Source of the DNA: Gammaproteobacteria bacterium
GTDB lineage: Bacteria; Gemmatimonadota; Gemmatimonadetes; Longimicrobiales; Gaopeijiaceae
Assembly: GCA_009840525.1 (NCBI GenBank)
Contig: VXNP01000035.1
Coordinates: 1-64,000 of the forward strand
Length of the DNA: 64,000 nt
Direction: 5' to 3'
Both the position numbers and the translations under genes were made by a program. Below are positions 1 to 64,000 of the stretch, one piece after another. Positions within the stretch are counted from its first letter, which is position 1; each line of letters begins with the position of its first letter. The notes under the pieces are model-generated. The model saw nothing but the letters and a program-made list of their open reading frames with translations, was not told the origin of the DNA and did no database searches.

Positions 1-98
1 CCCCCCCCCCCCCCCCCCCCCCCCCTTTTTTTTTAAGTAACCCGCGACCCCCGAGATCTAACCGGTTACGAGCGTCGGCAGGGTCTGTTGTGTAATCC
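1..98. other. Low-complexity, probably chimeric contig end
   Basis: The window opens with a run of 25 C followed by 9 T and then unrelated sequence. The glmM reading frame is recognisable from about position 99, but just upstream it meets a stop (TAA at 93-95). The family-conserved Gly expected before the Gly-Glu-Gly-Asn-Gly-Gly motif is replaced by Ser at this point. I read the first ~98 bases as an assembly or library artefact rather than native sequence. No gene is called here. Confidence 0.7.
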
Positions 99-533
99 TC
101 AGGGGAAGGGAACGGCGGGGTGGTCGTGCCGGCGCTGCACCACACGCGGGATGCGCTGGTCGGCGCCGCGCTCGTGCTTCAGCATCTGCTCGACGAAGAG
201 ATGTCGCTGGCCGCCGCCATTGCCCGCTATCCGGCTTACCGCATCGTGAAGGAGAAGGTCGCCTTCCCCAGGGAGGCGCTGGAGGCCGCCTACGCCCGCC
301 TGCAGCAACGCTGGCCCGACGCTGGCCGGGACCGCACCGACGGGCTGCGGCTCACCTGGCCCGAACGCCGCGAGTGGCTGCATGTGCGGCCCTCCGGAAC
401 GGAGCCCGTGGTGCGGCTGATCGCAGAAGCGCGGGCGGGACCGCGGGCGCGGGCGCTCGTGAAGGAGGCGCGCGGCGAGCTGGCCCGGCTGGCGCGTTCC
501 CACCCGGATGCGCGCACGGTAGCTTCCCGATGA
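99..533 (+). CDS. glmM: Phosphoglucosamine mutase GlmM, C-terminal part only
   Basis: This is the 3' end of an alpha-D-phosphohexomutase, an enzyme that isomerises glucosamine-6-phosphate to glucosamine-1-phosphate for peptidoglycan precursors. Visible are the GEGNGG substrate-loop motif at the start of the surviving frame and the C-terminal phosphate-binding motif RPSGTEPVVR near residue 100 of the fragment. The family is usually about 450 residues, so roughly two thirds is missing off the contig end. A GTG at 120 could be called as a start, but homology continues upstream of it, so this is a truncated gene, not a short one. The next gene is glmS, which supplies GlcN-6-P, so GlmM is preferred over phosphomannomutase. 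The choice rests partly on that neighbour. Confidence 0.8.
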   Translation, partial: SGEGNGGVVVPALHHTRDALVGAALVLQHLLDEEMSLAAAIARYPAYRIVKEKVAFPREALEAAYARLQQRWPDAGRDRTDGLRLTWPERREWLHVRPSGTEPVVRLIAEARAGPRARALVKEARGELARLARSHPDARTVASR

Positions 534-595
534 CGCCTGCGCGGAGGCCGCCGGGCGGCTGCGGGCGTCCGGGCGACACCATCATCGACTAGGCA

Positions 596-2434
596 ATGTG
601 TGGAATAGTGGGATACGTGGGTCCGGGTGACGCGACCCCCGTGCTGCTCGAAGGCCTCCGGCGCCTCGAGTACCGCGGATACGACTCGGCCGGTCTCGCG
701 GTGGTCAACGGCGACGCCCGGCTGAGCGTGGTGAAGCGGGCGGGCAAGCTGGGGCAGGTGGAGGCGGTCATCGGCCGCGACCCGCTGGAGGGGAGCTGCG
801 GCATCGCCCATACGCGCTGGGCCACCCACGGGGCCCCGACCGAGCGCAACGCCCATCCGCATGTCAGTCAGGACGGCGGAGTGGCTCTCGTACACAATGG
901 CATCATCGAAAACGCAGGCCTGCTCAGGCGACAGCTCGAGGCGCGCGGGTACCGCTTCCGGAGCGATACCGACACCGAAGTCGTCGTGCACCTGGTCGAC
1001 CTATTTCTCAAGGAGGGATCCCTGTTGGAGGAAGCCCTCGCGCTTGCGCTGGAACGCGTCGAGGGCACCTACGGTATCGCGGCGATCTCCGCGCACGAGC
1101 CGGACAAACTGGTTGCGGCGCGCCGGGGGAGTCCGCTCCTGCTGGGGGTGGGGGCTTCGGGCCAGTACCTGGTGGGCTCCGACGCGGCCGCCGTGGTGGC
1201 CCAGACGCGCGACGTCGTCTACCTCGCGGACGGGGACTACGCGAAGCTCGAGCGCACCGGCTACCGGGTCTACCACCTAGGACGGGGCACGGTGCGCCGC
1301 TCCGTGCATCAGGTGACGTGGGACCTGTCCGCCATCGAGCGCGGCGGCTTCGAGCACTTCATGATGAAGGAGATCTTCGAGCAGCCGCGCAGCCTGCGCG
1401 ACGTGCTTCGGGGGCGGCTGCTGGAGGCCGACGGAATGGCTCGCCTGGGCGGGATCGAGCGGCACCGGGAGGAGCTGCTCTCGCTGGATCGCGTGGTCAT
1501 GACGGCGTGCGGAACCAGCTGGCACGCCGCGCTGATCGGTGAGTACATGCTCGAGGACCTCGCGCGCATACCCGTCGAGGTCGAGTACGCATCCGAGTTC
1601 CGCTACAAGAACCCGGTGCTGGACGAGCGCACCCTGGTGGTCGCGATCAGCCAGTCCGGAGAGACCGCCGACACGCTGGCCGCCTTGCGGGAAGCTCGCC
1701 GCAGGGGAGCCCGCACCATGGGCATCGTCAACGCGGTGGGCTCGTCCATCGCGCGCGAAACCGCCTTCGGCTGCCACCTGCACGCCGGACCGGAGGTCGG
1801 GGTGGCGTCCACCAAGGCCTTCACCAGCCAGCTCATGGTGCTCGCCCTGTTCGCCCTGTGGATGGGACGGCACCGGCAGATCTCGCTGCTGCGCGGGCGG
1901 CGCGTCGTGCAGGCCATGCAGGCCCTTCCGGGACAGGTGGAGGAGGTCCTGCAGCTGAACGATGCCATTCTGGAGCTGGCGCGCACCTACCAGGACGCGC
2001 CCAACTTCCTCTACCTGGGCCGCGGCTACCAGTTTCCGGTGGCGCTGGAGGGGGCGCTCAAGCTCAAGGAGGTCAGCTACATTCACGCCGAAGGCTATCC
2101 CGCGGCGGAGATGAAGCACGGGCCGATCGCCCTGATCGACGAGGCCATGCCGGTCGTGATCCTGGCTCCGAGCGACCCCGTTTATCCGAAGGTCGTCTCC
2201 AACATCGAGGAGGTGAAGGCGAGGAGCGCGCGCGTGATCGCCGTGGTCAGCGAAGGCAACTCGGAACTCGAGGACAAGGTGGATCACGTCATCCGCGTCC
2301 CCGACACGCTGCCCTTCCTGCGCCCCGTGCTCACGACGGTGCCGCTTCAACTGCTCGCCTACCACATCGCCGTCCTGCGGGGCTGCGACGTGGACCAGCC
2401 CCGCAACCTGGCCAAGTCGGTCACGGTCGAGTGA
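596..2434 (+). CDS. glmS: Glutamine--fructose-6-phosphate aminotransferase (isomerizing)
   Basis: GlmS makes glucosamine-6-phosphate from fructose-6-phosphate and glutamine, the entry step of UDP-GlcNAc synthesis in the cytoplasm. The 612-residue protein begins MCGIVGYVG, so the catalytic Cys becomes N-terminal after Met removal. Residues 2 to about 220 form the class II glutaminase domain, with HTRWATHG visible. Two SIS sugar-isomerase domains follow, at about 290-425 and 460-595 ([19 protein letters not shown]). The C-terminus ends in [11 protein letters not shown], typical of complete GlmS. It lies 62 bp after glmM, giving two consecutive pathway steps. No glmS ribozyme-like leader was recognised in that short gap. 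Confidence 0.97.
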
Positions 2435-2495
2435 TGATCCGGGCGCGGGAACGGGGGGTCACGCCCGCCGACGCGGACGGCGCGAGAGGCGCGAG

Positions 2496-2936
2496 GTGAG
2501 GATCGTCCTCCAGCGCGTGGCGCGCGCCTCGGTGACCGTCGACGGTTCGGTGGTGGGCCGCATCGACGGCGGGCTCCTGCTGCTCGTCGGGTTTACCCGC
2601 GAGGACCGCGCGGACGCGCTCGAGTGGATGGCGAACAAGGTGCTGGGGCTGCGCGTCTTCAACGATGCGCAGGGCAGGATGAACCTGTCGCTCCGGGATG
2701 TCTCCGGCGACGTTCTGGTCGTGAGCCAGTTCACGCTGTACGGCGACACCCGCAAGGGACGCCGGCCGAGCTTCATACGGGCCGCGGGTCCCGATGTGGC
2801 CGTGCCTCTCTACGAGGATTTCGTGGCGCTCTTGCGGGAGAAGGCTCCGGGTCGGGTCGAGACCGGCGTGTTCGGCGCCATGATGGATGTTGAACTCGTA
2901 AACGATGGCCCCGTCACGCTGGTGCTGGAACGATGA
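2496..2936 (+). CDS. dtd: D-aminoacyl-tRNA deacylase
   Basis: Dtd hydrolyses D-amino acids wrongly attached to tRNA and is a cytosolic proofreading enzyme. The 146-residue product has the family length. It carries the N-terminal [16 protein letters not shown] block, the active-site segment [17 protein letters not shown] near residues 76-92, and the C-terminal NDGPVT with the Gly-Pro motif that discriminates against L-amino acids. The start is GTG at 2496, directly after a GAGAGGCGAGGT stretch. The stop overlaps the maf start by four bases (ATGA), so translation is probably coupled. Confidence 0.95.
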
Positions 2937-3592
2937 CCGGCGGGCCGGCGGATGGGCGGGGCCCCGGCCTCGTGCTCGCGTCCCGGTCGCCACGGCGGGC
3001 GGACCTGCTCACCATGCTGGGCATCCCCTTCGAGATCGATCCCGCCGATATCCCCGAGGAGGTTCTCCCCGGGGAGGACCCCGTCACCCATACCCGGCGT
3101 CTGGCCGAGGGGAAGGCGCGTGCGGTGGCGGCGCGCCGGCCGGGGAGACTCGTGCTGGGGGGCGACACGGTGGTGGTGCGGGACGGGACCATCCTGGGAA
3201 AGCCAAGGGACGCCGATGACGCGGTCGCGATGCTGCTGAGCCTGGCGGGCCGGGCCCACCAGGTGGTCAGCGCGCTGGCGCTGGCCGAGCCCGACGGGTG
3301 CGTGCACGCCGGCGTCTCCCGAACCAAGGTGTGGCTGCGGTCCTTCGGCGACGAGGAGGCTCGAGCCTACGTAGCCACCGGGGAACCGATGGACAAGGCG
3401 GGAGCCTATGCCATACAGGGCGCCGGCGCGGTGCTGGTCGAGTCGCTGGAAGGCGACTACTTCACGGTGGTGGGGCTGCCCGTGCCGCTGCTCGTGGGCC
3501 TGCTGGGCGCCGCCGGCATCCCCTACGGGTTCGGTGACAGGGCAACGGCATCGTCAGGGGACGTGAGAGCGGGAACCGGAGCGCAGTCGTGA
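2933..3592 (+). CDS. maf: Maf family nucleoside triphosphate pyrophosphatase
   Basis: Maf proteins hydrolyse non-canonical or pyrimidine NTPs to monophosphates, cleaning the nucleotide pool. Visible signatures are [12 protein letters not shown] near the N-terminus (the SxSPRR motif), [16 protein letters not shown] in the middle, and the C-terminal [18 protein letters not shown]. The protein is 219 residues, slightly longer than usual because of a loose C-terminal tail of about 20 residues. It overlaps dtd by four bases and glpK by four bases. Whether it is the dTTP/UTPase (YhdE) or the m7GTP (YceF) type cannot be settled from these motifs. Confidence 0.93.
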
Positions 3593-5094
3593 GCAGACGA
3601 CCTGCGGTGCTCGCGCTCGACCAGGGCACGACCGGGTCGACCGCCCTGGTGGTGGCGAGCGACGGACGAATCCTGGGACGCGGCTACTCGGAGTTCACCC
3701 AGCACTTCCCCCGGCCGGGCCGGGTCGAGCACGACGCCGAGGAGATCTGGCGGGTGACCCGGCGGGTCGCGCGCGCAGCGCTGGACGACGCCGGGGGACA
3801 GGTGCGGCTCGAGGCCATCGGCATTGCGAACCAGCGCGAGACGGTGGTGCTGTGGGACCGCGCCTCGCTCAAGCCGGTGTGCCGGGCCATCGTCTGGCAG
3901 GACCGCCGTACCGCGTCGATCTGCGCGGAGCTGCGCCGCGGCGGCCACGAGTCCGAGGTGCGCCGGCGCACGGGGCTGGTTCTGGACCCCTACTTCTCGG
4001 GCACCAAGCTGACCTGGCTCCTTCGCGAGCGCCCGGAGCTGCGCGCGGCAGCGGAATCAGGCGACCTGGCCGCGGGCACCATCGACGCCTGGCTGGTGGC
4101 TCGGCTGACGGGCGGTGCGGTGCACGCCACAGACCACACCAACGCCTCGCGCACCCTCCTCTACAACCTGCACCGCAAGGCCTGGGACCCGTCGCTCGCC
4201 GACCTGCTCGAAGTCCCGGCGGGCATCCTGCCCGAGGTGCGCTCCAGCTCCGGCGATTTCGGGATCGCGCGCGGCGAGCACATGGGGATGGAAGTCCCGG
4301 TTGCGGGCGTGGTCGGAGACCAGCAGGCGGCCCTCTTCGGACAGGGCTGCGTCCGGGCGGGCCGGGCCAAGGTGACGTACGGCACCGGGGCCTTTCTGCT
4401 GCTGCACACCGGCCAGGAAGTGGTGACTTCGGAGAACGGGCTGCTCACCACGCTGGCCTGCGACGCGCGCGGCGGCCCGGCGTACGCCCTGGAGGGCTCG
4501 ATCTTTTCGGCGGGCGCGTCCGTGCAGTGGCTGCGCGACGGCCTGGGCATCCTCGACCACGCGTCCGAGTCGGAGGCGCGCGCCCGCGAGGTGGCCGACA
4601 ACGCCGGAGTCTACTTCGTGCCCGCGTTCGTGGGGTTGGGCGCGCCGCACTGGATCCCCGAGGCGCGTGGCACGCTGGTGGGCATTACGCGCGGGACCAC
4701 CGCATCGCACCTGGCGCGGGCGGCGCTCGAGTCGATGGCGTACGGCACGGCCGACGTCATCCGCGCCATGGAGGAGGACGCCGGGCTGGCCACCGGGGAG
4801 CTGCGCGCCGACGGCGGGGCCGCGCGCAACCGCTGGCTGATGCAGTTCCAGGCGGACGTGCTGGGCGTGCCCGTGCGCCGCGCCCCCCGGGTGGAGACCA
4901 CCGCGCTCGGAGCCGCCGGGCTGGCGGGGATCGCAGCTGGAATCTGGCCGGACGGCGAGGCGTTCGCGGCATCCTCCGGAGACCCCGAGATCTACTCGCC
5001 CGCGATGGGCTCCGAGGAACGCGATGCGCTCATCGCCGGGTGGGAGAGGGCGGTCGCGGCCGCGCGCAGCTGGGCGGCGGCGGCCCCTTTTTAG
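3589..5094 (+). CDS. glpK: Glycerol kinase
   Basis: GlpK phosphorylates glycerol to sn-glycerol-3-phosphate, feeding lipid synthesis and glycerol use. The 501-residue FGGY kinase begins with ALDQGTTGSTALVV (ATP/phosphate loop). It has GIANQRETVVLWDR and AIVWQDRRT for glycerol binding, FSGTKLTWLL, and the C-terminal half with VTYGTGAFLLLHTG and ADGGAARNRWLMQ. Length and motifs are normal. GTG at 3589 overlaps the maf stop by four bases. No glpF or glpD is adjacent, so this kinase is uncoupled from a classical glp operon here. Confidence 0.96.
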   Translation: MSRRPAVLALDQGTTGSTALVVASDGRILGRGYSEFTQHFPRPGRVEHDAEEIWRVTRRVARAALDDAGGQVRLEAIGIANQRETVVLWDRASLKPVCRAIVWQDRRTASICAELRRGGHESEVRRRTGLVLDPYFSGTKLTWLLRERPELRAAAESGDLAAGTIDAWLVARLTGGAVHATDHTNASRTLLYNLHRKAWDPSLADLLEVPAGILPEVRSSSGDFGIARGEHMGMEVPVAGVVGDQQAALFGQGCVRAGRAKVTYGTGAFLLLHTGQEVVTSENGLLTTLACDARGGPAYALEGSIFSAGASVQWLRDGLGILDHASESEARAREVADNAGVYFVPAFVGLGAPHWIPEARGTLVGITRGTTASHLARAALESMAYGTADVIRAMEEDAGLATGELRADGGAARNRWLMQFQADVLGVPVRRAPRVETTALGAAGLAGIAAGIWPDGEAFAASSGDPEIYSPAMGSEERDALIAGWERAVAAARSWAAAAPF

Positions 5095-5144
5095 CCAGAT
5101 CCTCGAGCGTCGAGACCAAGGACTAGTGGGGCAGGAGTCTTCTC

Positions 5145-5173
5145 TTGACAGGTTCCAGAAGGCACCCTATCCT
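5145..5173 (+). promoter_or_regulatory. Sigma-70-type promoter for the small secreted peptide gene
   Basis: TTGACA at 5145-5150 is followed by a 17-base spacer and TATCCT at 5168-5173. This is a near-consensus housekeeping promoter in an otherwise GC-rich genome. It lies about 70 bases upstream of the ATG at 5244, leaving a short leader that ends in an AGGAGG ribosome site. Confidence 0.75.
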
Positions 5174-5243
5174 ACCGTCGCAAACGCATCACCCAACGCG
5201 AGATGCCCTCGCTTGGGACACGGCACCTTATCAGGAGGCAGAG

Positions 5244-5525
5244 ATGACCACCCGTCGGAACTCCAAGCTCAGTCTAATCATCATGGTGTTCCTGTTCACA
5301 GCGATCGCCGCAACCCACGGTGAAGCAGCGCCCGTTGGCACTGCCTTCGCTCAGGTAAATGGGCACCACCACGGTGGCCAGTGTCCTGATGATACTGTGG
5401 ACGGATGCGCAGGAATGGCAGCCGGTGTTGAAAATCACCTCGGGGACCAGGGGATGGAAGACGATCTGGCTCATTACTTCGCAGACTGGGCTTTCAACGA
5501 ATGCATTGACCACCACTGCGGGTAA
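5244..5525 (+). CDS. Small secreted Cys/His-rich protein of unknown function
   Basis: I do not recognise a family. The ATG at 5244 is chosen because AGGAGG sits at 5233-5238, six bases upstream; a longer in-frame reading from 5145 would begin inside the promoter. The 93-residue product starts with a typical signal peptide: a basic MTTRRNSK n-region, a hydrophobic core, then a small-residue cleavage region near residue 30. The mature part of about 60 residues contains four Cys, an HHH cluster, many acidic residues and ends NECIDHHCG. This could mean metal binding or disulfides. A beta-propeller gene follows 71 bp later. Small secreted peptides beside 6-bladed propeller genes (NVEALA-type) are known in Bacteroidota, so an analogous pairing is possible but unproven. 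Confidence 0.7.
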   Translation: MTTRRNSKLSLIIMVFLFTAIAATHGEAAPVGTAFAQVNGHHHGGQCPDDTVDGCAGMAAGVENHLGDQGMEDDLAHYFADWAFNECIDHHCG

Positions 5526-5596
5526 TGAAGCGGTGGTTTAGGCGGCTGACACCTTTCCCCCGCGGAAGGCCGGGTTCCTGAGTGGAGGTTTGAAGT

Positions 5597-6709
5597 TTGT
5601 TACGGAAGCGCTCGACACCAAGGATACGTTCAATCATCGCTTCTGCGTTGATTGTCAAGTTTATCCTTGTCGCTTCGTGCGTACAAGCGAGCCGTGACGA
5701 TGTTCTGACCTTGACCCCGGCTGCTATTTCTAATGTCCCGTTCACCCTCAATCGTGATATCGCATTGACAAGCGACGGCTCTGTGTGCGTGATCAATTCC
5801 TTTGAGTTCCAAGTTTTCTGCACCGATCAATCTGGCAATCGGACGAGTTCTCTTGGTCGAAGGGGTGCGGGCCCTGGCGAGTTTCTACATCCCGGACGGC
5901 TCCTCCGGGGACCAAATGACACCATGGGAGTAGTTGACTTTCGTTTGAATAAAATGTCCATATTCCAACTCTCCGGCGAGTTGGTTTCTGAGGTTGGACT
6001 TCCTGGAACAATGTTCTCCCCATCTGTAACGTCTTTCGATTCATCGGTAATGGGTACTGCAATGATGCAGGTTGCCACAGATGGGCCAGAAACCCAAGCT
6101 ACCCATATGGAATTGATTGTGGCATCTGGAGAGATCGCGTGGAAGCGGATTTATCGCGCAGATCTCGTAGACTCCGGTTGTCAGCAGTCGCCACTTATCG
6201 ACGGGTTAGTTAATGGGGTGTACTCTCCCACAGGTCAATTGGTTTTCTTCGTGTGTGATGGTCAGATGCTGTCTTTTTTGGGGCGAGATGCCCTTCCCGA
6301 CACGTTGCTCGACGCTCCTACCTATACAGCTGAGCTTCCTAATAATCGGGATTTAGAGAGTTATCGAGAGAGCTTGCGAACGACGATGAGAGCTTATGCC
6401 GGCGTTCAAGTTCGAGTGGACGCATACGGACGACGAGCGAAGCCGTATAGTCGAGGGGCGATGTTCGATGAGGTAGGAAGACTATGGGTATTGACAACTA
6501 AAGACCAAGATCTGTTCTCTTACTTGGACATCTATGAGAATGGACAAGTACATGCGGGCACTATTCGAGTTCCTGATAGAGTCGTGGGGTTTGATATTAT
6601 TGACACTACTTTAGTTGCTCTGCTCGATTGGCCTGTAGGATCCGACGATGTCGACCTTCTACAGGAAGTAAACTGGTACGACATAACTGATTTAGGTCTA
6701 GAGTGGTGA
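5597..6709 (+). CDS. Secreted 6-bladed beta-propeller (NHL-like) protein
   Basis: The 370-residue product has an N-terminal signal sequence (basic start, then hydrophobic ALIVKFILVASC, possibly a lipoprotein-type Cys). Propeller blades follow, with the recurring phrase 'SLGRRGAGPGEF' near residue 90, typical of NHL/6-bladed propellers. The start is TTG at 5597, preceded by GGAGG at 5584-5588. Base composition and codon use are clearly more AT-rich than the flanking ccm and glp genes (many TTA, ATA and AAT codons), suggesting recent acquisition. Function is probably extracytoplasmic binding; no catalytic motif is visible. It is a distant relative of the propeller at 55439-56773. Confidence 0.75.
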   Translation: MLRKRSTPRIRSIIASALIVKFILVASCVQASRDDVLTLTPAAISNVPFTLNRDIALTSDGSVCVINSFEFQVFCTDQSGNRTSSLGRRGAGPGEFLHPGRLLRGPNDTMGVVDFRLNKMSIFQLSGELVSEVGLPGTMFSPSVTSFDSSVMGTAMMQVATDGPETQATHMELIVASGEIAWKRIYRADLVDSGCQQSPLIDGLVNGVYSPTGQLVFFVCDGQMLSFLGRDALPDTLLDAPTYTAELPNNRDLESYRESLRTTMRAYAGVQVRVDAYGRRAKPYSRGAMFDEVGRLWVLTTKDQDLFSYLDIYENGQVHAGTIRVPDRVVGFDIIDTTLVALLDWPVGSDDVDLLQEVNWYDITDLGLEW

Positions 6710-6783
6710 CGGTCAGGTTCCTTTCGGAGCAATCCTATTGGGTTACTTGGGCGAAGCTTCGGACAGGATAGGAGAGAAGGAAC

Positions 6784-7215
6784 ATGGGGGGCGAAACGAG
6801 AAGGAACAGCCGCTTCTATATCGGTCTGGTCGGCGTCGCGATGGTCGTGACGTTCCTCATCTGGACGGGTTTCGACAAGGCGATGGTCTACTACCTGACC
6901 CCGGTCGAACTCATGGCGAAGGCAGCGGAGGACGACACCTTCCACGACATCGGCGTGAAGGTCAGCGGCCGGGTGGTCAAGGGGAGCTACCAGGCCGAGG
7001 GCGCGTTCGAGCACTACTTCTCGGTGGTGGATTTGACACGCGAGGACGCGAGCTTCCGGGTGGAGTACCGTGATATCCTCCCGGACACCTTCAGCGACGA
7101 GACCGAAGTTGTCATCGAAGGACGCTTCCGGCGCGACGGGGTCTTCGAGGCCACGACCGTGCTGACCAAGTGTGGCAGCCGCTACGAGGCGATGCCGGAA
7201 GAGATGGCCGGATGA
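6784..7215 (+). CDS. ccmE: Cytochrome c maturation haem chaperone CcmE, CxxxY type
   Basis: CcmE carries haem covalently in the periplasm and hands it to CcmF. The 143-residue protein has one N-terminal membrane anchor (residues ~11-28) and the OB-fold core ending VVIEGRFRRDGVFEATTVLTK. The haem-attaching residue, normally His in HxxxY, is Cys here: the motif reads CGSRY. Cys-type CcmE (System I*) is described in some sulfate reducers and archaea that also lack CcmH, and no ccmH is seen in this cluster. GGAGAGAAGGA precedes the ATG. The stop overlaps the ccmF start by four bases. Confidence 0.93.
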   Translation: MGGETRRNSRFYIGLVGVAMVVTFLIWTGFDKAMVYYLTPVELMAKAAEDDTFHDIGVKVSGRVVKGSYQAEGAFEHYFSVVDLTREDASFRVEYRDILPDTFSDETEVVIEGRFRRDGVFEATTVLTKCGSRYEAMPEEMAG

Positions 7216-9251
7216 TCCTGCTCGGAGAGTTCGCCCTCTGGGTGGCTCTGCCGGTCTCGATCTGGGGCATCGTGCTCGCCTTCGTGGGCGGGCACCGGAA
7301 GCGCGGCGATCTGGTTCTCTCGGCCGAGCGCTCGGTCTACGCCGTCTTCTTCCTGCTCTGCCTCACCTCGCTGGGCATAATCCTGGCGTTTGTCGGAGAG
7401 CACTACGAGTACCGGTACGTCTGGGGGTACTCGAGCCGGGAGCTGGAAACCTACTTCAAGGTGACCGGGCTCTGGGCCGGTCAGCGGGGATCGCTGGTCT
7501 TCTGGGTGCTGCTGCTCGCCCTCTTCTCAAGCATCGCCGTCTTCCAGAACCGCCGCAGGAACCGCGAGTTCATGCCCTCGGTGGTGGGCGTCCTGCTCAC
7601 GATCACGGCGTTTTTCCTCGGCGTGCTCCTCTTCGCCGACGTGAATCCCTTCGAGAGGCTGCCGTTCCCCATGCCCAACGGGCAGGGGCTGAACCCGCAG
7701 CTCCAGAACTACTGGATGACCATCCATCCCCCCACGCTCTACCTGGGGTTCACCTCCTTCTCGGTGCCCTTCGCCTTCGGCGTCGCCGCGCTCATCACCG
7801 GCAAGACCGACTCCCGCTGGCTGGTGGTGACCCGGCGCTGGACCCTGCTGAGCTGGTTCTTCCTGACCAACGGCATCATCTTCGGCATGCGCTGGGCCTA
7901 CGAGGAACTGGGCTGGGGCGGATACTGGTTCTGGGACCCGGTCGAGAACGCCTCCCTGCTTCCCTGGCTTACCGCGACGGCATTCCTCCACTCCGTGATG
8001 ATCCAGGAGCACCGGGGAATGCTGAAGATGTGGAACCTGTCGCTGGTTTCGCTGACCTTCCTGCTCACCATCTTCGCGACCTTCCTGACGCGTTCCGGGC
8101 TCATCGAGTCGGTTCACTCCTTCGCCCAGAACACGCGCATCGCCTACATCTTCCTGGCCTTCCTGGGCGCTGCCACGATGGCGTGCCTGCTGCTCATTCT
8201 GTGGCGCAAGGACGATCTGCGCGCGGAACGCACGATCGAGTCGTTCCTTTCGCGCGAATCCGCCTTCCTGATGAACAACCTGATCCTGCTGGGGTCGGCG
8301 TTCGCGGTGCTCTGGGGTACGCTCTTCCCGCTGATCTCCGAGGGCGTGGCGGGGACCAAGGTGGCCGTGGGGCCGGCGTTCTTCAACCGCGTCAACATCC
8401 CGATCGGGCTGGTGCTCCTGGCCCTGACCGGGATCGGGCCGGTCATCGCCTGGCGGAAGGCGACGCGCCGCAACCTGGAGCGCAACTTCGTGTCGCCGCT
8501 GCTGATGGCGGCAGCCGTCGTCGCCGGGCTCATGATCGCCGGCATGCGCGGGTTTTATGCCCTCGCGACCTTCGCGATCTGCGGCTTCGTGCTCACCATC
8601 CTGGTGAACGAGTTCTGGAAGGGCACCCGGGCGCGGGCGCGCATCGAAGGCGAGGGGCTGGGCAGGGCCTTCCTGCACCTGATCGCGCGCAACCGCCGGC
8701 GCTGGGGCGGCTACATCGTGCACGTGGGCATCGTGCTCATGTTCGCCGGGTTCGCGGGAGCCTCGTTTCACACCGAGACCGACCAGAGCGTCGAGCCCGG
8801 CGACCAGATCCGTGCGGCCTCCCCCTACGGCCACGAGTACGTGCTGACCTACCAGGGCCTGTCTTCGTCGCGCACGCCCAACATGTGGCAGTGGGTGGCG
8901 CTCTTGGACGTGTCCCGGGACGGCCGCCGGCTCGGCACCATCACGGCCGAGCAGCGCATCTACTCAACCGCGGACCAGCCGATCCGGGAGGTGGGCATCC
9001 GCTCGACCCCGCTCGAAGACGTGTACGTCATCCTCGCGGGGGTCGAGGACTTCGAGGGCGCCGTTCTGAACGAGTCTTCGGCCCAGGGCGCGGTCTTCCA
9101 GGTGCTGGTGCGGCCCCTGGTGGGCTGGCTCTGGTACGGCGGGCTGGTCATTACCCTGGGGTCGCTGATCGCCCTCTGGCCCGGCGCGGGCGGACCGGCC
9201 CGGCGCAAGGTCCAGGCCACGCCCGCGAGCGCCCGGCTCGCGAAGGTCTGA
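7212..9251 (+). CDS. ccmF: Cytochrome c haem lyase CcmF
   Basis: CcmF is the polytopic inner-membrane subunit that attaches haem to apocytochromes c. The product is about 679 residues with more than a dozen hydrophobic segments. It has the periplasmic WWD haem-handling motif GWGGYWFWDPVENASLLPW near residues 236-254 and conserved His residues in flanking loops (for example MTIHPPTLYLGF). The ATG at 7212 is preferred over an upstream in-frame start at 7170 because it overlaps the ccmE stop (ATGA) and places a membrane segment at the N-terminus. Next is a gap of 57 bp and then a CcmI-like protein. Confidence 0.95.
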   Translation: MILLGEFALWVALPVSIWGIVLAFVGGHRKRGDLVLSAERSVYAVFFLLCLTSLGIILAFVGEHYEYRYVWGYSSRELETYFKVTGLWAGQRGSLVFWVLLLALFSSIAVFQNRRRNREFMPSVVGVLLTITAFFLGVLLFADVNPFERLPFPMPNGQGLNPQLQNYWMTIHPPTLYLGFTSFSVPFAFGVAALITGKTDSRWLVVTRRWTLLSWFFLTNGIIFGMRWAYEELGWGGYWFWDPVENASLLPWLTATAFLHSVMIQEHRGMLKMWNLSLVSLTFLLTIFATFLTRSGLIESVHSFAQNTRIAYIFLAFLGAATMACLLLILWRKDDLRAERTIESFLSRESAFLMNNLILLGSAFAVLWGTLFPLISEGVAGTKVAVGPAFFNRVNIPIGLVLLALTGIGPVIAWRKATRRNLERNFVSPLLMAAAVVAGLMIAGMRGFYALATFAICGFVLTILVNEFWKGTRARARIEGEGLGRAFLHLIARNRRRWGGYIVHVGIVLMFAGFAGASFHTETDQSVEPGDQIRAASPYGHEYVLTYQGLSSSRTPNMWQWVALLDVSRDGRRLGTITAEQRIYSTADQPIREVGIRSTPLEDVYVILAGVEDFEGAVLNESSAQGAVFQVLVRPLVGWLWYGGLVITLGSLIALWPGAGGPARRKVQATPASARLAKV

Positions 9252-9308
9252 CCCGGGCTGGCGTTCCGTCCGGTTCCTGCCGCTGGCTCCGCCGCCGCAT
9301 AGCGCCTG

Positions 9309-9785
9309 ATGATCCTCCTGGGGGCAGTTCTGGTCGCGGCCGCGGTGGTCCTCTACGTCGTTCAGCCCGTGTTCAGTGGGGAGAAGGCGCCTCTCGTGAG
9401 CCTGGACGAGGAGTTCACCGAGGCGGAAGCGCGCAGGCACCTGAGCCTGGTGGCTCTGCGCGACGTCGAGTACGACTTCGCGACCGGCAAGATCGACGAA
9501 CGCGACTACCGCCGCTTGCGCGACGAGTTGGCGCGCGAAGCACTGGATGCGTTGCACGAGGTGCGGCGAAGCCGGGAGCAGACGGAGAGCGCTCCGACGG
9601 CGCAGGACACGCTCGCGGACGACCTCGAACAGGAAATCGCCGCCTACCGGGCCGCCCTGAGGGCGGGGACGATGTGCGACCGTTGCGGCAGCCCCAACCC
9701 GGCGGAGGCGCTCTTCTGCGCGGCCTGCGGCATAAGACTGGAGTCGGAGCGCGGGGAGGAGGCCGCGCCGGCCGCGCAGGGTTGA
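9309..9785 (+). CDS. Membrane-anchored zinc-ribbon protein of the ccm cluster (CcmI-like)
   Basis: This 158-residue protein has an N-terminal membrane helix (residues ~3-20). A helical, charged segment of CcmI-like character (residues ~36-90) follows, with a YDFATGKIDERDYRRLRDEL phrase. A zinc ribbon closes it, with Cys at 123, 126, 137 and 140 (CDRC...CAAC). Short CcmI-like proteins with a YDyxxGKIseeDY-type segment occur in ccm clusters of several phyla. The ribbon is unusual and may be structural or redox-related. By position between ccmF and ccmA it probably takes part in apocytochrome handling, but no catalytic site is visible. Confidence 0.75.
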   Translation: MILLGAVLVAAAVVLYVVQPVFSGEKAPLVSLDEEFTEAEARRHLSLVALRDVEYDFATGKIDERDYRRLRDELAREALDALHEVRRSREQTESAPTAQDTLADDLEQEIAAYRAALRAGTMCDRCGSPNPAEALFCAACGIRLESERGEEAAPAAQG

Positions 9786-9792
9786 TGAGCTG

Positions 9793-10533
9793 ATGCCCGC
9801 TGCTGCCGCCCCCCGTGCCGGCCTCCCGGTCCTGGAGGCCGCATCGCTGGTTCGGGACTACGGGCCGGTGCGCGCTGTGGATCACGTTTCCTTCCACCTC
9901 GGGGCCGGTGAGTTTCTTTCGGTGTTCGGCCCCAACGGCGCCGGGAAGACCTCCCTGCTGCGCCTGCTCGCGGGAGGGCTCCGCCCGACGGCCGGGGAGG
10001 TCCGCGTGTCCGGGATTCCCCTCACGGTCGGAGACCGGGCGGCGCGCGCCCGGATCGGCATCCTGTCGCATCTGAGCTTTCTGTACGGTCGCCTGACGGC
10101 CCGCGAGAACCTCCGCTTCTACGGCCGCCTGCACGGCTTCGGCGACCTGGACTCGCGGGTGCCGGACCGCCTGGCCGACGTCGGCCTCGAGCGTTACGCC
10201 GACAGCCCGGTGGACACGCTGTCCCGGGGGACGGTGCAGCGGCTGGCGGTGGCGCGCGCGCTGCTTCACGATCCCGAGATCGTCCTGCTCGACGAGCCCT
10301 ACACCGGTCTCGACGCCTACGCCGGCGCGATGCTGCAGGAGCTGCTCTCGGGGTTGAAGGAAGGGGGCCGCACGGTCGTCATGGTCACGCACAATCTGGG
10401 CCGTGGGCTCGAGCTGGCCGATCGCGTGGCGATCCAGGTGCGCGGCAGCTTCGTGTTCGAGGCCGAGCGGGCCGACCTGGATGCCGTTGGCCTGGAACGG
10501 TCCTATCGGCGTGCGGTGGAGGGAAGGGCGTGA
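9793..10533 (+). CDS. ccmA: Haem exporter ABC ATP-binding protein CcmA
   Basis: CcmA powers release of haem-loaded CcmE from the CcmBC complex. The 246-residue ATPase shows Walker A GPNGAGKTSLL near residue 50, a degenerate signature LSRGTVQRLAVARAL near 142-156, Walker B EIVLLDEPYTGLD near 160-172, and the switch His in VTHN. The usual LSGGQ is replaced by LSRGT, as in many CcmA proteins. The ATG at 9793 gives a short Ala/Pro-rich N-terminal extension. The stop overlaps ccmB by four bases. Confidence 0.93.
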   Translation: MPAAAAPRAGLPVLEAASLVRDYGPVRAVDHVSFHLGAGEFLSVFGPNGAGKTSLLRLLAGGLRPTAGEVRVSGIPLTVGDRAARARIGILSHLSFLYGRLTARENLRFYGRLHGFGDLDSRVPDRLADVGLERYADSPVDTLSRGTVQRLAVARALLHDPEIVLLDEPYTGLDAYAGAMLQELLSGLKEGGRTVVMVTHNLGRGLELADRVAIQVRGSFVFEAERADLDAVGLERSYRRAVEGRA

Positions 10534-11210
10534 CCGTCTACCTGCGGCAGGTGGCGGCGATCGTGCGCAAGGACTTGCTGCTGGAAGTGCGCACGGGGGA
10601 ACGGCTTGCGGCGATGGGTGCGCTGACCGTCCTGGTCGCCGTCCTCTTTCATTTCGCGATCGATCAGGGGCTGGTGCGGATGCAGGTGCTGGCCGCCGGC
10701 CTGATCTGGATGACGATCCTGTTCGGAGGCATGCTGGGCATGGGCAGGACCTTCGAAATGGAGCGGGAGCAGGGCGCGATCCAGGGTCTGCTCACCAGCC
10801 CGGTCCCGCTGGATGGCATATACCTGGCAAAAGTGGTCTCCAATTTCGTCCTGGTGACCCTGATCGAGGTCGTCGCGCTGGCGGCCTACTGGCTGTTCTT
10901 CGGGTTCAACTACGGAAACGACCTCCTCCTGCTGGCCGGTGTGCTGGGTGTGGCGACGCTCGGATTCGTGGCCGTCACCACGCTGTTCGCCGCCATATCG
11001 GCGCAGACGAACATGGGACAGACGCTTCTTCCCATCCTGATCTTTCCACTCCTGGTTCCTGTGGTCATCTTCGGTGTCACGGCCACGGGCCGCATCTTCG
11101 CTTCGCGTCCCGTGCAGGAGGTCGAGGGCAGCCTGTATCTGCTGGCGGCCTTCACGGTGGTGGCGCTGACGGCGGGAACGATCCTGTTTCGATACGTGGT
11201 GGAGGAATGA
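10530..11210 (+). CDS. ccmB: Haem exporter permease CcmB
   Basis: CcmB is the six-helix membrane partner of CcmA. The 226-residue product has the cytosolic N-terminal ATPase-contact region (AAIVRKDLLLEVRTGER), six hydrophobic segments, and the conserved EREQGAIQGLLTSPV loop after helix 2. GTG at 10530 overlaps ccmA. The stop at 11208-11210 overlaps the start of ccmC. Length and hydropathy are normal for the family. Confidence 0.93.
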   Translation: MTVYLRQVAAIVRKDLLLEVRTGERLAAMGALTVLVAVLFHFAIDQGLVRMQVLAAGLIWMTILFGGMLGMGRTFEMEREQGAIQGLLTSPVPLDGIYLAKVVSNFVLVTLIEVVALAAYWLFFGFNYGNDLLLLAGVLGVATLGFVAVTTLFAAISAQTNMGQTLLPILIFPLLVPVVIFGVTATGRIFASRPVQEVEGSLYLLAAFTVVALTAGTILFRYVVEE

Positions 11211-11911
11211 TGTCACTCGCGCGCATCCGATGGATGGCGACGGTTCTGGGGGTACTGGGCGTCGCCGGAGTGCTGGTTCTCCACTGGCTGGTCTTCTTCT
11301 GGGTGGGGACGGAGCGCACCATGGGGATCGTGCAGCGGATCTTCTACGTGCACGTCCCCTCCGCCTGGGTGACCTTCCTCGCCTTCGGCATCACGGCGCT
11401 GTGCGGAGCCGCATATCTCTGGCTGCGTGACGAGCGGCTGGACTGGGCTGCGCAGTCGGCGGCCGAAGGCGGGCTGGTCTTCGGGGCGATCATGCTCACT
11501 TCGGGACCGCTCTGGGCGGCGTACGCCTGGGGAACGCCCTGGACCTGGGAACCGCGCCTGACCCTGACGCTCCTCATGTGGTTCGTCTTCGTCGGCTACT
11601 TCCTCGTACGCGCTTCGGCCGAGGACCGGCAGGCGGGCAAGCGCATGGCGGCGGTGATCGGCGTGCTGGGGGCGTTGCTGATTCCGCTCGTGCACGTGAG
11701 CGTGCTCTGGTTCCCGTCGCTCCATCCCCAGCCGGTGGTGCTCAATGTCGAGGAAGGGCCGACGCTGGACGGAGACATGCTGATCACCCTCATGATCGGG
11801 CTGCTGGCCTTCACCCTCATCTTTTTCTCCGTCTTCTGCCTCAGATACGGCCTCGAGCACATGCGCTATCAGCGCGCCATCGCAACGCGCGAACAGCCTC
11901 GGGCAACGTAA
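11210..11911 (+). CDS. ccmC: Haem exporter / haem-handling protein CcmC
   Basis: CcmC presents haem to CcmE in the periplasm. The 233-residue protein has six transmembrane helices, the conserved QRIFYVHVPSAW segment after helix 1, and a WWD-type motif reading WGTPWTWEPRLT. Two adjacent in-frame ATGs exist at 11207 and 11210. GGAGGA ends at 11206, so the second ATG gives the more plausible spacing. Acidic Glu replaces the last Asp of the canonical WWD motif, which may be a lineage feature. Confidence 0.93.
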   Translation: MSLARIRWMATVLGVLGVAGVLVLHWLVFFWVGTERTMGIVQRIFYVHVPSAWVTFLAFGITALCGAAYLWLRDERLDWAAQSAAEGGLVFGAIMLTSGPLWAAYAWGTPWTWEPRLTLTLLMWFVFVGYFLVRASAEDRQAGKRMAAVIGVLGALLIPLVHVSVLWFPSLHPQPVVLNVEEGPTLDGDMLITLMIGLLAFTLIFFSVFCLRYGLEHMRYQRAIATREQPRAT

Positions 11912-11922
11912 GGAAACCGACC

Positions 11923-12168
11923 ATGCACATGTTCCGTCCCCGACCCGGACTCGTTCTCGTTGCCGCTCTGGCGGCGTCGCTGGCGTCCTCGGCTCCGCTG
12001 GTCGCTCAGGTGGGTACCGAAGTGCTCGCACAGCAGTCGCTGCGGCCCTACTGGTACGTGTTCATCGCCTATGCGCTGGCGTGGCTTCTGCTCCTTGGCT
12101 GGATGTTCTCCATCGGCCGGCGGATGCGCGGACTGGAGGACGGTGGAACCGGGAAACGCGATGCTTGA
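11923..12168 (+). CDS. CcmD-like small membrane protein with a cleavable-type signal peptide
   Basis: The 81-residue product combines an N-terminal signal-like segment (MHMFRPRPG then a hydrophobic Ala/Leu stretch ending about residue 28, VAQ) with a single C-terminal membrane helix (YWYVFIAYALAWLLLLGWM). A basic segment GRRMRGLED follows. The helix and basic tail match CcmD, which stabilises CcmC-CcmE contact, and the position directly after ccmC fits. Ordinary CcmD is shorter and lacks a signal peptide, so the N-terminus would be periplasmic. Homology is inferred from position and layout. Confidence 0.7.
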   Translation: MHMFRPRPGLVLVAALAASLASSAPLVAQVGTEVLAQQSLRPYWYVFIAYALAWLLLLGWMFSIGRRMRGLEDGGTGKRDA

Positions 12169-12300
12169 ATCGCCTCCCGCTCGCTGGCTTTCGGAACTGG
12201 CTGGGGCTAGTTTTTGAGACCTCTACGTGTGCGCCCGGTCGATGATCGGAGGGGGCCGGCACGGCTCCGGGGCGCATGGACAAACCCAAGGAGCGACAGG

Positions 12301-13704
12301 ATGAGAGGACGTGACAATCGGGGGCGTTGGATGGCCCTGTTCCTCGTGGCGCTGGCCGCGGCTGCCCAGGTTCAGCCGCTCGACGCTCAGAGCACCAAGA
12401 TGGGCAGCACGCTGCGCTACGGTTCCGGATTCTTCAACGTTCCGGCCGCTTCCACCCTCCCGCATCTCGCGGTCACGGGCACCTATTCCGGGTTCGGGAT
12501 CAGCGTGGACGAGCGCGTGTTCATCTCCCGGAGAGGGATCGAAAAGGGTCGTCTCTCGGGCGAATGGAGCCAGTGGCTGCAGGACGCGTCGGTTGCCGTG
12601 GGCCTCTTCGACCGCGTCGAAGTCGGCGCCTCCTTCCAGAATTTCGCCGATGCCGAGAACGGCGGGAACATGATCGGCGCATTCGGGCGCATAGCGCTGG
12701 TGAAACCCGAGTCGTCGGGGTTCGGGCTGGCGGTGGGCTCGCGCTTCGTGAGCGGACCTTCGTTCGGAGATGGGCGCGATCACATTCCTCCCCGCCTTGG
12801 ATTCCCCGACATCCGGTTCTACGACGCCTACGAGGGAGGCCTGGTCGACGACATGGCGACCTCGTTCTCGCCCTACGTGATGGGGTCCTTCCAGCTCGCC
12901 GGCCTGGACAGCGACGCCCTTCCGGAGCACGACCTGACCTTCGGGCTGGGGTACGGAACGGGGATGTTCGGCGGGAGCGGAAGCGATCTCGGCTGGTACG
13001 GAAGGCGCTATTCGCACGGCTGGCTCGCGGCCACCGCGCTGCACGTCCAGCTCTCCCAGGGGGTTCTCCTGAACCTCATGGGGGAATACGACGGGTGGGA
13101 CTTCAACACCGGGGTGCAACTGGACGTCGGCGGGATCCGGGCCGGCGCCTACGTGCTCGGGGTCCAGCACGTCGAGACCTCGACCATATACCGCAGCTCG
13201 CGCTTCGGGGTGATGGCCTCCCTGGCGCTCTGTCCCAACGGCAGCGGCCTGTTGTGCAGCCCCGAGTTGATGCCGCGTCCGGAGCCGATCCAGCTTCCGG
13301 CTCCGCCGCCGGACACGGTGGTCATCGAGCGCACCACGGAGATCCCGATCGACCTCAGCATGGAGCGGACCCTGTGCCTCGCGACGGGTGAGAACGGCAC
13401 GGTGATGGCCACGCCCGAAGGCGCGGAAGTGATTGCCCTGGATGCGCTGGGCGGCGTCTACGCGGCGGACGCCGAGTGGTTCAACAACGACAGCGAGATC
13501 GAGCACGCGGACTACCCGTACGAGAAGGTGGGCGAACAGATCAGCCCGAACTGCACCACGATCACCAGGGTCGGCGAGTGGCTGGGCATACCGCTCTTCG
13601 CGGAGTCCGCCGCGGCGGGCGAGGACCCGATTCCGATGATCTACGTGCCTGTGACCCCGGGACGGTGGCAGCCTTACGAGTTGCCGGCGCGGGTGCGCGG
13701 CTGA
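12301..13704 (+). CDS. Outer-membrane beta-barrel protein of unknown function
   Basis: The 467-residue protein starts at ATG 12301, preceded by AAGGAG about six bases upstream; a longer frame from 12214 lacks a ribosome site. Residues 1-32 form a signal peptide ending PLDAQ. The next ~300 residues alternate hydrophobic and polar residues with many aromatics and Gly (SGFGISVDERVF, GMFGGSGSDLGWYGRRY), as expected for amphipathic beta strands. A Pro-rich hinge (PEPIQLPAPPPDTV) at about residue 345 leads to a C-terminal soluble domain of about 120 residues. Only the general barrel architecture is recognised. Its 3' end overlaps the convergent gene by 31 bp. Confidence 0.7.
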   Translation: MRGRDNRGRWMALFLVALAAAAQVQPLDAQSTKMGSTLRYGSGFFNVPAASTLPHLAVTGTYSGFGISVDERVFISRRGIEKGRLSGEWSQWLQDASVAVGLFDRVEVGASFQNFADAENGGNMIGAFGRIALVKPESSGFGLAVGSRFVSGPSFGDGRDHIPPRLGFPDIRFYDAYEGGLVDDMATSFSPYVMGSFQLAGLDSDALPEHDLTFGLGYGTGMFGGSGSDLGWYGRRYSHGWLAATALHVQLSQGVLLNLMGEYDGWDFNTGVQLDVGGIRAGAYVLGVQHVETSTIYRSSRFGVMASLALCPNGSGLLCSPELMPRPEPIQLPAPPPDTVVIERTTEIPIDLSMERTLCLATGENGTVMATPEGAEVIALDALGGVYAADAEWFNNDSEIEHADYPYEKVGEQISPNCTTITRVGEWLGIPLFAESAAAGEDPIPMIYVPVTPGRWQPYELPARVRG

Positions 13705-14318
13705 GGGCTCGCGGGAGCGTTCGCCCGTTCCAGGTCTTCGACGGTGTCGATGTCCGGCAAGGGCTCGAGAGTGGCCGTGCGCAGCTCCAGGGCGCGGGCC
13801 CGATCGAGCGTCGCCGTCATGACTCCCTCCGTGCTCCAGGGCACGTCGCGGAAGAGTTCGGGCCAGCAGGCGGTCGTGCCGATCAGGTAGTATCCACCGT
13901 CCAGCGCGGGACCCAGCACGAGGTCGTTCGCCGAGAGTTCGCCGAAGGCGCGCTCGACGACGCGACGATCCACCGCGGGAGCGTCGGTGCCGATCGCGCA
14001 CACCTGCCGCGCCCGCTGGAACTCGCGCCGGAAGGCCTCGGCCAGACGCTCGCCCAGGTCATCGCCTTCCTGAGGTCTGAAACCGACGTCCGCAGCTCCC
14101 AGCCACTCACGCGCCGCGGCCAGTTCATTCGCGGGATCGATGTAGACGACCAGGCGATAGCGCCCGCCGCGAACGCCATCCAGCACCCGGCGTCCCATGA
14201 TGCCGTACAGCGATGCCGCCTCGACATCCCCGATGGCGGCGGCCAGTCGCGTCTTGACGCGCCCCGGACGGGGCACTTTCGCGAAGACGATCAGAGTGCG
14301 CTCCACGTCGCGGGTCAT
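13674..14318 (-). CDS. TIGR04282-type nucleotidyl/glycosyltransferase (arsenosugar-associated family)
   Basis: The 214-residue product has the CofC/GT-A-like fold signature of the TIGR04282 family: IVFAKVPRPGRVKTRLA at the N-terminus, GTDAPAVDRR in the middle (acidic metal-binding motif) and LGPALDGGYYLIG. These small transferases occur next to TIGR04283 glycosyltransferases, as here. The 'arsenosugar' label comes from some cyanobacterial clusters and need not apply. The start ATG (14316-14318 on the plus strand) overlaps the upstream gene's stop by four bases. It is last in a three-gene minus-strand operon. Confidence 0.88.
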   Translation of the reverse strand: MTRDVERTLIVFAKVPRPGRVKTRLAAAIGDVEAASLYGIMGRRVLDGVRGGRYRLVVYIDPANELAAAREWLGAADVGFRPQEGDDLGERLAEAFRREFQRARQVCAIGTDAPAVDRRVVERAFGELSANDLVLGPALDGGYYLIGTTACWPELFRDVPWSTEGVMTATLDRARALELRTATLEPLPDIDTVEDLERANAPASPQPRTRAGNS

Positions 14319-15034
14319 CGGTTGCGCCCGTTCTCCGATGCCGGGACGCGCTCGGGATACCAACGCGCCAGGCGTTCGGGCGCGACGCCGGCCAGATACA
14401 GGGATGCGGCCGCCCCGTTGCGCAGCCAGACCTTCCATCTTCCGAGGCGCTGGTAGGTTCTGGGGCTGGTCAGCAGAGGCCCGCGCAGGCGCGCGATTCT
14501 GCCCGAGCGACGCAGTCGGCGAACCATTTCGACATCTTCCATGAGCGGCAGTTCGGGGTAGCCGCCAACTGCTTCGAAGGCCTCGCGCCGTACCAGCAGG
14601 CCCTGATCGCCGTACACCAGGCCGGTCAGGCGCTCGCGCACGCGCTGTCCGGTCTCGACCAGGCGCCAGAACCAGCCAGGCCCGCTCAGACGGAACGGGA
14701 AATACGCCGCCGCCGGGCCGTTGTCGGACTGGAGCGCGGAGACGAGCGCCGAGCGGGAGGCCGACGGGAGCCGGGAGTCGGCGTGCAGGAAGAGGAGCCA
14801 GGGTGTTTCGAGCGCGCGCGCGCCCGCGTTCATCTGGGCGGCCCGCCCCCGGGGCCCGGACACGCACACGGCGCCTCCGGCGCGCGCCAGCTCGAGGGTG
14901 TCGTCGGCCGAACCGCCGTCCGAAACGACGACACGAAGCGGCAGTTGAACTTCCGCCAGGTCGGCCAGCAGTCGGGGCAGATGACCCGCTTCGTCGATCG
15001 TCGGGATCACCACCCCCAGGGTGGCGCCGGTCAC
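14315..15034 (-). CDS. TIGR04283-family GT2 glycosyltransferase
   Basis: The 239-residue GT-A enzyme begins GVVIPTIDEAGHLPRLLADL, with VVSDGGSADDT (nucleotide-sugar binding) and FLHADSRLP, where the family's DxD-like acid is represented. VYGDQGLLVRREAFEAVGGY and ELPLMEDVEM follow, typical acceptor and catalytic regions of TIGR04283. It is cytosolic or peripheral, with no membrane helix. It overlaps the genes on both sides by four bases, so the DUF547-TIGR04283-TIGR04282 trio is clearly one operon. The substrate is unknown. Confidence 0.9.
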   Translation of the reverse strand: MTGATLGVVIPTIDEAGHLPRLLADLAEVQLPLRVVVSDGGSADDTLELARAGGAVCVSGPRGRAAQMNAGARALETPWLLFLHADSRLPSASRSALVSALQSDNGPAAAYFPFRLSGPGWFWRLVETGQRVRERLTGLVYGDQGLLVRREAFEAVGGYPELPLMEDVEMVRRLRRSGRIARLRGPLLTSPRTYQRLGRWKVWLRNGAAASLYLAGVAPERLARWYPERVPASENGRNR

Positions 15035-15843
15035 GGGTCGAGGTCGTTCAGCGTCCAGTCGTACTCGAAGAAGCGCACGTCCAGACCCGGGTTCCGGAGG
15101 TATTCGGCATCTTCCTCGGACACGTACCGGGCGAAGAAGTCGAGCAGGCCGTCTGTTCCTCCGAAGTCGCCGCCGTACCAGTCAAGCACCCGGTTCAGGG
15201 TGAGGGATCCGGCGCCCGAGCGGTCGATCAGGAAGTGCTCGGGATTCTCCACCAGCCCGCGCACGGCTCGATCGAGCTGGTCGTCGAGACGTTCCGGCAC
15301 GTAGGCCTCGGCCGCCAGCGGAGGGCAGCTCAGTGCGGCGCAGTTGACCGCGAAGTGGATGCGCGGCTCACCCCACGTGGGCCGGATGATCTCGTGTTCG
15401 ATCTCGTCGAGGGAGCGGGTTGCTCCTGCGACGTCGCAGAAGGCTCCGGTGAACACGTCGCGGATCTGCCAGACGGAGTTGTCGGGGCGGTCGGCGAACG
15501 CGTTGCGGATCGATCCCACCAGACCCGCGTTCTTCCGGATCGGATAGTTCGCCGACACCCGGTCCAGCATGCAGGCGTTGTAGGCGTTGATCCAGAACGC
15601 GAGCTGGACGTCGTCGGGCGCCGACTCGAGCGCGGCCAGGTCCGTACCCGCGAGCTGATCGAGGTAGGCGGCCAGGTCCGCCCGGCGTTCCTGCAGGGCG
15701 GCGTAGTCCACCCGCGGTGCCCGGACGACGTCCTCGAGGATCCGGGTGAAGTCCGCGTGGTCGGTAATGTCCTGGGCGGCGACCGGTGACGCCGCGAGCA
15801 CGCAGGCGAGCAGGGACGCAAGAAGAGCTTTTCCTGTGGTCAT
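15031..15843 (-). CDS. Secreted DUF547-domain protein
   Basis: The 270-residue product begins [16 protein letters not shown] and has a signal peptide ending near VAAQD. The ATG at 15843 is preferred over an upstream alternative because it gives this clean signal sequence. The DUF547 core shows [41 protein letters not shown] and a C-terminal [12 protein letters not shown]. The paired Cys/His residues in the core recall a papain-like fold, but catalysis has not been established for the family. It is first in the minus-strand operon and divergent from recA across 248 bp. Confidence 0.9.
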
Positions 15844-16091
15844 TTTCTGGCAGCTCCAGCGAGGGTTTTGCACCAATCAACGCGGGCCGATCGCGGCGGC
15901 TCCTGGCAAAAAGAGAACAGCAGTCGCCGTGGCTCCGCAACGGGGTCCCGAGATCGTCCCGAACTGACATTCCAGGTGTCAAAGGGGACCCGTTATGTTT
16001 CTTCCCGCGCGAGCCCTTTCGCTTTCTGTTCGGGTCTCGTATCTTGGATTGCACCTCTTCGTTCACGCGAACCCGACGGAGACATACAGCG

Positions 16092-17243
<1,152 letters not shown>

Positions 17244-17355
17244 GTCGCGAAGCGAGCCGGCCCCGTGTATTGAGCCCGGCTGCGGGGCGCGGTTATTCTA
17301 GGGGCTGGCGTCCCGTATCGGGCGGCGGCGCCTTCCCGCCACCGGCCCGTTGCAG

Positions 17356-20022
17356 ATGGAAACTGCTGAAATCCGCCAGCGCTTTCTGAGCTTCTTCGCA
17401 GAGCGCGGACACGGCGTCGTATCGAGTTCTTCCCTGGTTCCCGGGAACGATCCCAGCCTGCTGTTCACCAACGCGGGCATGGTCCAGTTCAAGAGCGTGT
17501 TTCTTGGCGAAGAGCCTGCGCCGCACCGCACCGCGGTCACCTCCCAGAAGTGCCTACGCGCCGGCGGGAAGCACAATGACCTGGAAGAGGTCGGGCGCAC
17601 CGCGCGCCACCACACCTTCTTCGAGATGCTCGGGAACTTCTCGTTCGGGGACTATTTCAAGCGCGAGGCCATCCGCTACGCCTGGGACTTCCTGACCGTC
17701 GAGTTGGGCATGGATCCCGACCGGCTGTACGCAACGGTGCACTACACCGACGACGAGGCGGCCGAGCTGTGGCACGAGGTGGCGGGACTCGAGCGGTCGC
17801 GCATCTACCGGCTGGGCGACAAGGACAACTTCTGGCAGATGGCCGACACGGGGCCCTGCGGGCCGTGTTCGGAGGTGCACTACGACTTGCGGCCGAAGGG
17901 AGAGCGGGGTCTGCATCTGCCGGTCGACGAGTTCGAGGCGAAGGGGGAGCGGGGCGAGTTCCTCGAGTTGTGGAATCTCGTGTTCATGCAGTTCAACCGG
18001 GACGACGAGGGTGTGCAGCACCCGCTGCCGGCGCCCTCCATCGACACCGGGGCGGGGCTGGAGCGCCTGGCTACGGTGCTGCAGGGTGTGGACTCCAACT
18101 ACCATATCGATCTATTTCGGCCGCTTCTGGAACGCGCGGCCGAGGCCGTGGGGAGTCCGTACGACCCGGATGCGCCGGAGGGGGTGAGCTACCGGGTGCT
18201 TGCCGACCACAGCCGCGCCGTGGCTTTCCTGCTCGGCGACGGGGTCTATCCGTCCAACGAGGGGCGGGGCTACGTGCTGCGCCGGATCCTGCGGCGGGGG
18301 GTGCGGCACGCCTGGCTGCTGGGGCGCCGCGAGCCCACCCTGGTGGAGGTTGTAGACGCGGTCATCGCGGCCATGGGCGAGACCTACCCGGAGCTGGTCG
18401 AGCGGGCAGAGCACATCCTGTCGATCACGCGGGGGGAGGAGGAGCGCTTCCTGACCACCATTGAAGGGGGGATGGAGCGCTTCGAGGTTGCCGCGTCCAG
18501 CGCCCAGGACGACGTGATCGGTGGCGAAGAAGCCTTCCGCCTGTACGACACCTTCGGTTTTCCGCTCGATCTCACCCAGGTGATGGCCCGCGAGCGGGGG
18601 TATTCGGTGGATGTGGAGGGGTTCGAGGGGGCGCTGGAGAGACAGCGGGAGCGGAGTCGGACTGTCCCGATCGGCGTCCCGGAGTTCGAGGGCGGCCGGG
18701 GCCAGATCGGACCTTGGCGGCAAGTCGACTCGAACGCCGAGCAGACCTTCGTAGGGTACGACCATCGGGGGGTGGCCACAGACGTCATCGCGGTGCGCCA
18801 GGGCGACGCTGAATGGGGCATGCAGCTTCGCGAGAACCCGTTCTACGTGGAGGCCGGCGGCCAGATCTCCGATCGGGGCACGGTCACCGGCGATGGGTGG
18901 CGCCTCACCGTCGAGCGGGTCGAACGGGTGGAAGGCCGGACCGCGCTGATCGGGCCGCTGGACGGGGATCCGCCGCCGATGGATTCAAGGCCGCTGGCCG
19001 TGCACGCCCGGGTCCCGGAGGACGACCGGCACGACACCGAGCGGAACCACACCGCGACTCACCTTCTTCACGCGGCTCTTCGGTCGGTGCTGGGGGAGCA
19101 CGCGACCCAGCAGGGGTCGCTGGTGGCCCCGGACCGGCTGCGCTTCGACTTCGCCCACTCCGGGCCGATGACGGCGGACGAGGTCGAGCAGGTGGAGTCC
19201 TTCGTCAACGAGGCGGTGTGGCGAGACTATCCGGTCGAGGTGGGCGAATCGACCTACGACGAGGCGATCGCGGCGGGCGCGATGGCGCTCTTCGGCGAGA
19301 AGTACGGCGACCGCGTGCGCACGATCACGATTCCCGGCATCAGCATCGAGCTGTGCGGCGGAACCCACCTGCGCCATACCGGCGAAGTGGGGCTCTTCAA
19401 GGTGGTGAGCGAGGGCGGCGTGGCGGCGGGCGTGCGCCGCATCGAGGCGGTCACCGGGCCGGGCGCCCTCAGGCACTATCAGTCCATCGAGGCGGAGCTC
19501 GAGGAGGTATCCGGCCTGCTGCGGACGCCGGTGCGCAACGCGGTTCGGCGGACCCGCCAGCTCATCGACGAGAAGAAGGAGCTCGAGCGGCTGCTGGACG
19601 AGATGAGCAAGGCGGGAGGTGGGCGCGAAACCGTGGTGGTGGCCAGCGAGCTCACCCTCGGCGACGGCGACCCCTTCCGGGCGGCCTACCGGGCGGTGAG
19701 GATGCGGGCGCGCCGCGCTGACGAGGTCCGGAGCTACGGGGACGAGTTCCTGGCCGCCGAGCCGAGCGGGGTGGCGGTGGTCGCCGCCGAACTCCCCGGC
19801 GGGAAGCAGACCCTGTTCAGCTTCGTCGGCACCGCCCTCATCCGCCGGGGGATCAAGGCGGACGCGGTGGTGCGGGGGGTGGCGGCGGTGGTGGGAGGAC
19901 GCGGCGGCGGGCGGCCGCACATGGCGCAGGCGGGTGTCGCGGATCCCAGCCGGCTCGACGAGGCGCTGGCGGCGGGTGAGGCGGTCGTGCGCGAACTTTC
20001 CGGCCGCGGCGGCCGGCCGTGA
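17356..20022 (+). CDS. alaS: Alanine--tRNA ligase
   Basis: AlaRS charges tRNA-Ala and edits mischarged Ser and Gly. ATG 17356 is chosen over the TTG six bases upstream. The 888-residue protein has the class II core (FTNAGMVQFKSVFLG, KHNDLEEVGRT, HHTFFEMLGNFSFGDYFK). The editing domain follows, with HTATHLLHAAL and Cys/His metal ligands in CGGTHLRHTGE (near residue 670), and then the C-terminal DHHA1 domain with GGGRPHMAQAGV. All domains are present at normal length. The stop overlaps the next small gene by four bases. Confidence 0.97.
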   Translation: METAEIRQRFLSFFAERGHGVVSSSSLVPGNDPSLLFTNAGMVQFKSVFLGEEPAPHRTAVTSQKCLRAGGKHNDLEEVGRTARHHTFFEMLGNFSFGDYFKREAIRYAWDFLTVELGMDPDRLYATVHYTDDEAAELWHEVAGLERSRIYRLGDKDNFWQMADTGPCGPCSEVHYDLRPKGERGLHLPVDEFEAKGERGEFLELWNLVFMQFNRDDEGVQHPLPAPSIDTGAGLERLATVLQGVDSNYHIDLFRPLLERAAEAVGSPYDPDAPEGVSYRVLADHSRAVAFLLGDGVYPSNEGRGYVLRRILRRGVRHAWLLGRREPTLVEVVDAVIAAMGETYPELVERAEHILSITRGEEERFLTTIEGGMERFEVAASSAQDDVIGGEEAFRLYDTFGFPLDLTQVMARERGYSVDVEGFEGALERQRERSRTVPIGVPEFEGGRGQIGPWRQVDSNAEQTFVGYDHRGVATDVIAVRQGDAEWGMQLRENPFYVEAGGQISDRGTVTGDGWRLTVERVERVEGRTALIGPLDGDPPPMDSRPLAVHARVPEDDRHDTERNHTATHLLHAALRSVLGEHATQQGSLVAPDRLRFDFAHSGPMTADEVEQVESFVNEAVWRDYPVEVGESTYDEAIAAGAMALFGEKYGDRVRTITIPGISIELCGGTHLRHTGEVGLFKVVSEGGVAAGVRRIEAVTGPGALRHYQSIEAELEEVSGLLRTPVRNAVRRTRQLIDEKKELERLLDEMSKAGGGRETVVVASELTLGDGDPFRAAYRAVRMRARRADEVRSYGDEFLAAEPSGVAVVAAELPGGKQTLFSFVGTALIRRGIKADAVVRGVAAVVGGRGGGRPHMAQAGVADPSRLDEALAAGEAVVRELSGRGGRP

Positions 20023-20312
20023 CCGCGCTCCGGGACTGGCTCGACGCCCGCCGTCCGGCCGTACCGGACGGACTGAAGGAGTCGCTCGCGGTCGAGGGCG
20101 AGGTTCCCGCCTCGGTCGCCGCCCTCGCCGACCTGGGCATCGCCGCGCTCGACCGCGCCGAGGTGGCGCAGCAGCTCGACCGCCACGCAGCCTTTCAGCT
20201 CCTCGCGGCGGACGCGCTTCTCACGTACGCCTGCGAAGCCGCCGTCGATGAGCCGGAGGTCGCCTCGGGGCTGCACCTCATTCTGGATCGCTGCGCGGCT
20301 GCCTGGCAGTGA
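20019..20312 (+). CDS. Small conserved-position hypothetical protein
   Basis: I do not recognise this 97-residue product. It starts at GTG 20019, overlapping the alaS stop (GTGA), and ends overlapping the cca start by four bases. The tight coupling on both sides argues it is translated. The sequence is mostly helical and Ala/Leu/Asp-rich, with a motif-poor core (LADLGIAALDRAEVAQQL), no signal peptide and no membrane segment. A role in tRNA metabolism is only suggested by its place between alaS and cca. Confidence 0.65.
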   Translation: MTALRDWLDARRPAVPDGLKESLAVEGEVPASVAALADLGIAALDRAEVAQQLDRHAAFQLLAADALLTYACEAAVDEPEVASGLHLILDRCAAAWQ

Positions 20313-21676
20313 CGGAGGGGAGGGAGCGGCCGGCCGCCCCGGACTCGGTCCGGTGGGTGATTCGAAAACTCGAGCAGGCCGGCTTCGAGACGTGGGCGGT
20401 AGGGGGCGTCGTACGGGACGCGCTCGCGGGGCGTCGCGCGGACGCCGACTGGGATCTGGCCACGCGCGCCCGGCCGGAACAGGTGCGGGGGGTGTTCCGG
20501 AGGGTCGTGCCCATCGGGTTGGAGCACGGAACCGTGGGGGTCCTCACGCGGGGGGAGATGTACGAAGTCACCACCTTCCGGCGCGACGTGGAGACCTTCG
20601 GGCGCAGAGCCACGGTCGAGTTTGCCGACAACATCGATGAGGACCTGGCGCGGCGGGACTTTACCATCAACGCCATCGCGTGGCACCCTCTGCGCCGCGA
20701 GATGCGCGATCCCTTCGGCGGCGCCGACGATCTTGCCGCCGGGATCCTGCGCACGGTCGGAGACGCCGGGACGCGGTTCGCCGAGGACTTCCTGCGCATC
20801 CTGCGTGCGTTGCGTTTCGCCGGACGCTTCGCCTTGGCCCTTGAGCCGGAAACGTGGTCCGCGCTCTGTGAGCACCGGCAGCATCTGGCGGACCTGTCGC
20901 CCGAGCGGGTCCGGGAGGAGTTGACGAAGACCCTCCGCTCCGCGCATCCATCGCGCGCACTCTCTCTGTACGCCGCTTCCGGCGTGCTCCCCATCCTCTA
21001 CCCGGAGCTGGCGCGATGCCTGAACGGGCGCGGGGACGGCCGGCTCGACTCGTGGAGCGCCGCCCTTCAGATGGTGGACATCGTCTCCCGGAGATACCCG
21101 CTCGCACGTCTGGCATGCCTCCTGGGCGGGATCGGCGTGCCGTCAGGGGACGTGGGCGAGGAACTGCCTCCGGAGGAGCGCGCAGGGATGCGCGCGGCTG
21201 AACTGATGGAGCGCCTGCGCTATTCCCGCGCCGACACGGAGGGCGTGAGCGCGCTGGTGCGCGCTGCCGCGGCCAGCCCTGAAATCGGCGCTGGACCCGC
21301 GTTGCGCCGCTGGCTTCATCAGACCCGGCAAATGGACCGCCGCCACCTGTTTCGCATCTGGATCGCCCGCGCCCGACTGGACACCGTTCTGGGAGCCCGG
21401 AACCCGGAGCCCGCCGTGCTCTCCCGCTGGAGGGCCGTCCGGGCGGAGCTGGCCACGCATCCCCCGCTTACGCTGGCGGATCTGGCACTGAGCGGGCGGG
21501 ATCTCATCGAGATGGGCATGCGGCCCGGTCCCGGTTTCGGCGCCGTGCTCGCCCATCTGCTCGATCTGGTCCTGGATGATCCCGCGTTGAATCGTGGTCC
21601 GATTCTGGCATTTCGCGCCCGGCTGTACGTCGACGCCCGCGCCCGGGCATCGCGCACCTCCGAGTGGCCCTCGTGA
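20309..21676 (+). CDS. cca: CCA-adding / class II tRNA nucleotidyltransferase
   Basis: The enzyme adds or repairs the 3' CCA of tRNAs. The 455-residue protein shows the class II signature VGGVVRDALAGRRADADWDLATRA near residues 32-55 (GGxVRD plus DxD). Further motifs are EVTTFRRDVE, LARRDFTINAIAW, and FAEDFLRILRALRFAGRF for base selection. The C-terminal half resembles the helical tRNA-binding region. The single tRNA gene in this window lacks an encoded CCA, consistent with dependence on this enzyme. GTG 20309 overlaps the preceding gene, and the 3' end overlaps rarA by 13 bases. Confidence 0.94.
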   Translation: MTEGRERPAAPDSVRWVIRKLEQAGFETWAVGGVVRDALAGRRADADWDLATRARPEQVRGVFRRVVPIGLEHGTVGVLTRGEMYEVTTFRRDVETFGRRATVEFADNIDEDLARRDFTINAIAWHPLRREMRDPFGGADDLAAGILRTVGDAGTRFAEDFLRILRALRFAGRFALALEPETWSALCEHRQHLADLSPERVREELTKTLRSAHPSRALSLYAASGVLPILYPELARCLNGRGDGRLDSWSAALQMVDIVSRRYPLARLACLLGGIGVPSGDVGEELPPEERAGMRAAELMERLRYSRADTEGVSALVRAAAASPEIGAGPALRRWLHQTRQMDRRHLFRIWIARARLDTVLGARNPEPAVLSRWRAVRAELATHPPLTLADLALSGRDLIEMGMRPGPGFGAVLAHLLDLVLDDPALNRGPILAFRARLYVDARARASRTSEWPS

Positions 21677-23118
21677 ACGAGCCCACTCTCTTCGGTGATG
21701 TCGGAACCGGGGTGGGCTCCGATGGATCGGGGGGAGCGGCTCCGGCCGGCCGTGACCCGCGTCCAGGACGGGCATCCACGGCCGGAGCCGGGGCCCCGCT
21801 CGCGGCTCGCATGCGCCCGCGCACGCTCGCCGAGTTCGCGGGACAGGCGCGTCTTCTGGAGGACGGAAGCCCGCTCAGGCGCATGCTCGAGGGGGGTGCT
21901 CTCTCGAGCCTCATCCTCTGGGGTCCGCCCGGCAGCGGCAAGACCACGCTGGCGCGGCTCCTGGCCCGCCGCGGCGACGCCGCCTTCGTCGCGTTCTCGG
22001 CGGTGACGGAGGGGGTGGCGCGCGTCCGGGCGATCATCGCGGAGGCCCGGGAGCGCATCGCCGCGACCGGCCGTGGCACGATCCTCTTCTGCGACGAGAT
22101 TCACCGCTTCAACAAGGCGCAGCAGGACGCCTTCCTCCCCTTTGTCGAGGAGGGGGTGGTCTTCCTGGTCGGCGCGACCACCGAGAATCCGAGCTTCGAA
22201 GTCATCCGTCCGCTGTTGTCGCGGGCCCCGGTGTTCGTGCTGGAACCACTCTCGGCAGGGGAGCTGACGGACATCCTGAGGCGCGCGCTGGAGGATGGCG
22301 AGCGGGGCCTGGGGCGGGTGCCGGAAGACGCCTGCGCGGGTGTGCTGGACTGGATCGCCGGACGCGCCGACGGGGACGCGCGGCGCGCGCTCGGGGTGCT
22401 CGAAAGGGCTGGCGACCTGGCCGGGGCCGGGCGCGCCATAACCCTGGAGCACGCACGGCAGGCGGCCCAGCACCGCTTCTCGCACTTCGACAAGGCCGGC
22501 GAGGAGCACTACAACACCATTTCCGCCCTGCACAAGGCGGTGCGCGGCAGCGACCCCGACGCCGCCCTCTACTGGCTCGCGCGCATGCTTCAGGGCGGAC
22601 AGGACCCGCTCTACATCGCGCGGCGGCTGGTGCGCATGGCCTCCGAAGACATCGGGCTCGCGGACCCCGGGGCGCTGGCGGTCGCGCTCGCCGGACGCGA
22701 TGCCTTCCACTTCCTCGGCTCACCCGAAGGGGAGCTGGCCCTGGCCGAAGTCGTCGTGTACCTGGCGTCGGCGCCAAAGTCTAACCGCCTCTATCGGGCG
22801 TGGCTCGATGCCGGACAGGCGGCGCGACAGACGCCCGGGGCGCCGGTGCCGCTTCATCTCCGCAACGCGCCCACAGATATGATGAAGCAGCTTGGGTATG
22901 GTGCCGGGTACCAGTACGATCCCGATGCTCCGCAGGGTGTCGCCGCGCAGAGCTGCCTCCCCGGCGAGCTCGATGGCAGGCGTTTCTACGCCCCCGGGAC
23001 TGCGGGCGAGGAACGGAGTATCGCGGCGAGACTCGAGCGTTTCAGATCCCTGCGCGCCCGGGCTTCATCGCATGGGGAAGAGCGCGGTTCGAAACCGCCG
23101 CCGGTCTCCGGAACGTAG
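21664..23118 (+). CDS. rarA: Replication-associated recombination protein A (RarA/MgsA)
   Basis: RarA is a clamp-loader-like AAA+ ATPase acting at stalled forks. The 484-residue protein has Walker [15 protein letters not shown] near residue 83, Walker [17 protein letters not shown] near 138, sensor region [11 protein letters not shown], and the C-terminal MgsA region [27 protein letters not shown]. The N-terminus carries about 45 extra Gly/Ala-rich residues before [13 protein letters not shown]. Starts are GTG at 21664 or 21673. Both overlap the end of cca. Confidence 0.94.
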
Positions 23119-23166
23119 GCGAGGCCGGACGCCTGAACTTGCCACGGGCGGTCCCGGTCCCGAGGC

Positions 23167-24564
23167 TTGCAGGCGCAGGCGGAACGAATCCCGGGGAAGC
23201 CCGCCACCCACGGAGGCACTGCCATACCTGATCGATTCATCGACAATCGCCCCACGACCGATCGTGCGATTCTGGTCGGGGCGCCCCGCGGGCGCATGCG
23301 GCAGGTCACCGCGCGCGAGCACCTCGAGGAACTCGCCCGTCTGGCGGATACCGCCGGCGCAGATGTTGTGGGGACGGTGCAGCAGCGCATCCGCAGCCCC
23401 CATCCCCACTTCTATATCGGCAGGGGCAAGGCTGGCGAGCTGCGCTCGACGGCGCGGGCGGCGGAGGCCGACCTGGTCATCTTCGACGACGAGTTGAAGC
23501 CGGATCAGGCTCGCCACCTGGAGGACTTCCTGGGGATCCGGGTGATGGATCGTGCCGAGCTCATCCTGGATATCTTTGCCACCCGCGCGCGCACCCGCGA
23601 AGCGCGCATGCAGGTGGAGCTGGCGCAGCTCGAATACCTGCTGCCGCGCCTCAAGCGCATGTGGAGCCACCTCTCGCGCATCCGCGGCGGGATCGGGCTC
23701 AGGGGGCCTGGCGAAACCCAGCTCGAGACCGACCGGCGCCTGATCGGCACCCGGATTTCGGAGCTGAAGCACAAGCTGGAGGGGGTCGCCCGGTCTCGCG
23801 CCACCCAGCGCAAGGGACGCGCCAACTCCTTCCGGGCGGCCCTGGTCGGATACACCAACGCCGGCAAGTCGTCGCTCCTCAGGGCGCTCTCGGGAGCCGA
23901 CCTGCTGGTGGAGGACCGGCTCTTCGCCACTCTCGATTCCGCCACCCGCGTCGTGCCCGTGGGAGATGGGCACCAGGCTCTGCTGACGGACACCGTGGGC
24001 TTCATCCGCAAGCTCCCGCACGATCTCATCGCCTCCTTCCGGTCGACGCTCGAGGAGGCGCGCGAAGCGGATCTGATCCTGCACGTGGTGGATGCCGCGG
24101 CGCCCGACTGGGAAGGCCGGCTCTCCGTCGTGCACGAGGTGCTGGAGGAGCTTGAGCTCCTGGACGCGCCTCGCGTGCTCGTGTTCAACAAGACCGACCT
24201 CATCACGCACGGCGAGGAGGAGGTGCTGAGGGAACGCGTTCGGGGACGAGAGCATACTCCCTCCGTCTTTCTGTCGGTCTACCAGCCGGAGACGCTCGAG
24301 CGGCTGCGCAGCGTGCTGCTGGCGCGCATCCGGGCAGCCCTTCAGAGCGTGCAGGTGGTGCTCAAGGTGACCGACGGGGGGACGCTTGCAGCGCTTTATC
24401 GCGAGGGTGAGGTTGTGAAGACGACGCGAAACGGCTCCGCCCTGATGGTCACGGCACGACTTCCCGCGCCGGCCCTGGGCCGCCTCCAGGCCCGCGGGGA
24501 CGTCGATATCCTGGAGGTCGCCGCCGGAGCGACGTCCGAGGACATCGTCCCTTCATCCGGTTGA
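23167..24564 (+). CDS. hflX: Ribosome-associated GTPase HflX
   Basis: HflX splits stalled or hibernating ribosomes. The sequence shows the glycine-rich HflX domain ([56 protein letters not shown]). The GTPase motifs follow: G1 [12 protein letters not shown]3 [13 protein letters not shown]4 NKTD. The start is unclear. The longest reading opens with TTG 23167 with only a weak ribosome site. A perfect GGAGG (23212-23216) sits seven bases before an ATA codon at 23224, and homology to HflX begins right there (IPDRFID versus MFDRYD in E. coli). ATA may therefore be the true start; see findings. The gene ends three bases into the TTGA preceding pdxJ. Confidence 0.93.
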
Positions 24565-24572
24565 GGCACGCC

Positions 24573-25337
24573 ATGCGCTTCTACGTAAACATCGACCACG
24601 TGGCCACCGTCCGGCAGGCGCGCCGGACGGACGAACCCGATCCCGTGCGCGCGGCGGTGCTGGCCGAACTGGGAGGCGCCGACGGGATCACCGTGCACCT
24701 GCGCGAGGACCGCCGCCACATCAGCGACCGCGACGTGCGGCTGCTCATGGAGACGACGCGCACGGGGATCAATCTCGAGCTGGCGACGGCCCCCGACATC
24801 CTCGGCCTGGCGTGCGAGTTGGCGCCGATGCAGGCCACGCTCGTGCCCGAGCGCCGCGAGGAGGTCACCACCGAGGGCGGACTGGCGCTCGGTTCGGCGG
24901 AGGTGCGCGCCGCCATGCGGGACGCGCTCGTCCGGCTCGCAGACGCCGGGGTGCGGACGTCGCTCTTCATCGACCCGGACGAGGACGCGATCGAAGTCAG
25001 CGCCGAACTGGGCGCCGATGCCGTGGAACTGCACACCGGAGAGTACGCGCTGGCGGACATGCACGGCCGTCCCGCCCAACTGGGTCGCCTGGTGTCGGCG
25101 GCGCGCGCCGGGCGGGCCGCGGGACTGGCGGTGCACGCCGGGCACGGACTGACCTACGAGAACGTCGTCCCGGTGGCCGCGGTCGGCGAGATCGAGGAGC
25201 TCAACATCGGTCACAGCATCGTCTCGCGTGCGGTGCTGGTGGGGCTCGAGCGGGCGGTGCGGGAGATGAAGGAGATCATCCGGCGCGCTCCCGGGATGAT
25301 GAGCGCCGAGGGCTGGCTGCCTCCCATCGGCTTCTGA
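24573..25337 (+). CDS. pdxJ: Pyridoxine 5'-phosphate synthase
   Basis: PdxJ condenses 1-deoxyxylulose-5-phosphate with aminoacetone phosphate, the last ring-forming step of DXP-dependent vitamin B6 synthesis. The 254-residue TIM barrel starts [18 protein letters not shown], the canonical family N-terminus, so ATG 24573 is chosen over the TTG at 24561. Visible motifs are [40 protein letters not shown] and [11 protein letters not shown]. It lies eight bases after hflX and 10 bases before a membrane protein gene. Confidence 0.96.
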
Positions 25338-25347
25338 GGCCGCGCCC

Positions 25348-26379
25348 GTGACATCGTCCTGGAAGCCCCTCCTGGGGCTTTCCGTCAGCGGCCTGCTGCT
25401 CTGGTGGGTATTCCGCGGCGAGGACCTGGGCGCCATTGCCGCCGAGGTGGCGGCCGCCAACCCGTGGTGGCTGCTGGCGGCGGTGTTCGTCGCGACCGCC
25501 GGCTACCTGTTGCGCGCCATGCGATGGCAGGTGCTGCTTGCCCCGCTCCGGTCCCGGATCGGCCTGCGGGCCCGCTTTGCCGCCACCGCCATCGGCTTCA
25601 TGGTCAACAACCTGCTGCCCGCCCGTGCCGGCGAATTCGCCCGCGCCTGGTCGCTCGCGCGCATGGCGAAGATGCGGACCTCCGCGTGCCTGTCCTCCCT
25701 CGTCGTCGAGCGCCTCTTCGATGGCATCACGGTTGTGGCGCTGCTGGTGGTTTCGCTGTCGCTGCCGGGGTTCCGCGCGGACTCGGAGCTCGCGGGCGGA
25801 ATCGTCGGCGGAGCGGTGGCCGGGTTCGTGGCCGTGCTCGCGATGGTCATCCTGGTCGTGGTGCTGGTGCTGGCGTGGCCGGACGTGGTGCGGGCCGCCG
25901 CGCGTCGGCTGGCCTCCCGACTGCCGGGCGCGGCCGGGGACAGGGCGCTGTCCATTCTGGACGGGCTCATCGAGGGGCTGGGTGCGCTTCGAAGTCCAAT
26001 ACTGGTAGCGCGCACCGCGGTGTGGAGCCTGGTCTTCTGGCTCTGGCATTCGGCGTCGTTCTGGCTCGGCTTCCGCGCCTTCGGCATCGATGCGGGATAT
26101 GCGGAAGCGCTCTTCCTGAACGGGATCACGGCGCTGGCGGTCGCGCTGCCCTCGGCGCCGGGGTTCTTCGGTCCGTTCGAGGCCGCGGTACGGGCCGCGT
26201 TGGTCGAAGTCCTGGGCTTTGGCGAGAACCCGGCGCTCGCGTTCGCCGCGGGGTACCACATCACGACGTTCATTCCGGTGACTGCAATCGGGCTCTGGTA
26301 CTTCTGGCGCATGGGGTTTTCGTTCCGGCAGATCGGGCTGGCGCGGAAGGGCGGCGAAGGAGCGGTCGCGGCGCTGTGA
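25348..26379 (+). CDS. YbhN/AglD-type (lysylphosphatidylglycerol synthase TM region) membrane protein
   Basis: The 343-residue polytopic protein has about eight hydrophobic segments and the LPG_synthase_TM (UPF0104) signatures: WWLLAAVFVATAGYLLRAMRW, NNLLPARAGEFARAWSLAR and SSLVVERLFDGITVVALL. The C-terminus has PSAPGFFGPFEAAVRAAL. Family members include flippase-like transmembrane domains; no aminoacyl-transferase domain is attached here. It probably acts in lipid or glycolipid translocation. GTG 25348 starts it, and its stop overlaps the ispE start by four bases. Confidence 0.88.
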   Translation: MTSSWKPLLGLSVSGLLLWWVFRGEDLGAIAAEVAAANPWWLLAAVFVATAGYLLRAMRWQVLLAPLRSRIGLRARFAATAIGFMVNNLLPARAGEFARAWSLARMAKMRTSACLSSLVVERLFDGITVVALLVVSLSLPGFRADSELAGGIVGGAVAGFVAVLAMVILVVVLVLAWPDVVRAAARRLASRLPGAAGDRALSILDGLIEGLGALRSPILVARTAVWSLVFWLWHSASFWLGFRAFGIDAGYAEALFLNGITALAVALPSAPGFFGPFEAAVRAALVEVLGFGENPALAFAAGYHITTFIPVTAIGLWYFWRMGFSFRQIGLARKGGEGAVAAL

Positions 26380-27278
26380 AGCGCGCGGTCGTGGTCGAGG
26401 CTCCGGCCAAGGTCAACCTCGTGCTGCGCGTTCGCGGGCGGCGCGCCGACGGGTACCACAACGTGGACACCCTCTTCGCGGCGGTCGGACTGGGCGACCG
26501 CCTGCGGGTGGAGCGCGCTGCGGCGGGCATCACCGTGGAGGTCACAGGCGCCGACCTGGGCGACCCGCGCGACAACCTGGTGTACCGGGCGGCACGAGCG
26601 TACCTCGACGCGCGCGGTGAGCGGGGCGGGGTGGCGATCCGGCTGGAGAAGCGCATTCCGGTCGGTGGCGGGCTGGGGGGAGGCTCCTCGGACGCGGCGG
26701 CGACGCTCCGCTGCCTGGACGAGCTGTTCGAACCGCCCGTGGGTGTCGCCGCGCTCACCGGGATGGCGCGCGGCCTCGGCGCCGACGTCCCCTTCTTCCT
26801 GTCGCCGTCGCCGCTCGCACTGGGTGGCGGCCGGGGCGACCACCTCACGCCCCTGCCCCCGCTGCCGTCCCGCCCGGTGCTTCTGGTGGGATCGCCGGAG
26901 GGGGTCGGGACGGCCTGGGCGTACGGTCTGCTTGCGCGCGGGAGGGGCCGGAGCGTGGAGTTGCCGTCCGCCGGGCAGCCGGTCCCCCTCACCCCGGCCC
27001 GCTGCCGGGACTGGCCGACCGTGGCCGGGATGGCCCACAACGACTTCGAGGCGCCCATCTTCGCCGTCCGGCCGGACCTCCGCGACACGATGCTCTCGCT
27101 GCGCGACACCTCGCCCCTGCTGGCGCTCATGTCGGGTAGCGGCAGCACGATCTTCGCGGTCTACCGGCACGAGGAGTCGGCTGCGCGAGCTCACCGCCAG
27201 ATCCAGCCGCTGCACGGAGACGGACACGTCCATATGACGACCACCCTTTCGAGGTTTCCCGCGCTGCAACCGACGTAG
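26376..27278 (+). CDS. ispE: 4-(cytidine 5'-diphospho)-2-C-methyl-D-erythritol kinase
   Basis: IspE phosphorylates CDP-methylerythritol in the MEP isoprenoid pathway. The product is 300 residues from GTG 26376, which overlaps the preceding stop. GHMP-kinase motifs are clear: EAPAKVNLVLRVRGRRADGYH at the N-terminus, the ATP loop PVGGGLGGGSSDAAATL near residue 90, and C-terminal LLALMSGSGSTIFAVY. With pdxJ upstream it forms a metabolic block that links DXP use in B6 and isoprenoid synthesis, although this may be coincidental. Confidence 0.95.
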   Translation: MKRAVVVEAPAKVNLVLRVRGRRADGYHNVDTLFAAVGLGDRLRVERAAAGITVEVTGADLGDPRDNLVYRAARAYLDARGERGGVAIRLEKRIPVGGGLGGGSSDAAATLRCLDELFEPPVGVAALTGMARGLGADVPFFLSPSPLALGGGRGDHLTPLPPLPSRPVLLVGSPEGVGTAWAYGLLARGRGRSVELPSAGQPVPLTPARCRDWPTVAGMAHNDFEAPIFAVRPDLRDTMLSLRDTSPLLALMSGSGSTIFAVYRHEESAARAHRQIQPLHGDGHVHMTTTLSRFPALQPT

Positions 27279-27342
27279 CGCTCCCCGGTTCACTCTTGAG
27301 ACCGCAGCGGCGCACGAGTAGGATTCCGAGAGCCATCGTGGG

Positions 27343-27413
27343 TGGCCCGTCGTCTAATGGCAGGACACCGGTCTTTGGAACCGGCGGTGGTGGTTCGAAT
27401 CCACCCGGGCCAA
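27343..27413 (+). tRNA. tRNA-Gln (anticodon TTG)
   Basis: A 71-base cloverleaf can be drawn by hand. The acceptor stem TGGCCCG pairs with CGGGCCA. A D-arm starts GTCTAATGG. The anticodon stem CCGGT/ACCGG encloses loop CTTTGGA, giving anticodon TTG. The T-arm contains GGTTCGAATCC. The discriminator is A at 27413 and no CCA is encoded. It starts 64 bases after ispE. A long open frame that crosses it on the same strand is not coding through the tRNA. Confidence 0.95.
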
Positions 27414-27442
27414 TCCGCTCCCGCCTCGAAGGAGGAGCCCTC

Positions 27443-29266
27443 ATCGCGAGTCCGGTTCTCGCTCCCGCCCCGCTCGCGCTGGCCGCGACCCTTGCAGTGT
27501 CGTCCGTTGCGGCCGCGGTTCCTCCGCCGGAGGACCGCAACCTGCCTCCGGATCCATCTCCGCAGGAGGCACTGGTTCAACCCGATTCCTCCGCGATCCA
27601 CGACCGGGCCCGCGACGCGCAACGGCGCTTCGAGCGTGTGCGCGTGCAGCATCTGCCCCTGTCCGCGGAGCCCGGATCCTCCCCGTGCGACGAACTCATC
27701 GGCCGCATGTGCTACTGGCACGGGGACAATCACCACGAGCCGGATCCGGAGGCCGTGGAGATCACCGTAGCGCGCGAGGAACTTCTGGATACACTGGCGC
27801 ACGCCGCGCGGCGGCTGCCCGGCGACGGCTGGATCGCGGGCCAGCGCGTCTTCTACCTGGTGGAGGCGGGCCGGGCGCACGAAGCGCTCGAGGTTGCCCG
27901 CGGCTGCGCCGCTCCAGAGCCTGATCTGTGCCACCTGCTGCGCGGTCTCGCGCTCCATCGGCTGGAGCGGTTCGAGGACGCGGAGCGTAGCTTCCGCCTG
28001 GCGCTGGCAGCGATGGATCCGCGCGACGCCGGAGAGTGGGTGTCACTGGCTCTCCTGCTGGAGAGGACGGATGAATCCGGTCTGGACCGCCTCGGTTCGC
28101 AAGCGCGCGAGGCTGCGACCCGCAGGCTGTGGGCGCTCGCCGATCCGTACTACCTGGTGCGCGGCAACGACCGCTGGACCGAACACATGAGCCGGCACGC
28201 CGTCAGTCGCATTCAGCGGCGCGCGCGCAATCCCCACGGGCTGCCGTGGACATCCGGCCTCGATGAACTCGCCATTCGCTACGGGCAGGAAACCAGCTGG
28301 ACCCGATACGTGCCCACCAGCGGCTCGAGCATGCGTCCGCGGGTGACCGGGCGCCATCCTCCCCACTCCGAGCGGTACATGCCCCCGGACGGCGCGCTGA
28401 CCGGCGTTGCGAGCCTGCCCCCGGGCATGGTCTGGGGCGACCCGGTCGAACGGCCTCGCAGCGCGTATGCGCCATCCTATGCTCCCGAACTGGGGACGAT
28501 GTACACCGTGCTCGCCCGCTTCCGGCGCGGCGACTCGCTGCTGGTTGTGGCGCCGTTCCGGTTCGAACCGCGGGACACCTCCGGAGCAGTGCCGGGCGCG
28601 GGCAGCCCGGAAGCAGGGAGTGGGCATCGGCGCGATGTTCAGGCGGGACTGTTCCTGGTGCCCTGGGCGGAGACCACCGGGGAGGTGCGCCCGCCGACGC
28701 AGCGGATGCTTTCGGACAGGGGCACGCTTTCGCTCGTGGTGCCGCTCGGCAGCTACGTGTACAGCGTGGAAGCCCTCGACCGCCGGGCCGGTCATGGAGC
28801 GCGCTTTCGGGGAGACCTCGCGCTGGGTCCGCATCCGGATGACATCCCGGATCTCTCCGACTTCCTGATCATCGAAGCTTCGGACCGGATGCCCGAGTCG
28901 GTCGATGACGTCCTGGAACATGCGCTGCCTTCCCTGGCGCTCGGCGGGTTGCAGGAGCTGGCGGTCGCGTGGGAGGCCTACGGGCTCGGAACGGGCGAAA
29001 GCCGGATCGCCTACAGCCTCGGAGTCGAGCCGCTCGACCGGTCGTTCTTCCGCCGGCTGGGAGAGTTCCTGAGGTTGGTGGGGAGGGGGGATCCCCTGAC
29101 GCTGGAGTGGATCGAGCCGAGCCCGGGGCAAACGGGTGCGCACTTCCGCTCCGTCGATCTCGATTTCAGAAACCTGGAGCCCGGGATCTACGAGCTTCGG
29201 CTGGAACTCCGCGTCGACGACTGGGCTCCCGTGATACGACGCCGGCGCGTGCAGATTGTCGGGTAG
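27443..29266 (+). CDS. Secreted TPR-like protein, GWxTD-type relatives suspected
   Basis: About 607 residues. The open frame extends back through the tRNA, so the true start must lie after 27413, but no ATG, GTG or TTG is available before the signal peptide. AAGGAGG at 27429-27435 is followed seven bases later by ATC at 27443, the most plausible initiation site. The N-terminus is a hydrophobic Ala-rich secretion signal ending VAAAVPPP. Residues ~110-215 look like TPR helices (AHEALEVARG, RLERFEDAERSFRLAL). The later part has YYLVRGNDRWTEHMSRHA and ELAIRYGQETSW, which recall secreted GWxTD-type proteins of Gemmatimonadota and Acidobacteriota. The C-terminus is beta-rich (FRNLEPGIYELRLELRVDDW). 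Function unknown. Confidence 0.72.
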   Translation: MASPVLAPAPLALAATLAVSSVAAAVPPPEDRNLPPDPSPQEALVQPDSSAIHDRARDAQRRFERVRVQHLPLSAEPGSSPCDELIGRMCYWHGDNHHEPDPEAVEITVAREELLDTLAHAARRLPGDGWIAGQRVFYLVEAGRAHEALEVARGCAAPEPDLCHLLRGLALHRLERFEDAERSFRLALAAMDPRDAGEWVSLALLLERTDESGLDRLGSQAREAATRRLWALADPYYLVRGNDRWTEHMSRHAVSRIQRRARNPHGLPWTSGLDELAIRYGQETSWTRYVPTSGSSMRPRVTGRHPPHSERYMPPDGALTGVASLPPGMVWGDPVERPRSAYAPSYAPELGTMYTVLARFRRGDSLLVVAPFRFEPRDTSGAVPGAGSPEAGSGHRRDVQAGLFLVPWAETTGEVRPPTQRMLSDRGTLSLVVPLGSYVYSVEALDRRAGHGARFRGDLALGPHPDDIPDLSDFLIIEASDRMPESVDDVLEHALPSLALGGLQELAVAWEAYGLGTGESRIAYSLGVEPLDRSFFRRLGEFLRLVGRGDPLTLEWIEPSPGQTGAHFRSVDLDFRNLEPGIYELRLELRVDDWAPVIRRRRVQIVG

Positions 29267-29268
29267 CG

Positions 29269-29286
29269 CGGGCGCGCTTGCGCCCG
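29269..29286 (+). terminator. GC hairpin after the TPR-like gene
   Basis: CGGGCGC (29269-29275) and GCGCCCG (29280-29286) form a perfect 7-bp stem with a 4-base loop, two bases after the stop codon. No T-run follows, so it may be an RNA 3'-end stabiliser or a non-canonical terminator. The prs promoter begins 13 bases later. Confidence 0.45.
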
Positions 29287-29299
29287 AGCAAAGCGCGCG

Positions 29300-29328
29300 T
29301 TGACGCTTCTCTCCGGGGTACCTACACT
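29300..29328 (+). promoter_or_regulatory. Sigma-70-type promoter for prs
   Basis: TTGACG at 29300-29305, a 17-base spacer and TACACT at 29323-29328 form a good housekeeping promoter 56 bases upstream of the prs ATG. It fits transcription of prs-rplY-pth as one unit. Confidence 0.65.
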
Positions 29329-29384
29329 TAACGGCTACCGTCACGTCGAACGCCCCCTGAACGCCAGCTTACGGTGACGCCCCC

Positions 29385-30440
29385 ATGGACGATCAATACC
29401 GCCGCGGTCCGCTGTTGCTCCTGGCTGGCCGGGCCAACCGGCCGCTGGCCGCGGAGATCGGGGAGAGGCTGGGCGAGTCGGCCTTCGGCGCCACGGTGCG
29501 GGATTTCGCCGACGGCGAGATCTTCGTCCGGCTGGACCGCAACGCCCGCGGCCGCGATGTCTTCATCATCCAGCCGACGACGACGCCGGCCGACAACATC
29601 ATGGAGCTTCTGCTCCTCGTCGACGCTGCCGTCCGCGCCTCGGCCGCCCGGGTCACTGCCGTGGTGCCCTACTTCGGCTACGGACGCCAGGACCGCAAGG
29701 ACCAGCCGCGGGTCTCGATCGGCGCCAAGCTGGTCGCCAACCTGATCGTCGCGGCCGGAGCCGACCGGTTGCTGGGCGTCGATTTCCATCAGCATCAGAT
29801 CCAGGGATTCTTCGACATCCCCGTGGATCACCTGTACGCCGCGCCCGTGCTGACCCGGTACTTCAGCGACATGAACCTGGATGATCTGGCCGTAGTCGCG
29901 CCGGATGCGGGGTCCACGAAGATGGCGCGCGGCTTCGCGCGCCGCCTCGGGGCGTCCCTGGCGGTCATCGACAAGCGCCGGCGCACCGCGAACGTGGCGG
30001 AAGTGGTCAACGTGGTGGGCGAGGTTGAGGGCAGGACCTGCCTTATCGTCGACGACATGGTCGACACCGCTGGCACCCTCACCAACGGCATCTACGCCCT
30101 CAAGGAACGCGGGGCGGCCGCGGTCTATGCCTGCGCCACCCATGCCCTCCTGTCGGGAAGGGCGTCCGAGCGGCTGCAGGGAGCGCCGGTCGAGGAAGTC
30201 GTGGTCACCAACACCATCGGCATCGCCCCGGAGTTGCGCTTCCCCAAACTCAAGGTGCTGTCCGTGGCCGGGCTTCTGTCCGATGCCATCCGCTACATTC
30301 ACTCCAACGCCTCGGTGAGCCAGTTGTTCAGGATGCCGGCCCGCGAGGCGCCGATCGTGGTTGAGGCCGCTGACGGCGATCCCGCGTCGGCAGGCGCGTG
30401 GATCGATGCGCGCAGTCAATCCCCCCTTACAGCTTCCTGA
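29385..30440 (+). CDS. prs: Ribose-phosphate pyrophosphokinase
   Basis: Prs makes PRPP from ribose-5-phosphate and ATP for nucleotide, His and Trp synthesis. The 351-residue protein contains the ATP and flexible-loop region PYFGYGRQDRKDQPRVSIGA, divalent-metal site DFHQHQIQGFFD, APDAGSTKMARGFA, and the PRPP loop CLIVDDMVDTAGTLTNG near residue 220. The catalytic core is complete. A C-terminal extension of about 30 Ala/Pro-rich residues goes beyond the usual ~315-residue end. It starts at ATG 29385 downstream of a recognisable promoter. Confidence 0.95.
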   Translation: MDDQYRRGPLLLLAGRANRPLAAEIGERLGESAFGATVRDFADGEIFVRLDRNARGRDVFIIQPTTTPADNIMELLLLVDAAVRASAARVTAVVPYFGYGRQDRKDQPRVSIGAKLVANLIVAAGADRLLGVDFHQHQIQGFFDIPVDHLYAAPVLTRYFSDMNLDDLAVVAPDAGSTKMARGFARRLGASLAVIDKRRRTANVAEVVNVVGEVEGRTCLIVDDMVDTAGTLTNGIYALKERGAAAVYACATHALLSGRASERLQGAPVEEVVVTNTIGIAPELRFPKLKVLSVAGLLSDAIRYIHSNASVSQLFRMPAREAPIVVEAADGDPASAGAWIDARSQSPLTAS

Positions 30441-30459
30441 AACCGACCAAGAGCCCGAA

Positions 30460-31095
30460 ATGAGCGTAGCAGAAGCATCCCTCCAGGCGAGCCGCAGGAA
30501 CAGGACCGGCAAGGGCGTCGCACGCCGCCTGCGGCGAGCGGGGCGTATCCCGGCGGTCGTGTACGGCAAGGACATGGATCCCATCCCGCTCTCGCTGGAC
30601 GAACAGGAGGCGGTCAACCTGTTCCAGTCCATACCGGTGGCAAACACGGTTCTCCAACTGGACATCGGAGGTGAAGAGACGTTGCGGACGCTGGTGCGCG
30701 AGATCCAGACCCATCCGTTCCGCCCCGACATCATCCACGTCGACTTCATGCGTCTGCGTCACGGCGTCGCCGTGGAGTTGAACGTGCCGATCACGCTCTC
30801 CGGCACTCCGGAAGGGACCCGCGCCGGCGGTCGCCTGGACATCGCCGTGCACGAAGCGCATGTGCGCTGCACGCCCGCAAGGATACCGGAGTCGATAGAG
30901 GCCGACATCTCGCAACTGGGCATCGGAGAGTCGCTTCGGCTCGGTGACATCGCCCTTCCCGACGACGTCGAGCTGCTCTCCAGCCGGGATACCCTCGTTT
31001 GTCACATCGCGACAGCCTGGGCGCCTGAGGAAGAGGAGGATGCTCTGGAGGTCGGCGAAGTCGAAGAAGCCGGCGAGGATGTCGAGGAGTCCTAG
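30460..31095 (+). CDS. rplY: Ribosomal protein L25 / Ctc family
   Basis: L25 binds 5S rRNA. The 211-residue protein is the long CTC form: an L25 domain (residues ~8-95, with RNRTGKGVARRLRRAGRIPAVVYG and HPFRPDIIHVDF) followed by a TL5-type C-terminal beta domain (VAVELNVPITLSGTPEG, ITLSG...GGRLDI). It ends in an acidic Glu-rich tail. ATG 30460 is chosen because it precedes the L25 homology directly; a longer frame from 30361 overlaps prs. The prs-rplY-pth order is common in bacteria. Confidence 0.94.
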   Translation: MSVAEASLQASRRNRTGKGVARRLRRAGRIPAVVYGKDMDPIPLSLDEQEAVNLFQSIPVANTVLQLDIGGEETLRTLVREIQTHPFRPDIIHVDFMRLRHGVAVELNVPITLSGTPEGTRAGGRLDIAVHEAHVRCTPARIPESIEADISQLGIGESLRLGDIALPDDVELLSSRDTLVCHIATAWAPEEEEDALEVGEVEEAGEDVEES

Positions 31096-31659
31096 TTGAA
31101 GGTCATCGTGGGTCTCGGAAACCCGGGAGCCCGTTATGACGCCACGCGCCACAACGTCGGATGGTGGGCCATCGACCGCCTGGCGTACGACTGGAATCTC
31201 GGGCCCTTCGAGAGAACCGCGGCCTCGTTGCTGGCCGACGGGTTCGTCGATGACTACCTCGTGCACTTGGTGAAACCGGTCACCTGGGTGAACCGAAGCG
31301 GGGCCGCGCTGGCGCCGTATCTCGATGCCGGGGAGTTCCGCCTCGCGGAGGACCTTCTGGTCGTGGCCGACGACGTCAACCTCGACGTCGGGCGGCTGCG
31401 CCTGCGGCCCGGCGGCGGCGCCGGCGGACACAAGGGCCTCCGGTCGGTGGCCGGTGTGCTCGGCACCACGGATTACCCCCGGCTGCGTATCGGCGTGGGC
31501 GCCCGTCCGGAAGACATGGATCTGGCGGACTGGGTGCTCTCCCCCATGGCGGAAGACGACGAGGGCGAGGTGGTCGCCCTGCTGGGCGAGCTGGCAGCCG
31601 CGGCCCGACTGTGGATGTGCGAGGGCATCGAGCCCGTGATGAACGCCTACAACCGATGA
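31096..31659 (+). CDS. pth: Peptidyl-tRNA hydrolase
   Basis: Pth recycles tRNA from drop-off peptidyl-tRNA. The 187-residue enzyme begins [26 protein letters not shown], with the catalytic His in TRHN. It continues with [11 protein letters not shown], the catalytic Asp region [15 protein letters not shown], and the [11 protein letters not shown] loop. The start is TTG at 31096, immediately after the rplY stop (TAGTTG). This gives close translational coupling in the prs-rplY-pth operon. Confidence 0.95.
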
Positions 31660-31663
31660 CCCG

Positions 31664-31678
31664 CCCGCGCTACGCGGG
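31664..31678 (+). terminator. Short GC hairpin after pth
   Basis: CCCGCG at 31664-31669 and CGCGGG at 31673-31678 form a 6-bp stem with a CTA loop, four bases after the pth stop. There is no T-tract, so its role as terminator is uncertain. Confidence 0.3.
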
Positions 31679-31714
31679 GACCCGAACCGCCAACCCCAAC
31701 CGGAAACGGACCCG

Positions 31715-33832
<2,118 letters not shown>

Positions 33833-33863
33833 TCCCCGCGCCTGCCCTCTGGAGCCTGAGCCG

Positions 33864-35069
33864 ATGAACCGCGAGCCGACCTTCGAAAACGCCCTGGCCT
33901 TTGCCGGGGATCTGATCCGCATCCCCTCCATGAGCGGGGAAGAGGGCGAAGTCGCCGCCCGCCTCGAGGAGGAGATGCGCGTGCTGGGATTCGACCGGGT
34001 GGAGGTCGACGGGCTGGGCAGCGTCGCCGGCGTCGTGAAGGGAAGGGGCGACGCGCCCCCGGTGATGCTCTCCTGCCACCTCGACGTGGTAGCCGAGGGG
34101 GCGCACGAAGAGTGGGAGCATCCGCCCTTCTGCGGCGATGTCGTGGACGGCCACCTGCACGGCCGCGGGGCGATGGACATCAAGGGCCCCATGGCGCTCC
34201 AGGTCTACGCCGCCGCCGCCCTCGCGGACCGCGCCCCCGGCGACGTGATCGTGGGACAGGTGGTGTACGAGGAGCGGGGCGGCTGGGGCATGGAGAACCT
34301 GGTGCGGTCAGGCCTGGTGAACCCCGCAGCGGTGATCATCGGCGAGTCGACGTACGGCGACATCGCTCTGGGTCACCGCGGCCGGGCGCAGCTTGAGGTC
34401 GTGATCCGTGGTCTCGCCAGCCACGCCAGCGCCCCCGACCGGGCCCGCAACGCGCTCGACCTGCTGCCCGGCGTGCTGACCGGGGTTGCCGCCCTCGCGC
34501 GGCGGCAGGAGTCCGATCCCGTTCTGGGCCCCTCAAGCCTCGCGCCCACCGACGTCCGGGTGCGCCCCGAGAGCCCGAACGTCATCCCCGACGAAGTGAT
34601 CGTGGTGCTCGACTGGCGCATCCTGCCCACCGATACCGAGGCGAGCCTCATCGGGCGCGTCGAGGACGCGATCGCCGAGGTGATTCCGGATGTGCCCGCG
34701 GACTACGCCATCGAATGCCGCCTCGCCTCGGAACGCCAGACCTCCTACACCGGCCGGTCCGCCGACCGCAACCTGCTCACGCCGGGCTTTCTGATGGAAC
34801 CCGATCATGCCGTGGTGACCGCGGCCGCCAGCGCGGTGGGGCGCCGCGGCGACCCCGACACGGCTGCCCACTGCCGTCCCTGGACCTTCGCCACCGACGG
34901 AGGCTGGACCTGCGGCGTGTTCGGCATACCGACCATCGGCTTCGCCCCCGGGGAGGAACGCTACGCGCACACGAACCGCGAGCGGCTCGACGTCGAGGAG
35001 GCCCGCTGGGCGTTCAGCCGGTACCCGTCGCTCGTTCTCGCCGTGCAGGAGGCGGTGGCGAAGAGCTGA
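33864..35069 (+). CDS. M20-family metallohydrolase
   Basis: The 401-residue enzyme starts at ATG 33864 after GGAG. M20 metal-binding motifs are visible: [10 protein letters not shown] near residue 75, [12 protein letters not shown] (bridging Asp), an EERGGWG glutamate motif, and a His near the end in [12 protein letters not shown]. The middle dimerisation domain carries [21 protein letters not shown]. It is a cytosolic amide or peptide hydrolase resembling the YgeY / acetylornithine-deacetylase group. The exact substrate is not evident and the neighbours give no clue. Confidence 0.9.
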
Positions 35070-35255
35070 CCTTCCCCGGCCCGACCCGCGACTCGCCGAT
35101 TCCCCGGAAACGCCGTGCCCGTGGGGCACCTCTGGAAATCGCCCGGTAGATGGGTATATTCCCGTGCCGATCCCGCCTCGGCCCCGGAGCGAGTCTTCTC
35201 GCAAACAGCGCTCCCGGGAGCGAGGCCCGTCAACGCGCGGACCATGGGAGAGACC

Positions 35256-35912
35256 ATGCGCGACTACGAACTCGTTGTGATTTTCCATCCCGCCCTGGGC
35301 GAGGATGCAATCCAGCAGAAGCTGGAGCGATTCCACGGCCTGGTATCCGGCGGGGACGCCGAAATCAGGGTCGTGGACCACTGGGGCGGCCGGCGGCTGG
35401 CCTATCCCATCCAGAAGCAGACCTCCGGCTACTACGTCGTGACGCAGTTCTTCGGCGATCCCACGAGCCTGCCCGAACTGGAGCGCATCATGAAGCTCGA
35501 CGAGGGCGTGCTCCGGTATCTCATTGTCGTCAACGAGGGCCAGCCATCCACGGGCATGTCCGTCGTGGCCGAGGCCCCCGCGGCTTCCAGTGGTTCCGAG
35601 GAATCCCGCCAGGAGGACAATGCCGACGACCGGAAAGAGGACGGGGACCAGGAAGATGACGCCCGGTCGCGAACGAGCCCGCCCGAGTTCTCCGGGGGGC
35701 GCGGTCACCGCCGGCGCATCGAGGGCCCCCCGATCACCATCCTGAACTACAAGGATGTAGCCACCTTGTCGCGCTTCGTCACCGAGCAGGGCAAGCTGCT
35801 GCCCCGGCGCACGACCCGCGTGGCCGCCGGATTTCAGCGCAAGCTCGGACGGGCGGTAAAGCGGGCGCGCTACCTGGCCCTGCTTCCCTACGTGCGCCGT
35901 CACGAGGGATAG
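35256..35912 (+). CDS. rpsF-rpsR: Fused ribosomal proteins S6 and S18
   Basis: One uninterrupted 218-residue frame encodes both small-subunit proteins. Residues 1-95 are S6 ([43 protein letters not shown]). Residues ~96-148 are an acidic, low-complexity linker. Residues ~150-218 are S18 ([49 protein letters not shown]). S6 and S18 form an obligate heterodimer on the 30S platform, so a fusion is structurally sensible. The start is ATG 35256, with GGGAGAG three bases upstream; an ATG at 35244 is also in frame. I saw no internal stop, frameshift or ribosome site before the S18 part. The usual ssb gene between rpsF and rpsR is absent. Confidence 0.92.
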
Positions 35913-35920
35913 CATCGCCC

Positions 35921-36844
35921 GTGGTCCGGGCGACGACCCCGTTGCGGGGCTGGGGGCGGGCGGGAGCACTCTTTTTCGCCACGCTGATTTTCTCCGTCTT
36001 CGGTCCCCTCGTCCTGGTGTTGATCCCGTTCGCCTGTCTCGTATTCAGTTCGCCTGTGAAACGGGTCTCGCCCGTGATGGCCGGCGCCCTGGCGATAGTG
36101 GTCGCCCTGGCCGGCGCCACGCGATCCGGATTGTGGTACGTGGAGCGTGGTTGGACGATCATCCTGGGCGGCTGCTTTGCCGCGGTGACATTGCGTTGGC
36201 CGGAACGGAAGTTTCTGCCCCGTGCCCTGCTGGCTCTCGCGATTTCCGGTGCCGGCGCATGGGCCGCACTGGGGCTGAGCCCCCGGCGCTGGGCGATTAT
36301 CGACGGGATGGTGGCGACCAGATTGCGCGACGGAGTGAGCACGTCCCTCGAAGCGCTGCGCGTCCTCCGGGACGGAACTCCGCTCCCCGGGACCGTGATC
36401 ACCACGGTTTTCCAGGCGGCGGAGTGGCAGAGCAACCTGTTCCCGGCCATGCTCGGACTGTCCTCCCTGGCCGCGTTGGGCACCGCCTGGTGGCTCTACG
36501 ACCGCCTGGTGCGCGGGAGCGGGGAAGGACTCGGCGCGCTGCGCGACTTCCGGTTCGACGACCAGCTGGTGTGGCTGCTGGTCGCGGGCGCGGCACTGTT
36601 TATCCTGCAGCCCGACGGCGCCGCGGGCCGGGTGGGGCTGAACCTGCTCGCCTTCATGGGCGTGCTCTACGCGTTGCGCGGCGCCGGCGTGGCGGTCACG
36701 CTGACTCGCGGCGTATCGGCTCTCGGATGGATCCTGCTTGCGCTCGCTTTCCTGCTGCTGGCACCCTTCCTTTTTGCGGCAGCGCTGCTGATCGGGCTGA
36801 GCGACACCTGGATGGACATCCGCGCACGGGCCCGACGAACCTGA
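35921..36844 (+). CDS. DUF2232 (YybS-like) membrane protein
   Basis: The 307-residue polytopic protein has about seven to eight hydrophobic segments and little else. DUF2232/YybS proteins characteristically lie between rpsR and rplI, exactly as here, which is the main support. GTG 35921 starts it nine bases after the S6-S18 stop. The N-terminus is LRGWGRAGALFFATLIFSVFG and the C-terminus ends DTWMDIRARARRT. Function is unknown; an ABC-type or energy-coupling role has been suggested for relatives by fold only. Confidence 0.78.
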   Translation: MVRATTPLRGWGRAGALFFATLIFSVFGPLVLVLIPFACLVFSSPVKRVSPVMAGALAIVVALAGATRSGLWYVERGWTIILGGCFAAVTLRWPERKFLPRALLALAISGAGAWAALGLSPRRWAIIDGMVATRLRDGVSTSLEALRVLRDGTPLPGTVITTVFQAAEWQSNLFPAMLGLSSLAALGTAWWLYDRLVRGSGEGLGALRDFRFDDQLVWLLVAGAALFILQPDGAAGRVGLNLLAFMGVLYALRGAGVAVTLTRGVSALGWILLALAFLLLAPFLFAAALLIGLSDTWMDIRARARRT

Positions 36845-36856
36845 CCGACAACCACC

Positions 36857-36885
36857 GGCCCGCGTGGCGCCTCACGGCGCGGGCC
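36857..36885 (+). promoter_or_regulatory. GC hairpin in the rplI leader
   Basis: GGCCCGCG (36857-36864) and CGCGGGCC (36878-36885) make an 8-bp stem with a 13-base loop. It ends about 17 bases before the rplI ribosome site. It could be an attenuator or terminator between the DUF2232 gene and rplI. No T-tract follows. Confidence 0.4.
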
Positions 36886-36911
36886 CGCATGTTTCGACAA
36901 ACCAGGAGTGG

Positions 36912-37367
36912 ATGGTGAAACTGATCCTCAAGGAATCCGTGGACCGCCTCGGGGAACCGGGCGATGTCGTGAACGTGAAGCCCGGGTACGCCCGCAACTT
37001 TCTCCTGCCCCGCGGCCTCGCCTACGAAGCTTCCGCGGCCAACGTCCGACGCCTGGAGCGGGAGCGGCGCATAGCGGAGGAGCGGGCTCGCAAGGACTAC
37101 TTGGAAGCGCGGCGGCGCGCCTCCAGGCTGGAGGGCATGCACCTCGTTTTCCGGGCACGCGCCGGCGAGTCCGACAAGCTGTTCGGCTCGGTTACGGCAG
37201 CGGACATCGCCGAACGCGCGGTCGGTTCGGGGCTCGACTTCGTTCTCGACAAGCGGCACGTCATGCTGTCCGAACCGATCAAGATGCTTGGCGACTTCGA
37301 AGTCCCGATCAGGCTCCACGCGGAAGTGGAAGTCACTGTGACCGTGCACGTGGAAAGGACGAGCTGA
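36912..37367 (+). CDS. rplI: 50S ribosomal protein L9
   Basis: L9 binds 23S rRNA near the L1 stalk. The 151-residue protein has the N-terminal domain VKLILKESVDRLGEPGDVV with NVKPGYARNFLLPRG. A long connecting helix follows (RRLERERRIAEERARKD), then the C-terminal domain (KLFGSVTAADIAE). The start ATG at 36912 follows AGGAGTGG. Its C-terminus is of normal length. It completes the S6-S18-DUF2232-L9 cluster. Confidence 0.96.
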   Translation: MVKLILKESVDRLGEPGDVVNVKPGYARNFLLPRGLAYEASAANVRRLERERRIAEERARKDYLEARRRASRLEGMHLVFRARAGESDKLFGSVTAADIAERAVGSGLDFVLDKRHVMLSEPIKMLGDFEVPIRLHAEVEVTVTVHVERTS

Positions 37368-37387
37368 GCGCGCCGGGCGCCTTTCGC

Positions 37388-37780
37388 ATGGTCGACGCTG
37401 CTTCCTCCGGCGATTCCCGTCTCCCGTCCGCGGTCCGTCGGGCGGCCCAGTTGACGCTCGAACGCAAGGCCAGCGACGTGGTCGTGCTCGACCTGCGCGG
37501 CATCTCCTCGGCCACCGACTACTTCCTGCTCGCCACCGGAACCTCCGATACCCAGGTCCGTTCGATCTCGGACCACGTCACGAAGGAGCTGCGCAACGAG
37601 GGTACCCGCCCCGCGCACACCGAGGGGGGCCGGGAAGCCCGGTGGGTGTTGATCGACTACATCGATTTCGTAGTCCACGTCTTTCACCCCGAAGTGCGGT
37701 CGTTCTATCAGCTGGAGGCGCTCTGGGGGGATGCGCCCAGGCACGAGCTTGCAGCAGACGCGGAGCTCGGCCCGCCATGA
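37388..37780 (+). CDS. rsfS: Ribosomal silencing factor RsfS
   Basis: RsfS binds L14 and blocks subunit joining in starvation. The 130-residue product carries the family core: DVVVLDLRGISSATDYFLLATG, TSDTQVRSISDHV, and ARWVLIDYIDFVVHVFHPEVRSFYQLEALWGDA. ATG 37388 is chosen, 20 bases after rplI. Its stop overlaps the next start (ATGA), so the downstream BY-kinase-like protein is translationally coupled to it. Confidence 0.93.
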   Translation: MVDAASSGDSRLPSAVRRAAQLTLERKASDVVVLDLRGISSATDYFLLATGTSDTQVRSISDHVTKELRNEGTRPAHTEGGREARWVLIDYIDFVVHVFHPEVRSFYQLEALWGDAPRHELAADAELGPP

Positions 37781-38847
37781 GCCCCGGTGCCGCCCCATCC
37801 GCTCGAGCCGGACGCGGCCGTTCCGCGCTGCAACTGCGACCCTTCGATTTTTCCCGGGGCATCCCCTCCGGCTTCGCGGAACTCGATCTTCCAGTCGGCT
37901 CGGAGCAAGGGCGCGTCATCGCGGTCCGGGCCAGCCCCGGGGCAAGGCAACAGGATTGGGCTGCCCACGCCGCTGTGGCGATCGCGGGGAACTGGGCCTC
38001 CCGGGGCGCCCGCGTGCTGCTTGTCGACCTGTGTTTCGACGAGCCCCGTTTGCACCGGGCGTTCAACGCCGCGAACCTCGAGGGCATCACCGACGCCATC
38101 GAGTACGGCGCTTCCCTGAGGCGAATCGCTCGCCCCGCCAACGGAGAGACGTTCTGGGTGGCAACGGCGGGGACGCTTGTTGCGAGTTCGGACAGTTTGC
38201 TCGACCGGACGGCGTGGCATCGCCTCCTTGCTACCCTGGTCGAGGGCGGCGTGACGGTCGTCACCTATCAGGTAGCCGAGTCGCTCTGCCATCCGCGCGG
38301 CACACCTTCGATCGTGCTGGCCTGCAAGGGCGAGCCGATGACCGCGCTGGGAAAGGTGGGGCTCAGGGATGCGGTCGCTCTGCTGGGTCCGGCACCCAAC
38401 GGTACTACGGTCACGACGGTGACCGGAAAGAAAGAGAACCGCCTCGGGAGCCAGACCTATCGGGATTCGCTGTGGGATGGATTCGAGGACGACGCTGACG
38501 CGGAGGAACCCACCGAGGCCGAAGCGGAGGAACCCACCGAATCCGAAGCGCCGGAACCCACCGAAGCCGGAGCGGAGGAACCCACCGAGGCCGAAGCGGC
38601 GTCGGCTCCGGCAGCTCCGGCTGCCGCCCACGAGCAGCCCGTGGACGACGCGGGGCCTGGGACCGACTCCCGAAGCCGGGGTAGGGGCCTCAGCATCTCG
38701 GCGTTCGCGGTGCTCGTCCTGTTCGCGGCGGTGATGATCCTGATGGGGATCGACAATGCCGGGATCGCCGAGGTGCCCGGAGCCGATCGGCTCCGGGAGC
38801 TCTTCGAGAACCTCCTGGCCTGGGTGAGCGGGTTCTTCGCCCGATGA
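37777..38847 (+). CDS. Degenerate BY-kinase/MinD-like protein with tail anchor
   Basis: The 356-residue product is not an obvious known family. Residues ~45-105 match the start of CpsD/MinD-type P-loop ATPases (RVIAVRASPG, then GARVLLVDLCFDEPRLHRAF). The Walker A lysine motif is lost, however: where GKT should follow, the sequence reads GARQQD. Residues 243-274 are four 8-residue acidic repeats of the EEPTEAEA type. Residues ~306-325 form one membrane helix (ISAFAVLVLFAAVMILMG) near the C-terminus. It looks like an inactive ATPase domain tethered to the membrane. It overlaps rsfS (ATGA) and smc by four bases each; a link to chromosome or envelope organisation is speculative. Confidence 0.7.
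   Translation: MSPGAAPSARAGRGRSALQLRPFDFSRGIPSGFAELDLPVGSEQGRVIAVRASPGARQQDWAAHAAVAIAGNWASRGARVLLVDLCFDEPRLHRAFNAANLEGITDAIEYGASLRRIARPANGETFWVATAGTLVASSDSLLDRTAWHRLLATLVEGGVTVVTYQVAESLCHPRGTPSIVLACKGEPMTALGKVGLRDAVALLGPAPNGTTVTTVTGKKENRLGSQTYRDSLWDGFEDDADAEEPTEAEAEEPTESEAPEPTEAGAEEPTEAEAASAPAAPAAAHEQPVDDAGPGTDSRSRGRGLSISAFAVLVLFAAVMILMGIDNAGIAEVPGADRLRELFENLLAWVSGFFAR
38503..38598 (+). repeat. Four tandem 24-bp repeats inside the tail-anchored protein gene
   Basis: Four in-frame copies of a 24-bp unit starting GAGGAACCCACCGA encode acidic octapeptides. Copies differ at a few bases. The unit length keeps the frame, so copy number could vary between strains without disrupting the gene. Confidence 0.85.
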
Positions 38848-41800
38848 AGCTCGCCTCGCTGAGACTGCACGGGTTCAAGTCGTTTCCCGAGCGCACGGAC
38901 ATCGTGTTCCACGAGGGCATCACCGCGATCGTGGGCCCGAACGGATGCGGAAAATCCAACATCAGCGACGCGGTTCGCTGGGTGCTGGGCGAGCAGCGGC
39001 CCACGGTTGTGCGCGGCTCGCGCATGGAAGAGGTGATCTTCCAGGGCACGGTCAATCGGCGGCCCATCAACCGCGGATCGGTCGTCCTCCGGGTCACCAA
39101 CGAGGACGGCGTGCTCCCGGTTCCATTCGGCGAGGTCGAGATCGGACGCACGGTCTATCGCGATGGGGGAAGCGAGTACTCGATCAACCGCACCACATGT
39201 CGCCTGCGCGATGTCCAGGAGCTTTGCCGGGACACCGGACTCGGCGCCAACGCCTACGCGATCATCGAGAGCCGAATGATCGACGCGATCCTCTCGGAAC
39301 GGGCGGAGGAGCGCCGTGGGTTGTTCGAGGAAGCCGCGGGCATAGGCAAATACAAGGACCGGAGCCGGATCGCGGGACGGCGGCTGGCCCGGGCCGAACT
39401 GGACCTGGAGCGGCTGGAGGATGTGATCGCGGAGGTGGCGACCAAGGTCCGCTCCCTGGCGCGGCAGAAGGGGAAGGCGCAGCGCTATGACGATCTGAGG
39501 AAGCGGCACCTGTCGGTCGAGGTCGCGGTGGTGTCGGCGGACCTCGTGGAATTCGAGGACCGGCTGACGAAGGTGCGGGAGCTGCTCGCGCGCGAGGAAG
39601 AGGCGCAGCAGACGACGCTCATCGAGCTGCGGACCGCGGAGACCGAGCGCGAGGCCTCGCGGGTGCGGCGCCTGGAGGCCGAGAAGTCGCGGGCGGACGC
39701 CGCCGTGGTGCTGGACAGCATCCAGAAGGATCTGGTGCGCTGGGAGCGGGACCTGGCCGTCGCGCGTGAGCGCATCGTCTACGCGGAGCGGCGACTCGGG
39801 CAGATCGGCGAGGATCAGGCCACGGCGAGCACGCGCGCAGGTGAACTGGCGAGCGAACTGGCCGAGCTGCAGAGATCGCGCGCCCGCATCGCGGCCGAAC
39901 TGGCCGAAGCGGGCAAGGAATCGCGACAGGCGCGGCAGGCCACCGCGGGCACCAGGGAACGGCTCCGGCGCGCGCGCGCAGCGCTCGCGGAGGCGCGCGG
40001 CACGGAACGGAGACTGCTGCGCCGGGTGGCCGGCATGGAAGGGACCGTCGCCGCGTCGCGCACCCGGCTGGACGAATTGCGCCGGCGTCTGGTCCGACTT
40101 GAGGAGCGGGCCTCCCAGACCGAGCTCGAACTGACCGGGATGCGCCGGGAAGGCGGGGAGTCGGACGACCGGATGGTCCGGCTGGAGGCCTCCGTTGCGC
40201 GTGCGCGCGAAGGGGTGAACGAGGGGCTGCAGGACTTCGAGGAGGCACGCACCGCACAGACGCGGGCGCGGGCCGCGGAGGTAGAGGCGGCGGACCAGGC
40301 TTCAGCCCTCGAGGCCCGCCGGACGGCTCTCGCGGCCATGGAACGGGATGGAGCCGGCTACGAGCCCGTGGTGCGGGCGGCCCGCAAGGCGCATCCGGAC
40401 CTGGTTCTGGGGACGCTGTCGCAGTGCATGGCAGGTCCGGCCGGGGCGCTGGCCGCCGCGGAATCGTACCTGGGTCATCTGGCGCAGGCGTTGCTGGTGG
40501 AGGACGGCGAAGCCGCCTCGCGTCTTCGGCGATGGTTTGCGGGCGAGTGGACGGAGGGCGGGGGGATCGTGCTGCTCCGGCTGGACGAGACTGGCGAACC
40601 GGGTCCGCCGGGGACGCTGCTTCGCGAACTCCGCCCGGAAGGCCCGGGCGCCTCCTGGGTGCGGGTGTTGCTGGCCGGAGTGGACCGCGCCGAGGCGGTG
40701 GACTCCGCCGGCGGGGCCGGGGCGGCCGGGCGGGACCGCAATCCCGCGACCCGGCCGGGCGAGGCCGCGAAGGCCGGTCCGCCCGTCTCGGTGGACGCGC
40801 GCGGCGTTCTGGTCGTAGGCAACCCCGCCGGGACCGCCGGCCTCCTCGAACGCCGCGGCAAGCTCGCGGCCCTCGAGGAGGCTGCCGTCCGCGCCGCCCG
40901 GGAAGCCTCCCGTGCCCGGGAAGCGCGCGCGGCGGCGCAGGCGCGCGTCGCGCGGGCAGAGAAGGTGCTCGAAGAGCGGCGCGCGGCCCTGACCCGCGCG
41001 GAAGACGACCTGCGCGCCGTCCGGGCCGACCGGAACACGCACGACGAGCGCCACACCCGCCTCGCGCGGGCCAGCGACGATCTGGCGCAGCGTGTGCGCG
41101 ACACCCGGGAAGCCATCGCCGCCGCGACCGGGCAGGAGCGGGCCAAGCAGAACGAACTGCAGCGCCTCACCGCGGAGGCCGCCGCCCTGCGCCGCAGCGG
41201 AGAGCGCGCGGCCGAGGTGCTGGAGGTGGCGGAGGGGGACTGGGAACGGGCGCGCGTGGAAGAGGCCCGGCTGGCCATCCAGTCGAACCAGCACAAGGGC
41301 GAACTAGCGCGCGCCGACGACCGTCTGGACGATCTCGGCAGGGCGGAGTCACAGGCCTCCTCACAGCTCGCGCGCCTGGAGAAGGAGGAAGCGCAGCTCG
41401 GTCGCGAGCTGTCCGAAGCCCGCGCGCTGCTCGCACGGGGCGGCAAGGCGGTCGAGCGGCTCTTCCAGCGGCGTGACCGCGCGAAGGAGACGCTCGCGGA
41501 GGACGACGCGGCGCTCGAGCGGGCGAAGGATGAGGTGAAGCGGGCGGACCGGCGGGTCGAAGTCGCGCGCGCGGCCGAGCGGGGCGCCTCAGACCGGCAC
41601 CACGATCTGAGCCTGGAGGAGCGGGAGCTCGGCGGGAAGATCGTCCTCATCCGCGAGCGCGTGGAGGCGGAGTGGGCGCGACCGTTCGAGAAGCTGGTCG
41701 AGATGTCGGAGCCGGTGGAAGGAGACCGCGCCGAACTGAAGGAACAACTGGCCGGGCTCGTGCAGCGCATCGAACGCCTCGGGCCCGTCAACATGCTCGC

Positions 41801-42386
41801 CATCGAGGAGCACGCCGAACAGCACGAGCGCCTGACATTCCTTACCGGGCAGCGCGATGACCTCGAGCGTGCGCGCAACGACCTGCGCGCCGCCATCCGC
41901 GAGATCGACCAGACCGCCACCAGGCTCTTCCTCGAGACCTTCGAGGCGGCGCGCGAGAACTTCCGCAGGATCCACCAGCGCCTGTTCGAGGGTGGAGAGT
42001 GCGATCTGCGCTTGGGCGACCCCGACGATCCGCTCAGCGGGCCGGTCGACATCCACGCCTCTCCCATGGGCAAGAGAACCCGGCGCATCGATCTGCTGTC
42101 GGGGGGAGAGAGGGCGCTGACCGCGCTCGCGCTCCTCTTCGGCATCTACCTCGTGAAGCCCAGTCCCTTCTGCGTGCTCGATGAAGTGGATGCCCCGCTT
42201 GACGAGAACAACATCGACCGCTTCGTTCAGCTGCTGCGCGAGTTCAAGCAGCAGAGCCAGTTCGTGGTGATCACCCACAATCCGCGCACCATCGAAGCGG
42301 CCGACTGGATCTATGGGCTCACCATGGAGGAACCGGGGGTGAGTTCCGTGGTAGGGGTTCGTCTCGAAGCGGGGACGTCCGCGTAG
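38844..42386 (+). CDS. smc: Chromosome partition protein Smc
   Basis: SMC condenses and segregates chromosomes with ScpAB. The 1180-residue protein has the N-terminal ATPase half (LHGFKSFPERTDIVF, Walker A GPNGCGKSNISDAVRW near residue 33). Long coiled coils rich in Arg/Glu/Ala flank a hinge near residues 505-640. The C-terminal half has signature LSGGERALTALALLF and Walker B PFCVLDEVDAPLDENN near residue 1110. Length is typical of bacterial SMC. ATG 38844 overlaps the previous stop. Confidence 0.96.
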   Translation: MKLASLRLHGFKSFPERTDIVFHEGITAIVGPNGCGKSNISDAVRWVLGEQRPTVVRGSRMEEVIFQGTVNRRPINRGSVVLRVTNEDGVLPVPFGEVEIGRTVYRDGGSEYSINRTTCRLRDVQELCRDTGLGANAYAIIESRMIDAILSERAEERRGLFEEAAGIGKYKDRSRIAGRRLARAELDLERLEDVIAEVATKVRSLARQKGKAQRYDDLRKRHLSVEVAVVSADLVEFEDRLTKVRELLAREEEAQQTTLIELRTAETEREASRVRRLEAEKSRADAAVVLDSIQKDLVRWERDLAVARERIVYAERRLGQIGEDQATASTRAGELASELAELQRSRARIAAELAEAGKESRQARQATAGTRERLRRARAALAEARGTERRLLRRVAGMEGTVAASRTRLDELRRRLVRLEERASQTELELTGMRREGGESDDRMVRLEASVARAREGVNEGLQDFEEARTAQTRARAAEVEAADQASALEARRTALAAMERDGAGYEPVVRAARKAHPDLVLGTLSQCMAGPAGALAAAESYLGHLAQALLVEDGEAASRLRRWFAGEWTEGGGIVLLRLDETGEPGPPGTLLRELRPEGPGASWVRVLLAGVDRAEAVDSAGGAGAAGRDRNPATRPGEAAKAGPPVSVDARGVLVVGNPAGTAGLLERRGKLAALEEAAVRAAREASRAREARAAAQARVARAEKVLEERRAALTRAEDDLRAVRADRNTHDERHTRLARASDDLAQRVRDTREAIAAATGQERAKQNELQRLTAEAAALRRSGERAAEVLEVAEGDWERARVEEARLAIQSNQHKGELARADDRLDDLGRAESQASSQLARLEKEEAQLGRELSEARALLARGGKAVERLFQRRDRAKETLAEDDAALERAKDEVKRADRRVEVARAAERGASDRHHDLSLEERELGGKIVLIRERVEAEWARPFEKLVEMSEPVEGDRAELKEQLAGLVQRIERLGPVNMLAIEEHAEQHERLTFLTGQRDDLERARNDLRAAIREIDQTATRLFLETFEAARENFRRIHQRLFEGGECDLRLGDPDDPLSGPVDIHASPMGKRTRRIDLLSGGERALTALALLFGIYLVKPSPFCVLDEVDAPLDENNIDRFVQLLREFKQQSQFVVITHNPRTIEAADWIYGLTMEEPGVSSVVGVRLEAGTSA

Positions 42387-42410
42387 CCATATCGAAACCA
42401 CGAGACCCAC

Positions 42411-43460
42411 ATGCTCATCGTGATGAAGCACAATGCAACGCCCCAGGAGGTCCAGGGGGCCGTAAGCACCATCCACGCGATGGGGTACCAGGCGCGTCCC
42501 ATGCCCGGGAGCCAGCGCACCGCGATCGGCCTGGTGGGCAATGACGGGCGGGTCGACAAGGCCCGGCTGGTGGGACTCCCGGGGGTTCTGGAGATCATCC
42601 CGGTCAGCCGCCCCTACAAGCAGGTCTCGCGCGAGTGGCGGGAGGAAGACACCGTGGTGCCCCTCGCCAACGGCACCGTCATAGGCGGGCGCGAGGTCGC
42701 CGTGATGGCCGGCCCCTGCTCGGTCGAGTCGGAGGGCCAGATCATGGAGACGGCCGAGCGGGTGGCGGCGGCGGGCGCCACCATCCTGCGCGGGGGCGCC
42801 TACAAGCCCCGCACCTCCCCGTACTCCTTCCAGGGACTGGGGGTGGAGGGCCTCAGGCTCCTGGCCCGCGCCCGGGAGGCGACCGGCCTTGCCATCGTGA
42901 CCGAGGCCGTCGACCCGGAAAGCCTGGACTCGGTGGAAGAGTACGCCGACATCGTTCAGATCGGCGCCCGCAACATGCAGAACTACCCGCTGCTGCGGCG
43001 CGCGGGACGGTCACCGCGGCCCGTCCTGCTGAAGCGCGGACTCGCGGCCACCATCAAGGAGCTGCTGCTCGCGGCGGAGTACATCCTCTCCGAGGGCAAC
43101 CCCAACATCATCCTGTGCGAGCGGGGGGTGCGCAGCTTCGACACCGAAACCCGCAACCTGTTCGACCTTGCCGCGATCCCGGTGGTGCAGTCGCTCTCGC
43201 ACCTGCCCATTATTGCCGATCCCAGCCACGGCACCGGCATTCGCGACAAGGTGACGCCCATGGCGCGCGCCGCGGTCGCCGCAGGGGCGGACGGCCTCAT
43301 CGTGGAGGTCCATCCCGATCCTTCGAAGGCGCTGTCGGACGGAGCCCAGTCGCTTCATCCGGAGGAATTCGTCGAGATGATGGCCCAGGTGCGGGGGATC
43401 GCCGATCACATCGGCCGGCCGCTGGTGGCGCCGCTCGCGGGGGCGCGACAGACGGTGTGA
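42411..43460 (+). CDS. aroF: 3-deoxy-7-phosphoheptulonate (DAHP) synthase, type I-beta
   Basis: The enzyme condenses phosphoenolpyruvate and erythrose-4-phosphate, the first step of the shikimate pathway. The 349-residue protein has an N-terminal ferredoxin-like regulatory domain (residues 1-~80, [15 protein letters not shown]...). The KDO8P-like barrel follows ([79 protein letters not shown]). This is the Bacillus/Thermotoga-like form, usually feedback-regulated through the N-terminal domain. It starts 24 bases after smc. Confidence 0.93.
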
Positions 43461-43596
43461 AGGGGGAGGGAGCCAGGTGGGCCGGGTCGCAGGTCCGGCG
43501 CGAGCGGCATGGCGGCACGGCTCGCGGTCGACCGAATCCGCGAGGCCGACCGCACGGAGTGCCATGGATGACCGTTGACCGGAGCGAGGTTCCGGC

Positions 43597-45294
43597 GTGA
43601 GCGAATCGATCCCGGTCGGGCGGGTCATCGGGACGGACCCCGCGACGCCGCTCGAGTTCTGGGTCGCGGTGGCCGAGGGGACGTTCCTTCAGCTCGACGA
43701 CGTGGTCGTGGTCGAGCGCAGCCTCCCCGGCAGGGACGATCCGATTCGCATTTATGGGATGGTGGCCGACCTGCGCGTCCGGCACGAAGGGGCGCGCTTC
43801 GACAGCGACGTCTTCCTGATTGAAGACGGTGTGCTCCCGGCGCAGGTGACCGAGGCGGCCAAGGTGCTGGCCACCCGCTTCGAGCCCGAGGTGTTCGTGC
43901 CGCCGGTGCCCGGCCAGATGGTGCGCAAGGCCGTCGGCAAGGAGCGCGACGAGGCGCTTTTCTTCGATGGTATGGAACGCAAGGTCCCGGTGGGCCTCTC
44001 GCGCGACGACGAGGTGGTGTACGCCAACGTCGAGTTCCTGGACGGCACCCGGGGCGCCCACGTCAACATCAGCGGGGTCTCGGGGGTGGCGACCAAGACC
44101 AGCTATGCGGTATTCCTCCTGCACAGCCTCTTCACGTCCGGCCAACTCGGTGCTGGCACCCACAACACCAAGGCGCTGATCTTCAACGTGAAGGGCGAGG
44201 ATCTGCTCTTCCTGGACAAATCCAACCGCAACCTCGATCCCGAGCAGGCGGGACGCTACGCTGCGCTGGATCTCCCCGCCGAGCCCTTCCGAAGCGTGGA
44301 GCTGTGGGCGCCTCCGCGTCCCCGGGATCCCTCCGCCGCGCCCCGCACCGGAAGCCGCGCCCACGGGGTCACCTCGTTCTTCTGGACACTGGCGGATTTC
44401 TGCCGGGACGAGCTGCTCCCGTTCCTGTTCGCCGACGCCGAGGACGAGCGCCAGCAGTACACCATCGTCGTGCACAACGTGACGGCGCGGCTGCGCCGGG
44501 ACGCCACGCCTCTCGACGACGGCGGCGTGCGGATCGCGGGGACCACCTGCCGCACCTTCGGCGGCCTGATCGAAGCCATCCGCGAACGGGTGGAGGATGC
44601 TGCCGATCAGCCTGACTGGGCGGGCCGCTCCATCGGCGGCGGCACCATCAACGCCTTCGTGCGGCGGCTCTACGCGGCCCGCCGCGACGCCGAGCACCTG
44701 ATCAGGGGCGATGTGCCCAACCCGGTCAAGCACCGTATCGGCATGCAGGCGCAGGTGACCGTGGTCGACATCGCCAAACTGTCGCGGCGCGCCCAGCGCT
44801 TCGTCGTGGGGGTGGTGCTGCGCAAGACCTTCCAGGACAAGGAGGAGACCGGCTCGCGCGAGCCGCTGCTCTTCGTGGTGCTGGACGAACTGAACAAGTA
44901 CGCGCCCCGGGACGGCCGGAGCCCCATCAAGGAGATCCTGCTCGACATGGCCGAGCGTGGCCGCTCGTTGGGAGTCATCCTCGTCGGCGCCCAACAGACC
45001 GCGAGCGAGGTGGAGCGCCGGGTGATCGCCAACTCCTCGATCCGGGTGGCGGGGCGGCTGGACAGCGCGGAAGCCGGGCGTCCCGAGTACGCCTTCCTTC
45101 CCACGGCCCAGCGCCAGCGCGCCACCATTCTGAAGCCGGGCACGATGATCCTGTCGCAGCCCGAGCTGCCGGTCCCGCTGGTGCTCGAGTTCCCGTTCCC
45201 GGCGTGGGCCACGCGGCCGGATGAGGCGGGAGACGCCGATGGAGGGGAAGACGGCGGCGTTGGCGGTCCTGATCCCTTCGAGGGGCTGGAGTGA
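43597..45294 (+). CDS. herA: HerA-type DNA-translocase ATPase
   Basis: HerA is a hexameric FtsK-like translocase that works with NurA in DNA-end resection. The 565-residue protein opens with a HAS-barrel-like N-terminal region (residues ~1-95). It has an atypical Walker A, GVSGVATKTS at residues 160-169, where archaeal HerA has a GxxGxGKS form. Walker B is LLFVVLDELNKYAP near residue 425. Later motifs are GVILVGAQQTASEVERRVIANSS and a C-terminal PGTMILSQPELPVPLVLEFPFP. GTG 43597 starts it. The Mre11, Rad50 and NurA homologues that follow support the functional call more than similarity alone. Confidence 0.88.
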   Translation: MSESIPVGRVIGTDPATPLEFWVAVAEGTFLQLDDVVVVERSLPGRDDPIRIYGMVADLRVRHEGARFDSDVFLIEDGVLPAQVTEAAKVLATRFEPEVFVPPVPGQMVRKAVGKERDEALFFDGMERKVPVGLSRDDEVVYANVEFLDGTRGAHVNISGVSGVATKTSYAVFLLHSLFTSGQLGAGTHNTKALIFNVKGEDLLFLDKSNRNLDPEQAGRYAALDLPAEPFRSVELWAPPRPRDPSAAPRTGSRAHGVTSFFWTLADFCRDELLPFLFADAEDERQQYTIVVHNVTARLRRDATPLDDGGVRIAGTTCRTFGGLIEAIRERVEDAADQPDWAGRSIGGGTINAFVRRLYAARRDAEHLIRGDVPNPVKHRIGMQAQVTVVDIAKLSRRAQRFVVGVVLRKTFQDKEETGSREPLLFVVLDELNKYAPRDGRSPIKEILLDMAERGRSLGVILVGAQQTASEVERRVIANSSIRVAGRLDSAEAGRPEYAFLPTAQRQRATILKPGTMILSQPELPVPLVLEFPFPAWATRPDEAGDADGGEDGGVGGPDPFEGLE

Positions 45295-45337
45295 AGACCT
45301 CGATCCTGCTCGAAGCGCCCCCCATGACTCCGTTCTC

Positions 45338-46495
45338 GTGAAGATCCTCCACACCGCGGACTGGCATGTCGGCAAGACGCTCCGCGGACGCAGTCGGGCC
45401 GACGAGCACCGGGCCGTCCTCGACGAGATTGTCGCCATCGCCGAGCGGGAGGCCGTTGATATCGTGCTGGTCGCCGGCGACCAGTTCGACCGCGCCGTGC
45501 CCAGCCCCGAGTCGGAGGAAATCGTCTACGATGCGCTTCTGCGGCTGGCCCGCACTGGTGCCCACGTGGTCGTCATCGCCGGCAACCACGACAACCCGCG
45601 ACGGCTGGCCGCGGTCAAGCCGCTCCTGGAACTCACAAACGTCACGGCCGCGTCCAGGGTCGCGCGTCCGGACGATGGTGGCGTGGTCCGCGTCCCCACG
45701 AAATCCGGCGAAACCGCCTGCATCGCGCTCTTTCCCTTCCAGTCGAAACGCGGGATCGTGACCGCGGAGGCGCTCATGGGGGGTGACCCCGACGACCACC
45801 AGAAGGAATACAGTGGCCGCTGCCGCAAGATCGCGGCCGCGCTTTGCGAGCAATTCTCTCCCGAGACCGTCAACCTGGTCGTGGGCCACCTGACCGTGGT
45901 GGGCGCCGCGATGGGAGGCGGCGAACGGGAAGCTCACATCTTCGACTACTACCTCCCCGCGGACATCTTCCCCACCAGCGCCCACTACGTCGCCCTCGGG
46001 CACATCCACAAGCCCCAGATGATCCCCGGCAAGTGCCCCATCTGGTACGCCGGCTCGCCCTTCGCGCTCGACTTCGGCGAGGCCCATGGAGAGAACTGCG
46101 TCCTGGTCGTCGAGGCGGCGGCGAATCGCCCGGCGCGCGTGCAAGAGATCCCTCTGACGTCGGGGCGGGCCCTTCGCACCCTGCGCGGCAGCAGTCTCGA
46201 CCTGGACGCCCTGGAGGGCACGACCGGCGACGACTTCCTCCGCGTCATCGTCGAGGAGGCGCCTTCACCCGGCCTCGCCGAACGGGTCCGTGGGATGTTC
46301 CCGCATGCCGTGGACGTAATCGTGGCGCGTCCGAATGGAGCCGGAGACAGTCACGAGCCCGTCGATCCCCGCAAGCTGCGCGATCCGCGGACACAGTTTC
46401 GGCGCTATCTGAAGGAGCGCGACATCGCGGGTAAAGAGCTGGCCGGACTCTTCGACGAGCTGCTGGACGAGGAGTATGCGTCCGCTACGGCTTGA
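45338..46495 (+). CDS. sbcD: Mre11/SbcD-type DNA exonuclease
   Basis: The 385-residue metallophosphoesterase starts at GTG 45338 (VKILHTADWHVGKTLRG). Phosphodiesterase motifs in order are ADWHVG (I), VAGDQFDRAVPS (II), VIAGNHDNPRRLA (III), VVGHLTVVG (IV) and ALGHIHKPQ (V), covering the two-metal active site. A capping/Rad50-contact region makes up the C-terminal third. Mre11 acts with Rad50 on DNA ends and hairpins. It begins 43 bases after herA and overlaps sbcC by 20 bases, so the operon order is herA-mre11-rad50-nurA. Confidence 0.93.
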   Translation: MKILHTADWHVGKTLRGRSRADEHRAVLDEIVAIAEREAVDIVLVAGDQFDRAVPSPESEEIVYDALLRLARTGAHVVVIAGNHDNPRRLAAVKPLLELTNVTAASRVARPDDGGVVRVPTKSGETACIALFPFQSKRGIVTAEALMGGDPDDHQKEYSGRCRKIAAALCEQFSPETVNLVVGHLTVVGAAMGGGEREAHIFDYYLPADIFPTSAHYVALGHIHKPQMIPGKCPIWYAGSPFALDFGEAHGENCVLVVEAAANRPARVQEIPLTSGRALRTLRGSSLDLDALEGTTGDDFLRVIVEEAPSPGLAERVRGMFPHAVDVIVARPNGAGDSHEPVDPRKLRDPRTQFRRYLKERDIAGKELAGLFDELLDEEYASATA

Positions 46496-49256
46496 GCTGG
46501 AGAGCTTCACCTCCTTTCGCGAGCGGACGGAGGTGAGCTTCGAGGATACCGACCTTTTTGTCTTCAGGGGAGCGACGGGGTCCGGCAAGTCGAGCCTCAT
46601 CGACGCGATGATCTTCGCCCTCTACGGCTCGGTCCCACGCTACGACAACCGCACCCTGATCGCCCCGGTCATCAGCCAGGGCATGGTCCGCGCGAGGGTT
46701 CGCCTCGACTTCGAGGCGCGGGGCAGGACCTATTCGGCGGTCCGGGTCGTCCAGCGCACCGCTTCCGGCGCCACCACGAAGGAAGCCCGCCTTGAGGAGA
46801 GTGCGAACGGCGGTCCGGCGAAGACCCTGGCGGCGACCGAGTCCGAACTCTCGGCCTGCGTCCAGAACGACGTAATCGGGCTGGGCCTCGACCACTTCAC
46901 CAAGTGCGTCGTGCTCCCGCAGGGCGAGTTCGCCGCCTTCCTGCGGGCGAAACCCGGCGAGCGGAAGCAGCTGCTCGAGCGATTGCTTGGGCTCGGTCTG
47001 TACGAGAGGCTGCGCAAGGCGGCGAACCGGCGGTGGAAGGAAGAAGAAAACCGGGTCGCCAATCTTCAGTGGCGGCTTGAATCCGCGCTGACTCACGCGA
47101 CCTCGGACGCCGTTCGCGACGCCGAGACCCGCGTCGCGACGCTGGACGGACTTAGAGAGCACATCGACGGCGTTTCGGGCAAGCTGATGGAGTTCACTGT
47201 GGCGATCGAGGCCGCGGACGAGCGGTGGTCGAAGGGCGCCGAGCAGGTGGAGCTGTTGGCGGAGGTCTGCGTTCCGGAGAGCATGGCCGAACTCGCGACC
47301 GCGCACAGGGAAGCCGAAAGGGAACTCCGCCGGGCTTCCGAGGCCCGCGAAGCCGCAGCCGCGAGCTTGCGCGCCGCCCAGGCGACGCGAGCCGCGTTGC
47401 CGGAGAGGGCAGCCGTTGACAAGGTCGTGAAACAGAGGGCGGATCTGGAGCGCCTGGACACGGAGATCGATCGCACCCGGACCGAGCTGAATGCGGCGGC
47501 CGAGACCGCTGCCGAAGCTGTTGCGAATGACAAGTCGGCCCGAGCGGAGCTCTCGAAGGCCCGGGATGCGCGAGGGCGGCTCCCCGGGAAATCGCAGCTT
47601 GAGGGCGTCCGCGAGAAACGGAAGCAGCTCTCCAGCACGGAGGACGACATCGAGCGCGCAGGCCGTGACCTTGGGCTGGCCGAACAGGCGTACACCGCGG
47701 CGCACGGCCGAAAATCCGAAGCCGATCGGGCGATGGAGGCCGCCGCGCGGGCGTTTGAAGCGCTCCGCGTAGCGCACAGCGCGGCCGATATGGCTCACCA
47801 CCTGGAGGAGGGCAGGCCGTGCCCGGTCTGTCTCCGGAATGTGGCCCATCTCCCCGACCACGACGTTCCCGAGGACCTGGACGCCGCTCGAGAGCGGAGG
47901 AAGGCGACGAAAGACGAAGCAGCCCAGGCCCGTGCCGAAAGGGATCGCCGCAGGTCGGCGCGGACCGCCTGTGAGACCACCCTGAAGCTCCGCGTGCAGT
48001 CGGCTGAATCCCTGCGAGAGTCCTTGTCCGGGTCTCCCACGGACGAAGAGATCTCCGAGCTGATGGCCGAGATCGCAGCGAGCGAAGCCCGCATCGAGCG
48101 CTTGGCGCGCCGCGTTGAGGAGGCGGCCGGAGAGCGAGCGGAGTCGGACGGCCGGCTGAAGAGCGCCAGCGCGACGCTGAGGCAGCAGAAGGCCTTCGCG
48201 GCGAACCTGAGAGCTGACCTGCAAGAGGCTCCCACCCCGGAGGAAACCGCCGCCCTCCTGGAGGCTATCGGCTCGGCGGACGAGTCGTTGCGGAGGGCGG
48301 GCGTGGAAGAGGAGCCGGCGCGGCGGGCCCACGAGCACGCGAAGAAGGAGCTGGAGCGGGAGCAGACGCGCCTGGATGCCGCGTGGTCGGAGTACCGCGC
48401 GGTTCGCGATGTCGTAGCCGAGATGAAGCCGCCTGCTTCGGTCGAGGGTAACCTGGCCCGCTCCTGGACAAGGCTGTCGGAATGGGCCGACCGGAAGTAC
48501 GGGGCAACGCAGGAGGCGATGGCCCGGGCGGACGCGGCGCGGAGGGCTGCCTCCTCGGGAAAGGACGGCCTCGATGCCCGGCTCCGGGAACGGTGCGGTC
48601 ACGATGGCCTCCCCCTGGGACCCGAAGAAGATCCCGCGAAGAAGTGCGCGGAAGAGCTGGGAGCCGCCCGCAAGGGTCTCGATCATCTTCGCGAAGCCGC
48701 ACGGGAGAGAGAGAGCGTCGAGGAGCAGCGGAAGCAGGCGCGCCAGCACTCGCTGGTCGCTCGGGACCTCGGCAACCATCTCAATGCCAGGAACTTCGGC
48801 GCCTGGTTGCAGAATCAGATCCTGGCCTGGCTGGTCCAGGGGGCGACGGCGCGGCTGCGGGAGCTCTCCAGCGGCCAGTACTCGCTGGATCTCTCCGGAA
48901 AGAACGAATTCCTGGTGATCGATCACAGGAACGCCGACGAGCCGCGCCTGGCGAAGACGCTGTCCGGGGGCGAAACCTTTCTGGCCTCGCTGGCGCTTGC
49001 TCTCTCGCTGGCGGAGCAGGTGGCTGAACTGGCGGCGCGCGGGAGCGCGAAGCTCGAGGCGCTTTTCCTCGACGAGGGCTTCGGCACGCTGGACTCGGAG
49101 ACGCTGGATGTAGTGGCGGCCACAATCGAGCAACTCGGCACCGAGCGCATGGTGGGGATCGTCACCCATGTGTCCGAGCTGGCCGACCGTGTTCCGGTCC
49201 AGTACCGGGTGAAGAAGGTGGGAAACTCGTCCTCGGTGGAGCGGGTCGAGACGTGA
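46476..49256 (+). CDS. sbcC: Rad50/SbcC-type SMC-like ATPase
   Basis: The 926-residue protein has an N-terminal ABC half with ESFTSFRERTEVSF and Walker A GATGSGKSSLIDAMIFAL near residue 34. Long coiled coils meet at a zinc-hook CPVC near residue 448 (in GRPCPVCLRNVAHL). The C-terminal half has signature LSGGETFLASLALALSL near residue 830 and Walker B KLEALFLDEGFGTLD. The complex with Mre11 tethers and processes DNA ends. The start overlaps sbcD by 20 bases and the stop overlaps nurA by four. The protein is somewhat shorter than E. coli SbcC (~1050). Confidence 0.93.
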   Translation: MRPLRLELESFTSFRERTEVSFEDTDLFVFRGATGSGKSSLIDAMIFALYGSVPRYDNRTLIAPVISQGMVRARVRLDFEARGRTYSAVRVVQRTASGATTKEARLEESANGGPAKTLAATESELSACVQNDVIGLGLDHFTKCVVLPQGEFAAFLRAKPGERKQLLERLLGLGLYERLRKAANRRWKEEENRVANLQWRLESALTHATSDAVRDAETRVATLDGLREHIDGVSGKLMEFTVAIEAADERWSKGAEQVELLAEVCVPESMAELATAHREAERELRRASEAREAAAASLRAAQATRAALPERAAVDKVVKQRADLERLDTEIDRTRTELNAAAETAAEAVANDKSARAELSKARDARGRLPGKSQLEGVREKRKQLSSTEDDIERAGRDLGLAEQAYTAAHGRKSEADRAMEAAARAFEALRVAHSAADMAHHLEEGRPCPVCLRNVAHLPDHDVPEDLDAARERRKATKDEAAQARAERDRRRSARTACETTLKLRVQSAESLRESLSGSPTDEEISELMAEIAASEARIERLARRVEEAAGERAESDGRLKSASATLRQQKAFAANLRADLQEAPTPEETAALLEAIGSADESLRRAGVEEEPARRAHEHAKKELEREQTRLDAAWSEYRAVRDVVAEMKPPASVEGNLARSWTRLSEWADRKYGATQEAMARADAARRAASSGKDGLDARLRERCGHDGLPLGPEEDPAKKCAEELGAARKGLDHLREAARERESVEEQRKQARQHSLVARDLGNHLNARNFGAWLQNQILAWLVQGATARLRELSSGQYSLDLSGKNEFLVIDHRNADEPRLAKTLSGGETFLASLALALSLAEQVAELAARGSAKLEALFLDEGFGTLDSETLDVVAATIEQLGTERMVGIVTHVSELADRVPVQYRVKKVGNSSSVERVET

Positions 49257-50269
49257 AGCGCTTCGAATCCCTCGCCATCGAAGGCTGGTCCCCGGAGTAC
49301 GGCTCTCCGGTCGAGATGGAGCGGGAGGAGATCCCGGCCGAGCAGGTGGACGCCGGCGTGGAACTTCCCGAGGGCGAATGGCGCCCGCTTCCTTCCGACG
49401 AAGCCGAAGCTGTCCCCGGGAGGGTCTACTTCATCGACGGCGTGCGCCGAATCGAGGCGCGCGTCTGGATGAGCGCCGCGGGTGACCCCAGTCTCGGGAT
49501 CTGCGCCTCGTACGCCGCCGGGATGGTACGTTGCGGCCGCAAGGCCGAGATCGTGGCGGCGGAGGTGCGCCGCGGGTTCTTCGGACGGGCCGGGGTCCCG
49601 GACTTGGTGACCCGGGTGGGGACCTTCGCCGCGAGCCCGGTGGCGGAGGACGACATCCAGCAACTCATCAACGGCCTGCAGGAGCGCATGGGCCAACTGG
49701 AGGTCAAGGTTGCGGGTGGGTGGGGCGCCACGCGATCGCGTGGCCGTTCGGCGCGCGTCGGCCTCGGCTCGGATTCCAACGGCGCCAATCCCCCTCTGCA
49801 TCCTGGTGCCCTGATGCTGATGGACGGCCCCCTGCGCGGCGGCCAGCGCATCCCGGGAGCCATCGGCTACGTGAAGACCCACCGCGTCCAGTACCTGACC
49901 GGGGCTGCGCGCGCGGTGGTGGCGCGGCTCGCCGCCCGGGAGCGGACTCCCCTGTTCCTCATTCAGGCGAAGTGGACGCGATACTCGTGGTATCTGCGCC
50001 TCACGGAAGCGCGGGGGCACCCCTGGGCGGGCATCGTCCGCTGCGAAGCCTGGCCGGAGACGGAGCTGGAGCAGGTGCGGAAGATCGCGGACGCGACGGC
50101 GGTGGTGTTGCCGCGCTTCGCCTCCGAGCCCCACAAGGACGACCGGGCGCCCCAGAACCTTTACCCGATCGCCGGGCTGGAGCGTGAACTTCACCACAGG
50201 CTCGGGGATCGCGGAGTCGTGTTCCGGGCGCTTCATCAGGCGGCAAGGGCGTACCGGGCGACCGGTTGA
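49253..50269 (+). CDS. nurA: NurA-like nuclease
   Basis: The 338-residue product matches the NurA layout. An N-terminal Asp lies in a beta strand (VYFIDGVRRIEARVWM near residue 64), the central LMLMDGPL acidic motif is near residue 183, and a C-terminal conserved segment contains GYVKTHRVQYL with basic residues. NurA is an RNase H-like 5'-3' nuclease that HerA drives during resection in archaea. The call rests on this motif pattern plus the operon: it starts at GTG 49253, overlapping rad50 by four bases. It ends the operon. Confidence 0.8.
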   Translation: MKRFESLAIEGWSPEYGSPVEMEREEIPAEQVDAGVELPEGEWRPLPSDEAEAVPGRVYFIDGVRRIEARVWMSAAGDPSLGICASYAAGMVRCGRKAEIVAAEVRRGFFGRAGVPDLVTRVGTFAASPVAEDDIQQLINGLQERMGQLEVKVAGGWGATRSRGRSARVGLGSDSNGANPPLHPGALMLMDGPLRGGQRIPGAIGYVKTHRVQYLTGAARAVVARLAARERTPLFLIQAKWTRYSWYLRLTEARGHPWAGIVRCEAWPETELEQVRKIADATAVVLPRFASEPHKDDRAPQNLYPIAGLERELHHRLGDRGVVFRALHQAARAYRATG

Positions 50270-50321
50270 TCCGGCGCGTCGCAGTTGCAGGCCTCCCTTT
50301 GCGCGGCATGGGATTGCCAAA

Positions 50322-50338
50322 TATATGGTTACCATATA
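50322..50338 (+). promoter_or_regulatory. 17-bp palindromic operator upstream of vapB
   Basis: TATATGGT-T-ACCATATA is a perfect palindrome at 50322-50338, 11 bases before the vapB ATG. A second ACCATATA-like half repeats directly after it. Its position between start codon and probable promoter fits autorepression by the VapBC complex. It is also conspicuously AT-rich for this genome. Confidence 0.7.
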
Positions 50339-50349
50339 CCATATACCCC

Positions 50350-50664
50350 ATGAAGACGATCAAGACGACCGTGTACCTGAATGCCGCCGACTATCGTACG
50401 CTCAAGTCGCTGGCGGTCGATCAGAAGCGTTCGGCGGCGGAACTGGTTCGCGAAGCGGTGGCCGAGTACGCGGCTCGGGCAACCGAGCGTCGATGGCCAC
50501 GGTCCATCGGCATGGGAGACAGCGGCGTCGCCGACCTGGCCGAGCGGTACGAGGACATGATGGACGGCTTCGGTGCGGAGGGTCTCGCGGTTCCGGAGGA
50601 TACCGGAAGCACTCCGGCCGAAGAGCACCGCCCGCACCCTGAGTCCAGGGATCCGATCCCGTGA
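50350..50664 (+). CDS. vapB: VapB-like ribbon-helix-helix antitoxin
   Basis: The 104-residue protein starts MKTIKTTVYLNAADYRTLKSLA, a classic RHH N-terminal strand and helix. It continues with SAAELVREAVAEYAAR. The Asp/Glu-rich C-terminal half probably wraps the toxin. The ATG at 50350 is chosen because the operator lies just upstream; a longer frame from 50266 would be initiated inside nurA. The stop overlaps the vapC start (GTGA). Confidence 0.85.
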   Translation: MKTIKTTVYLNAADYRTLKSLAVDQKRSAAELVREAVAEYAARATERRWPRSIGMGDSGVADLAERYEDMMDGFGAEGLAVPEDTGSTPAEEHRPHPESRDPIP

Positions 50665-51077
50665 TCGTGGCCGACACCAGTGCCCTGCTGGGACTTCTCG
50701 ATCGGCGCAGTCGTTCCCACGGAGCCCTGGCCGAGGCGTTCCATGCCTGTCGTGACCGATGGGTGTTGCCGTGGGCGATTCTTCCCGAGTTGGACTACAT
50801 GATTCCCCGGACACTCGGCGCCGCCGTGCACAGGGCATTCCAGGCCGATCTGGAGGAGCGTCGCTTCGCCGTCGAATGGGGTGGCTGGGCCGACGTGCGG
50901 AGGGCGCTGGAGCTCGACCGCGCCTATGGCGGCCTCTCGCTCGGGCTGGTCGACGGGGTCGTCATGGCGGTAGCGGAGCGGCTGGAAGCGGAGGCGATCG
51001 CGACCCTGGATGTGCGCGACTTCGGAGCCGTCAACCTGAAGGGCCAGCCGGCGATCTGGCCCCGGGACCTACGCTGA
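50661..51077 (+). CDS. vapC: VapC-like PIN-domain toxin
   Basis: PIN toxins cut specific RNAs, often tRNAs. The 138-residue protein shows the acidic active-site set: IVADTSALLGLLD (first Asp) at the N-terminus, ILPELDYM (Glu near residue 43), LVDGVVMAVAERL (third acid) and TLDVRDFGAVN (fourth). GTG 50661 overlaps vapB by four bases, as usual for toxin-antitoxin pairs. It follows the herA-nurA operon directly. Confidence 0.88.
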   Translation: MIVADTSALLGLLDRRSRSHGALAEAFHACRDRWVLPWAILPELDYMIPRTLGAAVHRAFQADLEERRFAVEWGGWADVRRALELDRAYGGLSLGLVDGVVMAVAERLEAEAIATLDVRDFGAVNLKGQPAIWPRDLR

Positions 51078-51104
51078 TCGGCGAACCCGCCATGGCGAAG
51101 GCAT

Positions 51105-51162
51105 TTTGACGGGCGAGTCGTCAAATTGACGGGCAAAATGACGACAGCGCCGTCATTTTGCC
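51105..51162. terminator. Two consecutive hairpins between vapC and the minus-strand genes
   Basis: Hairpin 1 pairs TTTGACG (51105-51111) with CGTCAAA (51119-51125). Hairpin 2 pairs GGCAAAATGACG (51132-51143) with CGTCATTTTGCC (51151-51162), a perfect 12-bp stem with a 7-base loop. The region lies between convergent genes and could terminate from both sides. The repeated GACGGGC half-sites also make a protein-binding site possible. Confidence 0.55.
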
Positions 51163-51223
51163 GAATCAGCGGACTAAATCGCGCAGGGAAGCCTCCACGT
51201 CCCGGATGTAGAGGGATACGCCC

Positions 51224-51910
51224 CTATCCCCCCAGCCTCCCGAGCGCCTCCCGAGCCTGCGCGTTGCCCGCCGCGGCCGCCCGCCCATACCACTCCCGGG
51301 CTCGCTCCAGGTCGAGCGGCACGCCCCGGCCCGCCTCGTAGGCCTCGCCGAGGCGGAGCTGCGTGATCGCGTCTCCCCGCTCGGCGGCACGCAGCCACCA
51401 TTCCGCCGCGAGCGCGTGGTCTTCCGCCACCCCCCGTCCCGCCGCGTACTGGTTCCCCAGGTTGTGCGCTCCCAGCACATGCCCCCGCTCGGCGGCGCGG
51501 CGGTGCCAGTTCGCCGCCTGCACCGGATCGACCGGCTTGCCCAGCCCCTCGTCGTAGGCGGTGCCCATCAGGAAGACGGCTTCCAGTACGCCTGCCTCGG
51601 CCGCGCGCTCCACCTCGTCGATGACCTCCGCCGCGATCGCGCGTGCCCGCTCCTCGTCGCGGGGGAAGCCCATCCGCCCGGTGGAATGGACGCGCGCCAG
51701 CCACATCATGGACAGCACGCCCCCGCGATCGACCGCTTGCTCGAGGAGTTCGCGGGCGCGGGCGTCGTCTACGGTTCCTGCCACCCCGGTGTACCAGTCG
51801 ATGGCCTCGACCAGCGCGGGGTCGGGATCGGCCGGGGCAGGGTAGCAGGCGGCGGCGAGGAGCAACAGGCACATCGCTTGGCGCGGACGTCCAGCGTACC
51901 GCCCGGCCAT
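51224..51910 (-). CDS. Sel1-repeat lipoprotein
   Basis: The 228-residue product begins with a lipoprotein signal (MAGRYAGRPRQAMCLLLLAAAC, lipobox Cys near residue 22). At least four Sel1-like repeats follow (LMWLARVHSTGRMGFPRD-type, LMGTAYDEGLGKPVD, LGNQYAAGRGVAED, LGEAYEAGRGVPLD). Sel1 proteins are scaffolds for protein interaction, here probably at the outer membrane. The start ATG (51908-51910 on the plus strand) lies two bases after the DUF819 stop, so both are co-transcribed. Confidence 0.85.
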   Translation of the reverse strand: MAGRYAGRPRQAMCLLLLAAACYPAPADPDPALVEAIDWYTGVAGTVDDARARELLEQAVDRGGVLSMMWLARVHSTGRMGFPRDEERARAIAAEVIDEVERAAEAGVLEAVFLMGTAYDEGLGKPVDPVQAANWHRRAAERGHVLGAHNLGNQYAAGRGVAEDHALAAEWWLRAAERGDAITQLRLGEAYEAGRGVPLDLERAREWYGRAAAAGNAQAREALGRLGG

Positions 51911-51912
51911 CC

Positions 51913-53121
51913 TCAACCCCCCACCTGTCCCAGCAGCCACGCGCACGCGAGCGCCCCGTAGATGCCCAGGATGTAGCCCGCTACCGCCATGAGCAGCCCG
52001 ATCGGGGCCATGGCCCGGTGATACACGCCCGCGACCACCGGCGCGGACGCCGCCCCGCCGACGTTGGCCATGCTCCCGGTGGCCACGAAGAACAGGGGTG
52101 CGCGCACGATGCGGGCGGCGATCAGCAGCACAACCAGGTGGATGGCGATCCAGACGGCTCCCGCGGCGAGGTAGAAGGGAGTCTCGAGCACCGCTCTCAA
52201 GTCGGCCTGGGCCCCGATTCCGGCCAGCAGCAGATAGAGCGCCGTGTAGCCCAGGTGTGACGCCCCCACGTTCTCGAGCTCCCTCAGCCGGGTGAACGAC
52301 AGGATCAGCCCGCCGGTCACGACGATCAGGATGGCCCAGGTGGTGCTGCTGATGATGGTGGGATCGCCAACGGCCGGGAGCATCGCGCCGAGCTGCCGGG
52401 CGCCCACCGCGCACGCCATCCCGAACCCGATCATGACCACCGCGTGGCGAAGCGACATCGGGCGCCGTTCCCGGTTGATGGCTTCCAGCCGGCGGTTGGT
52501 CTCCTCGATGGCGCCGGTGCGGGCGCGCGTGCGCTCGTCGAAACGGCCCTGCAGCCCCACCATCGCGATCAGCATCCCCATCCATCCATACCCGACCACC
52601 GTGTCGACCACGATCGCGGGCCCCATGGCGTCGGGCGACGTCCCCACGCTCTCGGCGATGGCCACCATGTTGGCCGTCCCCCCGATCCAGCTTCCGGAGA
52701 GTGCCGCGAAGCCGGTCCACGCGTCCGGGGGCAGCATGTCCCTGAAGATCATGAGCGAGATCGGGCCCCCGATGATAATGCCAACCGTGCCGGCCGCGAC
52801 CATGAAGAGCGCCGTCCCTCCGAGCTTCAACACGCTCCCCAGATCCACCGAGACCATCAGCAGCAGGAGCGCGAACAGGAGCAGGTAGGGCACCGTCCAG
52901 CCATAGAGCGGCGATTCGGCGGGCGTGATCCCGGCGGTCGTGGCCAGCATGGGCAGGAAGTAGACGTAGATGACGGGCGGAACGACCTCGAACACCTTGC
53001 GGCAGCGGGGCAGTTCCGAGACCCAGAAGACCAGAGCCACGATGGCGGCCAGGAAGGCGAATACCCCCATCGGGTCGGTGATGAGTGCCGTGCTCTCCTG
53101 ACCCATGCGTTCTGCTCCCAT
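51913..53121 (-). CDS. DUF819 family membrane protein
   Basis: The 402-residue protein has about ten hydrophobic segments and the DUF819 (YjcL-like) pattern: PPVIYVYFLPMLATTAGI, SLMIFRDMLPPDAWTGFAALSGSWIGGTANMVA and a C-terminal ATGSMANVGGAASAPVVAG. The repeated SWxGG(T/S)xNMxA-like motifs are typical of secondary transporters. The substrate is unknown. A second Met five residues in (53106) is equally likely as start. A repeat-bearing promoter lies directly upstream. Confidence 0.85.
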   Translation of the reverse strand: MGAERMGQESTALITDPMGVFAFLAAIVALVFWVSELPRCRKVFEVVPPVIYVYFLPMLATTAGITPAESPLYGWTVPYLLLFALLLLMVSVDLGSVLKLGGTALFMVAAGTVGIIIGGPISLMIFRDMLPPDAWTGFAALSGSWIGGTANMVAIAESVGTSPDAMGPAIVVDTVVGYGWMGMLIAMVGLQGRFDERTRARTGAIEETNRRLEAINRERRPMSLRHAVVMIGFGMACAVGARQLGAMLPAVGDPTIISSTTWAILIVVTGGLILSFTRLRELENVGASHLGYTALYLLLAGIGAQADLRAVLETPFYLAAGAVWIAIHLVVLLIAARIVRAPLFFVATGSMANVGGAASAPVVAGVYHRAMAPIGLLMAVAGYILGIYGALACAWLLGQVGG

Positions 53122-53124
53122 AAA

Positions 53125-53159
53125 GATGTCAGTAGATGTCAGTTATGATACCAGTAGAT
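53125..53159 (-). promoter_or_regulatory. Direct-repeat operator overlapping the DUF819 promoter
   Basis: GATGTCAGTAGAT (53125-53137) and GATACCAGTAGAT (53147-53159) are near-identical 13-mers spaced 22 bp centre to centre, on one face of the helix. On the minus strand a TTGACA (53170-53175) and a TATCAT-like -10 (53145-53150) frame them with a 19-base spacer. Binding at the repeats would block this promoter. The regulator could be the divergent LuxR-type protein. Confidence 0.5.
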
Positions 53160-53175
53160 ATCACTTTGCTGTCAA

Positions 53176-53534
53176 TGTCCGCGAGCAAGGCCGGTGCAGC
53201 ACCTTGCCACGACGGCAGCATGAAGCACAAGTGGCCGGCGGGCTCATGCCTGCGTCACGTCCAATGCGCGATGCCCGCCCCGATCCGCCTACGCTCGTGC
53301 TACAAGTCCTTCAATTCCAAGGATGGCAGCTCCGGAACGGTGCGCCGAGGAGGTCCGGGCCCGTCGGTCGTGCTTGCAGGCTGTTCGGCGATCACGGTAG
53401 TATCACGAACACAAGCCACGAGTCGTGATCCAGTCGCACAATGTGGCGGGCGGCGACGTATCGGTGGCGGTCGCGGTTGTCGCCGGACAGGTTTGGGCGT
53501 GGCCGGCCCGCAACAGCCGAAGCGAGTAGAGAGT
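53176..53534. other. Gene-free stretch upstream of the LuxR-type gene
   Basis: About 360 bases without a convincing gene. The LuxR reading frame stays open upstream, but the extra residues (Cys/Arg-rich, low coding quality) do not resemble a domain. I saw no clear promoter apart from the minus-strand TTGACA at its left edge. Confidence 0.4.
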
Positions 53535-54686
53535 ATGGCCGGAGCGGACAGGTTCGGGCGGGTCGTGGAGCAGCTGTACGCGGCGGCGCTTGGGGACGTC
53601 AGCTGGGCTTCCGCAGCCGGCGCGATGAACGACCTGATCCGGACGACCGGCCAGAGCATTACGCACCTGGACATTGGTCCCGGGGGTGAGCCAGAGCTTC
53701 AGCTGTCCCGTTTCTATGTGGGCCCGGAATCGCGGGACGATCTGCGCGAGCTGTATTACCGCGACTACTACTGGCGGGATGAGGCGATTCCACGGCTCGC
53801 CGGACTGGACGATGGCGAGCTGGCATGGAAGTCGGATCTTTACACCGACCGGGAGATGAAGACGTCCGCCGCGTACAATGAGTTCCGCGTGGCCAACAGC
53901 ACGCAGAACGGGTTCTTCACCGCAATGCACGGGTTGGACGGATCGGTGATCGTCTGGTCCTGCGGCAACTCTACCGAGCGGGAAGGATGGGGGCACGATC
54001 AGGTCCGGGTCATCAGGCTCCTCGCGCCTCACATACGCCAGGCTGCGCGTGTTCGCCGTGCGATAGCGGATGCCGGGGCGTTGGGCGCGTCACTGGCCGG
54101 ACTGCTCGAGAACGGGCGGGTGGGATCGATCCAACTGGATCGTCGTGGACGCATCATGGAGGCGAACGACCGCGCCAGGGGTATCCTCGTCGAACGCGAT
54201 GGGCTCCGCGATGCGGGAGGTGTGCTGACCACCGGGCACGCGGGGGAAAACGAAGAGCTTCAGCGCCTGCTGGCCCAGGCACTGCCCCGGTCCGGTGTTC
54301 CGGGAGTCGGGGGTTCCATGGGAATCACGCGCAGAAGGGCTCGAACGCCGTTGATCCTTGAAATCCATCCCGCACGGAGCATGGGTGTGGATCGTCGTGC
54401 GGGCCAGGTCGGGGCACTGGTGCTCGTCGTGGACCCCGCGAGCCGACCGCGGGTCGATCCGGGCCTGGTGGCAAAGCTCTTCGGGCTGACACCCATGGAG
54501 AGCGGCGTGGCGGTCGCGGTCGCGGCCGGTCAGACGGTACCCGGTATCGCGGTTTCGCTGGGCTGCGCGGAGAGCACGGTCAAGACGCACCTCAAGCGGG
54601 TCTACCGCAAGCTGGGGATTCGCAAGCAGACCGAGTTGGTGCGCACGGTCATGTCGCTGGAAATCCTGCGAGGGTCAACCCGCTAA
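53535..54686 (+). CDS. LuxR-family transcriptional regulator with N-terminal sensor region
   Basis: The 383-residue protein starts at ATG 53535 (MAGADRFGRVVEQLY). The first ~180 residues resemble a GAF/PAS-like or autoinducer-binding-like sensor. A PAS-like segment follows (GRVGSIQLDRRGRIMEANDRARGIL near residues 193-217). The C-terminal HTH spans residues ~316-375: LTPMESGVAVAVAAGQTVPGIA, then AESTVKTHLKRVYRKLGIRKQTELV. No receiver domain is present, so a small ligand rather than phosphorylation is likely. It may control the divergent DUF819-Sel1 pair. Confidence 0.85.
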   Translation: MAGADRFGRVVEQLYAAALGDVSWASAAGAMNDLIRTTGQSITHLDIGPGGEPELQLSRFYVGPESRDDLRELYYRDYYWRDEAIPRLAGLDDGELAWKSDLYTDREMKTSAAYNEFRVANSTQNGFFTAMHGLDGSVIVWSCGNSTEREGWGHDQVRVIRLLAPHIRQAARVRRAIADAGALGASLAGLLENGRVGSIQLDRRGRIMEANDRARGILVERDGLRDAGGVLTTGHAGENEELQRLLAQALPRSGVPGVGGSMGITRRRARTPLILEIHPARSMGVDRRAGQVGALVLVVDPASRPRVDPGLVAKLFGLTPMESGVAVAVAAGQTVPGIAVSLGCAESTVKTHLKRVYRKLGIRKQTELVRTVMSLEILRGSTR

Positions 54687-54938
54687 CGGATAACGGAAAA
54701 CCCTCGCTCCGGGCCCGCCCGCATTCCATCCCATTCCGGGGCGTCCCCTGAAGAGGGGATACCCGTGCGCATGCCAACTCCACATCCTTATCCTTGGCGC
54801 GTCCCGGTGAAGTCTCTGTATGGTAACCGTTGGAATCCTGTCAATCATGGCTTGATCGCTGAAACAAGGGCACCGTGATACTATGGTCGCGTCAGTCAGG
54901 TCGCCGCAGGGGCGAAAGTGAATGAAGGAGGCTGACCA

Positions 54939-55298
54939 ATGTTGAATCGCTTCTGGCCCGGTGCGGCGGTGGTGTGCCTCGTGCCTGCGGCCTGCACTTC
55001 GGACGCCGCAGAGGTAGTGGCGCCAATTGCCGAGACCGCGCCCTACGCCGCGGCGCAGGCTCGGAGTGCGGTGGCCGATACGCTGACGGACCGTGAAATC
55101 CTCGAAGTCTTCTATCACGCCACCGGAGGTCCGGACTGGGACTACCAGGGCGGCTGGATGTCCGAACCGTCGATCGAGGACTGGGAAGGCGTCGGCGTGG
55201 ATACGGCCGGCCGGGTGCAAGCCTTGTGGCTGCCGTACAACAACCTGTCCGGGTCGATTCCGGCGGAACCACGAGAGATTTTGCAAACTAATACATAA
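54939..55298 (+). pseudogene. LRR lipoprotein gene, truncated after its first leucine-rich unit
   Basis: The start is strong: AAGGAGG at 54925-54931, seven bases before ATG 54939. The protein has a lipoprotein signal with Cys19 (VPAAC). The N-terminal cap of bacterial LRR surface proteins follows (EVFYHATGGPDWDYQGGWM near residue 57), then the start of a plant-like LRR (LWLPYNNLSGSIPAE). Homology stops exactly after Glu110 (codon 55266-55268). The last nine residues derive from the inserted element, and the reading ends at 55298. Complete family members carry many more repeats. A three-repeat fragment of the same type lies inverted at 63581-63796. Confidence 0.85.
55258..55268. repeat. Left flank site of the integrated element (11-bp palindrome-like)
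   Basis: TTCCGGCGGAA ends exactly where LRR homology ends, at the codon for the Glu of an Ile-Pro-x-Glu turn. The same 11-mer occurs at 63581-63591 on the other side of the element. The sequence is TTCCG-N-CGGAA, so it reads the same on both strands apart from the centre. Confidence 0.75.
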
Positions 55299-55299
55299 C

Positions 55300-55368
55300 A
55301 AAGTTTTATAGAACATCGGGTTAGCGATGTACCACTCACGATATGCAGAAATGCACTGGAATACATGA
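55300..55368 (+). repeat. Left-end attachment-type sequences of the element
   Basis: AAAGTTTTATA (55300-55310) resembles AAAGTGTTATG at 63522-63532 in the same orientation. Next, 55327-55368 (starting ATGTACCACT, ending AATACATGA) weakly resembles the integrase-proximal block at 63417-63457 (GTGTATCACT ... AATACAC). Together they look like diverged core and arm sites at the left end. The local AT-richness contrasts with both flanks. Confidence 0.5.
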
Positions 55369-55438
55369 GACCGCATCGGAAGTCAGCGGACGCTCGTTTC
55401 GGGACGCTACGACAGGGTCGATAGGTCCAAACGGGCTG

Positions 55439-56773
55439 TCACCGCACCTCGACGGGCAGCCTCCTCACGACCACGCTGGCCACGTCGAACTCATCGAATT
55501 CGATGAAAGCTGCCAATCCATCGGGACCGAAGGCGTCCGGCATCGCGGTCGCGTCGGTGGAGTAGGTGCCGACGTACTCGCCATCGGCGGTCACGACATC
55601 GATCGGTCCGTCACTCTCCGGGTGTTCACCGCGGCGCTGCACCCAAATGCGGCCATTCCATGAAGTGGCAAGGCTGCGGAGCACGGGCACCTCGGGGAAG
55701 TACCTCTCCTCGATTTGGAAGGATGCCCGCGTCGGACGACCGGGATTGGGATTGGCGCCCGTCCCACCTTCGCGCACGGCCATCATTCGCGTGCCTAACA
55801 CCTGCCCCATGTCCGCGTCCCGGCGGGCGGCCGCCCGTCTTTCCTCGTACTCCCTCTCGACGTCGGGTGTCACGGGTTCGGGACGGAAGGGCCGCCGGAT
55901 GATTCTTGCAACGTCCCTTGCGTCCGGCGGGGTGATCTTGAGCGTATAGGTTGAGGAATCGGAGTGAACGATCCCCCCATCCGGCAGCACCCCCACCAGC
56001 ATCTCGGGCTCGAACACCGTGGGCATGGTCATGCTTCCGAGCATTTGCCGGACTTGAGCGGGCACATCGTTGGGTGCGAGATCAGTCATGTCGCCCCGCT
56101 CGGGCAACCATCCGCGAGCCACGGTGTCCGCCTGCATGGTCTCGCCGCCGAGTCCGACGCGCATGACCGGACGGGACGTGGGCGGAGCCGCCGGAGCGTC
56201 ACCCAATCCCGAGATGGTGACGCCCGGCCCCCCGAAGGCCCCCGCGAAGACGGCTACGCCGCGCGGATCGGGCAGAATCTCGCCCAAGACCGACATTCCG
56301 TTGAGGTCGTCGCCGATGCGGACCATGCGGATCAATCCACCGGAGTCATCGAGGAGTTGGAACGCACGGTGGCCGATGTCGCTCACCACCACGGTTCCGT
56401 CCGGCAACACCGCGAAACCGTTTGGCCGGTTGAACTCCCCCGGACCTCCGCCCGAGGAGCCGAACTCGCGCAAGAAGCCTCCGTCGGCGTCGAACACCAA
56501 GACCCGCAGACTGCCGCCCCCGAGCAACCCGGAGGTCCCGTCGAAGACGTACAGGTTGCCGTCGGCGTCGAAAGCCACCTCCGAAACCTCGGCGAACATC
56601 TCCCAGGACTCGCCTTCGAGGACACCGACACGGAAGACCTCCTCGAAACCGGGTTCGATAGACCGGTCCCGGCCTGTGACCTCGACGATCTCTTGAGCGA
56701 GGAGAGTGGAGGGGACCGCCAAGACGGCCATCAGAAGGGACGAGTGGATCGAGATGGACCTGCTGGCGTGCAT
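55439..56773 (-). CDS. Secreted 6-bladed beta-propeller protein
   Basis: The 444-residue product has a signal peptide ending STLLAQ (residue ~27). It then has repeated propeller blades, each with an '[11 protein letters not shown]' or '[10 protein letters not shown]' strand and an [18 protein letters not shown] phrase near residue 110, which define the NHL/6-bladed propeller group common in this phylum. A charged segment ([14 protein letters not shown]) interrupts the C-terminal blades. As cargo of the element it is an accessory surface or periplasmic protein of unknown ligand. It has normal GC content, unlike the propeller near 5600. Confidence 0.8.
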
Positions 56774-57036
56774 CGTGATTCTCTCTGGTTAGTCGAATGT
56801 GGGAGTTGGGACGGACCAACTCACGATACCACCGATTGGACGCTCTGTCGCGGCAGTGAGGTTGCCCCCCACAATGTGCCCGGATCGTCCCGGCCGTCCA
56901 GCGTGCCGGGGGTCCGACCACGCAGCATTGCGGAGACTGCCGCTCTACATGGGACGGTGCGACGCGCTAGATTCGGGTATGATACCGATCCACGGAGGGC
57001 GACTTCATTTGCGAGACAGACGAGCAGTGAGCGCCG

Positions 57037-57774
57037 ATGGCGATTGATCTTGCAGACCACGAGAGAAAAGCACGCGACGCGGTCAAGACGTTCTGGAGGA
57101 GCCGTGAGCGGGCTCGGCGGAAGCAAGCGGACACGCGCCTGCCGGACCAAGGGGAACGGGCAAGCGTGACGGCGGGCAAGAACATGGATGGGTTCATCGA
57201 ACTCGTTGTGGATCTCGTGAGGGCCAACGGTCTTCAGAATGCCTCGATTCACTTGGAACGCGCCCTTCTGACCCTTCCCGGCTTCTTCCGGCCCACCAAG
57301 CTGTGGGATCTGATTGTGCTCAACGAAGGTCGTCTGGTGGCGGCCATCGAACTGAAGAGTCACGTCGGGCCGTCGTTCGGAAACAACTTCAATAACCGGG
57401 CGGAAGAGGCCATCGGGAGCGCGTGCGACTTGTGGACGGCCTACAGGGAGGGGGCGTTCGGCGACCACCCACGACCGTTCGTGGGTTGGCTGATCCTCGT
57501 CGAGGACGCACCGGGCTCCCGGAGCGCGGTGCGAATCCGGTCGCCTCATTTCCCGGCGTTCCCCGACTTCGAGGGTGCCTCGTACCTGAAGCGGTACGAC
57601 TTGCTTTGCCGACGGCTGGTCAAGGAGCAACTCTACACGACAGCGGCGGTGATCTCGTCTCCCAGATCGGCCGCCGAGACGGGAGAGCACGGAAGCCTCT
57701 CGGTGATGTCGGGGCTGAAGACCTTCGTGACCTCTCTGGCGGGTCACGTAGCCGCCGAGGCGGCCCGGACCTGA
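57037..57774 (+). CDS. Type II restriction endonuclease, PaeR7I/XhoI family
   Basis: The 245-residue protein follows the XhoI/PaeR7I pattern closely: [37 protein letters not shown], then the PD-(D/E)xK nuclease core with Asp in KLWDL and Glu-Leu-Lys in [26 protein letters not shown], and [13 protein letters not shown]. Members cut CTCGAG, so that specificity is predicted. ATG 57037 starts it. It converges on the methyltransferase gene, with only 10 bases between the stops. No control-protein gene is seen. Confidence 0.9.
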
Positions 57775-57784
57775 AGCGCGAAAG

Positions 57785-58816
57785 CTACTGCGCTACAGGC
57801 CGCCCGCTGTTGGAATCGAGAGCCCCGATCCGCACGTCCACCGTGCGCAGCAGGCTGGCAGCCTCGCCCAGCATTCGTTGGACCGCCTTGCCGTGGTACA
57901 CCGGGTCGACTTCGATTCCGATGCTGTTGCGGCCGGTGGCGGCGGCTGCGACTTGAGTCGAGGCCGTTCCGGTAAAGGGGTCGAGCACGGTGTCGCCAAC
58001 GAAGCTGAACATCCGAATCAGGCGATCCGCGAGTACGACCGGATAGGGCGCGGGGTGATCGCGTGTCGACGCTCCCGGGATGTCGCTCCAAATCTGGCGG
58101 AAGTGAGTCTTGAAGCTGGCCTCTGGCAGCAGGGAGAGCGTCCGCGCGGCTTGGGTCGGCTTTCGGTAGCCGCCCGGCTTTCTCTGCATCAGGATGAACT
58201 CGATGTCGTTTTTGATGACGGCGTTGGGCTCGTAGGGCTTGCCCAGGAATCCGGCGGAGCCTCTCTGCACTTCATGGGCGACGTTGGCGATCTTGTGCCA
58301 GATGATCGGTGCCAGATTGTCGAATCCGATCCTTCGGCAGCGGTCCTGAATCGAGGCGTGGAGGGGAACCACGGCGTGTCGACCGTTTCGCCGTCGCGAT
58401 AGACATACATCTCCCACCACGCAGATCAGCCGTCCGCCGGGGACGAGTGCCCGATGGGACATGCGCCAGACGGCGTCCAACTCGTCGAGAAACTCCTCGT
58501 AGTCGGCAATCCAGCCCAACTGCCCCGAGGTTCGACGATACTCCTTGAGCGTCCAGTACGGTGGAGACGTGAGGACGAGGTGAACCGACTCGGCGGGCAG
58601 GACCGCGCGGCGCGCGTCCCCCAACAAAACCTGATGGTGTGACGGCACCTGCTCGACAGCGGCGGCGATTAACGCCATGCTCGGCGGATCCTTCGCGAGG
58701 CGCGGCAGATCGCGGGCGGGGTCGTCCAGATCCCGAAGGGGTTCGGGAACCAAGTCGTCGAGCGGTGGCGTGACGCTCATTTGCTTCTTGGACGCGGAAA
58801 CGGCGTTCATCTTCAC
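57785..58816 (-). CDS. DNA methyltransferase, beta-class (N4-cytosine or N6-adenine)
   Basis: The 343-residue enzyme has the catalytic motif LVLTSPPYW near residue 85 (motif IV) ahead of the cofactor motif VLDPFTGTASTQVAA near residue 285 (motif I), i.e. the beta order. SPPYW is more often found in N4-cytosine enzymes. It pairs tail-to-tail with the XhoI-type nuclease and must protect its site. Classical M.PaeR7I, as I recall, is a larger gamma-class N6-adenine enzyme, so the pairing is unusual. The first ~45 residues are a variable extension. Confidence 0.9.
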   Translation of the reverse strand: MKMNAVSASKKQMSVTPPLDDLVPEPLRDLDDPARDLPRLAKDPPSMALIAAAVEQVPSHHQVLLGDARRAVLPAESVHLVLTSPPYWTLKEYRRTSGQLGWIADYEEFLDELDAVWRMSHRALVPGGRLICVVGDVCLSRRRNGRHAVVPLHASIQDRCRRIGFDNLAPIIWHKIANVAHEVQRGSAGFLGKPYEPNAVIKNDIEFILMQRKPGGYRKPTQAARTLSLLPEASFKTHFRQIWSDIPGASTRDHPAPYPVVLADRLIRMFSFVGDTVLDPFTGTASTQVAAAATGRNSIGIEVDPVYHGKAVQRMLGEAASLLRTVDVRIGALDSNSGRPVAQ

Positions 58817-58978
58817 CCCTGAAGACTAATCTGGACGGATGCGGCCTGTCGATGCCACCGAGTTACGCGGGAAGCCAGCGGCCCGCCCGAGCACGGACTT
58901 GACGGACCGCCCACGAGTGAACGTAAGTTATTGCCATGCAAGGACAAGACTTGGGTACACACGGAACGAAGAGAGAGG

Positions 58979-59293
58979 ATGACTAAAGCGGACCTCGTTG
59001 AGGAGGTTGCCGAGACGGTCGGACCCCGGCTCACCAAGAAGGACTGCAAGCGAGTGATCGAGGCGTTTCTCGCCTCGGTGCAGGACACGCTTGTGGGGGG
59101 CGAGGGCATCGAGATCCGGGGATTCGGCACGTTCAAGGTGCGAAACCGCAAGGCGCGCACGGCTCGCAACCCACGAACGGGGGAAGCGGTCGAGGTTCCA
59201 CCCCGCAGCGCCCCGGTCTTCCAGCCGTCGAGCCTTTTTGTTGGCCGGATGAACCGCCCGCACGGATCCCCGGAGGAAGCCGGAGGCTCCTAG
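58979..59293 (+). CDS. HU/IHF-family DNA-bending protein
   Basis: The 104-residue product starts MTKADLVEEVAETVGPRLT at ATG 58979 after AGAGAGG. It has the HU core IEAFLASVQDTL, then GIEIRGFGTFKVRNRKARTARNPRTGEAVEVPP, which is the beta-arm with the conserved Arg-Asn-Pro tip. A short C-terminal extension follows. Carried on a mobile element, it could assist the integrase as IHF does for phage lambda, or silence cargo. It is the only plus-strand gene between the methyltransferase and integrase genes. Confidence 0.92.
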   Translation: MTKADLVEEVAETVGPRLTKKDCKRVIEAFLASVQDTLVGGEGIEIRGFGTFKVRNRKARTARNPRTGEAVEVPPRSAPVFQPSSLFVGRMNRPHGSPEEAGGS

Positions 59294-59309
59294 CGCGAGC
59301 CGCGAACGA

Positions 59310-60833
59310 TCAGCGGCTTGGTCCAGAGTCCCGGTCCGGCCCCGGCCGCCGTATCCTTTCCAGCAGTTGCCTCGTCATCTCCACCTGCTCCCTGGCCCTG
59401 CGCCGTACGTCCCGGAGTAACCGGTCAAGTCCGTCACCCGCGCGTTCAGCCGCTCGACTTGCCGCTGCAAGGCTTCGACCTGTTCTCGCAACGCTCCGAT
59501 CTGTCCGGAGTGCCGCCGCTGTTCCGTTTCGTACTGCCCGGACAACCTTTCCAATGCGGCCGTCAGCCGCCGCTCCATATCGGTCACGCAGCTCCCTCCT
59601 CACTCTCTCGACAGCTTCAAGTAGGGCCGCCCTTTCATGGTGAAGGCCGGACGGACCGCCGTCCCGGCGGGCAGCGACACGTACCGGTCCCCGCTGCTCT
59701 CCAGCAACTCGACGCCCCACGTCGTCTCCTCGATCTCGGCCAGCGTCGCGCGCGCCCACCCGGTCCGCGTGTCCAGCTCGTCCAAGGTCTCGATCCGGTC
59801 CTGGATGCTCCTCGACAGCCAGTGCATCGTCCCCAAGCTTCCGAAGCAGATACCCAGGAAGAGGCTCATGCCTACCACGAAAGGCCGGAGCCAGGCCTTC
59901 ATCAGCAACTCGCGCATCTTCCCGGTCGCCTCGACCGTATCGGCCTCGATGGTACGCAGCGCGCCGCTTGCGACGGCGCTCAAGTTCTCGCCGAGCCGCG
60001 CGAGCTCGCGCGCGGCTTCGTCCTCGATCCGCCTCCGGTCGGCCTCCAGCCTGCTCCTCAGCCGGGAGGTCAAGTCGCCCGGGCTCGAAGTCTCGTTCAT
60101 ACAGTTCTCCTCTCAGCCGCCACCGCTTTCCGCTGTCCGGATCGCGCGCGGTGACGTAGTCCTTGCCTTGGCGGGTCACGTCGAGACCAACGTCCTCCAG
60201 TGCGGAGACCACGTCGGCTCGGTCCTTGACCGCGCCGTGCTCGACGCGCTGCACGAGGTAGTCGCGGATCAGCGTGCGCGGGTCGGCCTCGTGCTCCAGC
60301 CCGGCCCGCAGCCTTGACGCCTCGATGTAGGCCACGTGGCCCGGACGCTGCGCCCTGGCGCGCCTCGGGTCGTCCGGTCGGCTCCAGCCGTGTTCGTGGT
60401 TGAAGGCGTCGCGCAGCGGGGCGAAGGTCTTCTCCCAGCCGGGGGGCGCGATGTTCAAGCTGCGGCCGGTCTGTAGGTCGCACTGCGCGGCCAAAATGTG
60501 GACGTGGACGCCGCCTCCACGCTCGCGGTGCAGGACTGCGGTCCACGCGTAGCGGTCGGGCTCCAGTCCCGCCCACGCCGTCTTCTCGAACTCGTCGAGG
60601 ACGGCTTCGATCTGTTCGCCGGTGGGCTGGTCCTCCGGCGCCCACGCGATCACGGCGGACGTGTACTTCCTCTCGAAGTCGAGCGAGTCGGCCACGGCGG
60701 CCACCATGTCCGGGTTCCCGCGCCACACTTCGACGCCCTCGCGCTCCCGTCCCTCGGCGTCCAACTCGCCGACGAGGTACTTGGCCGCCGCCTTGGCCGA
60801 GCCCTTCCCGTGGGACAGGAACCTAACGAGCAT
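59310..60833 (-). CDS. mobA: Relaxase (MobA/MbeA-like, MOBP5 type)
   Basis: The relaxase nicks oriT and pilots DNA during mobilization. From MLVRFLSHGKGSAKAAAKYLVG the N-terminus follows ColE1 MbeA (MIVKF...GKGGGSGPVDYLLG), with Tyr19 as probable catalytic residue. LRGNP- and KYTSAVIAWAPE-like segments follow, then the metal motif VHVHIL at His110/His112 and LQTGRSLNIAPPGWEKTF. The last ~220 residues are Arg/Gly/Ala-rich and carry two other genes in another frame. The start MLVRF at 60833 overlaps the mobC stop; an in-frame start at 60863 adds ten residues. The 507-residue length matches MbeA-class proteins. Confidence 0.88.
   Translation of the reverse strand: MLVRFLSHGKGSAKAAAKYLVGELDAEGREREGVEVWRGNPDMVAAVADSLDFERKYTSAVIAWAPEDQPTGEQIEAVLDEFEKTAWAGLEPDRYAWTAVLHRERGGGVHVHILAAQCDLQTGRSLNIAPPGWEKTFAPLRDAFNHEHGWSRPDDPRRARAQRPGHVAYIEASRLRAGLEHEADPRTLIRDYLVQRVEHGAVKDRADVVSALEDVGLDVTRQGKDYVTARDPDSGKRWRLRGELYERDFEPGRLDLPAEEQAGGRPEADRGRSRARARAARRELERRRKRRAAYHRGRYGRGDREDARVADEGLAPAFRGRHEPLPGYLLRKLGDDALAVEEHPGPDRDLGRAGHADRVGARDAGRDRGDDVGRRVAGEQRGPVRVAARRDGGPSGLHHERAALLEAVERVRRELRDRYGAAADGRIGKVVRAVRNGTAAALRTDRSVARTGRSLAAASRAAERAGDGLDRLLRDVRRRAREQVEMTRQLLERIRRPGPDRDSGPSR
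59375..59587 (-). CDS. MobD/MbeD-like coiled-coil protein nested in the relaxase gene
   Basis: A 70-residue frame (MTDMERRLTAALERLSGQY...) lies wholly inside the relaxase 3' region in another frame. It encodes a regular heptad coiled coil (IGALREQVEALQRQVERLN). ColE1 mbeD is likewise a short coiled-coil gene nested inside mbeA. A CCTCCC-type ribosome site (GGAGGGAG on the minus strand) sits just before the ATG. The position 12 bases after the mobB-like gene strengthens the call. Confidence 0.7.
   Translation of the reverse strand: MTDMERRLTAALERLSGQYETEQRRHSGQIGALREQVEALQRQVERLNARVTDLTGYSGTYGAGPGSRWR
59600..60100 (-). CDS. mobB: MobB/MbeB-like membrane protein nested in the relaxase gene
   Basis: The 166-residue frame is fully contained in the relaxase gene in a different frame. 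It begins MNETSSPGDLTSRLRSRLEAD and has an N-terminal helical region, a single membrane helix (RPFVVGMSLFLGICFGSLG near residue 90) and the MobB-like end TTWGVELLESSGDRYVSLPAG followed by GRPYLKLSRE. Real amphipathic and membrane features in this frame, against Arg/Gly-rich sequence in the relaxase frame, show that both are coding. The layout copies ColE1 mbeB. AGGAGAACTGT precedes the ATG. Confidence 0.85.
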   Translation of the reverse strand: MNETSSPGDLTSRLRSRLEADRRRIEDEAARELARLGENLSAVASGALRTIEADTVEATGKMRELLMKAWLRPFVVGMSLFLGICFGSLGTMHWLSRSIQDRIETLDELDTRTGWARATLAEIEETTWGVELLESSGDRYVSLPAGTAVRPAFTMKGRPYLKLSRE

Positions 60834-61164
60834 CGTCGGTCTCCCCGCCGATGCGGGCGACACGGAGCAGCGAGCGCTCGAAGGACACGATGTGGGCGAT
60901 CACGGAGACGGCCTCGGCCGCCGTCCTGTGGGTGTTCGCCCAGCGAACAAGCTGGTTCAGGTTGTTCCCGATGCGCGCGATCTGGCGCGTGCGCTCGCGC
61001 TCGACGGACCGCGCCGCCGCGGTCCACGTATGCGTCCGCGCCATCGCCTCGCGAAGCAGCGCGGAGGGGGACACGCCCGCTGCGGCCGCCTTCTCTCGCC
61101 ACGCAGCGTGCTCCGCGGGCGTGACGCGCGCGGCGACCATCACGGTGCGATTGCCGTCAGCCAC
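60823..61164 (-). CDS. mobC: MobC/MbeC-like relaxosome protein
   Basis: The 113-residue product has an RHH-like N-terminus (RTVMVAARVTPAEHAAWREKAAAAGVSPSALLREA). The diagnostic MobC motif is ARIGNNLNQLVRWANTH near residue 65. MobC opens oriT for the relaxase. The stop overlaps the relaxase start. Candidate oriT hairpins lie 80-140 bases upstream, the same order as in ColE1-type plasmids. Confidence 0.92.
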   Translation of the reverse strand: MADGNRTVMVAARVTPAEHAAWREKAAAAGVSPSALLREAMARTHTWTAAARSVERERTRQIARIGNNLNQLVRWANTHRTAAEAVSVIAHIVSFERSLLRVARIGGETDDAR

Positions 61165-61244
61165 AAGCGCACCCGCGACGGGTTTCGGGGGCCTCGCCCC
61201 CGCGCGTCCGCCGCTCCGTCGGCGGCGCGACAGTCCGGGGGTCT

Positions 61245-61301
61245 AAGGGGGCCGGAACGCCCCCTTGCCAGCCCGCCGTGTTCAACACGGCGTGTGCTGG
61301 C
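61245..61301. other. oriT: Candidate oriT: two adjacent hairpins upstream of mobC
   Basis: Hairpin 1 pairs AAGGGGGC (61245-61252) with GCCCCCTT (61259-61266), loop CGGAAC. Hairpin 2, immediately next, pairs GCCAGC (61267-61272) and CGCCGTGTT (61274-61282) with AACACGGCG (61284-61292) and GCTGGC (61296-61301). Strong inverted repeats just upstream of mobC are where ColE1/MOBP oriT sites lie. No nic consensus could be assigned. A terminator for the alpA transcript is the alternative. Confidence 0.55.
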
Positions 61302-61359
61302 TGCCCGACCAAAGACGCGCCCGACAAGCTGTTTCCCGGCCGCCGCGAAGCGCGCCGAA

Positions 61360-61668
61360 TCACCTTACCTGGCGGACCCCAGCCGCCCGCCAACCGGCCT
61401 CCGGGATCCCGTGCGCGGCCTCGCCGCGCTCACGGGTCTCAACGCCGTCGAACCGGCTCTCGGCGATCCGCTCGGCGACCCACTCCTCGATCTCGGCCTC
61501 GATCCAGCCCACGGCGCGCCCGCCCAGGGCGACCGGCCGGGGGAAGCGCCCCGCGGCCAACCGGACATAGATCGTGCTCCGCGACAGGCCCGTGCGCGCC
61601 ATCACCTCGGGCAGCCGCAGGAAGCGGGTCGGAGGGTTCGTTCTCTCGTTCCTCGGATTCTCGGCCAT
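61360..61668 (-). CDS. AlpA/excisionase-like helix-turn-helix protein
   Basis: The 102-residue protein has a MerR/AlpA-type HTH: RFLRLPEVMARTGLSRSTIYVRL near residues 15-37, FPRPVALGGRAVGWIEAEIEEWV, then a variable tail. AlpA-type proteins regulate P4-type integrases or act as excisionases. It lies between mobC and the small HTH-like gene, on the same strand as the integrase. Confidence 0.85.
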   Translation of the reverse strand: MAENPRNERTNPPTRFLRLPEVMARTGLSRSTIYVRLAAGRFPRPVALGGRAVGWIEAEIEEWVAERIAESRFDGVETRERGEAAHGIPEAGWRAAGVRQVR

Positions 61669-61716
61669 CGTCCTGCTCCTTCTCGCTGTGCTCTGTTTGC
61701 TGGTCGGTCGTCGGTG

Positions 61717-61944
61717 TCACGGCCTTCTCGGGGGATCGCGCCCACCGCCCGATGCCCCGTCGTGCTCCGCGATGAACGCGAGAATCCGGTCCGCCGTCCT
61801 GAGCGACGGCGAGCGGCCACGGCCGATCTCGCGCATGAGGTTCGGGTCGCCCAGCGCCTTCATGCCGAGTGCCGTCGGGCTCACCCCCGAGTCCCCGAGA
61901 AACGCGCTCACCCGCGAAATGAACTGTCCTTCCAGCGTCTCCAT
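61717..61944 (-). CDS. Small HTH-like protein
   Basis: A 75-residue product starting METLEGQFISRVSAFLGDSG; a start 12 codons earlier is possible. The central SPTALGMKALGDPNLMREIGRGRSPSLRT recalls small XRE-like proteins that read 'LG..A.GDP.LV..I..GR.P...T'. It is probably a DNA-binding regulator of the element. It is 48 bases upstream of the AlpA-type gene and shares its direction. I am not certain of the family. Confidence 0.6.
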   Translation of the reverse strand: METLEGQFISRVSAFLGDSGVSPTALGMKALGDPNLMREIGRGRSPSLRTADRILAFIAEHDGASGGGRDPPRRP

Positions 61945-62004
61945 GCCCGAACGCTGAACGAAAATCCATGAGCTCGTCAACCCCTTGAGAATCAGCTAAG
62001 TGGC

Positions 62005-62028
62005 TATGACGTATCATGTTGTGTCATA
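62005..62028. promoter_or_regulatory. Inverted repeat between the small HTH-like gene and the integrase stop
   Basis: TATGAC (62005-62010) and GTCATA (62023-62028) flank a 12-base spacer, with a further TGTCA copy just right. It lies ~60 bases upstream of the small HTH-like gene, as an operator would. The rest of 61945-62242 (about 300 bases) holds no gene I can support. Confidence 0.45.
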
Positions 62029-62242
62029 ACGTGTCAGAGCCTCGGAAGAGCTCCGCCAGCGGCGCGGCGGGACGCCCCCTTGGCGAACCGCATGGTGATC
62101 GTCCAGAGGCGTGGAATCCGGCCCAGCGAGACCCGGTTCGACTGGTTTGCCGTCGTGGGTGGCGGCAATGCGGTTTGCCCGCCGAACCGCGCTGCGGAGA
62201 GGCGGAATGGTTGTGTCGGCGGGTGGCGAGGGTGGCGAGTAG

Positions 62243-63400
62243 CTACCCGATGTAGTCGTTCCACCCCTGCATGACTTCGGCCCGTCGCGCCAGCAGGTCG
62301 GAGCGCTGGTAGGCCTGAACGACTTGGCTTTTCGGAACATGGGCGAGGCAAGCCTCCGCGACCTCCGCCGGGATGCCCGACTCGGCCATCCACGACCGGG
62401 CGCTCGACCGGAACCCGTGCAGCGTCGAGTCCACCCCGGCACGCCGAAGCACCCGGAGTGGAGCCTTCGACGGAAGCGGCCCGCCGGTCCGCGACGGGAA
62501 CACCAGCGACGACTTGCCCGACAGCTTGCGAGCCCGTCCGAGCACGTCGAGCGCGCCCGTGTTCAGCGGGACGGCAAACTCGCGGCCCGCCTTCATCCTC
62601 GAAGCGGGGATCGTCCACACGCCCGCGTCCATGTCGATCTCGTCCCAGCGCGCCCCGCGCGCCTCTCCAGGCCGAACCGCCGTCAGCACGATCAACTCGA
62701 CGCACGGAACCGCCGAAGGGTGCGTGTCGCTGGTCCCGCGAACCGCGCGGAGCGCGGCCCCGACCTCGCTGTGCGGGAGCGCGCGATGATGGCTCGTGGT
62801 GTTCCCGTTCACCTTGGGAAGCGCTTCGACGGCCCGGTCGACCGGGTTGTCCGGGCGGTAGTTCCGACCGATACACCAGCGAAACACGGCGGCGATCCGG
62901 TGCCGGGCCTTCCGCGCCGCGGCGGGCTTCGAGTTCCAGATCGGCGACAAGCAGCGCAGCACGTCCGCGCTCTCGATCCGGTCCACCCGCTTGTCGAGGA
63001 GCGGGGCGGCATGGAGGCGGAAGGTGGACTCCCACTGCTCGGGAAGCGGGCTCCCCTCCTTCCACGCCTCGCGGTGAAGCTCGATCGTCCGCTCGGCGGC
63101 CTCGGCGAAGGTCGGGACGCCGCGTCCGCGCGGGTCCTGGCCCAACAGGACGCCCCGGCTGTTGTCCAGCGCCTTCTGGCGGGCCTCGGCAAGCGTCACC
63201 TCGGGATATGGCCCGAGTCCGATCGAGGTGAGCCGCCCCTCGATCCTGACGCGCTGCCGCCACGTCTTGGTGATCCGGCCGTCCAGTGTCCGGTGTACGC
63301 GAAGGCTCAGCCCGCGTCCGCCGCGTCCGTCGCCGTAGACTCCGGGTCGGCTGACCGTTCGCACGAAGGCGGCGCTCAGCGTCCTCGGTCGCTTCGTCAT
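62243..63400 (-). CDS. int: Tyrosine integrase (P4-like)
   Basis: The 385-residue recombinase has an N-terminal arm-binding DUF4102-like domain (GRGLSLRVHRTLDG, SIGLGPYPEVTLAEARQKA). A SAM-like core-binding domain follows (residues ~105-200), then the catalytic domain with Arg in TAVRPGEARGARWDEID, His-x-x-Arg in LHGFRSSARSW, a His in CLAHVPKS and the nucleophile Tyr in VVQAYQRSD near the C-terminus. It starts MTKRPRTL after AAGGATGG. Its upstream region repeats, inverted, in front of the second integrase at 63987. Confidence 0.94.
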   Translation of the reverse strand: MTKRPRTLSAAFVRTVSRPGVYGDGRGGRGLSLRVHRTLDGRITKTWRQRVRIEGRLTSIGLGPYPEVTLAEARQKALDNSRGVLLGQDPRGRGVPTFAEAAERTIELHREAWKEGSPLPEQWESTFRLHAAPLLDKRVDRIESADVLRCLSPIWNSKPAAARKARHRIAAVFRWCIGRNYRPDNPVDRAVEALPKVNGNTTSHHRALPHSEVGAALRAVRGTSDTHPSAVPCVELIVLTAVRPGEARGARWDEIDMDAGVWTIPASRMKAGREFAVPLNTGALDVLGRARKLSGKSSLVFPSRTGGPLPSKAPLRVLRRAGVDSTLHGFRSSARSWMAESGIPAEVAEACLAHVPKSQVVQAYQRSDLLARRAEVMQGWNDYIG

Positions 63401-63415
63401 GGTGTTCCATCCTTA

Positions 63416-63442
63416 TGGTGTATCACTTATTGCAGCACTACA
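63416..63442 (+). repeat. 27-base inverted repeat, copy next to integrase 1
   Basis: 27 bases starting TGGTGTATCACTTATTGC are identical, in reverse orientation, to 63946-63972. Weaker identity extends to about 63480. It lies 16-42 bases upstream of the integrase 1 start. GTGTATCAC and GAATACAC half-repeats inside it look like integrase arm sites. Confidence 0.85.
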
Positions 63443-63580
63443 TCTGGAAGAATACACGGGATGGCGATGGACGGCAAGAGACGGTAAAGCGCCGTGGATA
63501 CCGCAGAACACGTTGTCCAGTAAAGTGTTATGACCTACCCATTAGACCTTGTCGGACTACACGGGAAGATGCGTGGCGAG

Positions 63581-63591
63581 TTCCGGCGGAA
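63581..63591. repeat. Right flank site of the element (11-bp palindrome-like)
   Basis: TTCCGGCGGAA, identical to the copy at 55258-55268 and in direct orientation. On the minus strand it encodes the Ile-Pro-Pro-Glu turn that ends the third LRR unit, so here too LRR homology stops at the site. Confidence 0.75.
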
Positions 63592-63796
63592 TCGGACCCG
63601 TCAGGTTGTTGGCGCTGAGCCACAGCCGGTCGAGTTTCTCGAGGTTTCCCAACTCGCGCGGGATCGGTCCCGTCAGGGCGTTGGCTTCGACCCGCAGTCC
63701 CTCGAGGTTGGAGAGAAGACCCAGCTCGGACGGGATCGGGCCCGACAGGTCGTTGTGTTGCAGCGCCAGATCACGGAGCCGCGAGAGGCCGCCCAG
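63581..63796 (-). pseudogene. Displaced module of three leucine-rich repeats
   Basis: On the minus strand, 216 bases encode exactly three 24-residue LRR units (LGGLSRLRDLALQHNDLSG..., SELGLLSNLEGLRVEANALTG, RELGNLEKLDRLWLSANNLTG). They are bounded at both ends by a Glu codon of an IP/VP-x-E turn. The open frame continues to a stop at 63557 and back to 63988, but the outer parts come from element ends. There is no signal peptide or own ribosome site. It matches, in frame and phase, the missing continuation of the truncated LRR lipoprotein at 54939. Confidence 0.85.
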
Positions 63797-63809
63797 TTCG
63801 GGGGGAACT
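63795..63809. repeat. Left flank site of the second element
   Basis: AGTTCGGGGGGAACT is an imperfectly centred palindrome marking the other end of the LRR module. It is the counterpart of the TTCCGGCGGAA sites. Sequences just outside the two ends of the module share GGAACTCG and then a diverged ACG-ATC block. Confidence 0.6.
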
Positions 63810-63861
63810 CGATACGTATCGTCCGAAGCGATCCGATGCCGTATCGTATGGTGTCCATAAG

Positions 63862-63878
63862 ACGTTGTTAGACAACGT
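63862..63878. repeat. Inverted repeat ACGTTGT-TAG-ACAACGT near the second element's end
   Basis: A perfect 7-3-7 palindrome. The equivalent place near integrase 1 (63510-63532) reads ACGTTGTCCAGTAAAGTGTTATG, so half is conserved. It is a candidate recombinase core site. Confidence 0.5.
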
Positions 63879-63945
63879 ATTGTAGGTAACTCCCGAACCC
63901 TCATCGTCCCTTGAAGTCCATCGCAATCCGGTGTATTCTTCTCGG

Positions 63946-63972
63946 TGTAGTGCTGCAATAAGTGATACACCA
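63946..63972 (-). repeat. 27-base inverted repeat, copy next to integrase 2
   Basis: Exact reverse complement of 63416-63442. It lies 15-41 bases upstream of the second integrase start. Weaker matching extends outward to about 63905, including a shared GTCCATCGC block. Confidence 0.85.
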
Positions 63973-63986
63973 CAAGGAGAAAACCC

Positions 63987-64000
63987 ATGATGAAGCGGCC
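63987..64000 (+). CDS. Start of a second tyrosine integrase, cut by the window end
   Basis: AAGGAG (63974-63979) is followed by ATG 63987 and codons for M-M-K-R-P, closely matching M-T-K-R-P at the start of integrase 1. Together with ~90 bases of shared upstream sequence this indicates a homologous integrase facing right. Only the first codons are visible, so the identity is inferred. Confidence 0.6.

Follow-up and report, generated by a model that had tools for sequence, protein, structure and literature searches.

The end-resection operon of archaea has an apparent counterpart in a stretch of bacterial DNA, which raises the question of what its genes encode, where they came from, and whether they serve repair or defence. 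Within the 64,000-nucleotide window (the whole stretch of DNA that we analyzed), positions 43597–50269 hold four tightly spaced genes, herA, sbcD (mre11), sbcC (rad50), and nurA, all on the forward strand. They form a herA-nurA-sbcDC operon of bacterial type, which we consider likely to resect or process DNA ends beside AddAB.

Identity and layout of the four genes

All four reading frames are those chosen by a codon-usage gene caller. The herA gene (43597–45294, GTG start, 565 aa) encodes a HAS barrel and a RecA-like ATPase, with a Walker A motif (GVSGVATKTS) at 44074–44103 and a Walker B motif (VVLDELNKYAPR) at 44875–44910. A Pfam search of HerA returned no match; its homology to Deinococcus radiodurans HerA (drHerA) is near full-length (E = 1.3e-149). 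The Walker A motif had been singled out, in a sequence-only reading of this DNA, as a departure from archaeal HerA, but it is not anomalous: the ATKTS form is ordinary for bacterial HerA, and drHerA reads GISGVATKTS. In that protein, K175 and T176 of the motif contact phosphate and magnesium (PMC9960219). When we mapped the residues that are important by mutation or structure in drHerA (PMC9960219), K175, T176, K217, D220, D487, E488, R495, R513, and R552 were all conserved in the window HerA (as K167, T168, K199, D202, D430, E431, R438, R456, and R495, respectively), so that it has the Walker A lysine and threonine, the Walker B DE pair, the arginine finger, and the translocation arginines of the Deinococcus-type enzyme. 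Only R96 and R154 are not kept, and an R96A substitution in drHerA causes no defect (PMC9960219). The protein groups with an end-resection HerA instead of with the non-repair DUF87 ATPases, a grouping that had been named as a possible objection. A defence-type ATPase was likewise considered and dismissed, the defence HerA models matching only weakly and below their cut-off.

The sbcD gene (45338–46495) encodes 385 aa from a GTG at 45338; the longest open reading frame begins at an ATG at 45221, but homology and the codon-usage caller favor the GTG. Its phosphodiesterase motifs (DWH, GDQFD, GNHD, GHL, and GHIH) are all intact, as expected of an SbcD metallophosphoesterase; it matches TIGR00619 (E = 2.7e-55) and is the sole match to that model in the source genome. 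The sbcC gene (46476–49256, 926 aa) matches TIGR00618 (E = 9e-71) and encodes an ABC head with a Walker A motif (46569–46595), a Q-loop, the LSGGE signature (48960–48974), and a Walker B motif (49062–49085), together with a CPVC zinc hook of the CxxC type (47820–47831). The nearest solved homologues of both proteins are those of Escherichia coli SbcCD, with archaeal Mre11 and Rad50 scoring lower.

The nurA gene (49253–50269, 338 aa) passes the Pfam NurA model narrowly (22.1 bits against a cut-off of 21) and matches D. radiodurans NurA (drNurA) with an E-value of 1.8e-21. Its residues D62, K208, and R298 are equivalent to the catalytic-site residues D53, K201, and R309 of drNurA. An AlphaFold model (pLDDT 85.6, built on a 41-sequence alignment) was ranked by Foldseek closest to drNurA (E = 2.3e-18), then to Thermotoga maritima NurA (E = 2.3e-14), and then to TdpB. 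As judged from this predicted structure, the protein has the NurA fold, and fold and catalytic residues together are those of a Deinococcus-type NurA; the relatedness to NurA, on which the sequence-only reading had staked its proposal, is upheld. For all four genes, the homology lies far beyond chance and bears out the original naming.

The same reading had called the genes overlapping or closely spaced. Overlaps are indeed present between sbcD and sbcC (20 nt) and between sbcC and nurA (4 nt), whereas herA and sbcD, given the likely sbcD start, are separated by 43 nt. A search for Rfam families found none within the operon. Genes that we named smc-like and aroF-like from their translations lie 5' of it, and a VapBC-like toxin-antitoxin pair (50350–51077, forward strand; RHH protein 50350–50664, PIN protein 50661–51077) follows on the nurA side. 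This pair accompanies the operon within the genus and is probably not part of the resection machine; it lies 3' of nurA in the window and in the gap between sbcC and nurA in three congeners (G009, G003, and G005; loci L025, L026, and L028).

Two other parts of the window differ from those of close relatives. The region 55.2–64 kb could not be aligned to G010 or G008, two relatives, and holds an XhoI-type restriction endonuclease (57037–57774, forward strand; Pfam E = 4e-94), a DNA methylase (57785–58816, reverse strand), a tyrosine integrase (62243–63400, reverse strand), AlpA, and MobC/NikA; it looks like an integrative element with a restriction-modification system. A region at about 5.1–6.8 kb, of lower GC content (58% at 6–8 kb), is unaligned in both close relatives and contains an open reading frame of 370 aa (5597–6709).

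Source genome, distribution, and transfer

The source genome (3.99 Mb, 98% complete) belongs to the Gemmatimonadota, as identified by its relatives: the nearest named ones are Gemmatimonadota metagenome-assembled genomes (MAGs), one labeled as the BD2-11 clade and one as Gammaproteobacteria, the latter label being probably wrong. An AddAB pair sits on another contig of this genome, comprising an AddA of 1156 aa, which joins a UvrD-type helicase to a PDDEXK nuclease domain and matches the AddA model (E = 4e-68), and an AddB-like protein of 1139 aa that also has a PDDEXK domain. A search of 59 genomes found RecC in none of them. Because AddAB is present as well, the operon replaces nothing, contrary to the suggestion that it stands in for AddAB or RecBCD, and a second resection machine therefore needs a reason.

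The operon is not the bacterial rarity that it had been taken for. Scanning some 85,000 species genomes gave at least 542 confirmed relatives, the best 80 of which are mostly from Actinomycetota (Acidimicrobiia, Nitriliruptorales, and Micromonosporaceae), with a few from Gemmatimonadota, Bacteroidota, Acidobacteriota, and others. The order herA-sbcD-sbcC-nurA on one strand is found in 52 of 55 loci with enough sequence, mostly actinomycetotal; the other three have no recognisable nurA. At the Actinomycetota loci L082, L084, and L060, the gene 3' of sbcC is not recognisable as nurA. Copies on plasmids are few (6 in 72,556 plasmid records) and include one on a conjugative cyanobacterial plasmid and one on a Chlorohelix plasmid with ImmA/IrrE and TIR genes in its vicinity. 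On a 452-kb Streptomyces plasmid (NZ_CP134205.1, locus L149), the four-gene operon adjoins an ImmA/IrrE peptidase gene and genes that we take to be Wadjet-type from their matches to TIGR02680, TIGR02678, and DUF2397. Viral contigs yielded a single relative, 30% identical.

Within the phylum, such a HerA occurs in 150 of 249 sampled genomes, each with one form only by our tally. Form A, that of the window, accounts for 16 of the 150 (one of these only 57% identical), form B for 13 (41–52% identical), and form C, about 33% identical, for the rest. In the loci examined, nurA lies 5' of herA in forms B and C and comes last in form A, and some form B genomes have herA-nurA with no sbcDC nearby (L132 and L148). 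Presence is patchy in the family of the source genome. In the HerA tree (a quick search, unrooted and with some long branches), the form A of this family is nested in a group dominated by Actinomycetota, with B and C as separate groups, and the SbcD tree gives the same A/B/C grouping. Since the family's A-type HerA falls inside the Actinomycetota group and the phylum mostly carries a different form, form A probably entered the family by transfer among bacterial phyla. The parts of the operon can also be exchanged, because one genome (G018, locus L030) is a hybrid in which A-type herA-sbcD-sbcC has a B-type nurA upstream.

The idea of a transferred machine thus holds for exchange between bacterial phyla and fails for an archaeal source. 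As had been noted, the gene order is archaeal-like, matching the listing of the mre11 operon of Sulfolobus as herA, mre11, rad50, nurA (PMC4351679), and this match is what favors a recent acquisition of an archaeal operon. All four proteins, however, have bacterial nearest homologues, with archaeal Mre11 and Rad50 far weaker, and such an acquisition is highly improbable. No archaeal end-resection HerA was found among the HerA matches. An archaeal origin was rejected on homology, the proteins not being of archaeal type.

Replacement of the sbcDC block and of whole operons

What is new here concerns evolution, namely replacement of an sbcDC block and in-place swaps of whole operons between forms A and B, which are 40–50% identical. 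Compared with congener G010, the window is 69% identical in DNA within a forward-strand block at 45827–48912 (the best two breakpoints) and 94% identical elsewhere in the operon. In 400-base steps, identity is 63–80% at 46.0–48.8 kb and 85–99% in all other alignable steps; AddAB, taken as a control, is 82–99% identical between the same genomes. In comparison with congener G008, most of the block stretch is 97–100% identical over a background of ~95%. The block covers the 3' half of sbcD and most of sbcC, and thus the C-terminal half of Mre11 and the N-terminal head, coiled coil, and hook of Rad50. The clade obtained from HerA, AroF, and NurA is rejected by both the SbcC tree (AU p = 0.001) and the SbcD tree (AU p = 0.0005); only NurA supports this clade well, and SMC is undecided on it. 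From these alignments and trees, we conclude that the block is a replaced segment and that sbcDC has diversified by homologous replacement. The genus is known from draft assemblies throughout, which favors an assembly or binning artefact, but the divergent allele group recurs in five genomes (G010, G004, G009, G003, and G005) with intact flanks, and the tree conflict speaks against it as well; we regard an artefact as very improbable.

Exchange on a larger scale is seen in genus g25, where an operon of form A (genome G210, locus L136) and one of form B (genome G112, locus L130) occupy one chromosomal site. The flanks are 88–89% identical in DNA right to the operon edges and encode proteins 92–98% identical, and the operons themselves do not align except for one patch of 67% identity. 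The B operon at L130 is preceded by a remnant, made up of the upstream sequence of an A-type herA and its first 16 codons, whose frame closes with a stop after 23 codons; the remnant at L129 is weaker and has decayed further. The A-type remnant before the B operon indicates that, most likely, a B operon took the place of an A operon in the L130 lineage.

Predicted function and relation to known systems

In the mechanism that we propose, SbcCD would recognise double-strand ends that are blocked or capped by a hairpin and would open them. A hexamer of HerA and a dimer of NurA (6:2) would then thread onto the DNA end and translocate along the duplex powered by ATP, with NurA cutting the 5' strand so that RecA receives a 3' tail, the whole working alongside the AddAB of the same cell. 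Every catalytic step is a prediction; that the complex forms, which strand is cut, and how SbcCD would pass ends on to HerA-NurA are taken from biochemical work on D. radiodurans and archaea. The drHerA-NurA complex resects the 5' strand (PMC9960219), the Rad50-Mre11 complex of Sulfolobus binds HerA (PMC2288612), and herA, mre11, rad50, and nurA are all essential in that organism (PMC4351679). Weighing against this model, deletions of herA or nurA in Deinococcus and Thermus have modest or contradictory phenotypes (PMC9960219), and a 2026 study argues that the HerA-NurA of Thermococcus kodakarensis degrades the two strands alike and may have an antiviral role (PMC12977600).

The operon could alternatively be dual-use or mainly anti-phage, with SbcCD and HerA-NurA degrading foreign linear or unprotected ends and with swaps of sbcDC alleles and of whole operons evading phage inhibitors of SbcCD-type nucleases. 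The patchy presence, in-place swaps of form, and hypervariable sbcDC would be expected of conflict genes more than of a core repair system, and the relic left by an A/B exchange points the same way, as do the plasmid copies in their conjugative, Wadjet-type plus ImmA/IrrE, and ImmA/IrrE plus TIR contexts. HerA-Sir2 and HerA-DUF4297 have defence activity (PMC12977600), and the fold of NurA has a distant match in TdpB. Against this, the operon HerA is near-constant across large parts of the phylum, it matches the defence HerA models weakly, the operon is without a Sir2 or DUF4297 partner, and the lone viral relative is remote; relaxed constraint on the coiled coil and ordinary recombination may also speed the change in sbcDC. 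The gene neighbors do not back a dedicated defence role, which the sequence-only reading had left open: 120 flanking genes in other genomes, counted with no background control, gave only scattered defence matches, the plasmid copies being the exceptions, and the commonest neighbor families are mostly for metabolism or transport, as for a housekeeping operon. We hold a dual-use or mainly anti-phage role to be rather unlikely, but it is the main alternative. An arms race in which the operon both resects host breaks and destroys phage ends, with phage inhibitors driving exchange of sbcD/sbcC and of whole operons while AddAB stays stable, is to our minds an unlikely scenario too. Resection or processing of DNA ends beside AddAB remains the preferred reading, and the in-place swaps offer a natural experiment on repair, defence, or both.

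In the openly licensed literature, we found no account of the Actinomycetota or Gemmatimonadota operons and one earlier case of all four genes in a bacterium, Oceanithermus profundus (PMC5448004). The results correct the view in that literature of bacterial HerA-NurA as mainly a matter of Deinococcus-Thermus: an operon of these four genes is common in bacteria and occurs here together with AddAB, and the linkage within it suggests that HerA-NurA cooperates with SbcCD outside archaea too.

Among known systems, E. coli SbcCD provides the closest solved homologues of the window SbcD and SbcC, and we know of no linkage of it to herA or nurA. In HerA-Sir2, HerA-DUF4297, and TdpAB, too, a nuclease is paired with a motor of the HerA family, and TdpB resembles NurA distantly in fold, but their partner proteins are others and the sequence match is weak. 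The archaeal operon of Sulfolobus and Thermococcus shares the four functions and, by the Sulfolobus listing, their order; it differs in that the window proteins are of bacterial type, and the NurA-HerA proteins of archaea and bacteria are less than 20% identical (PMC9960219). D. radiodurans HerA-NurA (7F6D, 7WRW/7WRX; PMC9960219) is alike in the ATKTS Walker A and key residues of HerA and in the fold and catalytic residues of NurA. Its genes, however, are treated as a two-gene nurA-herA operon without sbcDC, which the window operon includes, and Deinococcus-Thermus is without AddAB or RecBCD (PMC9960219), unlike the source genome. The bacterial nurA-hepA-sbcD-sbcC cluster of O. profundus (PMC5448004) has the same four genes as the operon in the window, with sbcD and sbcC 3' of hepA as in forms B and C, whereas form A of the window places nurA last.

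Follow-up and report, generated by a model that had tools for sequence, protein, structure and literature searches.

Integrative mobilizable elements that appear to use the repeated codons of leucine-rich repeat genes as a landing site

Small mobile elements of uncultured marine bacteria appear to use the repeated codons of leucine-rich repeat (LRR) genes as a landing site. From the DNA of one such locus and a survey of related integrases, we consider it very probable that integrative mobilizable elements (IMEs) use the DNA of the LRR turn as their chromosomal attachment site, and that successive insertions strand repeat modules between them.

Results

The window, that is, the whole stretch of 64,000 nucleotides analysed here, carries near its end an LRR gene that is split at a repeat boundary, an element, an LRR module and a second integrase:

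54939..55268, plus strand: 5' part of a lipoprotein-like LRR gene, interrupted at Glu110 (signal-like N-terminus, N-cap and first LRR; lipoprotein by eye)
55257..55269, plus strand: putative attachment core ATTCCGGCGGAAC at the junction of the LRR gene and the distal end of element a, from the window sequence
55270..63579, no strand assigned: element a, a putative IME of 8.3 kb, homologous to elements of other genomes
63580..63592, minus strand: putative attachment core GTTCCGGCGGAAT at the junction of element a and the module, from the core comparison
63581..63796, minus strand: module of three LRRs (216 nt, three 24-residue units), lying in the opposite orientation to the interrupted gene and unlike its missing repeats
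63796..63808, plus strand: putative attachment core GTTCGGGGGGAAC at the junction of the module and element b, from the core comparison
63987-65087, plus strand: tyrosine integrase b, leaving the window and running up to the end of contig C106 at 65088 (89% amino acid identity to integrase a)

The break at Glu110 (GAA, 55266-55268), on which the initial annotation had been built, is real, as the 5' part is 87-88% identical to intact orthologs of 631-634 amino acids in three same-genus genomes (G008, G009 and G010), which are without the element and read on past the equivalent of Glu110 as SIPPE-LGSLTKL. The 3' half of the window gene was found outside the window, on contig C22 of the same genome, where it adjoins another integrase. 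Of the first reading of the LRR fragments at this locus, the breakpoint and the junction phase thus hold, but the true 3' half is the one on C22. Three native repeats are missing from the assembled sequence, the gap between C106 and C22 being unassembled, and they have probably been lost; when they were sought elsewhere in the genome, the best long match was 74% over 142 nt, to paralogous C22 repeats, and short pieces of 37-41 nt matched at 85-92%.

The module, which lies between the head-to-head integrases a and b, has the predicted size of exactly three repeats, and both of its edges are Glu codons of the same LRR turn. The predicted join of GAA (55268) to the first codon of the module, CTG (63796, minus strand), is likewise in frame and in LRR phase. 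However, the module shares only 61% nucleotide identity with the missing repeats; as yardsticks, the N-terminal part reaches 92%, and the repeats corresponding to the missing ones are 96% identical in two congeners. Because of this dissimilarity, and because the native continuation lies on C22, there is no support for a restoration of the gene by inverting 55269-63796, and the linking of an expressed constant part to exchangeable 3' ends of one gene, the mark of an inversion system, was not seen at the window locus. A donor of the module was sought among 121 family genomes by scoring the top 6 preliminary candidates in each of them, and no candidate was accepted: 15 genomes matched at 1e-15, one of them through the locus's own copy, and the remaining 14 at 69-73% identity.

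The genes of element a are as follows:

55439..56773, minus strand: 6-bladed beta-propeller / NHL protein, cargo (Pfam PF17170, PF01436)
57037..57774, plus strand: XhoI-type restriction endonuclease, cargo (PF04555, E=4e-94)
57785..58816, minus strand: N6/N4 DNA methyltransferase, cargo (PF01555)
58931..59293, plus strand: HU-type DNA-binding protein (PF00216)
59310..60863, minus strand: relaxase (PF03432; MbeA-like below the curated cut-off)
60823..61164, minus strand: NikA/MobC mobilization protein (PF21983, PF05713)
61360..61668, minus strand: AlpA-type regulator (PF05930)
62243..63400, minus strand: tyrosine integrase a (PF00589, PF22022, PF13356)
63410..63579, minus strand: integrase-proximal end of the element (63410-63532 homologous, inverted, to 63856-63978)

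Judged by this content, 55269-63580 is an IME of the tyrosine-integrase type: it carries its own site-specific integrase with the three domains above, and a relaxase and NikA/MobC protein occur without a mating apparatus, no family of which was detected when eight ORFs of the element were scanned with Pfam. Two further ORFs had no PHROG match, and the Pfam and PHROG matches of integrase a itself are general phage integrases. AlpA-type regulators are common on IME-like islands.

At the junctions lies a near-palindromic core, TTCCGSCSGAA, which is DNA of the LRR turn Ile/Val-Pro-x-Glu-Leu (TTCCGSCSGAACT) cut between Glu and Leu. Repeat 1, the repeat hit in the window, is the one place where the core consensus is matched at 11/11 positions over the entire length of the ortholog in both G008 and G010. 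The central base of the core at the window is unlike that of all five intact orthologs read for this comparison, which left out the G029 ortholog, and is the same as in the core at the C22 junction. The turn codons are most likely the attachment site of this integrase family, and this would be why the junctions keep exact frame and LRR phase.

Close relatives of integrase a were found in metagenome-assembled genomes (MAGs) of Gemmatimonadota. Copy counts refer to the best 80 of 93 candidate loci, in which all close-family records are titled MAG and contigs often end inside elements. Records titled Gammaproteobacteria coincide in contig coordinates with G009 and G010, both of the window's own genus, and are not taken as a sign of spread to other phyla. 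Among 73 close copies, 66 border on LRR coding DNA at one and the same codon, between Glu and Leu of Ile/Val-Pro-x-Glu-Leu, 181-190 bp from the integrase start; 32 of these are in the plus and 34 in the minus orientation, and their LRR flanks are 64 distinct sequences. With the same junction in 66 of 73 related integrases, the codon-exact junction is not due to chance. LRR DNA was upstream of none of the 17 distant relatives in which that region could be read (14 loci and three copies from the genome itself; Fisher p 4e-13 for close versus distant, shared ancestry ignored). The seven close copies scored as non-LRR are mixed: L077 and L080 carry a similar core within a non-LRR gene, the L079 flank is not LRR, L093 and L113 are without such an end, and the flanks of L084 and L091 look by eye like degenerate LRRs. 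Six further copies occur in another family, three of them without LRR or core.

Seven of the eight elements with LRR DNA on both sides have direct-repeat cores and flanks that rejoin as an in-frame LRR gene, restoring the target; L115 is the exception, its rejoining not being clean. Of the LRR-adjacent loci, 11 extend 4.5 kb or more past the integrase, and at three of these (L068, L103 and L107) a far-side LRR was absent, in L107 over 10 kb. One genome holds five close integrases, and element DNA reaches 95% identity between two bacterial families, as would be expected of mobile DNA. A search of viral contigs gave 46 pattern matches, with no relative of the integrase among them. A conserved reading frame fusing the end of the element to the downstream LRR part was considered and rejected: it is open in the window and L081 and blocked upstream in L062, L063 and L070.

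Discussion

We propose that a tyrosine integrase targets the codons of the conserved LRR turn and would itself catalyse the insertion. LRR genes contain several such codon blocks, and since the block has the same place in each 24-codon repeat, insertions should fall between repeats, and two insertions should lie whole repeats apart and in frame. With its near-palindromic core, the site would allow integration in either orientation, and close relatives do occur in both. Successive insertions in one LRR gene would leave modules stranded between elements, and recombination between sites could delete, invert or move whole repeats with the frame kept. At the window locus, element a sits in repeat 1 of the lipoprotein-like gene, with further elements after it.

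An alternative is a programmed system in which the integrases work for the benefit of the host, relocating or inverting LRR modules so that a surface protein is diversified. Joins at core sites are in frame, eight head-to-head integrase pairs bracket in-frame LRR modules, close relatives of the element occur in both orientations, and the window locus is without three native repeats and has three dissimilar ones. Still, we regard a programme of this kind as quite unlikely, because element a bears mobilization genes and restriction cargo and is not a lone invertase, and because insertion truncates the LRR gene in the cases read, with a stop soon past the junction. Six modules had sufficient length to be tested, and none of them recurs elsewhere among the loci examined; the best matches of the window module in other family genomes are as distant as given above, and a tail-to-tail module (L085) means that arrangements are not limited to one design. 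Programmed inversion is thus unsupported. What stands of the suggested shuffling is that the elements cut at repeat boundaries, that whole-repeat modules are stranded and that the examined joins are in frame; movement of LRR modules is plausible but unproven.

Homologous recombination between element copies or LRR repeats may instead have rearranged the window locus, with the integrase acting in the original insertions only. DNA identity among the integrase genes of a, b and the C22 copy is 84-93%, and the end of a recurs in inverted form at the end of b over 123 nt (76% identity); the module edges, however, coincide with the attachment core, which RecA recombination does not require, and we find this account rather improbable. 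That similar elements were wrongly joined into chimeric contigs C106 and C22, an artefact of assembly or binning, would fit a MAG-like assembly in which both contigs end inside integrase genes. However, exact identity between integrase a and the C22 copy extends over at most 63 bp, a and b share no exact stretch of at least 31 bp, and the codon-exact junctions are also present in other assembled records, making an artefact very improbable. The reading of the LRR segments as cargo inherited with the integrase, rather than as targets, draws on the frequency of LRR DNA beside the close copies; it is already contradicted by the diversity and both orientations of their flanks, by intact orthologs free of the element and by the rejoining of flanks from both sides, and we give it hardly any credence.

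In shufflons and invertible surface-protein genes, a tyrosine recombinase acts on inverted sites that border coding segments. The LRR-targeting elements share the recombinase type and inverted sites around coding segments, but no constant gene beside invertible alternatives was seen among them, one arrangement was assembled, and what lies between LRR sites is an entire mobile element or a stray repeat module. Like integrons with their gene cassettes, they could in principle collect modules between recombination sites; unlike integrons, integrase a has an Arm-DNA-bind_3 domain and the modules are repeat fragments. The closer comparison is with tyrosine-integrase IMEs, as described in a review (PMC5704250): shared features are the integrase, relaxase, mobilization protein and direct-repeat att cores, and the lack of conjugation genes among the ORFs tested. 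According to the review, such IMEs mostly use tRNA genes or the ends of housekeeping genes, which stay undisrupted, and mostly occur in one copy per genome, whereas the LRR-targeting elements enter a many-copy coding repeat and cut the target gene, with five close integrases in one genome. Some IMEs enter conserved sites of other elements, such as oriT nic and traG (PMC5704250). A recurring conserved sequence permitting multi-copy insertion is common to both, but the LRR target is a structural repeat with more than one position per gene.

Among the top-ranking open-access papers, searched by titles and abstract starts, none describes LRR genes serving as the target of an integrase. When the main text of the Palauibacterales paper (PMC10469786) was searched for the terms leucine-rich, LRR and integrase, none occurred, and mentions of LRR in PMC4755523 are confined to its reference list.

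A tentative further possibility, which we consider doubtful, is that pairs of elements act as a composite, excising with trapped LRR repeats and delivering them in frame to other LRR genes. As every junction is the same codon, such movement would be frame-safe and would amount to horizontal shuffling of LRR repeats, and the window locus would then be a snapshot in which three native repeats have gone and three foreign ones have arrived. If our main proposal is true, this family of mobile elements targets the DNA of a protein repeat and not a unique gene end, with several sites per gene and several genes per genome. This would provide many landing sites, at which the resulting rearrangements stay in frame and in repeat register, and an integrase with a short near-palindromic site that is open to direct testing. 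It would also offer a ready route to changes in repeat number and to module exchange in LRR proteins, and the affected proteins may mediate host contact.

The stranded module and its flanking elements

Re-examination of 54939-63988 upheld the coordinates, frames and lengths of the initial annotation, and the features are as follows.

54939-55268 (+), 5' part of an LRR gene, whose LRR match ends at Glu110 (55266-55268)
55270-63579, element a
62243-63400 (-), integrase of element a, pointing away from the module
63581-63796 (-), module of exactly three 24-residue LRR units, with Glu codons of the same turn at either edge
from 63987 (+), integrase of element b, pointing away from the module

The module is flanked by a 123-nt inverted repeat (76%) formed by the DNA adjoining both integrases. 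Element a encodes a tyrosine-type integrase with Arm-DNA-binding, middle and catalytic domains, together with AlpA, NikA/MobC, a relaxase, an HU protein, a DNA methyltransferase, an XhoI-type endonuclease and a beta-propeller protein, a gene content that matches an integrative mobilizable element (IME). The XhoI-type restriction endonuclease and methyltransferase (57037-58816) are apparently its restriction-modification cargo.

Integrase copies adjoin LRR codons

Eight strong matches to the integrase (E 2e-86 or better) are present in the window's own genome (155 contigs). LRR coding DNA adjoins each of the five closest (81-100%), and the 1.5 kb upstream of the three at 48-55% contains no LRR motif. 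A contig scan for relatives gave 93 candidates, and the 80 best of these made 77 distinct loci. We scored 73 close copies: 62 from those loci (every one with at least 70% identity), six same-contig partners and the five copies of the own genome. GAAC lies 181-190 bp upstream of the integrase start in 71 of the 73. In 66 copies the junction with a 24-residue LRR falls precisely at Pro-x-Glu, with the LRR read toward the integrase in 32 and away from it in 34; the LRR flanks of these 66 comprise 64 different sequences at the 90% identity level. The cores in the LRR reading are TTCCGSCSGAA or close variants, and the best matches have near-perfect dyad symmetry. The seven copies that did not score include L077, L079 and L080, which are not at LRR DNA; L084 and L091 appeared by eye to be degenerate LRR and were left out of the 66, and L093 and L113 are without such an element end. 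The related core common to L077 and L080, TTCCGGTAGAAC, lies inside a non-LRR gene, so that there may be an alternative site or a site switch.

No LRR motif was found within 1.5 kb upstream at any of 15 distant loci (at most 53% identity), some of which match just part of the integrase protein and one of which (L116) has only 360 bp upstream. When L131 (32 bp upstream) was dropped as uninformative, the remaining 14 together with the three distant own copies gave 0/17, against 66/73 for the close copies (Fisher's test 4e-13, shared ancestry ignored).

Far-side LRR DNA was sampled at eleven LRR-adjacent loci with at least 4.5 kb beyond the integrase, and was present in eight; L068 (5.3 kb), L103 (6.1 kb) and L107 (10 kb) had none. 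Joining the flanks gives an in-frame, in-phase LRR repeat in seven of the eight (L061, L062, L073, L075, L083, L085 and L111, the last with a frameshift already present in its upstream LRR part), and the eighth, L115, is without a clean distal core. In L085 the distal end of another element follows two repeats on, a tail-to-tail arrangement. Element orientation mostly tracks element subtype. In a quick tree built from 61 integrases (57 labelled), parsimony required ten changes of orientation against a shuffled mean of 19, or five when well-supported branches alone are counted. The clade of 12 that contains the window element holds both orientations (5 '+', 7 '-').

The window locus and its relatives

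In congeners the gene is intact, and its assembled halves in the window's own genome are three repeats short; the module is dissimilar to those repeats. The intact ortholog has 634, 634 and 631 aa in the congeners G008, G009 and G010, at the same position after a LuxR-type gene (labelled by eye). Contig C22 holds the window genome's 3' half, which abuts a further integrase of the same family at a repeat boundary; the DNA downstream is the same as in relatives (93-94% identity, 88% across the gene's end). Compared with the G008 and G010 orthologs, exactly three repeats (residues 111-182) are absent from the two halves. These repeats are present in 5/5 intact orthologs read, namely G008, G009, G010 and the more distant, putative orthologs of G012 and G014, and their best long match in the window's own genome is 74% over 142 nt. 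The native repeats appear to have been lost, but the stretch between the contig ends is unassembled. The window's contig C106 (end 65088) and C22 (end 31631) both stop within integrase genes, and further elements, or the missing repeats themselves, may lie in the array between the gene halves. The module shares just 61% identity with the missing repeats, against 92% between the N-terminal part and G010 and 96% between G008 and G010 across these repeats; from these identities it is best read as coming from another LRR gene. No donor was found, since matches reach just 69-73% in the other family genomes that gave one, 14 in number.

Across the whole G008 and G010 genes, 11/11 agreement with the core is confined to repeat 1, the repeat that is interrupted in the window. 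Matches of 10/11 occur at two places in G010 and at three in G008, among the latter the boundary where the C22 half starts. The central base of the window junction core (IPAE) is unlike that of 5/5 intact orthologs read (IPPE) and the same as in the C22 junction core, which would fit strand exchange on its left side, a single base being weak evidence; the base is also native in the more distant ortholog of G001, a gene that an element of another subtype interrupts at a different repeat.

Stranded modules in other genomes

Head-to-head integrase pairs around LRR DNA without start or stop occur at seven loci (the window, L062, L063, L064, L070, L081 and L089), all with in-frame modules, and an eighth pair is in G180. 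Core-to-core lengths are 3, 7, 2, 1, 3 and 2 LRR units in the window, L062, L063, L064, L070 and L089, and 1140 bp with linkers in L081. None of the six modules long enough to test recurs elsewhere among the collected loci, and past the second element a motif scan of the 36.9-kb contig of L062 (genome G012) detected no 5' LRR part. Such modules would be expected where several elements have inserted into a single repeat gene; the window case goes further, its module being inverted and unlike the repeats that the gene lacks.

Distal element ends also interrupt two further LRR genes of the own genome, L199 (G000:C29; PPELRGNL*) and L200 (G000:C73; PPELRTIS*). With C106/C22, C129 and C59 counted, three to five own LRR genes are struck, a range that arises because the 3' parts on C129 and C59 could belong to the C29 or C73 genes. 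L112 (near 10550) and L122 (near 1200) have extra opposite-strand matches to integrase-proximal ends, possibly solo ends or further pairs. At L238 (G012:C153:8249-11791 and 12831-14750), two element-struck LRR proteins end in a domain with HELGHNLSLRHAPCG / HELGHNMSLRHAPCG, which by eye looks like a zinc metalloprotease motif.

Distribution and comparison with known elements

Close integrases (E up to 1e-150) are present in 23/121 family genomes and in 30/395 genomes drawn from the phylum, the 30 belonging to two families within a single class. Between these families the identity of element DNA reaches 94.8% over 2 kb, and the second family apparently takes in Candidatus Palauibacter. Six further copies from the second family comprise three at LRR and three with neither LRR nor core. 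Copies outside LRR genes (L077, L080, L079, G180:C43, G173:C27 and G316:C29) are apparently all of the Palauibacter family. No integrase relative was found on viral contigs. The host bacteria are probably marine, living in sponges and corals. The abstract on Palauibacterales refers to marine samples (PMC10469786).

The elements share the testable features of IMEs. According to the portions of an IME review consulted, IME targets are mostly tRNA or housekeeping gene ends, which are left undamaged and are mostly single copy (PMC5704250), unlike the LRR codons apparently targeted here. The open-access literature searched yielded no description of LRR codons serving as attachment sites.

Proposed mechanism

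What is observed is the site and its phase, elements in either orientation, flanks that rejoin, a gene whose halves lie on two contigs, and a dissimilar module between elements. We propose that the integrase would recombine DNA at the core with LRR codons serving as attB, that several elements may insert in one LRR gene, and that modules may later be lost, inverted or exchanged at the same sites. Because the site sits at a fixed codon of a repeat, frame-safety would follow without selection for shuffling. In the cases read, the 5' product ends soon after the repeat on insertion (ELATHLPV, ELRGNL and similar), and this truncation favours, for any single insertion, shuffling of LRR repeats as a by-product rather than a function.
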